Assembly (NCBI GenBank): GCA_030017895.1 | Contig: JASEGV010000028.1 | Location: forward strand, 1 to 36,729 | Direction: 5' to 3' | Origin: Bacteroidota bacterium | Lineage (GTDB): Bacteria > Bacteroidota > Ignavibacteria > UBA10030 > BY39 | DNA length: 36,729 bases | In this document: piece by piece, positions 1 to 36,729 of the stretch | How positions within the stretch are numbered: position 1 is the stretch's first letter | Layout of the letters: each line of letters opens with the position of its first letter | Notes under the pieces: model-generated | Databases searched by the model: none | What the model was told of the DNA's origin: nothing | The model's input: only the letters and a program-made list of their open reading frames with translations | Made by a program: the position numbers and the translations under genes

Positions 1-278
1 CTTTTATCCGAACCATTGGCATTGAGCGAGCCACTGCCGTAGTGGGACTGATGAATTTGACCTACAATATGTTTCGTTACATACAATTGATTTCACTACA
101 CTCAGGACAAGCATAGAAGAAGTGTGCCCTGACGGTCACAAAAACTAAAAAGTTAGAAAAAATGATTGAAAAATAAAAATATAAACTCAAATAATATTTT
201 TTATCAGTAGGAAGGTAGTTTATAGCTTCACTCAACATTGATTTTTCAAATGCAAATAAATATTTTCGTCAAAACTAA
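1..278 (+). mobile_element. Partial IS5-like insertion sequence, one end only
   Basis: The window opens inside an insertion sequence: the last codons of an IS5-type transposase end at 116, followed by about 160 bases without a gene. On the minus strand the beta-helix gene at 282-881 loses its coding sense close to a GGGCATCTCTAAAAA stretch (about 264-278 and just above), which I infer to be the IS terminus supplying the stop codon. The other end of the element lies outside the window, so terminal inverted repeats and a target duplication cannot be confirmed. The exact boundary (about 278-288) is a guess. Confidence 0.45.
3..116 (+). CDS. IS5-family transposase, C-terminal fragment
   Basis: An open frame entering from the window edge encodes 37 residues and ends with TAG. 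It contains RTIGIERATAVVGLMNLTYN, followed by MFRYIQL. This matches the C-terminal helix region of DDE transposases of the IS5 type, which end in a pattern like R-IG-AR---GL-NL-YN-RR. The catalytic DDE residues lie upstream of the window. The gene is incomplete only because the window starts inside it; whether the transposase is intact cannot be told. It is too short to have been picked up as a long open reading frame. Confidence 0.7.
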   Translation, partial: FIRTIGIERATAVVGLMNLTYNMFRYIQLISLHSGQA

Positions 279-281
279 TTT

Positions 282-881
282 TTAGAGATGCCCACCTGTA
301 AGATTATTATTGCCGTTAAAAACTAACGGCGCCTGACCGCCGTACCTGATGGGCCATTCACAAGAAGAAATATTGCTGTTTGTTAATGTGATACTCGCAT
401 CAGCGCTAAACAGAATGCCGTAACTTTTTGAGAATGTTATATCTGTTGAAATCAGATTGACAGTACCACGCTCAACGTGTATGCTTCCATGATTCGAAGT
501 AGTGGCAGTTCCGGCATAACGGATAAGGCAATTATTAAATGTTGCTGTGCCGTAAGCATTCCAGGTGCCAAGGTATATAAAATTCCAATCCCCTTTCGCC
601 GGACTTCCGCCAACTGTATCTTTTGAAGAAGTAAATAACGTGTGTCTTGCGTTCAGATTGCCATAGATGTATAATTCTTGTCCGCTGGTGAACCGCACTA
701 CTACAGCGGAATCGACAGTGAGTGTAATGCCGTTGTTCACAGTTACACTGCTAATTACGATGTAAGGGCTGCCTGCTAAATTCCAAGTTGTATTAGAGTT
801 AATTGTACCCGAGACATTTGTTTGAGAATTCCCGACTTGAAATAAAAGACTTAATAATAAAACAGTATAGATAATTTTCAT
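282..881 (-). CDS. Secreted beta-helix repeat protein, probably 3'-truncated by IS
   Basis: The 199-residue product begins with a clear signal peptide (residues 1-19, a hydrophobic run ending GNSQ). It then shows repeated short beta-strand units rich in N, T, G and S (for example LTNSNISSC, LISTDITFSKSYGILF), as in right-handed parallel beta-helix (pectate-lyase-like/NosD-like) surface proteins. In the FCB group such proteins usually run to many hundreds of residues and end in a T9SS sorting domain. Here the product stops abruptly after NNNLTGGHL, next to the end of an insertion sequence, so I infer it is a 5' remnant. A usable ribosome site (AAAGGA, about eight bases before ATG) is present. 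Function unknown; probably adhesion or polysaccharide binding. Confidence 0.6.
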   Translation of the reverse strand: MKIIYTVLLLSLLFQVGNSQTNVSGTINSNTTWNLAGSPYIVISSVTVNNGITLTVDSAVVVRFTSGQELYIYGNLNARHTLFTSSKDTVGGSPAKGDWNFIYLGTWNAYGTATFNNCLIRYAGTATTSNHGSIHVERGTVNLISTDITFSKSYGILFSADASITLTNSNISSCEWPIRYGGQAPLVFNGNNNLTGGHL

Positions 882-1210
882 AAAAAATTCCTTTGTTTTA
901 ATTAATGGATTTTAAATTGTATAATAATAAAAAATGGTAAAATTGATGTGTTAAAGATAGCAATTTTTAGGATATATACAACCCTAAAATGTGGCTTGCA
1001 TCATAAGAGTCAAGAACTAAAGAATTAGGCTTTTGGTTTATGAAAATTTTGTGAGGGAGTGCAAATATCCTCCTTAATATATTATTGTCCGGCAAGCTAA
1101 ACAGTTCTGCTCAAAAGAAATCTAAAAATTTTTACCTGAATTCTAACAAAATGTATTAAGGCGTTGCAATACAAAAGTCAGGAAGTGAATGAAAAAAAGC
1201 CACCTTCCCA
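882..1210. other. Non-coding gap between beta-helix gene and porin gene
   Basis: About 330 AT-rich bases without a convincing gene on either strand. It must hold the promoter of the minus-strand beta-helix gene and the transcript end of the porin operon. A weak imperfect hairpin (GGAAGTG with CACCTTCC, about 1180-1209) lies just downstream of the porin stop, but it lacks a following T run on the minus strand and I do not call it a terminator. Nothing else recognisable. Confidence 0.4.
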
Positions 1211-2452
1211 CTAAAAATAATAAAACGCTGCTACTAATATTCTCAAATTCGAAACGACGTGTGCTTGCTCGATAATAGCTTTTTTGTCGTGAACAATTTT
1301 TCCGTAAGCGGCAGTTGTATATTCTAATTCAGTAGCAATTTTTGTTTTGCCTGAAGTCCATTGAACGCGCGGTGAAATTCTGATAACGTTATCAATATTT
1401 TCGCCTCTGCCGTAAATTTTATTTGTTATATTTTCAGTTGCTCCAAGGTTTTTAGTCATTCCGGCAAATAAACCGAATTCAATTTCTTTTCCGTAAGTTA
1501 AGTCGCCCCACATCGAATAACTTGAAAGGTTGGCATATTCTTGTAAATCAGTAACGGTATCAATTCGTACAGCAGCATATCCACCTAACATCATCAAATC
1601 GGCTAAATTTTCTCCATATACTGCATTCGTTTTAAGAGTAAAACCCGAATGACTCATTTTAGCAAACACATTAATTGCCCTATTGCTTATAGTTTCGTTT
1701 GTTTTAAAATTTTTTGAAGTCGCGAGGCGCGGAGTTAGTTTTTTATAATCTACACCAATACCGGCAACATTATCATTCAATTTGTAATAAGTTTGCAGAT
1801 TCAGATTTGGCGAACCTGAATTCCTCAAGAAGGAAGAACATTGCCCAGCAGCACCATCCGATGATGATTTAGGACCGAAGCTTTGAAAATCGCGTTGAGC
1901 AAGAGCGGCACCTTGGATGCTAAAGGGTCCAAATTTTACCGTGAGGCGGAGTTGAGGATTTCGTGAAAACGGTTGAAAAGGCACACCCGTATTAAACGAA
2001 ACTACGCCCGGAAAAACTTCGGTAACAAACATCGGATGCCAGGTTTGTCCGATGAGCAGCGAGAGTTTTTCCCAATCTAAATTCACATACGCATGACGAA
2101 GCCGGAATCCGTTAGCATCACCATCGGATGTTCCGAAAAATTCTCCTTCAATTAAGCCGGATGTTTTAGCATCGAAAGCATCTGGGGCTGTAATTTTTCC
2201 GAGAAGCCGCGTTTGGATGGATAGAATGTTAAAATTCGATTTTGCATTAATATCGGCGCCAGTTTTATCTAACAATTCATCCGCAGGATAGAGTGCAAAA
2301 TGCCCCTCGCGCAAACTCGTAGTCTGGCGTGTGTCATAAAAAATATCGGTTTTAACAAACCCGGAAAAATTAATACCAAATTTCGGTTCGGCATTTTGTT
2401 GAGAAAACAAAACCGCCGGAAAAAGCAGCAAACAAATAAACATCCTTTTCAT
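1211..2452 (-). CDS. Outer-membrane porin-like beta-barrel protein (DcaP-like)
   Basis: 413 residues with a signal peptide (about 1-18, ending FSQ) followed by alternating amphipathic strands throughout and a C-terminal aromatic run ending in Phe (AAFYYF), the usual beta-barrel end signal. The early segment FSGFVKTDIFYDTRQ and the strand LRHAYVNLDWEKLSLLIGQTW resemble porins of the DcaP/OprO-like type seen in Bacteroidota. Its ATG follows the stop of the upstream symporter gene with no gap (TAAATG), so the two are translationally coupled. I infer that it lets small organic acids across the outer membrane for ActP. The family is a judgement from pattern; a substrate is not shown by sequence. 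Confidence 0.65.
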   Translation of the reverse strand: MKRMFICLLLFPAVLFSQQNAEPKFGINFSGFVKTDIFYDTRQTTSLREGHFALYPADELLDKTGADINAKSNFNILSIQTRLLGKITAPDAFDAKTSGLIEGEFFGTSDGDANGFRLRHAYVNLDWEKLSLLIGQTWHPMFVTEVFPGVVSFNTGVPFQPFSRNPQLRLTVKFGPFSIQGAALAQRDFQSFGPKSSSDGAAGQCSSFLRNSGSPNLNLQTYYKLNDNVAGIGVDYKKLTPRLATSKNFKTNETISNRAINVFAKMSHSGFTLKTNAVYGENLADLMMLGGYAAVRIDTVTDLQEYANLSSYSMWGDLTYGKEIEFGLFAGMTKNLGATENITNKIYGRGENIDNVIRISPRVQWTSGKTKIATELEYTTAAYGKIVHDKKAIIEQAHVVSNLRILVAAFYYF

Positions 2453-4000
2453 TTATTCGGCTCCTACGCCAAGATAAGTTCTTAATTTTTCGTCTTCGAA
2501 TTTTTGTAAAGCTTCGGGTTCCTTCGTAAAGAGCGAAACTATTATTCCGATTAAGAAAGCGGCAGGCATCGAGAATAGAGCCGGATTTTTTAACGGAAAT
2601 ATTGCCGCCTCGTTTTTCAAAATGTCGACCCACACAGTAGGACTCAAGAAAATCAATATGAAAGCCATGCTCGCACCTGTAACGATGCTGGCTACAGCTC
2701 CTTTTGTGTTGAACGGTTTCCACATAATCGAGAGAATGAGGGAAGGAAAGTTTGCGCTCGCCGCAATTGAAAATGCCAACCCGACAGTAAAGGCAACGTT
2801 CTGACCTTTAAAAATCAACCCAACTAATATTGCAGTCAAACCTAATACAACGGTAGCGATGCGGGCAACTTTTACTTCACCTGCTGAATCAGTTTTTCCT
2901 TTTTTAATTACATTTACATAAAGATCATGCGAGAGTGTTGAAGCCCCCGATAGTGTAAGTCCGGCAACAACAGCCAGTATTGTGGCAAAAGCCACAGCCG
3001 AAATAAATCCGTAGAATATTTCACCCCCCACTGCTTCTGAAAGCAGAAGAGCTGCCATGTTTCCACCTTTATCAAAATAGCTAACAACATCTTGTCCGAC
3101 TAAAACCATAGCTCCGAAACCAATTATAAAAGTTAGAATATAAAAGTAACCAATCAAACCGGTAGCCACGAAGACAGATTTCCGCGCCTGTTTGGCATCG
3201 GGAACAGTAAAGAAACGCATCAAGATATGAGGTAAGCCGGCTGTTCCTAATATTAAAGCTAATCCCAACGAAATGGCATCCCATGGATTTGTAATAAAAC
3301 CACCCGGCGAGAGAACTGCGTCGCCATATTTTACAGTAGCTTGTTTAAACAATTCAATCGGATTAAATCCAAATTTTGCTAATGTCAGGACTACTAAAAA
3401 TGTTGCACCCGCAATTAATAGAATTGCTTTGATAATCTGAACCCAGGTTGTAGCCAACATCCCACCGAATAAAACATAAGCTATCATTATAAAACCAACT
3501 ATAATAACTGCAAATTCGTATGGAAGTCCGAATAAAATTTGCACCAACGCACCGGCACCAACCATTTGAGCGATGAGATAAAAAACTATAGTTGTTAGTG
3601 AACCGATTGAAGCAGCTATTCGTACAGGTCTTTGTTTTAATCTGAAAGCAACTACATCAACGAATGTGAATTTTCCTAAATTTCGAAGCGGTTCAGCTAC
3701 CAAAAACATTACGAGTGGCCAACCGACTAAAAACCCGATTGAATAAATTAGCCCGTCGTAACCTTTTAGAGCAACCATTCCAGCAATACCAAGGAATGAG
3801 GCGGCGCTCATATAATCGCCTGCTAAAGCTAAACCATTTTTAAAACCCGAAATACTTCTATCGGCTGCATAAAATTCAGATGTAGTTTTAGTTTTTTTTG
3901 CTGCCCAATAAGTTATATATAATGTTATCGCAATGAATATAAAAAATATTATTATCGAGGTAAGATGAGGTTGTCCCAATAAACTTTGAAAATTTTCCAA
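2453..4000 (-). CDS. actP: Cation/acetate symporter, SSS family (ActP-like)
   Basis: A 515-residue integral membrane protein with about 13 hydrophobic helices, of the sodium:solute symporter family. Features typical of the acetate permease group are the N-terminal periplasmic/first-helix segment, then TTSEFYAADRSISGFKNGLA, the segment AGDYMSAASFLGIAGMVALKGYDG (residues about 60-83), and GGMLATTWVQIIKA. It brings short-chain monocarboxylates, classically acetate, into the cytoplasm with a cation. It lies downstream of the DUF485 gene (22-base gap) and directly upstream of a porin, the same yjcH-actP order as in E. coli. Length is slightly below the E. coli protein (549). Substrate by family only. 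Confidence 0.88.
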   Translation of the reverse strand: MENFQSLLGQPHLTSIIIFFIFIAITLYITYWAAKKTKTTSEFYAADRSISGFKNGLALAGDYMSAASFLGIAGMVALKGYDGLIYSIGFLVGWPLVMFLVAEPLRNLGKFTFVDVVAFRLKQRPVRIAASIGSLTTIVFYLIAQMVGAGALVQILFGLPYEFAVIIVGFIMIAYVLFGGMLATTWVQIIKAILLIAGATFLVVLTLAKFGFNPIELFKQATVKYGDAVLSPGGFITNPWDAISLGLALILGTAGLPHILMRFFTVPDAKQARKSVFVATGLIGYFYILTFIIGFGAMVLVGQDVVSYFDKGGNMAALLLSEAVGGEIFYGFISAVAFATILAVVAGLTLSGASTLSHDLYVNVIKKGKTDSAGEVKVARIATVVLGLTAILVGLIFKGQNVAFTVGLAFSIAASANFPSLILSIMWKPFNTKGAVASIVTGASMAFILIFLSPTVWVDILKNEAAIFPLKNPALFSMPAAFLIGIIVSLFTKEPEALQKFEDEKLRTYLGVGAE

Positions 4001-4022
4001 TTCTATTTCTCCTGTATTAATT

Positions 4023-4334
4023 TTATTTTGTAAGTTGATTTTTTATATCGCGGACACTTTTATCATATTTATTATTTGCCCAAAATATATATAGTCCGGT
4101 AAGTACCCAGGCAAACACAATCAAACCTATTCCCAAAGGTAAACCTAACGTTATATGTTCACCTATTTGAGTGCTGATAAAAGGTTTATTAAAGGCAATT
4201 AACAGAATAAATCCAAAATAAGCACTTAACATCAGAACTGTAAATAAAATTGAAACGCTTCTTCTCTTTTTAACTAATTGATGGAATTCTTTAGAATGAA
4301 GAATTTTTGAAACATCTTTTTGAGTGATACTCAT
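4023..4334 (-). CDS. DUF485 inner-membrane protein (YjcH-like)
   Basis: 103 residues with two transmembrane helices (about 29-50 and 62-88) separated by a short loop, and a charged N-terminus containing HSKEFHQLVKKRRSVSILFT, the recognisable DUF485 signature. Members sit beside actP-type symporters and are thought to be accessory to them; no enzymatic role is known. It is the first gene of the three-gene operon, with AAAAGGAAAAT just before its ATG. The 130-base gap upstream (4335-4464) must hold the operon promoter, but I could not pick a convincing -33/-7 pair there. Confidence 0.85.
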   Translation of the reverse strand: MSITQKDVSKILHSKEFHQLVKKRRSVSILFTVLMLSAYFGFILLIAFNKPFISTQIGEHITLGLPLGIGLIVFAWVLTGLYIFWANNKYDKSVRDIKNQLTK

Positions 4335-4464
4335 ATTTTCCTTTTAATTTAATAATGGATGAAAATTAGATGAAGAACAATTTGAGGTTGATTTGCAGAT
4401 GACGAGCAATTTTTGATGGTTTAATTTAATGCTTTTTTATGAATGTTTCAAGCTGTGAATTCTT

Positions 4465-5232
4465 TTATATTTTCCACTTAAGCATCTGATCTAACATCTT
4501 ATAATCGGTTAGATCGTAATGGATAGGAGTAATTGATACAAATTTATTTTCGACAGCATAAAGATCGGTATCAGATTGTTTTTCCTTATCAACTAATCTG
4601 CCCGTAAGCCAGAAATATTCCTTATTGGTCGGGTCGCGGCGGCCTTCAAACCAATCGTGCCACTTGGCGTTGCTCTGGCGTGTAACTCTGATTCCTCTGA
4701 TTTCCTTTTCCGGGATTGGTGGAACATTTACATTTAAAAGTGTCCCTGATGGAAGTCCTTTTTTTAAAACCATACCGGCAACCTTACGTGCAACCTTCGC
4801 CGCATACTTAAAATCCGGCTTGCCATAAGTTGCCAACGATACTGCTATCGAAGGAATACCGAGTATCGTTCCTTCGGTTGCCGCTGATACTGTTCCTGAA
4901 TAAATAATACTGATTGCTGTGTTTGCACCATGGTTAATTCCCGAAACAAGCAAGTCGGGTTTTTCTTTCAGTAACGCGCTTACGGCAAGTTTAACAGCAT
5001 CAGCCGGGGTGCCGTCGATGGCGTAGCCAAAATATTTTCCGTTTTTATAAAACTTTTGTGCCCTTAGCGGATAGTTCATGGTTATCGCATGTCCGACAGC
5101 GCTTTGTTGTTTATCGGGCGCAGCTACTATAATATTTCCGATTTTTTTTAACTCATTTACTAAAGCATAAATACCGGGTGCATCAATGCCGTCGTCGTTG
5201 GATACTAAAATTTTTGCTTTGTTTTTGGGCAT
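4465..5232 (-). CDS. surE: 5'/3'-nucleotidase SurE (survival protein)
   Basis: 255 residues, normal length for SurE, a cytosolic metal-dependent nucleoside monophosphate phosphatase. The metal-binding set is present: SNDDGIDAPG with D13 and D14, S44 in DKQQSAVGHA, and N100 in SGINHGANTA. ATG start at 5232. It is the last gene of the long envelope operon, 11 bases after the OLD-family gene. SurE often sits near panB or pcm/nlpD in bacteria; its link to the OLD gene here is positional only. Confidence 0.95.
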   Translation of the reverse strand: MPKNKAKILVSNDDGIDAPGIYALVNELKKIGNIIVAAPDKQQSAVGHAITMNYPLRAQKFYKNGKYFGYAIDGTPADAVKLAVSALLKEKPDLLVSGINHGANTAISIIYSGTVSAATEGTILGIPSIAVSLATYGKPDFKYAAKVARKVAGMVLKKGLPSGTLLNVNVPPIPEKEIRGIRVTRQSNAKWHDWFEGRRDPTNKEYFWLTGRLVDKEKQSDTDLYAVENKFVSITPIHYDLTDYKMLDQMLKWKI

Positions 5233-5243
5233 ATTATTAAGGT

Positions 5244-6974
5244 TTAAACGAGATTTACTTTCTTCGCGATTTCAACAATTATATCCAATTTTTGTTTAAT
5301 TTCATCGGTTATATCTTTTGGATCAGCAAACTTTGCAAGTTCATAATAATTGGATTTATTCATAATATTTGGTAATTGAAGTTTTTTAAAATATAACTTA
5401 AATAATGGATCTAAGAATTGTTCTGAAGCTTTTATTTCGCTCGACCATGGATTATAAGAATACAAGGTTTGAACAGCTACAGAAATTTCGGCTATGGATT
5501 CTTCCATCACCTGAATTCGCCGTTCTGCTTCCGCATTACCAAATAAGTCATCTCGATCTACACCGTATCTTGCATAAGATAATAGAATTTTTTCATTACA
5601 TAAGTAATTTTCGATTTCATTTTTCATCCACATTGTTTCAAATAGGGGCGTACCTGTCTGTAATTTTTTATCGAGTCTATCAAAGATTGCTACTCCTACT
5701 AAATTTTGCTTTGCTTCTCTCAAACCATTGAAATGATCTCTAGCTCTTTGAGGCAAATTTGTTGCTACATAGTGGACAAACACATCGTCTAAATATTTTA
5801 CTGATTCATGTTTTAGTATTGATGCTAATTCTTTTAGGATAGCCAAGTCAGATGGCCCCTCGACATAAAGAATCCATCCTTTTAACTCAGCTTGATAATA
5901 TTGATCAAAACCGATATCTGTCAAAGCTTTTAATAGTTGACTACCGCGATCAATAATGAGATGGGGCTTCCCAATAAATGCGATTACAGTATCGCGCCCA
6001 GCCGCTTCATTCAAAACTACTTCAGAATGACTTGCAGCAATTATTTGCGAGTTATGCCTATCTGCCACAGATGTTAATAGCTGATATATCTGTCGTTGAC
6101 GTAATATTTCTAAGTGGGCATCCGGCTCATCTAGAAGCAAAACTGTTCCTTTATTAGCAAATAAATGAGCTAATAATAGTAAAGTCTGTTGTAATCCTCG
6201 TCCAGAACTTGACAGATCTAGCTGTACTCCTGAAGATTCCTTATAAGCCATTGTTATCTCACCACGCTCTTTTATATATTGAGGTTCTAATAGTATAACT
6301 CCAAACAAATTCAAAATGTGAGCTTTTAGTTCGCTCCACCCGTTTTCGGTTTTTTGTTTTTCGAAAATCTGGAAACATAAATTACGCAATACCTGCGCGG
6401 TCTGCCCTTCGCCTAATAGGACATTAATTCTCCCTTGCTCCCATTTGGGTTCACTAGCTGCCAAACCTGACATGGGAGGAAGAAAAGCTATCTGTATATC
6501 GGGAGCGGATTGAGGAATTGTCATTCTGCTTGGTTGTTTTTTATCATCTAACCTTAATGCCCTACAATAAAAAGACTCTGGATTTGCGTAGTCAAACTCT
6601 AAACCGCATTCCCATGATTTACTATTTGTTATTCCCGATACAATAATATCAATTCTTACATTTTTAGTTTGTTGCTTACCGTCAATCATTTCCGCATCTC
6701 TAACGTGTAAATCTCTCCATAGTAGATTCGCTGCCGGAACTGGTATAGATATTAAATCATTTCGATTAATTGTTACACCCGGCCTTCTTTCTGGAGATGA
6801 TTTGCCTACTCGCAATTCATTCCATTTTCTAACACCGATATACCATAACGCAAGAGCCTGTAAAGCAGTTGATTTCCCGGAATTATTAGGACCAATTAAC
6901 ACAACATTTTTTCCTAATTCTATATCCACATCATCAAATCTTTTAAAATTTTTTACCCTTAGTCTTGTCAACAT
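5244..6974 (-). CDS. OLD-family ATP-dependent nuclease (AAA ATPase plus Toprim)
   Basis: 576 residues. The N-terminal ABC/SMC-like ATPase shows RVKNFKRFDDVDI (6-18), a Walker A GPNNSGKST (28-36), a signature-like LDLSSSGRGLQQ (252-263), Walker B VLLLDEPDAHLE (278-289) and switch His in ASHS (314-317). A C-terminal Toprim-like half follows, with VEGPSD (371-376, E372) and FDRLD (431-435), then EIENYL (453-458). This is the class 1 OLD layout. Family members act as nucleases in phage exclusion or DNA repair, but many are uncharacterised. No UvrD-like helicase (GajB), reverse transcriptase or other defence partner lies beside it, so it is not Gabija or a known retron. It sits inside a housekeeping operon, 15 bases after panB, and looks like a single-gene insertion. 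Confidence 0.82.
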   Translation of the reverse strand: MLTRLRVKNFKRFDDVDIELGKNVVLIGPNNSGKSTALQALALWYIGVRKWNELRVGKSSPERRPGVTINRNDLISIPVPAANLLWRDLHVRDAEMIDGKQQTKNVRIDIIVSGITNSKSWECGLEFDYANPESFYCRALRLDDKKQPSRMTIPQSAPDIQIAFLPPMSGLAASEPKWEQGRINVLLGEGQTAQVLRNLCFQIFEKQKTENGWSELKAHILNLFGVILLEPQYIKERGEITMAYKESSGVQLDLSSSGRGLQQTLLLLAHLFANKGTVLLLDEPDAHLEILRQRQIYQLLTSVADRHNSQIIAASHSEVVLNEAAGRDTVIAFIGKPHLIIDRGSQLLKALTDIGFDQYYQAELKGWILYVEGPSDLAILKELASILKHESVKYLDDVFVHYVATNLPQRARDHFNGLREAKQNLVGVAIFDRLDKKLQTGTPLFETMWMKNEIENYLCNEKILLSYARYGVDRDDLFGNAEAERRIQVMEESIAEISVAVQTLYSYNPWSSEIKASEQFLDPLFKLYFKKLQLPNIMNKSNYYELAKFADPKDITDEIKQKLDIIVEIAKKVNLV

Positions 6975-6989
6975 TATCCACCTCTTTCG

Positions 6990-7802
6990 CTAAAAACTTT
7001 CTTCTTTGTTCGGGAAATTTCCACCTTTAATATCTTTTATATAATTTCTAAAAGACAATTTAATGGTTTTTGCTAACTCAGCATACTTGCGTACGAAGCG
7101 AGGTTGAAAATCCTCGAACATTCCAAGCATATCGTACACAACGAGTATTTGTCCGTCGCAATGCGGACCAGCCCCGATACCAATAGTTGGAATTGAAACC
7201 GATTGTGTTACTCTCTTAGCAAGTAATGAAGGAATTTTTTCAAGTACAATTGAAAACACACCCGCATTTTCAAGTTCTTTTGCATCGCGAAGAATACTTT
7301 CAGCTTCTGCTTTCACGCGCCCACGAACATCATAACTTCCGAATCTGTGTATCGATTGAGGAGTTAACCCAAGATGCCCCATTACCGGAATCCCAATATC
7401 AACCAAGCGGCGAACGGTTTCAATCATCGGTTTACCCCCTTCAATCTTTACTGCTTCGGCGCCAGTCTCTTTTAACACTCTGCCGCAATTCCGAACTGCA
7501 TCCTCGATACTGATTTGGTAGGAAAGGAAGGGCATATCGACTACGAGCAGCGAATGCTTTACACCTTTACGAACTGCTTTAGTGTGATAAATAATTTCAT
7601 CTACAGTAACAGGAAGTGTGGTTTCCTGTCCCTGAAAAACATTTCCGAGCGAATCGCCTACAAGTATTACTTCGATACCCGAATCATCAAGCATGCTTGC
7701 AATTATATAATCGTAAGCTGTAAGTGCAGTAATTTTCTCGCCGCGGGCTTTCATCTCGACAATTACTTTGGTAGTAATACGTTTTATTTTTTCGGCAATC
7801 AT
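6990..7802 (-). CDS. panB: 3-methyl-2-oxobutanoate hydroxymethyltransferase (ketopantoate synthase)
   Basis: PanB adds a hydroxymethyl group from methylene-tetrahydrofolate to 2-oxoisovalerate, the first committed step to pantothenate and coenzyme A. Seen here: ITALTAYDYIIASMLDDSGI, metal-binding VGDSLGNVFQG, VVDMPFLSYQ, KIEGG, and GHLGLTPQS, followed by the catalytic-glutamate region VLEKIP and IGIGAGPHCDGQ. ATG at 7802 gives 270 residues, the usual length; a TTG at 7811 that overlaps the stop of the upstream gene by TTGA would add three residues and cannot be excluded. Cytosolic. panC and panD are not in the window. Confidence 0.95.
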   Translation of the reverse strand: MIAEKIKRITTKVIVEMKARGEKITALTAYDYIIASMLDDSGIEVILVGDSLGNVFQGQETTLPVTVDEIIYHTKAVRKGVKHSLLVVDMPFLSYQISIEDAVRNCGRVLKETGAEAVKIEGGKPMIETVRRLVDIGIPVMGHLGLTPQSIHRFGSYDVRGRVKAEAESILRDAKELENAGVFSIVLEKIPSLLAKRVTQSVSIPTIGIGAGPHCDGQILVVYDMLGMFEDFQPRFVRKYAELAKTIKLSFRNYIKDIKGGNFPNKEESF

Positions 7803-7807
7803 AATTT

Positions 7808-8578
7808 TCAAATAAGAATTTGTTCTTTGTTATATTTTATTTCAGCAAACTTGATTTCCCATTCTTTTTCGAAACCCGCCTTAATTAATGAAGCCGCCTC
7901 GTCGAACGATACTTCCCTGTTTATTATCGTTTTCAGATCGGTCGTATGAGCATCTAATGTTTCCTTCATTTTAGAAAGTATTTGTAGATCTTTCTCGGCT
8001 AAAAAATCGATGAGCCATTTGTGTTCAGGCCCCAACAAAATTGAGCCATGTTGAAGAACGACTTCTTTTCCGTTCGTTTGTTTATAACGTCGCTGAGCGC
8101 TACCGACTAATTTTTTTCCTTTAAATTGAATTTCGGAGCGGGCAGAACTTGTAAAACAAGGAACCGAGCCGGCTTCACGATATAGGTTTTGAAAATTGGG
8201 TTGCGATTTTTCGAGTTCAACTTTTACCCCTAACATATTAATTCCAGTTACAAGCGCCCGGCTGATTTTTTCGTACACAGCCGCAACCGAATTATCCTCA
8301 ACATCCATTACTACGCTGTAAGTCAATTCGTTCCAGTGAAGAATTGCACGACCGCCAGTCGGACGGCGAACCACATCTATCCCTTCGTCCTCACATTTCC
8401 TCAAATCAATATCATTAATGTTTTGATTATAACCGAGAGAAATTGCGGGTGGATTCCAACCGTAAACCCGAACACTCGGAACCCCCGTCCCTTCTATCAA
8501 CTGCGACGCTAAAAATTCATCGAACTCCATATTGAACTTGCCACGCCGGAATTCAGTATTAATAAACCGCCACCTCAT
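7808..8578 (-). CDS. Lipoate/octanoate transferase, LipM-like (BPL/LPL family)
   Basis: 256 residues with the biotin/lipoate ligase fold. It has RRPTGGRAILH (71-81), NELTYSV, a Cys in VPCFTSSARSEI (C141) and GKKLVGSAQRR with the conserved Lys (about 154-156). The Cys followed by a short gap to the GxKLxGSAQ motif is the arrangement of LipM octanoyltransferases, which move octanoyl groups from acyl carrier protein onto GcvH or the E2 domains. A lipoate-protein ligase (LplA) role is the alternative; it lacks the extra C-terminal LplA domain. The start overlaps the lpxA stop by four bases (ATGA), so it is coupled to lipid A synthesis, which shares the hydroxyacyl/acyl-ACP pool. Confidence 0.8.
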   Translation of the reverse strand: MRWRFINTEFRRGKFNMEFDEFLASQLIEGTGVPSVRVYGWNPPAISLGYNQNINDIDLRKCEDEGIDVVRRPTGGRAILHWNELTYSVVMDVEDNSVAAVYEKISRALVTGINMLGVKVELEKSQPNFQNLYREAGSVPCFTSSARSEIQFKGKKLVGSAQRRYKQTNGKEVVLQHGSILLGPEHKWLIDFLAEKDLQILSKMKETLDAHTTDLKTIINREVSFDEAASLIKAGFEKEWEIKFAEIKYNKEQILI

Positions 8579-9360
8579 TTTCGTCTTCCAATAATACCGC
8601 GTTTACTTTTTTGTATAAATTCAATCAAGTTGTTCACCTCATCCGTTGTTTGTAATTCTGATTTAATTTTCTGAACAGCTTGCGAAACATTTAAACCTGT
8701 TGAATAAAGAATATGATATGCGTTTTCGATTTTTGCGATAGCTTCAGGAGAAAAGTTTTTTCGCTTCAATCCGATAATGTTAGTACCTTCAAACGACATC
8801 GGGTCGTTGCCAGCAAGAATGTAGGGCGGAATGTCTTTCGATGCACGCAGCCCGCCACCAACCATCGCATTTCTTCCGATGCGAACAAACTGATGAATCG
8901 CTGTTAATCCACCTATCGTAACGTTATCTTCAATTTCCACGTGCCCAGCCATATTTACTGCATTAGCAAGTATTACATTGTTTCCGATAATGCAATCGTG
9001 AGCAATGTGAATGTAAGCCATTAAGAAGCAATTGCTTCCTACTACAGTTCGCATGTGTGCTTTTGTTCCGCGATTCAGAGTTGCGTATTCACGGATTGTA
9101 GTGTTATCGCCGACTTCGAGTGTAGTTTCCTCGCTACCGAATTTTAAATCTTGCGGTGCAGTGCCAAGAACCGCTCCGTGCGAAATTTTACAGTATTTTC
9201 CGACTCTCGTTCCGTTTGCCAATAAAGCATTCGACCCAATCTGCGTTCCTTCACCGATTATTACATTTTTCTCGATTACGGTAAAAGGTCCGATTGACAC
9301 ACCATCGCCGATTACTGCTTCAGGATTGACTGATGCCAATTTATCAATTTGAACTGCCAT
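8575..9360 (-). CDS. lpxA: UDP-N-acetylglucosamine acyltransferase
   Basis: 261 residues made of left-handed beta-helix hexapeptide repeats ([LIV]G..), with the LpxA hallmarks: ATLNRGT, the catalytic His in AYIHIAHDCIIGNN (about residues 115-128) and GLRASKDIPPYILAGNDP. It moves a 3-hydroxyacyl chain from ACP to UDP-GlcNAc, the first lipid A step, in the cytosol. Four bases separate it from the lpxC-fabZ stop. Full length for the family. It lacks internal stops and has a C-terminal helical domain as expected. Confidence 0.96.
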   Translation of the reverse strand: MAVQIDKLASVNPEAVIGDGVSIGPFTVIEKNVIIGEGTQIGSNALLANGTRVGKYCKISHGAVLGTAPQDLKFGSEETTLEVGDNTTIREYATLNRGTKAHMRTVVGSNCFLMAYIHIAHDCIIGNNVILANAVNMAGHVEIEDNVTIGGLTAIHQFVRIGRNAMVGGGLRASKDIPPYILAGNDPMSFEGTNIIGLKRKNFSPEAIAKIENAYHILYSTGLNVSQAVQKIKSELQTTDEVNNLIEFIQKSKRGIIGRRK

Positions 9361-9364
9361 TTTT

Positions 9365-10825
9365 TTAATTTACTTTATATTGTTCTTTGGGTTTATCATA
9401 TTTTTTTTGAGAAGCATCTATTGCGGTATCGATTTTATCAACTATTGCAGCCGACATTTCAGCCTCGGCAACCAAAGTTCCGTCAACATAAGCTTCACCT
9501 GACATAAAAGCCATCTTGCTGCGTTTGCTAATTAATTTCATTTCTAACACTAATTGATCGCCGGGCAATACAGGTTTCCGGAACTTAACATTATTAATCG
9601 ACATAAAATAGACGAGTTTATCGCCCGGATTTTCGACACCATTCAGCAGCAGGATACCACCAGTTTGAGCCATCGCTTCAACAATTAACACACCGGGCAT
9701 CACAGGTTGACCTGGAAAGTGTCCTTCGAAAAACGGCTCATTCACTGTAACGTTCTTAATTCCAACTATTTTTTCGTCCAACTTAAAATCTACAATTTTA
9801 TCAATCAACAAGAACGGATATCGGTGTGGGAGAATTTTTTTGATCGCGTTAATATCGAAGACAACACCTTCTTTTTTCTCGTGTTGAAATTTTTTTACAA
9901 GTTTCTTTTGCAGATACATTTTGCGCACAAGTTTTGCAAATTCAACGTTGCTGGCATGTCCGGGACGTGCAGCAAGAATTTGTGCTTTGAAAGGTGCTCC
10001 TATTAAAGCCAAATCGCCCATAACGTCTAAAAGTTTGTGCCGTGCCGGCTCGTTCTTGTAACGCAACATTTTATTATTCAACGCACCGGTTTTTCCTAAA
10101 AATATTGACCTTTCGATTCCAAGTTTTTGTGCAACCCGTTTTACTTCATCATTCGGCATTTCGTTATCTACAATTACTATAGCGTTATCGAGATTTCCCC
10201 CTTTTATCAGCCCGTGCGAATGAAGTGCCTCTACTTCGTGCAAAAAACAAAATGTTCGTGCCGACGAAAATTCTTCGATGAATTCTTTTTCGAGATTAAA
10301 CAAACCTGTGTGCTGACTTCCTAATGCTGGATTTTGATAATCAATCATTACTGTAACGCGATAATCATCGGTTGGCAGTGCAACAATATCGACCCCATTT
10401 TTTTCATCACGGTAATGTATCGTTTGATCGATTATAAGATAATCTTTCATTGCGTTTTGTGTATGGAGTCCGGCTTCCAATAGCGCATCTACAAAAGGTC
10501 GTGAACTTCCATCGCAGATCGGTGGTTCGATGTTATTTATTTCTATGATGATGTTATCTATTTGAAGTCCAACTATTGCCGCAAGTATATGTTCAATTGT
10601 GTGAACTTTAGCATCGCCAAGCGAGAGTGTTGTTCCGCGTGAAACATCAACTACTAAATCGACTAACGCTGGAATTTCGGGATTGCCTCCTAAATCTACA
10701 CGCTTGAATTTGATGCCGTAGTTTTCGGGGGCGGGTCTGAAAGTAAGTGTGGTTTCAACTCCGGTGTGTAAACCGGAACCTGTGAGTGATATACTTTTAT
10801 TTATCGTCCGTTGATGAGCTATCAT
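9365..10825 (-). CDS. lpxC/fabZ: Bifunctional LpxC deacetylase / FabZ dehydratase fusion
   Basis: 486 residues in two domains. Residues 1 to about 310 are LpxC, the zinc deacetylase of the committed lipid A step: HTIEHILAA gives E78 and H79, ARHKLLDVMGD holds the other zinc ligands (His and Asp four apart), and GHASN gives the catalytic His. Residues about 325-470 are FabZ, the 3-hydroxyacyl-ACP dehydratase: ILPHRYPFLLIDKI with the catalytic His and GQPVMPGVLIVEAMAQTGG with the catalytic Glu. The fusion is characteristic of the Bacteroidota/Chlorobi group. It puts the enzyme that drains 3-hydroxyacyl-ACP into fatty acids on the same chain as the enzyme committing it to lipid A. The start overlaps the lpxD stop by four bases. 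Confidence 0.97.
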   Translation of the reverse strand: MIAHQRTINKSISLTGSGLHTGVETTLTFRPAPENYGIKFKRVDLGGNPEIPALVDLVVDVSRGTTLSLGDAKVHTIEHILAAIVGLQIDNIIIEINNIEPPICDGSSRPFVDALLEAGLHTQNAMKDYLIIDQTIHYRDEKNGVDIVALPTDDYRVTVMIDYQNPALGSQHTGLFNLEKEFIEEFSSARTFCFLHEVEALHSHGLIKGGNLDNAIVIVDNEMPNDEVKRVAQKLGIERSIFLGKTGALNNKMLRYKNEPARHKLLDVMGDLALIGAPFKAQILAARPGHASNVEFAKLVRKMYLQKKLVKKFQHEKKEGVVFDINAIKKILPHRYPFLLIDKIVDFKLDEKIVGIKNVTVNEPFFEGHFPGQPVMPGVLIVEAMAQTGGILLLNGVENPGDKLVYFMSINNVKFRKPVLPGDQLVLEMKLISKRSKMAFMSGEAYVDGTLVAEAEMSAAIVDKIDTAIDASQKKYDKPKEQYKVN

Positions 10826-11895
10826 TTATTTTCCTTTTCTATTAAAAGTCGTTGACTTTTTAATTCTGCAATTTCTTTTTTTAAGTTTTCAAATTCTTTT
10901 AGTAGTTCAGGTAATTGTCGCTGCGAGACAATGATTTTTCGCATTTCCCCAATTTCCATAGCGGGAGTACCGAAATAAGTTTTCCCGCCTTCGGTTAAAC
11001 TTTTCGATATTCCCGATTGTGCAGCAATTATACTTTTGTCAGCAATTTTAATATGCCCGACAACTCCTACTTGTCCACCGAACAGACAATTGTTACCGAC
11101 AGTAGTACTGCCCGCGATTCCTGTTTGAGCAGCAATAACAGTATTTTCTCCGATGGTTACATTGTGGGCGACCTGAACAAGGTTATCCAATTTTGAACCC
11201 CGTTTAATTCGTGTTTCTCCTAATGTTGCGCGGTCGATGCTGCAGTTCGATCCGATTTCAACATCGTCTTCGATCACTACGTTACCACGCTGCGGAATTT
11301 TTTCATAAGTTCCATCCGGCTTCGGTGCAAAACCAAATCCATCACTACCGACAACAGTACCGGAATGTATTATCACACGATTCCCGATTTTACATCTTTC
11401 ACGAATCGAGACATTAGGATAAATTAAAACATTGTTTCCGATTTCAACATCATCACCAATTACAGTGTTGTGCCAAATTGCAGAATTACTCCGAACTATA
11501 GCTCGAGCACCCACAACAACATTAGCTCCGATTGCGGCGCAGTCATCAATTGAGGCGGTTGGTGAAATTACGGCTGATGGATTTAACCCTTTGGGAAGTG
11601 GCTGTGGTTCGGGATAAAAAACATCGATTAATTTTAAAAAAGACAGATACGGGTTTTCGACTTTAATAAGGACAATAGGATTTTGACGGGTAGCTAATTC
11701 CTTATAGTCAGTATCTTTTGAAATTAATATGGCGGCTGCTTTTGTAGAAGATAAATACTTAACATATTTAGGATTCGACAAAAATGTGATATCGCCTGGT
11801 TGGGCTTCTTCAATTTTTGCAAGGTGACTAATTTCGATTTCGTCGCTGCCGGTAATTTCACCGTTTACAAACCGAGCTAATTCTTTTACAGTCAT
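10822..11895 (-). CDS. lpxD: UDP-3-O-acylglucosamine N-acyltransferase
   Basis: 357 residues: an N-terminal uridine-binding domain (about 1-100, VKELARFVNGEITGSDEIEI), a hexapeptide left-handed helix (about 105-310) and a C-terminal helix (about 320-357, coiled coil rich in K, E and L). The motif GSDGFGFAPKPDGTYEKIPQ and the active-site His in NLVQVAHNVTIGEN are diagnostic. It adds the second 3-hydroxyacyl chain in lipid A synthesis. It lies 14 bases after the ompH gene and overlaps lpxC-fabZ by four bases. Confidence 0.96.
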   Translation of the reverse strand: MTVKELARFVNGEITGSDEIEISHLAKIEEAQPGDITFLSNPKYVKYLSSTKAAAILISKDTDYKELATRQNPIVLIKVENPYLSFLKLIDVFYPEPQPLPKGLNPSAVISPTASIDDCAAIGANVVVGARAIVRSNSAIWHNTVIGDDVEIGNNVLIYPNVSIRERCKIGNRVIIHSGTVVGSDGFGFAPKPDGTYEKIPQRGNVVIEDDVEIGSNCSIDRATLGETRIKRGSKLDNLVQVAHNVTIGENTVIAAQTGIAGSTTVGNNCLFGGQVGVVGHIKIADKSIIAAQSGISKSLTEGGKTYFGTPAMEIGEMRKIIVSQRQLPELLKEFENLKKEIAELKSQRLLIEKENK

Positions 11896-11909
11896 TCCAA
11901 TAAAAAATA

Positions 11910-12434
11910 TTATCGTTTGAAAGTTTTTATTTTTTCAAGAACGGTAAGTGTCAGGTCGAATTTATCGTTTGTGTACATCAACAAAATTTCGCCGCTCTTA
12001 TCAATGATATAATCGTAGCTTTCATCTTTGGCAACATCCTGAATAGCTTTGTAGATTTTATCCTGAACTGGCTTCATCAACTCATTTTGTTTTTGGAATA
12101 GTTCACCGTTTTGTCCGAATTTCCGATTCCTGTATTCTGAAATTTTCCGGTCAAGGTCTGAAAGTTCGCGCTCAGCATCAATCTTTCCCTGATCGGTTAA
12201 TATCAACTTTTTCTTATCGTATTCGGCAAATTTTTTCTGCCATTCGTTCTGTATTTTAGCAAGCTCGTTCTGCCATTCGGTTACTAAAGCATCTAACTGA
12301 CGCTGTGCCTCCTGCGCCTCGGGAAGTTTGTCCATAATAGTGCGCGAGTTTATCCAGCCGATTTTTGACTGCGGAAAAGCAACCGATGCGATTAATAAAA
12401 CTAATGCGATTATTATTACTTTTTGAAGTTGCAT
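11910..12434 (-). CDS. OmpH/Skp-family periplasmic chaperone (copy 2)
   Basis: 174 residues with a signal peptide (about 1-21, ending AFPQ), then KIGWINSRTIMDKLPEAQEAQRQL followed by a long charged coiled coil (about 45-125), then a C-terminal beta segment (DYIIDKSGEILLMY). This is the OmpH/Skp fold, a trimeric holdase that escorts unfolded outer-membrane proteins to BamA. It lies ten bases after the sister copy and 14 before lpxD. The tandem pair is clearly homologous but diverged, so this is an old duplication. Confidence 0.9.
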   Translation of the reverse strand: MQLQKVIIIALVLLIASVAFPQSKIGWINSRTIMDKLPEAQEAQRQLDALVTEWQNELAKIQNEWQKKFAEYDKKKLILTDQGKIDAERELSDLDRKISEYRNRKFGQNGELFQKQNELMKPVQDKIYKAIQDVAKDESYDYIIDKSGEILLMYTNDKFDLTLTVLEKIKTFKR

Positions 12435-12444
12435 ATTTATGCCC

Positions 12445-12990
12445 TTATTTTGTTCTCTTTAATTTATCTAAAACTTTATAAGTATAATCGAAAGCGGGAT
12501 CGCCGTAAAGTAAAACCATAATAGTTTCGTTGCGGTCGAAGATGAAAGATATTTTTTCATCCTTCGCTACCTGTTGTATAACTTTCAATACTTTATCTTT
12601 GATTGGCTGCAAAAGTTTTTCTGTTTCGTCAGCGAGTTCACCGTCGTTGCCGAATTTTTGAGTTCGATATTGATTAAATTTTTGTTCCAATTCAACAAGC
12701 TCCTGTTGTCTGGCAAGTTTTTTCTGCTCGGGCATCATTCCTTGCTGTTTTTGATAATCCTCGTATTGCTTTTGAAGGTCTTTACTCATTTTTTCTAATT
12801 CTGCCTGCCACCCTTTACCCATATTGTCGAGTTTCTTTTGAGCTTCCTGAGCTTCAGGATATTCCTGTAAAATTTTTGCAGAATTCACGTAGCCGATTTT
12901 CATTTGCTGACCAAATGAAACGCCCGCCACAAGAACGATAGCAATTATAGCGATTAATAAGTTTTGCATTTTAAGAATTTGATTTTTCAC
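12445..12990 (-). CDS. OmpH/Skp-family periplasmic chaperone (copy 1)
   Basis: 181 residues with a signal peptide (hydrophobic run about 10-27, ending SFGQ), then MKIGYVNSAKILQEYPEAQEA, a coiled coil rich in Q, K and E (about 50-125) and the closing beta segment KISFIFDRNETIMVLLYG. Same role as its neighbour: periplasmic holdase for outer-membrane proteins. The GTG start at 12990 is supported by AGAGG five bases upstream; an internal ATG seven codons later would still leave a signal peptide. Downstream of bamA with a 146-base gap that holds a hairpin. Confidence 0.9.
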   Translation of the reverse strand: MKNQILKMQNLLIAIIAIVLVAGVSFGQQMKIGYVNSAKILQEYPEAQEAQKKLDNMGKGWQAELEKMSKDLQKQYEDYQKQQGMMPEQKKLARQQELVELEQKFNQYRTQKFGNDGELADETEKLLQPIKDKVLKVIQQVAKDEKISFIFDRNETIMVLLYGDPAFDYTYKVLDKLKRTK

Positions 12991-13085
12991 ATTTACCTCT
13001 GTTTGTTATTTATAATTTATATTTTTTATTAAATTGTTTCTAATCCCGCAACATAAAAACGTTGCTGGATGCTCATTCCGTCAAC

Positions 13086-13123
13086 GAACTTAACTGTTCC
13101 CGCATTGCGGTATTGTTAAGTTC
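13086..13123 (-). other. Two-part hairpin between bamA and the ompH pair
   Basis: Perfect 9-base inverted arms GAACTTAAC (13086-13094) and GTTAAGTTC (13115-13123) enclose a second 4-base stem CCGC/GCGG (13100-13103 and 13107-13110) with an ATT loop. It lies in the only long gap of the envelope operon, 14 bases past the bamA stop in the direction of transcription. No U run follows closely, so it may be a 3'-end stabiliser or processing site and not a terminator. It could set different levels of bamA and the downstream chaperone/lipid A genes. Confidence 0.55.
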
Positions 13124-13136
13124 AGTCGGAATTGCA

Positions 13137-15509
13137 TTAAAATCCTCTTCCGAATTGGAAGTGAAACTTCCATCCGTCAGGTTTGCCGTCTCGCGGCATA
13201 ACATCGTCGGCACCATAACCGTAGTCGAACCCGACCATACCCAACGGTTGGATCATAATGCGTGCACCGAAGCCATAACTTCGTTTTAAATTTAGAAAAT
13301 CCATAGTCTTCAGATTTTCGTAAACATTTCCGGCTTCTGCAAAAGCTAAAAGATAAATCGGCATTGGAGTCATCGTTACAGAAAATCTAAGTTCTGCAGA
13401 ATATTTTACCATTGCTTTACCCCCTCTGACTTGTTCGTTTTCATCCATAGGACCGATTGTCCTGTCATCATAACCGCGCATTGGGGTTGTAGCAATAAAT
13501 CCTAATCCAGTTCCTCCCATAAAGAAATACTCGATTGGGGGAATATTCGAATTTGTTTTAAATCCATCCAACAAACCAATATTAGTTCCTGTAAAGAGAA
13601 CTAATCGATTTGTTCCAAAAAGAGGAGTATACCAATCGCCTGTAAAAATCCATTTATGATAATCGACATTACCCGGGAGAAAATGACCACCGGAAATTTC
13701 TGTAGATAACGCAAAGCTTGAACCGATTGCCGGGAAAATCGGATTGTCGGTGCTGTTACGGGAAATAACTTGTGTAACACTGAGCTGACTTGTTTTTCCT
13801 TCTTGATATAAGCCACCGCCACTAATTACATCGTTCAGTTGAAATCGTCCGATCCAATCGCCTCTGAAATAATCATCAGGAAATTTAAATCGCCTTCCGA
13901 ATCGAACGGAGCCGCCAGTTTGCCGTAAATCGTAAACATAAATTTGCCGGGTATCGAACAAATTAACTCCGAAAGTTGTAGGAGTATCGAAGAGCCACGG
14001 CTCTGTAAATCCGAGAGAGAATGTTCTGAAACGGGCACCTTCGCCAAATTGCCACTCGAAGTTTAAAATTTGTCCCGCACCACCTTTCAGCGGTTCAGTA
14101 ATATCAAAGTTATTAATCGTAAAACCGAGAGCACCTGTAACACCGAAGGCTCCGCTGTAACTGACCGAAGCGTTTATGTTATCGCTCGATTTTTCTTCAA
14201 CTTCGTAGATTACATTAGCGGTTTTTTCGTCCTGCAACCTGTAATCAGGTTTTATTTTTTCGGGATTGAAATAATTCAACTGAACTAACTGGCGGGCGCT
14301 GCGCATTATTGCACCTCGACTGAAAAAATCGCCTGGGCGTGTATAGAGTTCGCGGCGAATTACTTTTTCCTGTGTCTTGGTATTCCCGCGGATTTCAACT
14401 CTTCCAATTCTAAATTGATTCCGCTCGAAAACCCTTATTCTCATATCGATACTATCCGGTTCAATACGTGTTTCCTCTTTATCCAAATTAAAAGTGAGGT
14501 AACCGTTGTCCAGGAACAAGGAAGCGACATCGGATTGTTCTTCGTTCTGTCTTAAATTTCTTTCGAAGCGTTCAACATCGTAAATGTCGCCTTTATAAAA
14601 ACCGAGTCGTTGTGTTAAAACTGATGCAGGATAAATTGTATTTCCTTCCCAAATTATATCGCGTATTTTGAACTGCTTGCCTTCGTTAATATTCAGTTGG
14701 ATGGACATATATTTTTTTGTTTCATCGTACCCAATAGAATCAGAAATAATTTCAGCATCTAAATATCCGTTTTTACGATAGAATTTTATGACTTTATCCT
14801 TATCGGTTTCATATTTGCCTTTTTCAAATTTAGCCGAGCGCCAGAACATCCACCAAACTTTTTCCTTTGTGTCTTCCATCTCACCTTTTATTTCGCTTTC
14901 ACTGAAAGCTTCGGTACCAACGACACGTATCTCTTCTACTTTTACAATTTTACCTTCGTCGATATTGTAACGCAGTACAACTCTATTTGGCTTAGTAGAA
15001 TCTTCAACAATGTTTTCAGTTGAAATTTCTGCAAGCAGCATCCCCTTTTCAGCATACAAGCTTTGAAAACTATTTTTAATTTTGAGGATTTCCTGGGGAG
15101 TTAAAATTTGTCCTTTTGAAATTGTAACTTTTTTCATCAAATCGTCTTCATCGAGTTCGTCGTTGCCTGCAAACTCAACCCGTTCGAGGCGAGGATATTC
15201 TTTAACAGAAATCAACAAATACACGCCGTCGCCGACTCTACTTTCGATAGCAATTTGGATGTCTTCGAAAATACGTAAAGTCCAAAGTTTTTGAATCGCT
15301 TGACGGATGTGATCGCCGGGGATAGTAATTTCGGTTCCGGTTTTTAAACCCGAATTTGCAATGATCGCACCGGATTCGGCAGTGGTGTTACCTTCGACCG
15401 ATATTCCTAAGATAGAATATTTTTCCGGCTTTTGGCGTTGAGCAAAAAGCGAAATATCCAGACTTAAAATTGTGATACAAACTAAAAATATATTTAATAA
15501 ACTTCGCAT
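13137..15509 (-). CDS. bamA: Outer-membrane protein assembly factor BamA
   Basis: 790 residues. Signal peptide (about 1-23, ending LFAQ), then five POTRA repeats (about 25-430; seen as repeated V-I-GN units such as VEGNTTAES, FAGNDELDE, VVGTEAFSE, WEGNTIYPA, IRGNTKTQE), then a 16-strand barrel (about 450-790) ending in Phe (FHFQFGRGF). The conserved loop motif VRGF/Y of the family reads MRGYDD here. BamA folds and inserts beta-barrel proteins into the outer membrane. It lies between uppS (9-base gap) and the ompH/skp pair, matching the order uppS...bamA-skp-lpxD known in Proteobacteria. Confidence 0.96.
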   Translation of the reverse strand: MRSLLNIFLVCITILSLDISLFAQRQKPEKYSILGISVEGNTTAESGAIIANSGLKTGTEITIPGDHIRQAIQKLWTLRIFEDIQIAIESRVGDGVYLLISVKEYPRLERVEFAGNDELDEDDLMKKVTISKGQILTPQEILKIKNSFQSLYAEKGMLLAEISTENIVEDSTKPNRVVLRYNIDEGKIVKVEEIRVVGTEAFSESEIKGEMEDTKEKVWWMFWRSAKFEKGKYETDKDKVIKFYRKNGYLDAEIISDSIGYDETKKYMSIQLNINEGKQFKIRDIIWEGNTIYPASVLTQRLGFYKGDIYDVERFERNLRQNEEQSDVASLFLDNGYLTFNLDKEETRIEPDSIDMRIRVFERNQFRIGRVEIRGNTKTQEKVIRRELYTRPGDFFSRGAIMRSARQLVQLNYFNPEKIKPDYRLQDEKTANVIYEVEEKSSDNINASVSYSGAFGVTGALGFTINNFDITEPLKGGAGQILNFEWQFGEGARFRTFSLGFTEPWLFDTPTTFGVNLFDTRQIYVYDLRQTGGSVRFGRRFKFPDDYFRGDWIGRFQLNDVISGGGLYQEGKTSQLSVTQVISRNSTDNPIFPAIGSSFALSTEISGGHFLPGNVDYHKWIFTGDWYTPLFGTNRLVLFTGTNIGLLDGFKTNSNIPPIEYFFMGGTGLGFIATTPMRGYDDRTIGPMDENEQVRGGKAMVKYSAELRFSVTMTPMPIYLLAFAEAGNVYENLKTMDFLNLKRSYGFGARIMIQPLGMVGFDYGYGADDVMPRDGKPDGWKFHFQFGRGF

Positions 15510-15518
15510 ATTAGAAAA

Positions 15519-16355
15519 TCACTTATTCTGTTTTTGTTTAATTTGGTTACTAGTCAGTCCAAACCGACGTTCACGTTTTTGGTATTCGGTAATTGCACGA
15601 TACAACTCGTCCCGTCTGAATTCGGGCCAGTTCAACTCGGTTATATAAATTTCCGAATACGCTAACTGCCATAACAAAAAATTACTGACCCGAAATTCAC
15701 CGCTCGTCCGCACTAACAAATCCGGATCAGGAATACCCTGTGTAGATAAGTACTTTGTTACTAAATCTTCATTAATTGAATCTTCACTCAAAGCGCCGCG
15801 CTTAATTTCGGATGAAATCTTTTTTACTGCTTGCATAATATCCCACCTGCCGCTGTAACTTAATGCTAACAACAAATTCAAGCCGGTGTTATTTTGAGTT
15901 TTTACAATTGCATCTAAAAGTTCGTTTTGAACTTCGACGGGCAGTTTCGAGATATCGCCGATCGTTCGCACGCGAACGTTGTTGCGGTGGAGTTTATCGG
16001 TTTCGTCGCGAAGAGCTTTCATAAGCAGACGCATCAGCATCGAAATTTCTTCTTTCGGGCGTTTCCAATTTTCGGTTGAGAAGGCATACAGCGTCAGATA
16101 CTTCACACCGAGTTGTCCGCAAACTTCGACCATATCACGAACCGATTCAACACCTTCACGATGACCGGCAACTCGAGGCAGGCTCCGTTTTTGTGCCCAT
16201 CTGCCGTTTCCGTCCATAATGATGGCTATATGTATGGGAATTTCGCCCGATTGTTTCAGCGTTTCCTGCTTTTTGAGATCGACCTCAACTATTTTTTTGT
16301 TTTTTGAGAGCATTTCCTTTTCAATTGAACGACTGAAATTTAACTGATTTTGCAT
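15519..16355 (-). CDS. uppS: Undecaprenyl diphosphate synthase (isoprenyl transferase)
   Basis: 278 residues. The family motifs are IAIIMDGNGRWAQKR with the catalytic Asp (about residue 48), HREG, LTLYAFSTENWKRP, and RTSGEFRVSNFLLWQLAYSE, followed by ELNWPEF. It condenses isopentenyl diphosphate units onto farnesyl diphosphate to make the C55 carrier for peptidoglycan and O-antigen. The first 35-40 residues precede the conserved domain; an internal ATG at codon 15 would trim them, and the choice is not settled. It is the first gene of the envelope operon; the promoter must lie in 16356-16400 or inside the neighbouring pseudogene. Confidence 0.95.
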   Translation of the reverse strand: MQNQLNFSRSIEKEMLSKNKKIVEVDLKKQETLKQSGEIPIHIAIIMDGNGRWAQKRSLPRVAGHREGVESVRDMVEVCGQLGVKYLTLYAFSTENWKRPKEEISMLMRLLMKALRDETDKLHRNNVRVRTIGDISKLPVEVQNELLDAIVKTQNNTGLNLLLALSYSGRWDIMQAVKKISSEIKRGALSEDSINEDLVTKYLSTQGIPDPDLLVRTSGEFRVSNFLLWQLAYSEIYITELNWPEFRRDELYRAITEYQKRERRFGLTSNQIKQKQNK

Positions 16356-16392
16356 AGAAAAGCAAAAAGACGGGCTTGAAATTATTGATTTT

Positions 16393-17010
16393 TCAAGGAG
16401 TGTCCAGTTGAGAGAAGATAGGAGGATGAAAAAATGGATTAATGGAGGGATACAAAATGGTTAGATTGTAAAATTGGATTGATGGATTGAATGGGTTAGG
16501 ATAGTTTTGATCCAGTTTGGTAATTGACGGAATAATTTCATAAGCTTGCCGTACTGCCGTAAGACCACCAACTGAGGGTGCCAAAATATATGCAAGATAA
16601 TACCCATAGTTGTCACAAAATTGATCGTCGTTGTAACCAAGATAAAGTTCACCACTTGTTAAAGCTTTAAAATGAGTTCCTTGGCTTACTTGAAATGGTA
16701 CACCCGATTCACCTATCTTACCTATTACGCTATGGACTGTAAGATTATTTGTCCATGTGGAACCTTCACCTTCCGGGCCTGTCTAAACCCAGAGATTGAG
16801 ATTAGTATGGTCAGTGGTGGCAAGACCCTCCATAATGATTACCACCGTATCACCAGTTGTAATTGTTACACCAGTGGGTGTCTACGGTTGGGTAATTGGG
16901 ATGGGCAATTGTCGTCCGTATGGTACGGTGTCGAAAAGCTGAATATCCTGAGAGCGAATTGTGTAGTAAATGCTCAGAATTGCAAAAAGTAAAGTCAATT
17001 TTTTTAACAT
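16393..17010 (-). pseudogene. Secreted lectin-like protein with T9SS tail, two in-frame amber stops
   Basis: One frame runs for 206 codons from an ATG with GGAG eight bases upstream. It starts with a signal peptide (MLKKLTLLFAILSIYY...) and goes on through two TAG codons (codon 43 at 16882-16884, codon 76 at 16783-16785). The middle holds VIGKIGESGVPFQV, TSGELYLGYNDD and CDNYGYYLAYI, the pattern of PA-IL/LecA-like sugar-binding domains. The end carries LDQNYPNPFNPSIQF, the start of a type A type IX secretion sorting domain. That domain normally runs about 70-80 residues; here it breaks off after about 15 into low-complexity sequence. Coding sense is kept across both stops, so the gene decayed recently. 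Both stops are one C-to-T change from CAG. Confidence 0.8.
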
Positions 17011-17177
17011 GAAAACTCCATTGATTGTTAGTTATTAATTTTTTTGTGGATTATGATATTTTAAACTAATTGCATTGGGACGGTGTTGCGGAAAAATTCG
17101 GGGAAAAAATTTTTACTGAGACCAAAAAACACTAAATTCTTGAGAAATTGGCAAGGAATGGAGTGTTGGGTTGTGGC

Positions 17178-17209
17178 TGAGCAAACCTCACGTAAGATTA
17201 CTTTGCTCA
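17178..17209. repeat. 8-base inverted repeat in the gap before the HEPN gene
   Basis: TGAGCAAA (17178-17185) and TTTGCTCA (17202-17209) are perfect inverted arms 16 bases apart. They lie in the 268-base gap (17011-17278) between the divergent lectin pseudogene and the HEPN gene. An operator for the toxin-antitoxin pair is possible, since many such modules bind palindromes upstream, but nothing else supports this. Overlapping open frames of 64-68 codons on both strands here look like chance. Confidence 0.3.
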
Positions 17210-17278
17210 ATCTGAGGAAATCTTCGGGAGGTTTGCAGTGGAAGTTGATTTTCAATATAGCTTTATGTATTTTGCCGT

Positions 17279-17680
17279 GTGAATAATAATTTCAAAAAAC
17301 AGATAGAATATTGGTTAAGAGCCGGTGAGAGCGTTTTTGAAACAGCCAAAGGAATCCTAAAAACCGGAAAGAATCTTCACTATTGTTTGTTCTTCTGTCA
17401 TCTAACGATCGAAAAGCATTTGAAAGCCCTTATTGCAAAGACTACCCACTAGATGCCTCCACGATCTCATGATATTGAATTTCTATTAGAAAAAACAGGT
17501 TTAAAATTGAAAATAAAAGACTTAGACTTTCTGACCGAAATGAACGGATTTAACTTAGAGACACGTTATCCCGACGAAAAATTTGAAATCTACAAGAAAG
17601 CAACCATTACACTAACAAGAAAATATTTTAAAAGGACAGAAGAGTTTACATCATGGCTTCGAAACAAAATGACGCGATAA
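17279..17680 (+). pseudogene. HEPN-domain toxin-like protein with in-frame amber stop
   Basis: Reading from GTG at 17279 gives 134 codons in one frame, interrupted only by TAG at 17450-17452 (codon 58). Before the stop: IEYWLRAGESVFETAKGILK, then HYCLFFCHLTIEKHLKALI; after it: MPPRSHDIEFLLEKTGLKL and TRKYFKRTEEFTSWL. Together this is a full HEPN domain of the COG1895 type, all-helical, usually paired with a MNT nucleotidyltransferase. The stop falls in the linker before the conserved P-R-[ST]-H segment, exactly where homologues read straight through. A CAG-to-TAG change is enough. Re-initiation at the ATG right after the stop (17453) would give only the second half. Confidence 0.78.
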
Positions 17681-17970
17681 CGATTGCAAAAAAATATATC
17701 CGATTTTTGCAAAAAAATCATATCAAAGTAGAGCGTGCTTATCTTTATGGTTCGTTTGCAAACGGAAAGGCACATAAGGACAGCGACATAGATATAGTGG
17801 TTGTATCAGAACAATTTACACACTCGCGCTACGATGATAGCGTGCGCATCGCCAAACTCCGGAGAAGCATCGACTTGCGTATCTCGCCGCTCGCATACAA
17901 TCCCAATGATTTTATAAAAGAAAACCTCATACCATACGAAACAATTACGAATGGTATTCGTATTGCATAG
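17653..17970 (+). CDS. MNT-type minimal nucleotidyltransferase (HEPN partner, antitoxin-like)
   Basis: 105 residues with the nucleotidyltransferase core AYLYGSFANGKAHKDSDIDIVVV: the GS pair at 33-34 and the metal-binding aspartates D45 and D47 (GSx10DxD). This is the COG1708/MNT family; in characterised HEPN-MNT pairs it neutralises the HEPN RNase by adding AMP residues to it. The ATG lies inside the end of the HEPN gene (28-base overlap), so the two form one operon. The gene is intact although its partner carries a stop. Natural end at TAG. Confidence 0.85.
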   Translation: MASKQNDAITIAKKYIRFLQKNHIKVERAYLYGSFANGKAHKDSDIDIVVVSEQFTHSRYDDSVRIAKLRRSIDLRISPLAYNPNDFIKENLIPYETITNGIRIA

Positions 17971-17979
17971 GGAAAAAGC

Positions 17980-18008
17980 GGTTAACCTAAGCTAACCCTC
18001 GAGAGGTT
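17980..18008 (+). repeat. Overlapping short inverted repeats after the MNT gene
   Basis: GGTTA (17980-17984) pairs with TAACC (17993-17997), and AACC then TCGA is followed by AGAGGTT, a second near-palindrome around CTCGAG (17999-18004). The two could form alternative hairpins just past the MNT stop. There is no T run, so terminator status is doubtful. The rest of 17971-18204 shows no gene; a ribosome site GAAGGAAG lies before the gene at 18205. Confidence 0.3.
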
Positions 18009-18204
18009 GGCGGGGAAAATCCACCACACGAGGTTGGAATTTACACTGTTTGATGGTTGATTTTATTCTTGAAAATGTTGCACCCCTTAAATTGGATTAA
18101 ATCGGTAAGATGTACGTTATTTCCCAGCGGTCAATTAGGTTGATTCTCAATCCCATAATTGCTATATTTATTAAAGAATCATTACAAAGAAGGAAGATTT
18201 AAAT

Positions 18205-18390
18205 ATGAATATCGTCCAAGAACTCGAAAAAATTGAATCAGAGATTCACAACTTGAAAGTGAAGATAAAAGCCCAACCTAAGCCGATAAAATTAGAGGGC
18301 ATTTGGAAGGGATTAGAGATTACTGAGGAAGATATCGAGAATGCTAAAAAATCTCTCTTTAAGGTTGCTCACGAATTTGAGAATGAGTGA
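18205..18390 (+). CDS. VapB-like antitoxin of a PIN-domain module
   Basis: 61 residues. The N-terminal half is a short coiled coil (VQELEKIESEIHNLKVKIKA); the C-terminal half IKLEGIWKGLEITEEDIENAKKSLFK is the recurring toxin-binding tail of antitoxins that precede PIN-domain toxins. It is preceded by GAAGGAAG. Its TGA overlaps the ATG of the next gene by one base (TGATG), the usual antitoxin-toxin coupling. The antitoxin is intact while its toxin is deleted. Confidence 0.7.
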   Translation: MNIVQELEKIESEIHNLKVKIKAQPKPIKLEGIWKGLEITEEDIENAKKSLFKVAHEFENE

Positions 18391-18563
18391 TGGAACGATA
18401 CACTCTCGATACTCATATACATCTGTCGAAGCTGAAAACTCTTCAAGCTATTCCCGAGCTTCACGACAGAATCATTGAGGCAACAGCGTCATTAACTTCA
18501 AGTACACTTATCACTAAAGACCGATCGATTATATCTTCTGGTCTTGTTAAAACAATCTGGTAA
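18390..18563 (+). pseudogene. PIN-domain toxin (VapC-like) with internal deletion
   Basis: 57 codons in frame. The start MERYTLDTH is the first strand of a PIN domain with its first metal-binding Asp (D7). It jumps straight to KTLQAIPELHDRIIEATA and LITKDRSIISSGLVKTIW, the last third of the domain, including the later acidic residues. A normal PIN toxin has about 125-140 residues, so some 65-80 residues in the middle, including the conserved Glu of helix 3, are missing. The deletion keeps the frame. The product should be inactive as an RNase. Too short to be noticed as a long open frame. Confidence 0.78.
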
Positions 18564-18584
18564 GTCGGTAAATAAAGGATTAAC

Positions 18585-18791
18585 ATGTCAACAGTTTCAA
18601 TAAATTTAACAGAAGAACAACTTTCGAAGGTTATCGAGGCATACCGGACAATTCAAGAATTTCTCGCAACGATGCTTTCTCCGAACGAATTATACCATTC
18701 TGAATTCATCGGGGGGCTGAAGGAGTCGGAAAGAGAAGTTAACTCCGGCAAAACAAAAGCAGTAAACTCTTTCGATGATTTCATCTCCTGA
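18585..18791 (+). CDS. Antitoxin of a RelE-type module
   Basis: 68 residues: SINLTEEQLSKVIEAYRTIQEFLATML at the start (helical), and a charged tail ending AVNSFDDFIS. The family is not one I can name with certainty; position, size and a 17-base overlap with a RelE-like toxin gene make an antitoxin likely. AAAGGATTAAC precedes the ATG. It directly follows the broken VapC gene with a 21-base gap. Confidence 0.6.
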   Translation: MSTVSINLTEEQLSKVIEAYRTIQEFLATMLSPNELYHSEFIGGLKESEREVNSGKTKAVNSFDDFIS

Positions 18792-19059
18792 GCGATCTTT
18801 AATACGCACCAATCGTTTTGCGCGTGATCTTAAAAAAGTTCCGGATGGAATAAAACAGGAAGCTTATCGGATAGCGACATCAATTACACAGAATATATTT
18901 GCTGTCGAACTTGATGTTCGCCCTCTCACTGGATTCAAGGGTTATTACCGTGTCATCGTTTCCCAGGATTTTCGTATGGTTTTTTCTTTTGATGATAAAT
19001 GTATTTACCTGCACCGAATTGCGCATCGAAAAGATATTTACCGGAATTTAGAATTATAG
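18775..19059 (+). CDS. RelE/ParE-superfamily toxin
   Basis: 94 residues. The core LIRTNRFARDLKKVPDGIKQ, followed by DVRPLTGFKGYYRVIVSQDFRMVFSFDDKCIYLHRIAHRKDIYR, is the RelE fold: helix pair, then L-G-YR-R-G-YR-like strands and the end R-I-HRKDIYR. RelE-type toxins cut mRNA on the ribosome; ParE-type ones hit gyrase, and the sequence does not settle which. It is intact, unlike the two toxins upstream. Start ATG inside the antitoxin gene. Confidence 0.78.
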   Translation: MISSPERSLIRTNRFARDLKKVPDGIKQEAYRIATSITQNIFAVELDVRPLTGFKGYYRVIVSQDFRMVFSFDDKCIYLHRIAHRKDIYRNLEL

Positions 19060-19153
19060 CCCCCATCTCCAATTCACCGTATCACCGATTCGCTACATTC
19101 CCTAATCTTTTTCCCCTATTTTTTACTTTTTAAATTTTGCCTTTTAAATTGAT

Positions 19154-20182
19154 TCAGTGTTTCACCATCGTCGGTTCTTTTTGCCATTCTTTGCCATTCC
19201 AGTAACGTACGCCGTTTTTCAAATTTTCAAGGTATGTTTGATCGAACGTGCCGTGAAGTTTACCTTGACTTACAAAATCCTGGCGCAACCGCAATGTCTC
19301 ACTATCATATTTAACTTCAATTATTTTTAAATTATCGTCGAAGATATATTCAAAAGTTGGATTACCCCCCGTTCCTATTCCTCCGGCTCCATACGTTCCA
19401 CGAACCCACAATGTATTTGTTTTTACATTATTTATTTCAGTTGCTTTGATACCACCAACATAAGCATGCGTATTCCAAATAATATTCATATCGGAAAGCG
19501 GAAAGCGGATAACATACGTCTCGGCAGGAGATAGGGGTTGTCCGAATCCGCGCGATTCACTCGCTTCTGTTTTTCCGACAATCTTGGACGGATCAAGCAC
19601 ACACATTACTGCATAGCTGAGAGAATCCGGTTCACCTACATCATTTTGACCAATAAACACAATTTTGCGTCCCTCCCTCATCTGAATTGATGTAATTAAA
19701 CCATAACCAAAATGGAAATATTGACCAAGTATCGTCCCATCTTTTGAGAGTCGGTTAATAATGTTAGGTGAACGCCCGCTGTTCGCAACGACAAATATTT
19801 CTTTCTCACCGCTTCCCTGAAAATCATCGCAAAGGAAACTTGCACAGCCTAATCTACTATCTTATTTTGTTTCGCGGAATTGGATATTTTCATTAAACGA
19901 AATCTCCTTGATAAGTTTTCCTTCTGATGAAAAAATTGTCAATGGGATAGTTGATTCAGATTTTTCACCAAGTGGAAAGATTGTGAGAACATCATTTTTT
20001 TTATCACCATCAACATCAGCGATAACTATTCTGTGTTCGCTTCTTTCAAATTCTTTTGGTGTCAGCTTGTAAATACTTTTTGATGGTCGATTTAACAAAT
20101 CGATTTACATAAGACTCATCTCATTCATATCGTCGTGCAGAATAATGGTTGATATTTGTTTAATCTGTTCATTAATTGGCAC
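19154..20182 (-). pseudogene. FG-GAP/VCBS-like repeat protein, two in-frame stops and a likely deletion
   Basis: One frame runs from GTG 20182, which overlaps the upstream gene by 11 bases, to the stop at 19154. It is broken by TAA at 20105-20107 and TAA at 19862-19864. Between and after the stops the protein sense continues: EHRIVIADVDGDKKNDVLTI, FLCDDFQGSGEKEIFVVANSG, INRLSKDGTILGQYFHFGYG, then RKIVFIGQNDVGEPDSLSY. The DVDGDKKND and DDFQGSGEKE units are calcium-binding-like FG-GAP/VCBS blades. The first 25 codons (INEQIKQISTIILHDDMNEM) look like the head of a different, anti-sigma-like domain, so a middle part has probably been lost. Function unknown; encoded with the gene at 20172-21207. 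Confidence 0.7.
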
Positions 20183-21207
20183 TTATATTTTCTTTTAAAA
20201 GCTTCACCGCATCTTTTTTAGCTTGCTTTAATAAATATTCCAAAATATTTCGATGTTCTTTTTTATATTCGATATCCGTTAGAACCGGTATATGGTTTTT
20301 TAGCAATTCATAAAGTGATGTGTCTTCACCATCCATTCCTATGAATTTTTCTATCAGCACTTCTTCAATTACACGGAAGTAAGATTCAAATATATTTGAG
20401 GTAATTTTTCCTTTACCAACATACTTCGGGGAATTATTTTTTTCAACATCACGGCATGATTTTTTAATTAACACTGCCGCATCTGTTTTTAAAAATGTGT
20501 CATCAAACGTAGCATCTTCGGAGACTACTTCATTAGTTGTATATACATCTCGAAATATTTATCCCCACAGTAACTAACGGAATTATGCGGCAGCGATCAG
20601 TTTGCTCTCGTAGAATAAGGGAAAACTTAGCAAGGAGATCAGGGATGTGTTCACGCCCGTTCACTTCGCACATAAAAAACCCGCGGAGTTCATCACGGTC
20701 AAATGCAGGATTATCCTCGAGTGTATCACAGGCACAAGGTGCGATGCAGGACTCGCCAAAACGTTCAACCTCGGTGAAATTTTTAAGCGTGTTTATAGCA
20801 ATTTTGATATTGCGAAGAATTTTTGAAAGCGATGGATCGATCTCGCTGTACTGACGATAGATACCGTGGTTTACTTTTGAGAAAACAAGTCGGCGGAGGT
20901 GTGAGAGAATTTCCTCATCGCGAGAAGTTGTGATAGACAATCCGGTAAAGTATGCTTTTAATTAGATACAGTTACCATCAGAATCTTGTTGGAATAACTC
21001 GGCAATGCAATCGTATGCAAGGTCGGAGGTGGTAAGACCGGATACCATACTCAAGGTTCCAGTCGTAGTTTTGCTTGCAATGAATGAATTAGCAAGCGAG
21101 TGCAAAACTTTGATGAGCCGGTTCAATTGTTCACGTGAACACTCGTTGCCAAGTATGGCAATAATTATCTCACGTAATCCTATGGAAAGTTTTGTGTAGT
21201 TGAACAT
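20172..21207 (-). pseudogene. Unrecognised regulator-like protein, one stop and one frameshift
   Basis: Three fragments read as one gene of about 345 residues. From ATG 21207 the frame runs to TAA at 20962-20964 and continues in the same frame (LKAYFTGLSITTSRDEEILS...) to about 20550, where a 2-base loss in a GA run (20548-20553) shifts the frame; it resumes as RDVYTTNEVVSEDATFDDTF and ends at 20172. The N-terminal part is helical (LTTSDLAYDCIAELFQQDSDGN) and weakly recalls sigma-factor region 2; the C-terminal part is charged and helical. I cannot name the family. It overlaps the next gene (19154-20182), suggesting a two-gene cassette such as a sigma-like factor with a membrane or surface partner. 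Confidence 0.65.
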
Positions 21208-21251
21208 ACAAGATTTACTAAACTATACAGCGTATAGTAAAACCCATCCTA

Positions 21252-23063
21252 TTATACAATTGGAAATTTATCTCTTGCCATTTCCTGCTCTTTATACTGT
21301 AACTGATAAAGCTTGTGGTATATTCCGCCCAACGACAGCAGTTGCTGATGTGTGCCCATCTCACGTATTTCTCCTTTATGCAGAACGATGATTTTGTCTG
21401 CTCGCTGTATTGTCGATAAACGATGAGCAATAACTATTGATGTCCTCCCCTTCAAAAGTTTTTGTATAGCTTTTTGAATAAGCTGCTCGGACTCGGTATC
21501 AATGCTCGATGTAGCTTCATCTAAAATTAAAATTTTAGGATTGAAAGCTAACGCCCTTGCGAAAGATATAAGCTGCTTTTGTCCGACAGAAAGTGTTGCA
21601 CCTCGCTCTTTCACTTCCTCGCTATAGCGGTTGGGAAGTGTATCAATAAAATTATTCAAACCCACTACTCTTGCAGCAGCTTTGACACGGTCAATTTTTA
21701 TTTTTTCATTTCCTAAATTGATGTTTGATTTTATATCGCCCGAAAACAAAAACACATCCTGATGAACAACTCCAATTTGCTGCCGCAATTGATATTGATT
21801 GATGTCGTTAATATCCACATCATCAATCAAGATGGTCCCTTTTTGCACGTCGTAAAACTTTGTAAGGAGGTTGATGATCGTAGTTTTTCCAGCGCCTGTA
21901 TGTCCGACGATAGCAACAGTTTCGCCTGAATTAATTTTGAAAGAAACATTTTTCAAAATCCATTCCGAATTTTCAGAGCCGTCTTCGTGATGGTCATAAG
22001 AGAAACTAACATTCCGAAATTCGATTTCGCCGCGGATTGAAGTAAGTGAAGCTGCATCTTGCCTTGTTATAATCGATGGCTTTTCATCAAGAAGTTTGAA
22101 GATTCTTTCGGACGAAGCCATAGCCGTTTGCATAATATTATATTTTTCAGATAAGTCGCGAATCGGGCGCCAAAACATTTCATTGAATTGGAAAAAAGCC
22201 ATAACCGTTCCGATAGTTACAGTCCCCGTTAAAGCTTCGACACCTGAATACCAAATAATTAAACCAATCGCGATAGCCCCAATTAACTCGACGCTTGGAT
22301 AAAAAACAGCGTAATAGAAAATTGATTTGATGTTAGCATCCCTGTGTGAAGCATTTATGTCGATAAATTTTTCGTGAGAAACTTTTTCGCGATTGAAAAT
22401 TTGATCAACAATCATTCCTGTGATGTGTTCCTGCATAAAGGTATTGATGCGGGCAACTTGTAAACGGACTTCACGATAACTCTCGCGCGCCTTCCGCCGG
22501 AATAAGAATGTTGCATAAAACAATATCGGCAACACACTCAAAGAAACTAAGGCGAGTTGCCAGTTCATTTGGAACATAAAGTATAAAATGCCAATGATAG
22601 TAAAGACATCGGTAAATACCATAACTACTCCCGACGAGAACATTTCGTTCAAAACTTCAACATCGTTTGTAACACGGGTTATAAGTCTGCCAATTGGATT
22701 TTTATCGAAGAATTTGATGTTGAGGCGCTGCAAGTGTTCAAAAATCTGCATTCGTAAATCGAAAATAGTCCGCTGACCAATCCACTGTGTAAGATAGGCG
22801 CTGAAGTATTGAACTACTCCACGCACAACTAACACAGCAAAAAACAACAATGCAGTTAGAAGTAAACCGTGTTTATCATTGTTGGCTATGTTTACGTCGA
22901 CAGCAATTTTAGTGAAGTATGGTCGGACTGCTTCCATTCCTGAAACTAACATACTCAACAAAATTCCGAGCGCAACATACCAGCGGTATGGTTTCAACGA
23001 CTTTAAAAGTCGCTTCATCAATCGAGCATCATAAGCTTTGCCGAGTACTTCCTCTTCGTGCAT
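21252..23063 (-). CDS. ABC exporter half, catalytic Walker B subunit (MdlB/MsbA-like)
   Basis: 603 residues: six transmembrane helices (about 25-320), then the ATPase domain. Seen: Walker A GHTGAGKTT, signature LSVGQKQ (canonical LSGGQ altered), Walker B ILILDEATSSIDTESE with the catalytic Glu, and the switch His in IAHRLS. It pairs with the next gene upstream, which has the opposite combination (normal signature, Asp in place of Glu), as in heterodimeric exporters such as TM287/288, BmrCD and MdlAB. Substrates for this family are drugs, lipids or peptides; nothing here decides. 98 bases separate the two genes, AT-rich without a gene. Confidence 0.92.
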   Translation of the reverse strand: MHEEEVLGKAYDARLMKRLLKSLKPYRWYVALGILLSMLVSGMEAVRPYFTKIAVDVNIANNDKHGLLLTALLFFAVLVVRGVVQYFSAYLTQWIGQRTIFDLRMQIFEHLQRLNIKFFDKNPIGRLITRVTNDVEVLNEMFSSGVVMVFTDVFTIIGILYFMFQMNWQLALVSLSVLPILFYATFLFRRKARESYREVRLQVARINTFMQEHITGMIVDQIFNREKVSHEKFIDINASHRDANIKSIFYYAVFYPSVELIGAIAIGLIIWYSGVEALTGTVTIGTVMAFFQFNEMFWRPIRDLSEKYNIMQTAMASSERIFKLLDEKPSIITRQDAASLTSIRGEIEFRNVSFSYDHHEDGSENSEWILKNVSFKINSGETVAIVGHTGAGKTTIINLLTKFYDVQKGTILIDDVDINDINQYQLRQQIGVVHQDVFLFSGDIKSNINLGNEKIKIDRVKAAARVVGLNNFIDTLPNRYSEEVKERGATLSVGQKQLISFARALAFNPKILILDEATSSIDTESEQLIQKAIQKLLKGRTSIVIAHRLSTIQRADKIIVLHKGEIREMGTHQQLLSLGGIYHKLYQLQYKEQEMARDKFPIV

Positions 23064-23161
23064 AAATCAATTAAAAATTAAAAGGTTAAAAGTCATATCT
23101 TTGTGATCTGGATAAATAAATCCTCCATTTTTAATTTTGATTTTTGATTGTTGAATTAGAC

Positions 23162-24922
23162 TCACATCTTCTCCAGCTCTTGTTCTAACAATTGCTTTGC
23201 ATACAAATCTGCATAAATACCCCCAATATCAACTAATTCCTCGTGTGTGCCTCTCTCAATGATAGCCCCTTTATCCAATACAACAATCAAATCGGCATCT
23301 TTCACAGTCGATATCCGATGACTGATAATTATGCTCGTTCGGTTGTGCATAACTTTTTTCAAGTTTTTTAAAATTTCCTCTTCGGTGTATGTATCAACCG
23401 CCGAAAGTGCATCATCCAAAATCAAAATTTTCGGATCGCGGATAATTGCACGGGCTATACTTGTGCGTTGTTTCTGTCCCCCCGATAGTGTAATTCCCCT
23501 TTCACCAATCAGAGTTTCAAACTGCTTTGGAAACTCAGTTACATCCTTAATAAGCTGTGCTGTCGTAGCAGCTTGAATAACCTTGTTCCCATCTTCGCCA
23601 TCGATTCCATAACATATATTATTTGAAATCGTATCTGAAAACAGAAACGTTTCCTGTGGAACAAATCCGATATTCGAGCGGAGTACTTCGACAGGAATTT
23701 CTTTTATATTCACACCATCAATTAGGAGATCGCCGCCTGTTATATCATACAACCGCGCAATTAAACTAACAAATGATGATTTACCTGAACCTGTGTAACC
23801 TACAACTGCTATCGTCTTTCCACTTTCAATTTTCAGATTGATATTTTTAAGAATCGGTTGCGGGCTGCCCTTATGTTTGAATGATACATCTCGGAATTCT
23901 ATAGTTCCGGAAATATATTCTATTGAGTGATTCGTATTTTCGTCGTCTTTAATTTCGGGTTGAGTATCAAAAATTTTCCCGAGCCGCCCCATTGATGCAG
24001 CCCCCTGCTGGAGAAGATTTAAAACCCATCCGAATGCAATCATGGGCCAAATCAACATAACCAAGTAAGCAAAGAAAGCAGTCAGCGTTCCGATAGTCAT
24101 TTTCTCATCGATCACACGTGACCCGCCGAAGTAAATCGATATTACGAGAGAGATACCGACTAACAAAAACATCGTGGGCCAAATTATAGATTGATACTTT
24201 GCGAGCACCAAATTTTTCTTTAAATAATCCCAGCTTATTTTTTTGAATAATTCGATTTCGTAATCCTCGCGAACATAAGCTTTTACAACACGGATGCCCG
24301 ATAAATTTTCCTGTGCACGTGTGGTTAATTTGCTGTACTGTTCCTGCCGTTCCTGAAATTTTATGTTAATTAATTTTCCCAATTTAAAAACAGCGAATGA
24401 AACGAGTGGTAGTGGAATTAGAGCAAGGAGTGTCAACTGCCAATCTTTTATCAACATCATTGTAAGAACCATAACAAACGTGACGAAAGTATCGGAGGGA
24501 TACATTATACCCGGACCGACTACATTGCGGACTGCACCGATGTCGTTTGTTGCGTGCGCCATCAAATCGCCCGTTGGTGTGTTTTGGAAAAACGAGTGAG
24601 ATAATTTTTGAATATGTTTAAGAAAATCGTTTCGAAGGTCGAATTCGATGTGGCGCGAAATCACGATGATTGTTTGACGCGTTGCAAACGACAAAACACC
24701 TGCAACAGCAGTAAATCCTACAATCACAGCAGCATAAATTAACAACCGAAATGAATCGAGAGTATGTGTATCGAGACCATGCTTCAAATCATCAATTGCT
24801 TTTCCGATGAAGTGAGGTTGGATAACTGTAAAAATATTACTCCCTACAATTGCAATCAGACCGATTAAAAGAGTTTTCTTGTATCGTGAAAGATACGGGA
24901 GAAGCCGAAGCAGCGATTTCAT
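23162..24922 (-). CDS. ABC exporter half, degenerate Walker B subunit (MdlA-like)
   Basis: 586 residues: six transmembrane helices (about 15-300) and an ATPase domain with Walker A GYTGSGKSS, canonical signature LSGGQKQR, Walker B ILILDDALSAVDTYTE in which Asp replaces the catalytic Glu, and the switch His in ISHRIS. This subunit supplies the degenerate ATP site, together with the altered LSVGQ of its partner, while its own LSGGQ completes the working site. It lies 19 bases downstream of serS. Confidence 0.92.
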   Translation of the reverse strand: MKSLLRLLPYLSRYKKTLLIGLIAIVGSNIFTVIQPHFIGKAIDDLKHGLDTHTLDSFRLLIYAAVIVGFTAVAGVLSFATRQTIIVISRHIEFDLRNDFLKHIQKLSHSFFQNTPTGDLMAHATNDIGAVRNVVGPGIMYPSDTFVTFVMVLTMMLIKDWQLTLLALIPLPLVSFAVFKLGKLINIKFQERQEQYSKLTTRAQENLSGIRVVKAYVREDYEIELFKKISWDYLKKNLVLAKYQSIIWPTMFLLVGISLVISIYFGGSRVIDEKMTIGTLTAFFAYLVMLIWPMIAFGWVLNLLQQGAASMGRLGKIFDTQPEIKDDENTNHSIEYISGTIEFRDVSFKHKGSPQPILKNINLKIESGKTIAVVGYTGSGKSSFVSLIARLYDITGGDLLIDGVNIKEIPVEVLRSNIGFVPQETFLFSDTISNNICYGIDGEDGNKVIQAATTAQLIKDVTEFPKQFETLIGERGITLSGGQKQRTSIARAIIRDPKILILDDALSAVDTYTEEEILKNLKKVMHNRTSIIISHRISTVKDADLIVVLDKGAIIERGTHEELVDIGGIYADLYAKQLLEQELEKM

Positions 24923-24941
24923 AAAACCATTTTCAAGAAAA

Positions 24942-26204
24942 TCATCCGATTATTTCAAATCCTGTATATTTATGCAGAACTTTCGGAATAATTACTTTAC
25001 CTTCGGGAGTTTGGTAGTTTTCTAAAATTGCAGCCACAACGCGTGGAAGTGCGAGTGCCGAACCGTTTAATGTATGAACAAATTCGGGCTTACCGCCATC
25101 AGGGCGAAAACGGACGTTAATACGGCGGGCTTGAAATGACTCGAAGTTGCTGATTGAGGAAACTTCTAACCAGCGTTTCTGTGCCATTGCCCAAACTTCT
25201 AAATCATATTTTTTAGATTGAGTGAAACCCATATCGCCAGTGCACATTAAAAGAACGCGATAAGGTAGATTTAATTTTTGAAGAAGATTTTCGGCATCGG
25301 CGCGTAAGGAATCGAGTTCGTTGTATGAAGTTCCTGGATGAACAAATTTTACAAGTTCAACTTTATCGAATTGATGCAAACGGTTCAAACCGCGAACATC
25401 TTTTCCGTAGGAGCCGGCTTCACGGCGAAAGCAAGGTGTGTATGCAGAATATTTCAGGGGTAAATTTTTCTCGGAAAGAATTTCATCGCGATGAATATTT
25501 GTTACAGGAACCTCGGCAGTCGGTACTAAATACAATTCATCTCGATCTACAACGTACATCAAATCTTCTTTGTCGGGAAGCTGGCCTGTTCCGATTGCGC
25601 TTGCAGTATTGATCATCAACGGAGGTTGGAGTTCAACATATCCTGCATTGTGAGCTTCGTCCAAAAAGAAATTAATTAAAGCGCGCTGCAATTTTGCACC
25701 GGCGCCGCGATAAAGCGGAAAACCTGCTCCTGTAATTTTAACGCCCGTTTCGAAATCAATAATTCCTAACTTCTCTGATAATTCCCAATGCGGTTTAGGT
25801 TCAAAATCAATTTCGTTAGTTTTCCCCCACGAAAAAATAACTCGGTTATCTTCGGGTTTATGCCCTTCGGGAACTGAAGGATGCGGAACATTCGGAACCG
25901 AGAGGAGAAGCTTGTTTAGATTTTCTTCTATCAATCGTAATTCGTCGTCCATTGTTTTAATTTCGTCTTTCACTTTATTCATCTCGGCAATGGCAGCAGT
26001 TGCATCTCCTCCGGCTTTTTTCATTTTGGCAATTTGTTCGGAAACAACATTCCTTTGATTTTTTAATACTTCAGCTTTTTGAATGAGTGCACGCCGTTTC
26101 TCATCCAATTCTAAAATTTCATCTATTCTATCTACATCCCCTTTTTTGCTGATTCCTTCTTTTACAAGTTGTGGATGTTCGCGAATGAATTTTATATCTA
26201 ACAT
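24942..26204 (-). CDS. serS: Seryl-tRNA synthetase
   Basis: 420 residues. The N-terminal arm is a long antiparallel coiled coil (about 28-105, rich in K, E and A) that grips tRNA-Ser; the class II core follows. Motif 2 region TPCFRREAGSYGKDVRGLNR, the serine-binding TAEVPVTN and the motif 3 region HTLNGSALALPRVVAAILENYQ are all present. Normal length. The gene sits between an RmlD-like gene (18-base gap) and the ABC pair; the coupling to those genes is positional. Confidence 0.97.
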   Translation of the reverse strand: MLDIKFIREHPQLVKEGISKKGDVDRIDEILELDEKRRALIQKAEVLKNQRNVVSEQIAKMKKAGGDATAAIAEMNKVKDEIKTMDDELRLIEENLNKLLLSVPNVPHPSVPEGHKPEDNRVIFSWGKTNEIDFEPKPHWELSEKLGIIDFETGVKITGAGFPLYRGAGAKLQRALINFFLDEAHNAGYVELQPPLMINTASAIGTGQLPDKEDLMYVVDRDELYLVPTAEVPVTNIHRDEILSEKNLPLKYSAYTPCFRREAGSYGKDVRGLNRLHQFDKVELVKFVHPGTSYNELDSLRADAENLLQKLNLPYRVLLMCTGDMGFTQSKKYDLEVWAMAQKRWLEVSSISNFESFQARRINVRFRPDGGKPEFVHTLNGSALALPRVVAAILENYQTPEGKVIIPKVLHKYTGFEIIG

Positions 26205-26222
26205 AAATTCTACTATCCTTTT

Positions 26223-27152
26223 TTAGATTATATGATATTCTTTATTTTTCTGATGATGGTAAAATTGATTTTGGAAAACCGTCAAACCATTTTCAACATT
26301 CGACATTTTCAGATTCAACTCGGTTTCAGCTTTTAAAATAATGAAGCCCGATTTCAGAGGTCGTTGCGCCGGTTGTTTCAATATCGAAGTTTTGATTGGA
26401 GTTATCAAATCCTTATTGAACTTAAATTTTTTCGCTAATGCTAATGCAAAACCGTACCGGCTAATCAGTTCGCCGCCGGCAATATTAAAAAGTCCTGAAC
26501 GATTGTATTCAACGATCTTTAAAACAGCATAAGCTAAATCGTCAACTAACGTCGGATTACCGATTTGATCGTCCACAACGCGAATTGGTTTGTTCTCGCT
26601 CAGATTGTTGGCTAGCCAAAGTGCAAAATTATCTTTCACCTGATTCGCAATTCCGTAAAGTATCATCGTCCTGATAATTACATTAGGAATTCCTGAAAGT
26701 TTTAAAACATTCTCACTTGCCAACTTCGTCCGTCCATAATATGAAATCGGGTTTGGTGTATCTGATTCGGAATAAGGTCCATTCTTTCCATCGAAAACAT
26801 AATCGCTTGAAAAGTGAATAACTTTTGCGCCGACCATTTTAGCCCCGTAAACAAGATTTTCGACTCCGCTTACATTAACTTTCCAGGCAAGCGCTCTGTC
26901 AGTTTCGCATAAATCCACATTAGTTACAGCGGCTGTATTGATGATTACTTCAGGCTGAAAAAAGTCGACCAATTTTAAAACAGCTGAGCGTTTTGTAATA
27001 TCTAACTGATGATAAGGAAAATCTTTTTCCTCTAAAAAAAAATTTCCTTCAACCGATGCATTTATTATGTCATACTGCTTGCTTTTAGAAAAGAGGGTGG
27101 TTAATTTTTGTCCTAAAAGTCCGTTGCTTCCAACAATCAGAATACGTTTCAT
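26223..27152 (-). CDS. RmlD-like NAD(P)-dependent sugar reductase (SDR)
   Basis: 309 residues of the extended short-chain dehydrogenase fold. Nucleotide-binding VGSNGLLGQ (residues about 7-15), NTAAVTNVDLCE, SSDYVFDGKNGPY, the catalytic YYGRTK (Tyr and Lys four apart) and DDQIGNPT are all as in dTDP-4-dehydrorhamnose reductases. It would carry out the last reduction to dTDP-rhamnose, but no rmlA, rmlB or rmlC lies nearby, so a different 4-keto sugar, or another RmlD-fold role, is possible. Two bases separate it from dapD. Confidence 0.82.
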   Translation of the reverse strand: MKRILIVGSNGLLGQKLTTLFSKSKQYDIINASVEGNFFLEEKDFPYHQLDITKRSAVLKLVDFFQPEVIINTAAVTNVDLCETDRALAWKVNVSGVENLVYGAKMVGAKVIHFSSDYVFDGKNGPYSESDTPNPISYYGRTKLASENVLKLSGIPNVIIRTMILYGIANQVKDNFALWLANNLSENKPIRVVDDQIGNPTLVDDLAYAVLKIVEYNRSGLFNIAGGELISRYGFALALAKKFKFNKDLITPIKTSILKQPAQRPLKSGFIILKAETELNLKMSNVENGLTVFQNQFYHHQKNKEYHII

Positions 27153-27154
27153 AC

Positions 27155-27994
27155 TTATCTTAAACTTTCTTCAAGGGCAGTAGAAGCATCCGTTTTTTCG
27201 TCGCGATATTTTACAATCACCGGAGTATAAACCGAAATGCCATTAATTTTTCCCCACTTGCTTGAAATAGGCCGCGAGCCGGGAACTACAACTGCATTTT
27301 CGGGAATTATCAAAGGTGTTTCGGGGATCTTTCTATAGAATTGATTTTTCACAGCATCGTAAACCGGTGTTGAACCTGTAATGAAAACACCCGTAGCAAT
27401 TACGCAACGTTTTTGCACGATTGTGCCTTCGTAAATACCGCAGTTACCACCGATGAGGACATCGTCCTCGATGATTACGGGCATCGCGCCTACCGGCTCA
27501 AGAACGCCGCCAATTTGTGCGGCTGCGCTAACGTGAACACGTTTCCCGATTTGAGCACACGAACCAACCAACGCATGCGAATCAATCATCGTTCCTTCGT
27601 CAACATAAGCGCCGATGTTAATGTAAGCAGGCGGCATCATTACTACACCTTTTGCCACATAAGCTCCATCGCGGACAGCGCTTCCGCCGGGAACGATACG
27701 CACGTTATCTTGTATCTCAAAGTTTTTTAACTTCATTGTATGTTTGTCGAAATACTGGAACAACTCGTCGGTTGAATATTCAGTTAACAAACCAATACGG
27801 AAACCGAGCAGAATTCCTTTTTTCACCCATGTATTCACTCTCCATCCGCTGCCATCCTGTTCAGCCGATCTGACTTCGCCGCGGTTTAATAACTCTTTAA
27901 GTTCCTTGAAAATTTTGTGAGCTTCTGCGCGATTGAGCTGATCAATCGGCTCGGAAAATAACTGTTCTATTTTTTTTTGTAAAGAAGTATTCAT
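27155..27994 (-). CDS. dapD: Tetrahydrodipicolinate N-succinyltransferase
   Basis: 279 residues from ATG 27994 (a GTG at 28015 would add seven). DapD succinylates tetrahydrodipicolinate in the succinylase branch of lysine/diaminopimelate synthesis. The N-terminal helical domain (about 1-95) is followed by a left-handed hexapeptide helix: [61 protein letters not shown] and [16 protein letters not shown] are classic DapD. It is transcribed after dapA, with a 50-70-base gap holding a hairpin. dapC and dapE are absent from the window. Confidence 0.96.
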
Positions 27995-28014
27995 AATTCG
28001 GATTTCAGATTTCA

Positions 28015-28051
28015 CCCGCCCGACTGAATGACTTCTGTCGTTCGGGCAGGG
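28015..28051. repeat. GC-rich REP-like palindrome between dapA and dapD
   Basis: Arms CCCGCCCGA (28015-28023) and TCGGGCAGGG (28042-28051) pair over nine bases with one bulged A; inner bases extend the stem. It is markedly GC-rich against an AT-rich background and lies between dapA and dapD. This resembles a repetitive extragenic palindrome or small MITE. Only one copy is in the window, so repetition in the genome is not shown. It overlaps the GTG start that would extend DapD, which argues for the ATG start at 27994. Confidence 0.55.
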
Positions 28052-28065
28052 ATTTTCGATTTTTT

Positions 28066-28959
28066 TTATATAAGTTTTAATTCTTTCAGTATTGCTTCTA
28101 ACTTCGTGCGATGTTTATCGCTCAACGGAACAAGCGGCAGACGGTATGCTTCTTCAATTTTCCCCATCATCGCGAGTGCTGATTTTACAGGAATCGGATT
28201 CGATTCGATGAAGTTAAAATTCATTAGCGGTAAAAGTTTGTTGTGTAACTTTGCCGCTTCGTTAAATTTACCATTCAAAGCGAGTCGGGTCATCTGAGAA
28301 AACATTTTTGGAACTTCATTCGCGACCACGGAGATAACTCCATCGGCACCCAGCGAAACAAGCGGAAGTGTGATAGCATCATCGCCCGACCAGACCGCAA
28401 AGCCTTTCGGACGGTTACGAAGGATTTCCATAATTTGTGTAAAATTGCCGGAAGCTTCTTTAACTCCGATAATGTTCGGAATTTTCTCAGCCATCCGTAA
28501 AGTTGTTTCAGCTTCGATGTTGCTTCCCGTTCGACCGGGGACGTTATAAACTACAATAGGGACACCTGTTTCTTCTGCGATTACTTTGTAGTGTCGCAAA
28601 AATCCTTCCTGCGTCGGTTTGTTGTAATATGGACCGACGGATAAGATAGCATCGGCTCCGGCTTGAAAAGCCAACTTGGAAAGTTTAATGGCTTTGCTTG
28701 TATCGTTAGAGCCGGCGCCCGCAATTATTTTTACCCGTTTTCGAGCAGTTTCAGCAACAATTCGAATTACATCTATTTGCTCTGCTTCGTTGAGTGTTGC
28801 ACTTTCGCCGGTTGTTCCGGTAGGAATTATTGCTTCAACTCCGTTCTTAATTTGGTACTCTACTAAATTGCGAAGCGCCTTTACGTCAATCGTTCCGTTT
28901 GTTTTGAAAGGTGTAACTAACGCCGTTCCTGTTCCTTTAAATAATATTTCTCGTTTCAT
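28066..28959 (-). CDS. dapA: 4-hydroxy-tetrahydrodipicolinate synthase
   Basis: 297 residues, a TIM-barrel aldolase. GTTGES (48-53) binds pyruvate, [10 protein letters not shown] carries the catalytic Tyr, and GVKEASGN carries the Schiff-base Lys (about 165). It condenses pyruvate with aspartate semialdehyde, the branch point to lysine and peptidoglycan. Eighteen bases downstream of dapB. Normal length. Confidence 0.97.
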
Positions 28960-28977
28960 AAATTTAATCCATTATTT

Positions 28978-29715
28978 TTATATTGAGGTCATAACATCTT
29001 TCATAGTAAACACGCCCTTTTTACCGTTAAGCCATTCGGCTGCTAGCAATGCACCGAGAGCGAATCCTCTGCGGTTTTTTGCTGTATGAGTCAACTCAAT
29101 ACAATCAAAATCGGAATCGAATAAAACAGTATGCTTACCGATGCAAGAACCAACACGAGTTGAAGTTATATGCAATTGGTCAGATTTCATTTTCGAGCGT
29201 GCAGTTTCTTGCAACATTTCTTTCTTCCTCTTCACGTTTTGCGTTATTATCTGTCCTAACACTAACGCAGTTCCGCTTGGGCTATCAGCTTTTTGTTTAT
29301 GATGTATTTCCGAAACCATCATATCATACTCATCAAAATTATTAAAAATACTTGATGCAGTATTTATTATGCGGTAAAAGATGTTTATTCCCAAAGAAAA
29401 ATTCGGTGAATAAAGTAAGCCGATATTGTTCTTCTTCACAATCTTCTTTACATCTTCTATTTTATCGAACCACCCGGTTGTTCCGACCACAATATTTTTT
29501 CCAGCATTTGCAACAGCTTCAATATTATCGAACACCACTGAGGGCGTCGTGAAATCGATACATACATCAATATTTTTCAGATTTTGTTTAGTCAGTGCAA
29601 GTGAATTGTAATTTTCTTCTTCGGTAATTATTTTTTTAACAGTTGAACCTTTTTCTATCGCAACTTCCTCGATAGCTTTGCCCATCTTACCATAACCGAT
29701 AATAGCTATATTCAT
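28978..29715 (-). CDS. dapB: 4-hydroxy-tetrahydrodipicolinate reductase
   Basis: 245 residues. Rossmann start MNIAIIGYGKMGKAI, DFTTPSVV, VVGTTGW, SPNFSLGIN and the active-site loop EIHHKQKADSPSGTA. It reduces the DapA product with NAD(P)H. The closing TAKNRRGFALGALLAAEW is typical. It lies 11 bases after the PfkB-family gene. Confidence 0.97.
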   Translation of the reverse strand: MNIAIIGYGKMGKAIEEVAIEKGSTVKKIITEEENYNSLALTKQNLKNIDVCIDFTTPSVVFDNIEAVANAGKNIVVGTTGWFDKIEDVKKIVKKNNIGLLYSPNFSLGINIFYRIINTASSIFNNFDEYDMMVSEIHHKQKADSPSGTALVLGQIITQNVKRKKEMLQETARSKMKSDQLHITSTRVGSCIGKHTVLFDSDFDCIELTHTAKNRRGFALGALLAAEWLNGKKGVFTMKDVMTSI

Positions 29716-29726
29716 ATTATCTCCAT

Positions 29727-30650
29727 CTATTTTTTATTTTCATTAATTTTATATTTCGATAGTTGATCAATTTCGTTGGACGATTTCAAAGTTGCATTCA
29801 TCGCAGCAACCTCATTGGCATATTCTGTCGATATCTTTTCGTCTTTAGCACGGATATATTTTGCGCAGTAGGCGGCTGCAAAAACATCGCCGCAACCGGT
29901 AGAATCCAATGTCCGTTCGGTTTCGATGCCCGCAATATCAAACCGCTCAATGTGTTTATTTTCATCTTTGAAAAGTGTACATCCTTTTGAACTCCGTGTT
30001 ATAATTACGTTGTTCGTGTTTAATGCTGTTATTTGTTTAATTAAATACTCTTCGTCTGGCTTTTCATTTGCAAGTCCGGTTGTTTCTTCTTCGTTCATCT
30101 GAACTGTATGCAGCATAAACAACCATCGCCGCCAATCGGGTATTAACCGGCGATACCTTTTTCCGTCTTCATTTATACCAAGCGATAAGCTGTGGACATC
30201 CAAAAAAATCGGTATCTTTTCTTCTCGTACAGTGATTCTAATTTCATCTAAAGTTTCGAGTGTAATATCAAAGCCCGAAATCATATTTATCAAAATCATA
30301 TTTGTATCAAGATACGGTTTTATTTTTTTAAAAGGAATTGGTTTAGCAATGTTTTTTGAACATTCGATGCGGTGATTATGATTCTGGTAGTAGAGATGAA
30401 CCTGATTAGTTTGACTGTCGGTTTTAAAAATCCCGGATGTATCTACATTTTTATATGCGCTAAGTCGTTCGATCAACTGCGAATAATCTTTGCTTCCGAT
30501 ACCGAACACGGGAAAAATTTTCGTGTTTGAATCGGCAATGTTTGCGAGAGCGGCGAGCGAATAAAAAATTCCGCCGTAACCTTGCGATTGGCTACCGTCG
30601 GCGTGATGAATTACATCGAGGCAAATATGTCCGACTACAGTAATTAACAT
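29727..30650 (-). CDS. PfkB/ribokinase-family sugar or nucleoside kinase
   Basis: 307 residues from the ATG at 30650, which lies two bases past the stop of the HisA-like gene; a longer start would overlap that gene. The start MLITVVGHICLDVI and the C-terminal signature LDSTGCGDVFAAAYC, with the catalytic Asp in GCGD, mark the PfkB fold. The N-terminal GG motif reads QGYGGIFYS. Its substrate cannot be read off: the region between is divergent from ribokinase and fructokinase. Being locked to a HisA-like isomerase-fold gene suggests the two act on one phosphosugar route. This is the least understood pair of the operon. Confidence 0.8.
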   Translation of the reverse strand: MLITVVGHICLDVIHHADGSQSQGYGGIFYSLAALANIADSNTKIFPVFGIGSKDYSQLIERLSAYKNVDTSGIFKTDSQTNQVHLYYQNHNHRIECSKNIAKPIPFKKIKPYLDTNMILINMISGFDITLETLDEIRITVREEKIPIFLDVHSLSLGINEDGKRYRRLIPDWRRWLFMLHTVQMNEEETTGLANEKPDEEYLIKQITALNTNNVIITRSSKGCTLFKDENKHIERFDIAGIETERTLDSTGCGDVFAAAYCAKYIRAKDEKISTEYANEVAAMNATLKSSNEIDQLSKYKINENKK

Positions 30651-30652
30651 TT

Positions 30653-31414
30653 TTATACCTTTGCAGTGAATGGATATTTCATTGATTCGCAAACCCGCCA
30701 GATGCTTTGGCAGGAAAATTTATTTTCGTAAAGAGCTTCCCCAATTACAACCGAATCGACACCGTGTTTGACTAACTCTTGCATTTTCAGAAGGTCGTTC
30801 AGACCTCGGATACCACCTGAGGCAGTTACACGCATACCGGTTTCGATTGCGAATTCTTTAATAGCATCGAAATTCGGAGACGATGTTGTTCCGTCAGTGA
30901 AAATATTTCGGTACACAATACGTGTGAAACCGAGGAATTTAGCATGCTGTGCAGCATCAACAAGAGTGAAATCGGAATTTTTAACCCAGCCTTTAGTAAC
31001 AACTTTGTTATTTTCCACCGACAGACCTATAACAACTTTGCTACCGCCGTACTTTTGCAAAATCTTTACAGCTTCTGTTGGTTTTTCGAGGAACAAAGTA
31101 CCGATTAAAATTCTGTAAACACCGATATCGAAAGCGCGTTGAGCATCGACAAGACTCTGAATACCGCCACCCAACTCGATTGGGATATCAACGGTCTCGA
31201 TAATTTTTTGAACCACACCAAGGTTTACAAAATGCCCGACATTTGCAGCATCGAAATCGGTAATGTGCAGCGACTTAGCATTTTCGCGGCGCCAAAGTTT
31301 AGCCATTTCGACTGGATCGTCCGAGCAAACTGAACCATCCTCGTATTTCACTTTGAAGAGGCATTTACCCGCTATAATTCGTATTGCTGGTATGATTAAT
31401 AGCATAATTTGCAT
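30653..31414 (-). CDS. HisA/HisF-family TIM-barrel protein lacking both catalytic aspartates
   Basis: 253 residues that align along the whole HisA fold: IIPAIRIIAGKCLFK, DPVEMAKLWRRENAKSLHI, IPIELGGGIQS, VVTKGW, FTDGTTSSPNFD, TASGGIRGLNDL and VVIGEALYENKF. The phosphate-binding glycine loops are kept. The two catalytic Asp of HisA are gone: the IPAID Asp is R12, and the SLD/ALD Asp is S132 (IGLSVENN). So it is probably not ProFAR isomerase, and no other his gene is near. It probably binds a ribose-phosphate-like ligand. It sits between aspA (27-base gap) and the PfkB kinase (2-base gap). Confidence 0.75.
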   Translation of the reverse strand: MQIMLLIIPAIRIIAGKCLFKVKYEDGSVCSDDPVEMAKLWRRENAKSLHITDFDAANVGHFVNLGVVQKIIETVDIPIELGGGIQSLVDAQRAFDIGVYRILIGTLFLEKPTEAVKILQKYGGSKVVIGLSVENNKVVTKGWVKNSDFTLVDAAQHAKFLGFTRIVYRNIFTDGTTSSPNFDAIKEFAIETGMRVTASGGIRGLNDLLKMQELVKHGVDSVVIGEALYENKFSCQSIWRVCESMKYPFTAKV

Positions 31415-31441
31415 TTAAATTGCACAAAAATTTATTGAAAT

Positions 31442-32806
31442 TCAAACTGATAAAGCATCAAAATCCGTTTCCGTCATAATTCCTTTTTCGATAACCAATT
31501 TTTTAACTGTTATATTTTTTTCCAAAGCTTCTTTGGCCAACTCGGCTGTCTTTAGATAACCAATATTAGGGCTGAGAAGAGTGGCTATACTTATACTTTG
31601 TTCAGCATAATTTTTACAACGCTCTTTATTTGCTTCGATACCTTTTACACACTTCTCCGAAAATACAGTAATTGCATTAGTAAGGATTTCTATAGATTGT
31701 AAAAGATTATAGTTGATCACGGGCATCATTACATTTAATTCGAGTTGCCCGGCTTGAGCCGCCAGCGAAATGGTTGTGTTGTTTCCAATTACTTGGAAGC
31801 AAACCATATTTAACATCTCGGCAATTGACGGATTAATTTTACCCGGCATTATTGATGAACCAGGTTGAACAGTAGGCAATTTTATTTCAGCTAATCCGGT
31901 CATTGGTCCGGAGCTTAAAAGTCTTAAATCATTAGCTATTCGTATTAAATCCAAAGATAAATTGGCATAGGCATTCGATAAATGAACAAAAGGGAACATA
32001 CTCTGCATTGCCTCAAAACAATTATCTGCTTTTTTGAATTCCATACCAGTCAGCTTTTGCAGTTCTACTATAACTACATCTCGATAATCCTTCGGTGTGT
32101 TGATTCCGGTACCGACCGCAGTCCCACCTAGTCCTAACTCAAGAAAATATTTTTTCGAGTCGGTTATATTTTCTATGTGTTTCTTCAAAACGGAAGCATA
32201 GCCCGAAAATTCCTGACCCAAACTTATAGGGGTTGCATCCTGCAGATGAGTTCGACCTGACTTAATTACGCTTGCAAACTCAACCGATTTTTCATTAAAC
32301 ACAATCTGAAATTTTATTAATGCGGCAATAAACGTCTTAAGTTTTTCCAATGCGGCAACCCGCATTGCAGTCGGGTAAGTATCGTTTGTAGATTGACTCA
32401 TATTCACGTGATCGTTTGGATTTATTAACGAGTAATTCCCTTTTTCTGCTCCAGTTAATTCGAGAGCGCGATTCGCAATCACTTCGTTCACATTCATGTT
32501 AAATGATGTACCCGCACCGGCTTGGTACACATCCACTACAAACTGATCGATAAATTTTCCCGACAAAATTTCATCACAAGCCAAGATAATCGCATCAGCA
32601 ATCTTTTTATCGAGTACATTACATTTTTTGTTTGCAATAGCCGCTGCTTTTTTTATGAGCAGATACGACTCAATAAATACTTTATGCGCTTTGAGGTTAC
32701 TAATAGGAAAATTTTCCAGCGCCCGCTGCGTTTGTATCCCATAGTAAGAATCTTTAGAAATATGTTTCTCTCCCAACGAATCCTTTTCTAACCGAAACGA
32801 TTGCAT
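31442..32806 (-). CDS. aspA: Aspartate ammonia-lyase
   Basis: 454 residues from ATG 32806. Aspartase/fumarase superfamily: GAGTSFNMNVNEVIANRA, SQSTNDTYPTAM, SGRTHLQDATP, GGTAVGTGINTPKDY and the signature loop GSSIMPGKINPS with the catalytic Ser. YYGIQTQRALENFPIS, together with NMVCFQVIGNN after the signature, favours aspartase over fumarase C. It converts aspartate to fumarate and ammonia, reversibly. An ideal Shine-Dalgarno AGGAGG (32814-32819) stands seven bases before the ATG and lies inside the end of the upstream zinc-ribbon gene, whose stop it nearly touches. Confidence 0.9.
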   Translation of the reverse strand: MQSFRLEKDSLGEKHISKDSYYGIQTQRALENFPISNLKAHKVFIESYLLIKKAAAIANKKCNVLDKKIADAIILACDEILSGKFIDQFVVDVYQAGAGTSFNMNVNEVIANRALELTGAEKGNYSLINPNDHVNMSQSTNDTYPTAMRVAALEKLKTFIAALIKFQIVFNEKSVEFASVIKSGRTHLQDATPISLGQEFSGYASVLKKHIENITDSKKYFLELGLGGTAVGTGINTPKDYRDVVIVELQKLTGMEFKKADNCFEAMQSMFPFVHLSNAYANLSLDLIRIANDLRLLSSGPMTGLAEIKLPTVQPGSSIMPGKINPSIAEMLNMVCFQVIGNNTTISLAAQAGQLELNVMMPVINYNLLQSIEILTNAITVFSEKCVKGIEANKERCKNYAEQSISIATLLSPNIGYLKTAELAKEALEKNITVKKLVIEKGIMTETDFDALSV

Positions 32807-32808
32807 CT

Positions 32809-32988
32809 TCAATCCTCCTTATGCAATGTAAATTCTGTTTGAGAAGCATTGCATGACGGACAAGTTTCCGGTAATCCTTTTTTGCGGGGAATACTATAAC
32901 CGCAATTTGTGCATTCCCACAGAAGTTCCATATCGAATGATTGAAAATCTTCAACTTGTCCATTGTCTCTTTCTATCTGTTCATTCAT
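32809..32988 (-). CDS. 59-residue zinc-ribbon protein (rubredoxin/rubrerythrin-tail-like)
   Basis: A small gene not visible in a list of long frames: ATG 32988 to TGA 32809-32811, 59 residues. A short acidic head is followed by LLWECTNCGYSIPRKKGLPE and TCPSCNASQTEF, with two CxxC knuckles that could bind one iron or zinc, as in rubredoxin or the C-terminal domain of rubrerythrin. The Pro-Glu before the second knuckle (LPETCPSC) is typical of these. Its last codons contain the aspA ribosome site, so the two are translationally coupled. Function unknown; electron transfer or oxygen-stress response by analogy only. Confidence 0.75.
   Translation of the reverse strand: MNEQIERDNGQVEDFQSFDMELLWECTNCGYSIPRKKGLPETCPSCNASQTEFTLHKED
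32814..32819 (-). promoter_or_regulatory. Shine-Dalgarno of aspA inside the zinc-ribbon gene
   Basis: AGGAGG read on the minus strand, seven bases before ATG 32806. It decides the aspA start against a TTG two codons further upstream, and shows that both genes are translated together. It is the strongest ribosome site I noticed in this otherwise weakly marked window. Confidence 0.8.
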
Positions 32989-33110
32989 AAATTATCTTAT
33001 CAATTTTCTATATTAACATAGAGATAACTGTAATAAATTCCAAAATAAATTCTTTCGATTGCAAAAGTCAACATTTTTCACTAATTTTTTATAGAAATTA
33101 GTAAGCAACC
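32989..33110. promoter_or_regulatory. Divergent promoter region between zinc-ribbon operon and clpS
   Basis: 122 very AT-rich bases between the minus-strand operon running from 32988 and the plus-strand genes from 33111. Both promoters should lie here. I see AT tracts but no confident -33/-7 or -35/-10 pair, so only the region is reported. Confidence 0.5.
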
Positions 33111-33383
33111 ATGCAAACACAACCTTTAGAAGAAATAGAAGAAATCGTCGAAACTCAGGCACCGGCAAAAGTAATCCTTTTTAATGACGATGTGCACTCT
33201 TTCGACGAGGTAATTTACCAGATCATCCGGGCGGTTCGCTGCGACTTCGAAAAAGCAAAAGCACTTACTAATCAAGTCCACAATTACGGAAAAGCGGTTG
33301 TGTACGGCGGCGAGTTGAACAAGTGCATCGAGGTCAGCAGCATACTCGAAGAAATTGAGTTGATGACACAGGTGGAGTATTAG
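33111..33383 (+). CDS. clpS: ATP-dependent Clp protease adaptor ClpS
   Basis: 90 residues with the ClpS core KVILFNDDVHSFDEVIYQI (about 20-38; the ND-D-H pocket that reads N-degron residues), AVRCDFEKAKALTNQVHNYG and AVVYGGELNKCIEVSSIL. It delivers substrates with destabilising N-termini to ClpAP/ClpCP. A full-length, normal protein; no clpA in the window. It ends at TAG, followed by a 60-base repeat-like stretch. Confidence 0.93.
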   Translation: MQTQPLEEIEEIVETQAPAKVILFNDDVHSFDEVIYQIIRAVRCDFEKAKALTNQVHNYGKAVVYGGELNKCIEVSSILEEIELMTQVEY

Positions 33384-33402
33384 GATGATGGAGTTATGGA
33401 GT

Positions 33403-33417
33403 ATTGGATTGATGGAT
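33403..33417 (+). repeat. 15-base repeat shared with the lectin pseudogene tail
   Basis: ATTGGATTGATGGAT here is identical to 16473-16487. Around it, 33384-33440 is built of imperfect GGAT/ATGGA units (for example GATGATGGAGTTATGGAGTA). The same kind of sequence fills 16420-16500. It looks like a short dispersed or minisatellite-type spacer repeat. Only two clear copies are in the window. Confidence 0.5.
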
Positions 33418-33446
33418 AAATGGAAAAGAGATGAAAGGATAAATTT

Positions 33447-33650
33447 ATGAGTTTAAAAATTAAAGAAACACAAGTTTTATACGATGCAAAAGGGAAAAAA
33501 ACACATGTTCTACTTTCGTACAAAAAATATCAAGAGTTTATTGAAATGTTCGAAGACATGGAAGACTTAGCTCTGATGAAAGAAGTGGAAAAGGAAAAAT
33601 CAATTCCGTGGGAAGTAGTTAAGAAAAACTTAGATAAGAAGAAAAAATGA
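33447..33650 (+). CDS. Antitoxin of a RelE-type module (RelB/Phd-like)
   Basis: 67 residues: QVLYDAKGKKTHVLLSYKKY, followed by QEFIEMFEDMEDLALMKEVE, then a basic tail. The beta-strand head followed by an acidic helix is the shape of antitoxins that precede RelE-fold toxins. AAAGGATAAATTT precedes the ATG. It overlaps the toxin start by four bases (ATGA). Confidence 0.78.
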   Translation: MSLKIKETQVLYDAKGKKTHVLLSYKKYQEFIEMFEDMEDLALMKEVEKEKSIPWEVVKKNLDKKKK

Positions 33651-33904
33651 AATATTCGGTAATCGTTAAACCGAATGTGTCTAAAGATTTAGACCTACTG
33701 CCGAAGTATCTCTATTCGAACATCAAAAATGTTATAAATTCATTAGAAGAAGAATCCAGGCCTGCTGGCTGTAAAAAATTGATCGGTTCGAAAAACCGTT
33801 GGCGAATTCGAATAGGTAACTATCGAATACTGTATGAAATAAATGATGATTTAAAAATAGTTGAAATATTTAGGATTGCGCATAGAAAGGATGCATATAG
33901 ATAG
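33647..33904 (+). CDS. RelE/ParE-superfamily toxin
   Basis: 85 residues: a two-helix head (VSKDLDLLPKYLYSNIKNVI), then the strand core KLIGSKNRWRIRIGNYRILYEI and the end VEIFRIAHRKDAYR, a typical RelE arrangement with several Arg and the closing HRKD-YR. Intact. Its last codons overlap the possible starts of alaS, which is translated in another frame. Confidence 0.85.
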   Translation: MKYSVIVKPNVSKDLDLLPKYLYSNIKNVINSLEEESRPAGCKKLIGSKNRWRIRIGNYRILYEINDDLKIVEIFRIAHRKDAYR

Positions 33905-36644
33905 AGTGACAAAAACCTGTAATGAAATACGAAACGATTTTTTAAGGTTCTTTGAAGAGCATGGACATAAGATCGTTTCAAGCGCGCCGGTAATTCCGTA
34001 CGACGACCCGACGCTCCTGTTCACGAACGCCGGCATGAACCAGTTCAAAGATATTTTTCTCGGAACGGGTAAACGCGATTACAACCGCGCGGCGGATTCT
34101 CAGAAGTGCATCCGCGTTAGCGGCAAGCACAACGACCTTGAAGAAGTGGGGCGCGATACTTACCACCACACTTTTTTTGAAATGCTTGGCAACTGGTCGT
34201 TCGGCGATTACTATAAGAAAGAAGCCATCGAGTGGGCGTGGGAGTTGATGACAACAGTTTGGGAATTAGACAAGACGCGTTTGTATGCAACAGTTTTTGA
34301 AACAGATACCGAAGCAGAAGAACTCTGGAAAAAAGTTACCGACATCAACCCGTCGCACGTTTTACGTTTTGGGAAGAAAGATAATTTTTGGGAGATGGGC
34401 GAGACTGGTCCGTGCGGTCCATGCTCTGAAATCCACATCGACCTGAGTGAAAACGGCGACTGCGGTCATCTCGTTAATGCAGGAGATGCTCGCGTGATGG
34501 AAATTTGGAATCTTGTTTTCATCCAATACAACAGAGACGATAAAGGCACACTCACTCCACTACCGGCAAAGCATGTCGATACCGGAATGGGGTTCGAAAG
34601 AATATGCGCCGTGTTGCAGGGAAAGAAATCAAACTACGACACTGATGTTTTTACACCGATTATTAAACACATATCAAACATCGTTGGCAAGCCGTATCAA
34701 TCCAAATTAGATGACCCGCTCGATATAGCGATGCGAGTTATCGCCGACCACCTTCGGATGTTGTCGTTCTCAATCGCCGACGGAGGCATTCCTTCAAACG
34801 AAGGACGAGATTACGTCATGCGCCGGATTCTTCGCCGTGCTGCACGCTTCGGACGAAGTTTAGGAATGCATGAACCCTTCATTTTTAAAATTGTGGAAGC
34901 TGTTGTCCAATCTATGGGCAATCAATATCCTGAAATAAAAGAGCGACAAAACCACATCGAGCGTGTGATAAAAGGAGAAGAAGAAAGCTTTAACGCTACA
35001 CTCGACCGTGGGCTTGAAATTTTTGAAACGGTTATTGAACGTATTGGTCATTCCAAAACTTTCCCAGGTGAAGACGCATTTAAACTTTATGACACTTACG
35101 GATTTCCGCTCGATCTTACAGAATTGATGGCGACTGAAAGAGGATTAAAAGTTGATGTTGTTCGGTTCGTGGAGTTGATGGAAGAACAACGAACACGGGC
35201 AAGAGATGCGATTAAGTCTTCTACACAAATTGCACAAATAGGAAGTGAATTTAACGATTCTATATTTATTGGCTACGAACAAAACGAAGCCGATGTTCTA
35301 CTCGATAAAGTTGTAGATAATAAATATATTTCATTCAACAAAACCCCAATCTATATCGAATCTGGAGGACAGGTTGACGATACTGGTATTGTTGAAGGAG
35401 AGGGATTTAGAGCAAGGATTCTAAAATCCATTAAGCAGGATAAAAAATTAATACATGAAATTGAAGTGTTCGAAGGGAATATTACCGAAAACGTAGGTAA
35501 AATTGTCCATGTGAAAATAGACTACGACCGTCGCCAAAACATAATGCGTAACCACACCGCCACGCATCTTTTACACGAAGCGTTACGCAGAGTACTTGGT
35601 AGTCACGTCCAACAGCACGGCTCACTCGTTGCACCCGATAGATTACGATTCGATTTCAACCATTTCGAGAGAGTAACGGAAGAACAAATTCGCGAAATTG
35701 AAAACATCGTAAACAAAAAAATCTCGGAAGGAATATCGGTCGAAGCGAAAGAAATGCCAATCGAGGAAGCGAAGAAAATCCCCGGCATAAAAATGTTCTT
35801 CGGTGAAAAATACGGAGACGTTGTCCGGGTAATCAGAATGGCGGATGATTTCTCCGCTGAGCTTTGCGGCGGCACGCACGTTAAGAACACAGCCGACATC
35901 GGTTTGTTCAAGATTACTTCCGAATCGAGCATTGCAAGCGGAATTCGCCGCATTGAAGGGATAACAGGCGATGGCATTAAGCAATACATCAATGATCAGT
36001 TACAAAAAATAAGTGAAGTGGATATGCATTTCACAAAACTTCTCGAAGAAAGAGAAACTCTTGAGCAGGAACTTGGTCAGTATAAAAAAGTTGACCCTGC
36101 GAAAAGGCAATCGCTCGGTGCTGTCAAGATTCAGGTTGAAAATGCAACCACCAAAACTATCGTCGAAATCGAAACGTTGATTCAGGTACGGCATCAGGCG
36201 ACAGAACAATTGAACAAAGAAATCTCCGACATTAAAAAAGAACTTTCGAAACATCGTGTGCAGGAAGCATTATCGGGTATTGATGCACTGATAGCCGGCG
36301 GAGTAGCATTTGATGATTTCAAAATCGTGTCAAGCAAGATTGAAGCAAGCAGTATGGACGAGTTGAAAAACATCGGAGATACGCTTCGTGCAAAACTAAC
36401 ATCCGGTGTCGGTGTGCTTGGGACAGTTATAGACGAGAAGGTCGCGCTTGTTTGCGTCGTAACCGATGATCTCATCAAGAATAAAAAACTTCAGGCAGGA
36501 ATAATTGTTGGAGAGATTGCAAAAATTGCAGGCGGCTCTGGCGGCGGACGACCGCATTTAGCAACCGCAGGTGGAAAAGATGTAAACAAGCTCGATGAAG
36601 CTTTAGAAAAAACTGTAGATATAGTTAAAGCGATGATAGCGTAG
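33891..36644 (+). CDS. alaS: Alanyl-tRNA synthetase
   Basis: 917 residues from ATG 33891. Class II core (EIRNDFLRFFEEHGHKIV, SAPVIPYDDPTLLFTNAGMNQFKD, DRAAD-type region NRAADSQKCIRVSGKHNDLE), tRNA-binding helices, an editing domain with the zinc ligands HTATHLLH and ELCGGTHV, and the C-terminal C-Ala domain (GGGRPHLATAGG). Three in-frame starts are possible: TTG 33861, ATG 33891 and GTG 33906. The conserved domain begins at about codon 11 of the ATG form. No strong ribosome site selects among them. The first two overlap the upstream toxin gene; the GTG falls just past its stop. The gene ends with TAG at 36644. Confidence 0.95.
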   Translation: MHIDRVTKTCNEIRNDFLRFFEEHGHKIVSSAPVIPYDDPTLLFTNAGMNQFKDIFLGTGKRDYNRAADSQKCIRVSGKHNDLEEVGRDTYHHTFFEMLGNWSFGDYYKKEAIEWAWELMTTVWELDKTRLYATVFETDTEAEELWKKVTDINPSHVLRFGKKDNFWEMGETGPCGPCSEIHIDLSENGDCGHLVNAGDARVMEIWNLVFIQYNRDDKGTLTPLPAKHVDTGMGFERICAVLQGKKSNYDTDVFTPIIKHISNIVGKPYQSKLDDPLDIAMRVIADHLRMLSFSIADGGIPSNEGRDYVMRRILRRAARFGRSLGMHEPFIFKIVEAVVQSMGNQYPEIKERQNHIERVIKGEEESFNATLDRGLEIFETVIERIGHSKTFPGEDAFKLYDTYGFPLDLTELMATERGLKVDVVRFVELMEEQRTRARDAIKSSTQIAQIGSEFNDSIFIGYEQNEADVLLDKVVDNKYISFNKTPIYIESGGQVDDTGIVEGEGFRARILKSIKQDKKLIHEIEVFEGNITENVGKIVHVKIDYDRRQNIMRNHTATHLLHEALRRVLGSHVQQHGSLVAPDRLRFDFNHFERVTEEQIREIENIVNKKISEGISVEAKEMPIEEAKKIPGIKMFFGEKYGDVVRVIRMADDFSAELCGGTHVKNTADIGLFKITSESSIASGIRRIEGITGDGIKQYINDQLQKISEVDMHFTKLLEERETLEQELGQYKKVDPAKRQSLGAVKIQVENATTKTIVEIETLIQVRHQATEQLNKEISDIKKELSKHRVQEALSGIDALIAGGVAFDDFKIVSSKIEASSMDELKNIGDTLRAKLTSGVGVLGTVIDEKVALVCVVTDDLIKNKKLQAGIIVGEIAKIAGGSGGGRPHLATAGGKDVNKLDEALEKTVDIVKAMIA

Positions 36645-36729
36645 AGCAGAGAACTTAGAGCAATAACTAATAACTAGAGACTTCTGAAAAATTGATAAAA
36701 AGAGATATTTTTATTTTAAAATATTAATT
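36645..36729. other. Non-coding end of window after alaS
   Basis: 85 AT-rich bases downstream of alaS with a T-rich stretch (about 36705-36718), but no clear hairpin before it. A terminator may lie here or beyond the window. Confidence 0.3.

Follow-up and report, generated by a model that had tools for sequence, protein, structure and literature searches.

The decayed gene pair at positions 19154-21207 (minus strand) of the window, the whole 36,729-nucleotide stretch of DNA analysed here, is a broken copy of a two-gene module, and, as judged from gene order and co-divergence, this module is real, widespread, coupled, and intact in many related bacteria. The first gene, here called A, encodes an orphan protein, and the second, B, encodes in its intact form a membrane protein with an anti-sigma-type inner end and an FG-GAP-like outer end. 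On balance, the locus is best read as recent pseudogenes of a module that signals from membrane to cytoplasm, in which B would hold A, an output regulator belonging to no recognised family. The intact module appears undescribed, as open-access literature searches found no account of it.

Within the window, the minus-strand pair is flanked by an ABC transporter gene (21252-23063) and by toxin-antitoxin-like genes of the opposite strand. Gene A (20172-21207, minus strand) starts at 21207, ends with a terminal stop at 20174-20172, and corresponds to a helical-looking orphan protein of ~340 aa. Its reading frame is interrupted by a TAA at 20964-20962 and shifts between about 20558 and 20524, in agreement with the original prediction of one stop and one frame change in this gene. 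A profile of intact A proteins matches the window in two pieces that follow each other in order, with 20524-21198 corresponding to profile positions 5-229 and 20187-20558 to positions 219-343. Both pieces are also covered by tblastn using the A protein of the related locus L066 as query. The closest match to the A of the window shows 65% identity over 212 residues (E 6.8e-89).

Behind gene A, part of the A-B spacer survives (20087-20171, minus strand) and contains the stop at 20107-20105; the segment 20129-20083 shares 76.6% identity with the spacer between A and B in L067 (alignment A8). This stop had been taken as a lesion of B and the surrounding letters as its anti-sigma-like helix; both prove to lie in spacer DNA, though intact B proteins do begin with an anti-sigma-type domain. 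At a junction at 20083-20087 (minus strand), ~528 bp are gone (in L067 coordinates, judged against the alignment of intact B, A2), and with them the end of the spacer, the B start codon, the zinc-type anti-sigma domain, and the membrane helix. The copy of B that is left (19154-20086, minus strand) is therefore truncated as well as decayed, and lacks the N-terminal domain typical of class I anti-sigma factors because of the deletion. It comprises the FG-GAP-like outer domain only, with an in-frame stop at 19864-19862 and a terminal stop at 19156-19154. Homology to B begins at 20086, equivalent to residue 162 of B in L065 and L067, and continues through the predicted stop at 19864-19862; homologues can be traced across the joins in both genes. 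The best match to this part of B shows 54% identity over 312 residues (E 9.8e-101), while the window copy on its own matches FG-GAP_3 at E 0.056, below the cut-off. By these alignments, the homology to A and B at the locus is more than chance would be expected to give. The idea that the whole pair can be read through its stops thus holds for A and fails for B, of which the inner part is missing. Likewise, the overlap of the two genes, first thought to be original, is only apparent and arises because ~528 bp were lost; in relatives, A and B usually do not overlap and are separated by, for example, 132 nt in L066 and 188 nt in L067. L065, an Ignavibacteriales metagenome-assembled genome, is a relative that also holds remains of A and B, and an ORF that looks by eye like a DUF559-type endonuclease (L065:419-793, plus strand) lies within the spacer between them.

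Intact A is ~340 aa long (alignment A1, 35 sequences) and intact B ~480 aa (alignment A2, 29 sequences). Examples of intact A genes are L066:7784-8806 (minus strand) and the own-genome paralogue L126:7920-8942 (plus strand). With the window proteins as queries against the sets of relatives (own genome counted), A was found in 54/100 genomes and B in 52/100, and a profile search found A in 140/391 genomes of the class and 53/395 of the phylum sample. Gene order was counted for A genes of 300-510 aa, which make up 108 of the 115 listed. The next gene is B at 60 of these loci, a gene of 216-345 aa followed by a B-profile gene at 23, and another same-strand gene of 150-350 aa at 17; the order is otherwise at seven, and the contig ends at one. 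The two genes are thus neighbours, as anticipated, without being always adjacent. Gene calling found A in 12 of 14 additional stretches (the two others being L264 and L274, the latter 1 kb long); the next gene is positive for the zinc motif or the B profile in 11/12, and B stands second in the twelfth. In addition, the distances among A proteins and among B proteins correlate over the 57 pairs whose B is 430-600 aa (r 0.665; best of 1000 permutations 0.128). This correlation, read from protein distances, shows joint descent rather than contact, and would in part be expected for any co-inherited genes.

Intact B proteins begin with an Hx3Cx2C domain, mostly have a single membrane helix, and end in an FG-GAP/propeller-like domain. 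The Hx3Cx2C motif occurs near the start in 57/57 paired B, each with an extra His/Cys 25-28 residues upstream. According to excerpts of a survey of class I anti-sigma factors (ASDIs), Hx3Cx2C in the N-terminal domain is their zinc signature, and ~65% of them are membrane-bound (PMC7406223). Profile matches agree in kind but are weak, with zf-HC2 in 23/29 intact B (up to E 1; best E 0.0015) and the NCBIfam antisigma family NF052375 in 8/29 (best 1.2e-5), and the PDB matches, RsiW (0.018) and 3hug_B (0.4), are weak as well; these zinc-domain matches sit near or under the curated cut-offs. By a hydropathy rule, most B have a hydrophobic helix at around residue 105. The FG-GAP-like repeats predicted for the second gene are borne out in the outer domain, where FG-GAP_3 is found in 21/29 intact B (best 3.5e-10), and in L126, a paralogue in the window's own genome, B exceeds the curated cut-off at 28.7 bits. 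Intact B does not stand beside an ECF sigma factor, which is where ASDIs are expected. When about nine neighbours were examined for each of the 108 A genes, ECF HMM matches were found within 10 called genes of A in four cases and never closer than five. Since ECF genes are rare near the module and never closer than this, A is the sole constant candidate partner of B.

Searches of Pfam, NCBIfam, and PDB gave protein A no family match of any weight. Its gene occupies the slot next to an anti-sigma-type protein that usually belongs to a sigma factor, and the original prediction had noted a weak resemblance to sigma factors. A true but extremely diverged sigma factor, with a sigma2-like N-terminal half, would make the pair an undetected ECF/anti-sigma group, a reading that fits this position and that we nonetheless consider unlikely. 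The best N-terminal alignment is indeed collinear with sigma2 (A columns 24-84 on 9-59), but at a probability of only 1.1% it is not significant against shuffled columns. A profile of 105 A sequences, used both full-length and as separate halves, was compared by hhalign with 33 ECF/sigma proteins drawn from the same genomes and from related ones; the probability was 0.5-2.2%, compared with 96.2% for the sigma70-type against ECF positive control; the A profile finds no sigma factor, whereas sigma70-type and ECF profiles find each other. The A-versus-ECF score of 14.9 falls within the range of 60 shuffled-column controls (mean 11.1, maximum 19.0), so a resemblance of A to sigma region 2 is not supported by its sequence, and identity of A as a sigma factor was set aside. 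Furthermore, no sigma chain appears among the PDB matches of A up to E 10, the ECF HMM matches none of the A genes, and A has no recognisable sigma2 or sigma4 region. A search for a promoter motif upstream of 103 A genes gave a best z of 6.4, not clear of the shuffles (null maxima 5.1-5.7), and a single-sequence structure model of the A part of the window alone was uninformative (pLDDT 36.7).

A single fusion was seen: at L203:4005-5507 (plus strand), a response-regulator receiver (PF00072, E 2.9e-24) precedes A within the same gene. Together with gene order beside an anti-sigma-type protein, this fusion points to a regulatory output for A, and since no family matches A, a transcriptional role for it is argued from these two features. 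It is also conceivable, if rather improbable, that A is another cytoplasmic effector, such as an enzyme or scaffold under receptor control, and not a regulator of transcription. No DNA-binding family matches A, and the faint similarities that exist are to TPR-like helices, namely a kinesin light chain (E 0.047) and, for the A consensus, TPR_7 (0.16), both set aside as weak. However, it is typically regulatory outputs that are paired with an anti-sigma-type domain or fused to a receiver, and a weak ROS_MUCR match on the A consensus (0.0011) points away from an effector, though it is itself unreliable and was likewise set aside. Other weak matches of A that were discarded are EF_TS (A part 2), SIR2-like, and 2im9.

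It is proposed here, for the favoured reading of a membrane-to-cytoplasm signalling module, that B would reside in the inner membrane and bind A through its anti-sigma-like domain. Binding of a ligand at the outer domain of B would cause A to be released or reshaped, after which A would act in the cytoplasm, most likely on transcription. A may then be a sigma-like factor diverged past recognition or another regulator that occupies the sigma slot.

A three-gene form of the module also occurs, at more distant loci: behind A come a soluble, anti-sigma-like protein, mostly 250-280 aa long, and a receptor of 700-800 aa, here called B2. The soluble proteins keep the zinc motif in some cases and lack the cysteines in others. 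On its inner side, B2 shows similarity to Lon proteolytic domains (PDB 1z0e, E 1.3e-10), and a Ser and a Lys are invariant in 28/28 aligned B2 at the Lon Ser/Lys positions of 1z0e, which gives the dyad of the S16 family; these two residues we take to be catalytic. Alignment A6 holds 28 of the 31 B2-sized proteins, omitting L071 (a tandem propeller), L176, and one of the two from L209, and alignment A7 omits L192, which is outside the family, from 22. The outer part of B2 is FG-GAP-like, with FG-GAP_3 in 13/28 at E 0.01. One example, L125:1206-3449 (minus strand), has the predicted layout of a transmembrane protein whose Lon-like Ser-Lys domain lies in the cytoplasm and whose FG-GAP propeller lies outside. 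In the two receptors of another family of the class that were scanned, the outer part is instead Laminin_G_3 (L123:2137-5220, minus strand, E 4.6e-20; L271:814-3903, minus strand, E 4.5e-17); the Lon-like look of their inner part is a judgement by eye, with Pfam Lon_C unmatched at E 0.1. At more distant loci, A is followed by a protein of 174-183 aa without the zinc motif. Exchange of the outer domain while A is retained is what would be expected of sensors for different ligands.

A bolder and more tentative proposal takes A as the founder of an unrecognised class of transcription regulators that are held in check by anti-sigma-type domains. The one-receptor form would then consist of anti-sigma domain, membrane helix, and propeller, and in the three-gene form the receptor protease would destroy a soluble anti-A protein on ligand binding. 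A single receptor-protease, with its Lon-like Ser-Lys domain in the cytoplasm, would thereby replace the usual cascade of intramembrane cleavage.

The copy in the window is non-functional, since B has lost the portion that would inhibit A and span the membrane, and A itself is interrupted. Differences between A part 1 and the A of L066 fall mainly on third codon positions (0.56, compared with 0.28 at first and 0.19 at second positions), and the same is found against orthologues of 62-65% protein identity (0.56-0.61 compared with 0.27-0.28 and 0.18-0.19 at positions 1 and 2). Such an excess of third-position differences is expected for genes that were coding until recently. By this measure, the window holds a real and fairly recent case of decay, an ordinary pseudogene pair; together with adjacency and the distance correlation, this upholds the view of a coupled, recently decayed pair that is absent from the family libraries searched. 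The lesions are most improbably assembly or sequencing errors in an intact pair: single stops and one frameshift could arise as errors, and the draft-genome A orthologues L067 and L068 also carry single stops, but a deletion of ~0.5 kb that takes away the start codon, zinc domain, and membrane helix of B while keeping the spacer at its edge is no base-calling error, and the lesions differ between relatives.

L067 and L068, which belong to two other genera of the order, are the closest orthologues, and the stops in their A genes lie at other positions than in the window. The window's own genome has three further A genes: C38 holds an intact A-B pair, C62 the three-gene form, and C79 an A truncated by the end of its contig. 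These are only 25-36% identical to the A of the window; in another genome of the same genus, the best match is 37% identical. Since A proteins of its own genus are only 25-37% identical to it, the window copy is placed in a lineage whose other members seen here come from a different family (G040, G032, and G024). This placement would fit horizontal transfer or repeated loss. Origin as a mobile element was rejected, as searches of phage and plasmid collections found no A and none was confirmed in viral contigs.

The spacer of close relatives contains two hairpins between A and B (L067:1286-1337, plus strand; joint folding z -5.10). The window retains a weak hairpin 1, left from this conserved spacer element (20087-20103, minus strand; folding z -1.64, the version in relatives being stronger), and has lost hairpin 2. 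In eight genomes searched, hairpin 1 at 0-1 mismatch was found only between A and B (window, G032, and G040), and three looser matches elsewhere appear at 2 mismatches. Hairpin 2, searched in six genomes with up to 2 mismatches, was found at the locus in G024, G032, and G040 and at two looser sites in G001. Origin of the hairpins as a repeat element was rejected, as they occur almost only at the A-B locus in the genomes searched. A role as operator or transcript element is possible.

Several other genes adjoin the pair on the plus strand. Window positions 17279-17967 hold a HEPN gene split by a stop in its own frame (17450-17452) and, behind it, a nucleotidyltransferase (NTP_transf_2, E 1.7e-12); by these matches this is a decayed HEPN-MNT-type pair adjoining the decayed cassette. 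At 18205-18563 are two short ORFs, by eye resembling an antitoxin and part of a PIN-type toxin, for which Pfam gave no match. A small DUF2683-like gene (E 2.5e-4, below cut-off) overlaps a ParE-type toxin gene (E 5.4e-5) at 18585-19056, and the two apparently form an intact toxin-antitoxin pair convergent with gene B.

The copy in the window matters only as a pointer to the module and as an example of its loss. If the proposed signalling role of the intact module is true, sigma factors would not be the only regulators under the control of anti-sigma-type receptors, which would govern a second class as well, and the Lon-like receptor would convert an outside signal into inside proteolysis in an unusually direct way. 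As excerpted, the ASDI survey gathered its proteins only near ECF sigma genes (PMC7406223), so partners of the A type would lie outside its search. Surveys that seek such receptors only beside ECF genes would, on the same condition, miss A-type partners.

Among known systems, the two-gene form resembles SigW-RsiW, in which an ECF sigma factor is paired with a membrane-bound ASDI: a regulator gene is followed by that of a membrane protein with Hx3Cx2C, one membrane helix, and an extracytoplasmic C-terminal domain. However, A is not a recognisable sigma factor, and the outer domain of B is FG-GAP-like. B shares FG-GAP-like repeats in its outer domain with FG-GAP/VCBS repeat proteins and differs from them in that the repeats are joined via a membrane helix to an anti-sigma-type domain. 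The likeness to Lon (S16) belongs to the three-gene form and not to the two-gene form of the window. There, the inner part of B2 matches the proteolytic domain with its Ser and Lys invariant, whereas a Lon-type AAA+ match is not seen in B2 and the domain precedes a membrane helix and an outer propeller. PhyR-type proteins are sigma-mimic response regulators with a C-terminal receiver. The A of L203 is, in this one case, similarly a receiver-fused regulator paired with an anti-sigma-type protein, though its receiver is N-terminal and the profile comparison found no sigma likeness in A.

What the first reader, a model, noticed from the sequence alone, without database searches (positions are those of the whole stretch)
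30653..31414. HisA-like barrel that has lost both catalytic aspartates, paired with a PfkB kinase
The protein keeps the HisA fold and its phosphate-binding glycine loops, but the IPAID Asp is Arg (R12) and the second catalytic Asp is Ser (S132). A PfkB-family kinase follows after two bases, and no other histidine gene is near. That points to a repurposed HisA paralogue working with a sugar or nucleoside kinase on an unknown phosphorylated metabolite, next to aspartate and diaminopimelate genes.
Basis: partly seen in the sequence, partly recalled or inferred. Interest (0 to 1): 0.72.

Follow-up and report, generated by a model that had tools for sequence, protein, structure and literature searches.

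The report
HisA pseudoenzyme kept without histidine pathway
In a large group of bacteria related to Ignavibacterium, a histidine-making enzyme has lost its active site and often its whole pathway, yet nearly every genome keeps the gene, with a different face of the protein now frozen in evolution, so it probably does an unknown second job.

Summary
Window 30653-31414 (minus strand) encodes a 253-aa HisA-fold protein with Arg12 and Ser132 in place of HisA's two catalytic Asps; a PfkB kinase follows two bases later. The host, an Ignavibacteriales-type Bacteroidota (genome ~100% complete), has no other hisA or hisF and no hisB, hisD or hisH, so it cannot make histidine this way. It does have trpF.

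The gene is not a duplicated paralogue. By tree, C-terminus and synteny it is the vertically inherited hisA, left after the his pathway was lost or replaced by a Bacteroidia-type operon. It is kept in 59 of 60 relatives, and in all 28 genomes (own included) without hisB and hisD. A HisA-family gene matches in 172 of 178 good genomes of the class; only 65 have hisB.

In 66 drifted members, active-site residues invariant in true HisA are lost, while a patch on the barrel's bottom face and helix 8 (R42, E44, N45, P78, R101, R165, D220, C235, Q236, W239, R240, E243) is nearly invariant. dN/dS is 0.15.

The PfkB pairing, conserved in this order, looks like a relic of an ancestral hisBHAFI-purE-pfkB block. 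Most likely: a HisA pseudoenzyme kept for docking or sensing; partner unknown.

The parts
30653..31414 (-). HisA-like pseudoenzyme (253 aa by ORF; likely start at Met4). R12 and S132 replace the HisA catalytic Asps; conserved patch R42, E44, N45, K47, P78, R101, R165, D220, S221, N231, F233, C235, Q236, W239, R240, E243
29727..30650 (-). PfkB-family kinase, ATG at 30650, two bases after the HisA-like stop; keeps the GCGD anion-hole/catalytic-base motif; substrate unknown
   Evidence: PF00294 5e-15; orthologues in the order; linkage
28978..29715 (-). dapB, syntenic block downstream (context only)
   Evidence: TIGR00036 178 bits; conserved order
28066..28959 (-). dapA, syntenic block (context only)
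   Evidence: reading of the translation
27155..28015 (-). dapD, syntenic block (context only)
   Evidence: reading of the translation
31442..32812 (-). aspartase/fumarase-family lyase upstream; adjacent only in this genus among the loci read
   Evidence: NF008909 657 bits

Best explanation
The protein is the group's own, vertically inherited HisA, turned into a pseudoenzyme. Shown: an ancestral Chlorobiota/Ignavibacteria-type hisA lost its histidine context, because the his pathway was lost or was replaced by a Bacteroidia-type operon with its own hisA. Its active site then drifted (D12 to E, then R in this family; D132 to S; R20, T169 and D170 lost). The gene itself stayed under purifying selection in almost every genome of the class, whether or not his or trp genes are present. 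Inferred: what selection preserves is a patch on the N-terminal (bottom) face of the barrel and on helix 8, which was already present in the enzymatically intact HisA of the lineage. The protein therefore most likely carries out a second, non-isomerase role that HisA already had in the ancestor, by docking to a partner protein (or to itself) through that face. It may be gated by a small phosphorylated ligand held by the partly retained H50/D53 and C-terminal phosphate loops (G200-G201, G225). The partner is not identified; PfkB is not it in general.
For: No his pathway but HisA-like kept: own genome and 27 of 60 relatives lack both hisB and hisD, and all of these keep it. Class: 172 of 178 good genomes match, 65 of 178 have hisB. 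Vertical origin: split from Bacteroidia-type HisA with SH-aLRT 95 and 89/99; two families (f4, f12) still have the same gene intact inside hisB-hisH-hisA-hisF-hisI, next to the same downstream genes. PMC8305728 separately argues that the his operon of I. album and M. roseus was acquired horizontally and that Chlorobi-type HisA has an extra C-terminus. Selection: dN/dS 0.145 against the sister genome, like PfkB 0.116 and AspA 0.124. Swap of constraint: in drifted members at mean identity 0.37 the invariant positions are 15 bottom and 6 top; in Bacteroidia-type HisA at 0.41 they are 5 bottom and 26 top (Fisher p 1e-4, nominal). All 22 positions invariant in both true sets and lost in the drifted set are top or mid barrel. 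E44, R240, E243 and K47 go from 48, 48, 65 and 74% in lineage HisA to 92-100%. Fold kept: AlphaFold pTM 0.83, Z 30.8 to PriA.
Against: No partner, ligand or phenotype is shown. Part of the patch (R101, R165, D220, W239) is equally conserved in the lineage's active HisA and could be structural. Bottom and top were assigned from secondary-structure order, not from measured distances. Counting positions ignores phylogenetic dependence. Some class members (f10, f14, f16, f17, f24) keep both Asps and could still be isomerases of another substrate. Loss of D12 happened more than once and to different residues, which fits neglect of the site but does not exclude a new chemistry.
Confidence: 0.5

Rival explanations
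1. A neofunctionalised enzyme: the barrel catalyses a different reaction on a phosphorylated metabolite with a rebuilt top-face active site (R12, E in relatives, H50, D53, T197, phosphate loops), possibly alongside the PfkB kinase in this order.
For: H50, D53, D55, T197 and the beta-7 GG loop stay at 91-98% in drifted members. R12 is fixed in the window's family and E12 in most of the order. PfkB follows on the same strand in most loci of the order.
Against: Residues at 12, 20, 132, 143, 169, 170 and 174 vary widely between families, and the beta-3 phosphate loop is lost in several families. A fixed new chemistry should freeze the new site across the class. PfkB is dispensable, and the sampled families outside the order (apart from the canonical his-operon family f12) have other neighbours.
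Confidence: 0.25
2. HisA-like and PfkB form a dedicated two-step pathway on a sugar or nucleoside.
For: Same-strand linkage with gaps of 0 to about 600 bases (purE in between at the larger gaps) in nearly all non-his-operon loci of the order.
Against: The same PfkB follows canonical his operons in f4 and f12. It is unlinked in G002 and G004, absent from G025 and G045, and fragmented in G030 and G049 while HisA-like is intact. Linkage belongs to a larger syntenic block with dapB, dapA, dapD, rmlD and serS.
Confidence: 0.1
3. It replaces TrpF (PRA isomerase), as PriA or SubTrpF does in Actinobacteria.
For: Precedent for retained HisA-family enzymes changing between HisA and TrpF roles after gene loss (PMC5404923, PMC13055916).
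Against: The own genome has trpF next to trpC. Thirteen relatives lack his genes and trpC yet keep HisA-like. Both catalytic residues are gone here.
Confidence: 0.02
4. It is a decaying relic of hisA with no function.
For: Active site lost, pathway lost, neighbours differ between sublineages.
Against: Intact ORF in nearly all genomes over the whole class, dN/dS 0.145, and a set of surface residues invariant over 66 sequences at 43% mean identity.
Confidence: 0.04

Closest known systems
HisA (ProFAR isomerase), Chlorobiota/Rhodothermota type
   Same: Same fold, orthologous by tree, shares the C-terminal extension and much of the bottom/helix-8 patch (extension described in PMC8305728)
   Different: Catalytic Asps and other active-site residues lost; no his pathway in the genome
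PriA / SubHisA / SubTrpF / AdeK of Actinomycetota (PMC5404923, PMC13055916)
   Same: A HisA-family enzyme kept and altered after loss of his or trp genes
   Different: Those keep catalytic Asps and an isomerase role or a biosynthetic cluster; here the active site is abandoned, the change spans most of a class, and another surface is constrained
HisF (cyclase subunit, docks HisH on its bottom face)
   Same: Works-like comparison only: bottom face of a (beta/alpha)8 barrel as docking surface (general knowledge)
   Different: No HisH in this genome; sequence closer to HisA than to HisF
AglZ/HisF2 and WbuZ amidation proteins; TIGR00734 hisAF_rel
   Same: HisA/HisF superfamily members outside histidine synthesis
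   Different: Scores far below their cut-offs: 92 of 310, 83 of 300, 46 of 180 bits

Membership tests
HisA (ProFAR isomerase, TIGR00007) | score above the curated equivalog cut-off | tested here: not met
   196.8 bits against 228.95
HisA (ProFAR isomerase, TIGR00007) | catalytic Asp at the end of beta-1 and at beta-5 | tested here: not met
   R12 and S132; both Asp 100% in true sets
HisA (ProFAR isomerase, TIGR00007) | histidine pathway in the genome | tested here: not met
   no hisF, hisB, hisD, hisH
HisA (ProFAR isomerase, TIGR00007) | HisA fold and ancestry | tested here: met
   Z 30.8 to PriA; tree
HisA (ProFAR isomerase, TIGR00007) | ProFAR isomerase activity | not testable with these tools
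   needs assay or complementation
PriA / TrpF substitute | trpF missing while trp genes are present | tested here: not met
   trpF and trpC adjacent in G000 C29
AglZ/HisF2, WbuZ | score above curated cut-off | tested here: not met
HisF-type partner-docking barrel | HisH glutaminase partner | tested here: not met
   no HisH above cut-off in G000
HisA-like/PfkB two-gene system | the two genes occur together | tested here: not met
   HisA-like without a PfkB orthologue in G025 and G045; unlinked in G002 and G004

The most novel reading that the evidence does not exclude
HisA in the ancestor of the Chlorobiota/Ignavibacteria group carried an essential second, structural job through its bottom face and helix 8. 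That job, not histidine synthesis, explains why the gene is almost never lost in the class, even after the pathway and the active site are gone. If so, the histidine enzyme HisA of green sulfur bacteria and their kin also moonlights.
Probability: 0.35. Interest if true: 0.8.

Novelty: new variant of a known kind. Interest (0 to 1): 0.6.

Why it matters
HisA is a textbook model for enzyme evolution after gene loss, studied through PriA, SubHisA and SubTrpF. Here is a case on the scale of a bacterial class in which the enzyme outlives both its pathway and its active site, while a different surface becomes the constrained part. It points to an unrecognised second role of HisA in the Chlorobiota/Ignavibacteria lineage. 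It names about a dozen residues to mutate and a natural comparison (f4 and f12 HisA against drifted homologues). It also warns that 'hisA' annotations in these genomes are no evidence of histidine synthesis.

Tried and rejected
TrpF replacement: rejected by trpF and trpC in the own genome and by 13 relatives without his genes and trpC that keep the gene. HisH as bottom-face partner: rejected, none in the genome. PfkB as general partner: rejected. Pseudogene: rejected by dN/dS and intact frames. Second canonical hisA in this genome: none; the two weak PF00977 hits are Dus and dihydroorotate dehydrogenase. A universal neighbour across the class was sought and not found: contexts change by sublineage. 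Other known HisA/HisF subfamilies: scores far below cut-offs. Three literature queries found no paper on this protein as a pseudoenzyme, but the library is open-access only.

Full report
What is there. The ORF at 30653-31414 lies on the minus strand and encodes 253 residues. It matches PF00977 at 3.4e-58. Against the curated models it scores best with HisA but below the equivalog cut-off, 196.8 against 228.95 bits. The IPAID motif reads IPAIRI (R12) and the beta-5 motif reads VIGLSVENN (S132). R20, R86, T169 and D170 of true HisA are also changed, while W143 is kept. The PfkB ORF starts at ATG 30650, two bases after the stop.

The host cannot make histidine this way. G000 (3.2 Mb, completeness 100) has no second hisA or hisF; two weak PF00977 hits are a Dus and a dihydroorotate dehydrogenase. 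hisB, hisD and hisH are missing. trpF is present next to trpC. Relatives with public titles are Ignavibacteria, Ignavibacteriales, Melioribacteraceae and Chlorobi/Bacteroidota MAGs.

Distribution. 59 of 60 relatives have the gene. 28 genomes, own included, lack both hisB and hisD, and all keep it; 13 of them also lack trpC. In the class, 172 of 178 good genomes match (a few of these matches may be only a Bacteroidia-type HisA or HisF), while 65 of 178 have hisB.

Origin. In two families (f4, f12) the orthologue is a canonical HisA with both Asps, inside hisB-hisH-hisA-hisF-hisI and followed by purE and/or pfkB, rmlD and serS in most loci. In the other families of the order the same slot, upstream of pfkB, holds the drifted protein. 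His-making members of those families have a second hisA-hisF about 30% identical to the window protein. Trees split vertical-type from Bacteroidia-type HisA (SH-aLRT 95; bootstrap 89 / SH-aLRT 99; short of the strict threshold in the second). A published survey argued that the his operons of I. album and M. roseus are horizontal acquisitions and that Chlorobi-Rhodothermota HisA carries an extra C-terminus (PMC8305728); the passages read do not mention a retained vertical copy. Melioribacteraceae-type drifted proteins (f6) group with f4/f12 HisA at 97/94 and not with the window's group, so the loss of D12 probably happened more than once (inference).

Selection. Window against sister genome: dN 0.032, dS 0.217, ratio 0.145; PfkB 0.116, DapA 0.080, AspA 0.124.

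What is conserved. Over 66 drifted proteins (mean identity 0.43), the positions at 95% or more include R42, E44, N45, I77, P78, R101, R165, D220, S221, N231, F233, C235, Q236, W239, R240 and E243. Using the predicted secondary structure (pTM 0.83), these fall mainly in alpha-to-beta loops, N-terminal strand ends and helix 8, i.e. the bottom face and one flank. Positions invariant in both sets of true HisA but lost in drifted ones number 22, all on the top face or mid barrel. At matched divergence, invariant positions are 15 bottom and 6 top in drifted proteins against 5 and 26 in Bacteroidia-type HisA (nominal Fisher p 1e-4; moving H50 to the top side changes nothing). E44, K47, R240 and E243 are only partly conserved in the lineage's true HisA (48, 74, 48, 65%) and reach 92-100% in drifted ones; the Bacteroidia-type enzymes lack them.

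Neighbours. PfkB follows on the same strand in nearly all non-his-operon loci of the order, with purE in between in many. It is unlinked in G002 and G004, has no orthologue in G025 and G045, and is split in G030 and G049. Elsewhere in the class the neighbours are PorZ (f10, f17), a Crp-like protein and UspA (f14, f16, f24, f27) or RuvA (f18, f19, f26). PfkB linkage is therefore best read as inherited block synteny.

Mechanism. Best reading (inference, about 0.5): a pseudoenzyme retained for a second role of HisA through docking at the bottom face and helix 8, possibly ligand-gated through the retained H50/D53 and C-terminal phosphate loops. Main rival (0.25): a new enzymatic function on the top face. 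TrpF replacement, HisH docking and decay are contradicted by the data.

Comparison with known cases. The closest are PriA/SubHisA/SubTrpF (PMC5404923) and PriA expansions in special metabolism (PMC13055916): retained HisA-family enzymes that shift function after gene loss. Here the active site itself is abandoned and another surface is constrained over much of a class. I file it as a new variant of a known kind, not as a HisA.

Noticed in passing
L125-L159 (families f14, f16, f24), HisA-like position 143: Class members that keep both catalytic Asps often carry Arg where HisA has the loop-5 Trp ('KGR' for 'KGW'), beside or without a separate his operon; they may be active isomerases with another substrate.
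   Followed up: partly
L128, L130, L132, L133, L134, L160, L161: PorZ-type beta-propeller (type IX secretion) gene lies one or two genes upstream of the HisA-like gene, same strand, in families f10 and f17; in f17 urocanate hydratase follows (by reading).
   Followed up: partly
G025, G045 (L081, L082): Two 1.7 Mb genomes of the his-operon family f4 have lost the his genes and the PfkB orthologue but keep a HisA-like gene with E12 next to purE.
   Followed up: partly
G030:C67:28984-29606, G049:C129:10046-10688: PfkB orthologue split over several frames while the neighbouring HisA-like gene is intact.
   Followed up: no
window 33447-33904 (+): ParE-like toxin gene (PF05016) with a 67-aa ORF before it, between clpS and alaS; looks like a type II toxin-antitoxin pair.
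   Followed up: no
window 9365-10825 (-): LpxC fused to a FabZ/FabA-type domain, in a lipid A gene block with LpxD and an Omp85/BamA-type protein.
   Followed up: no
G018:C3:172140-173431: A hisH-like gene with a HisF-like gene right behind it in a genome without hisB and hisD; possibly a HisF2/HisH2 amidation pair, not histidine synthesis.
   Followed up: no
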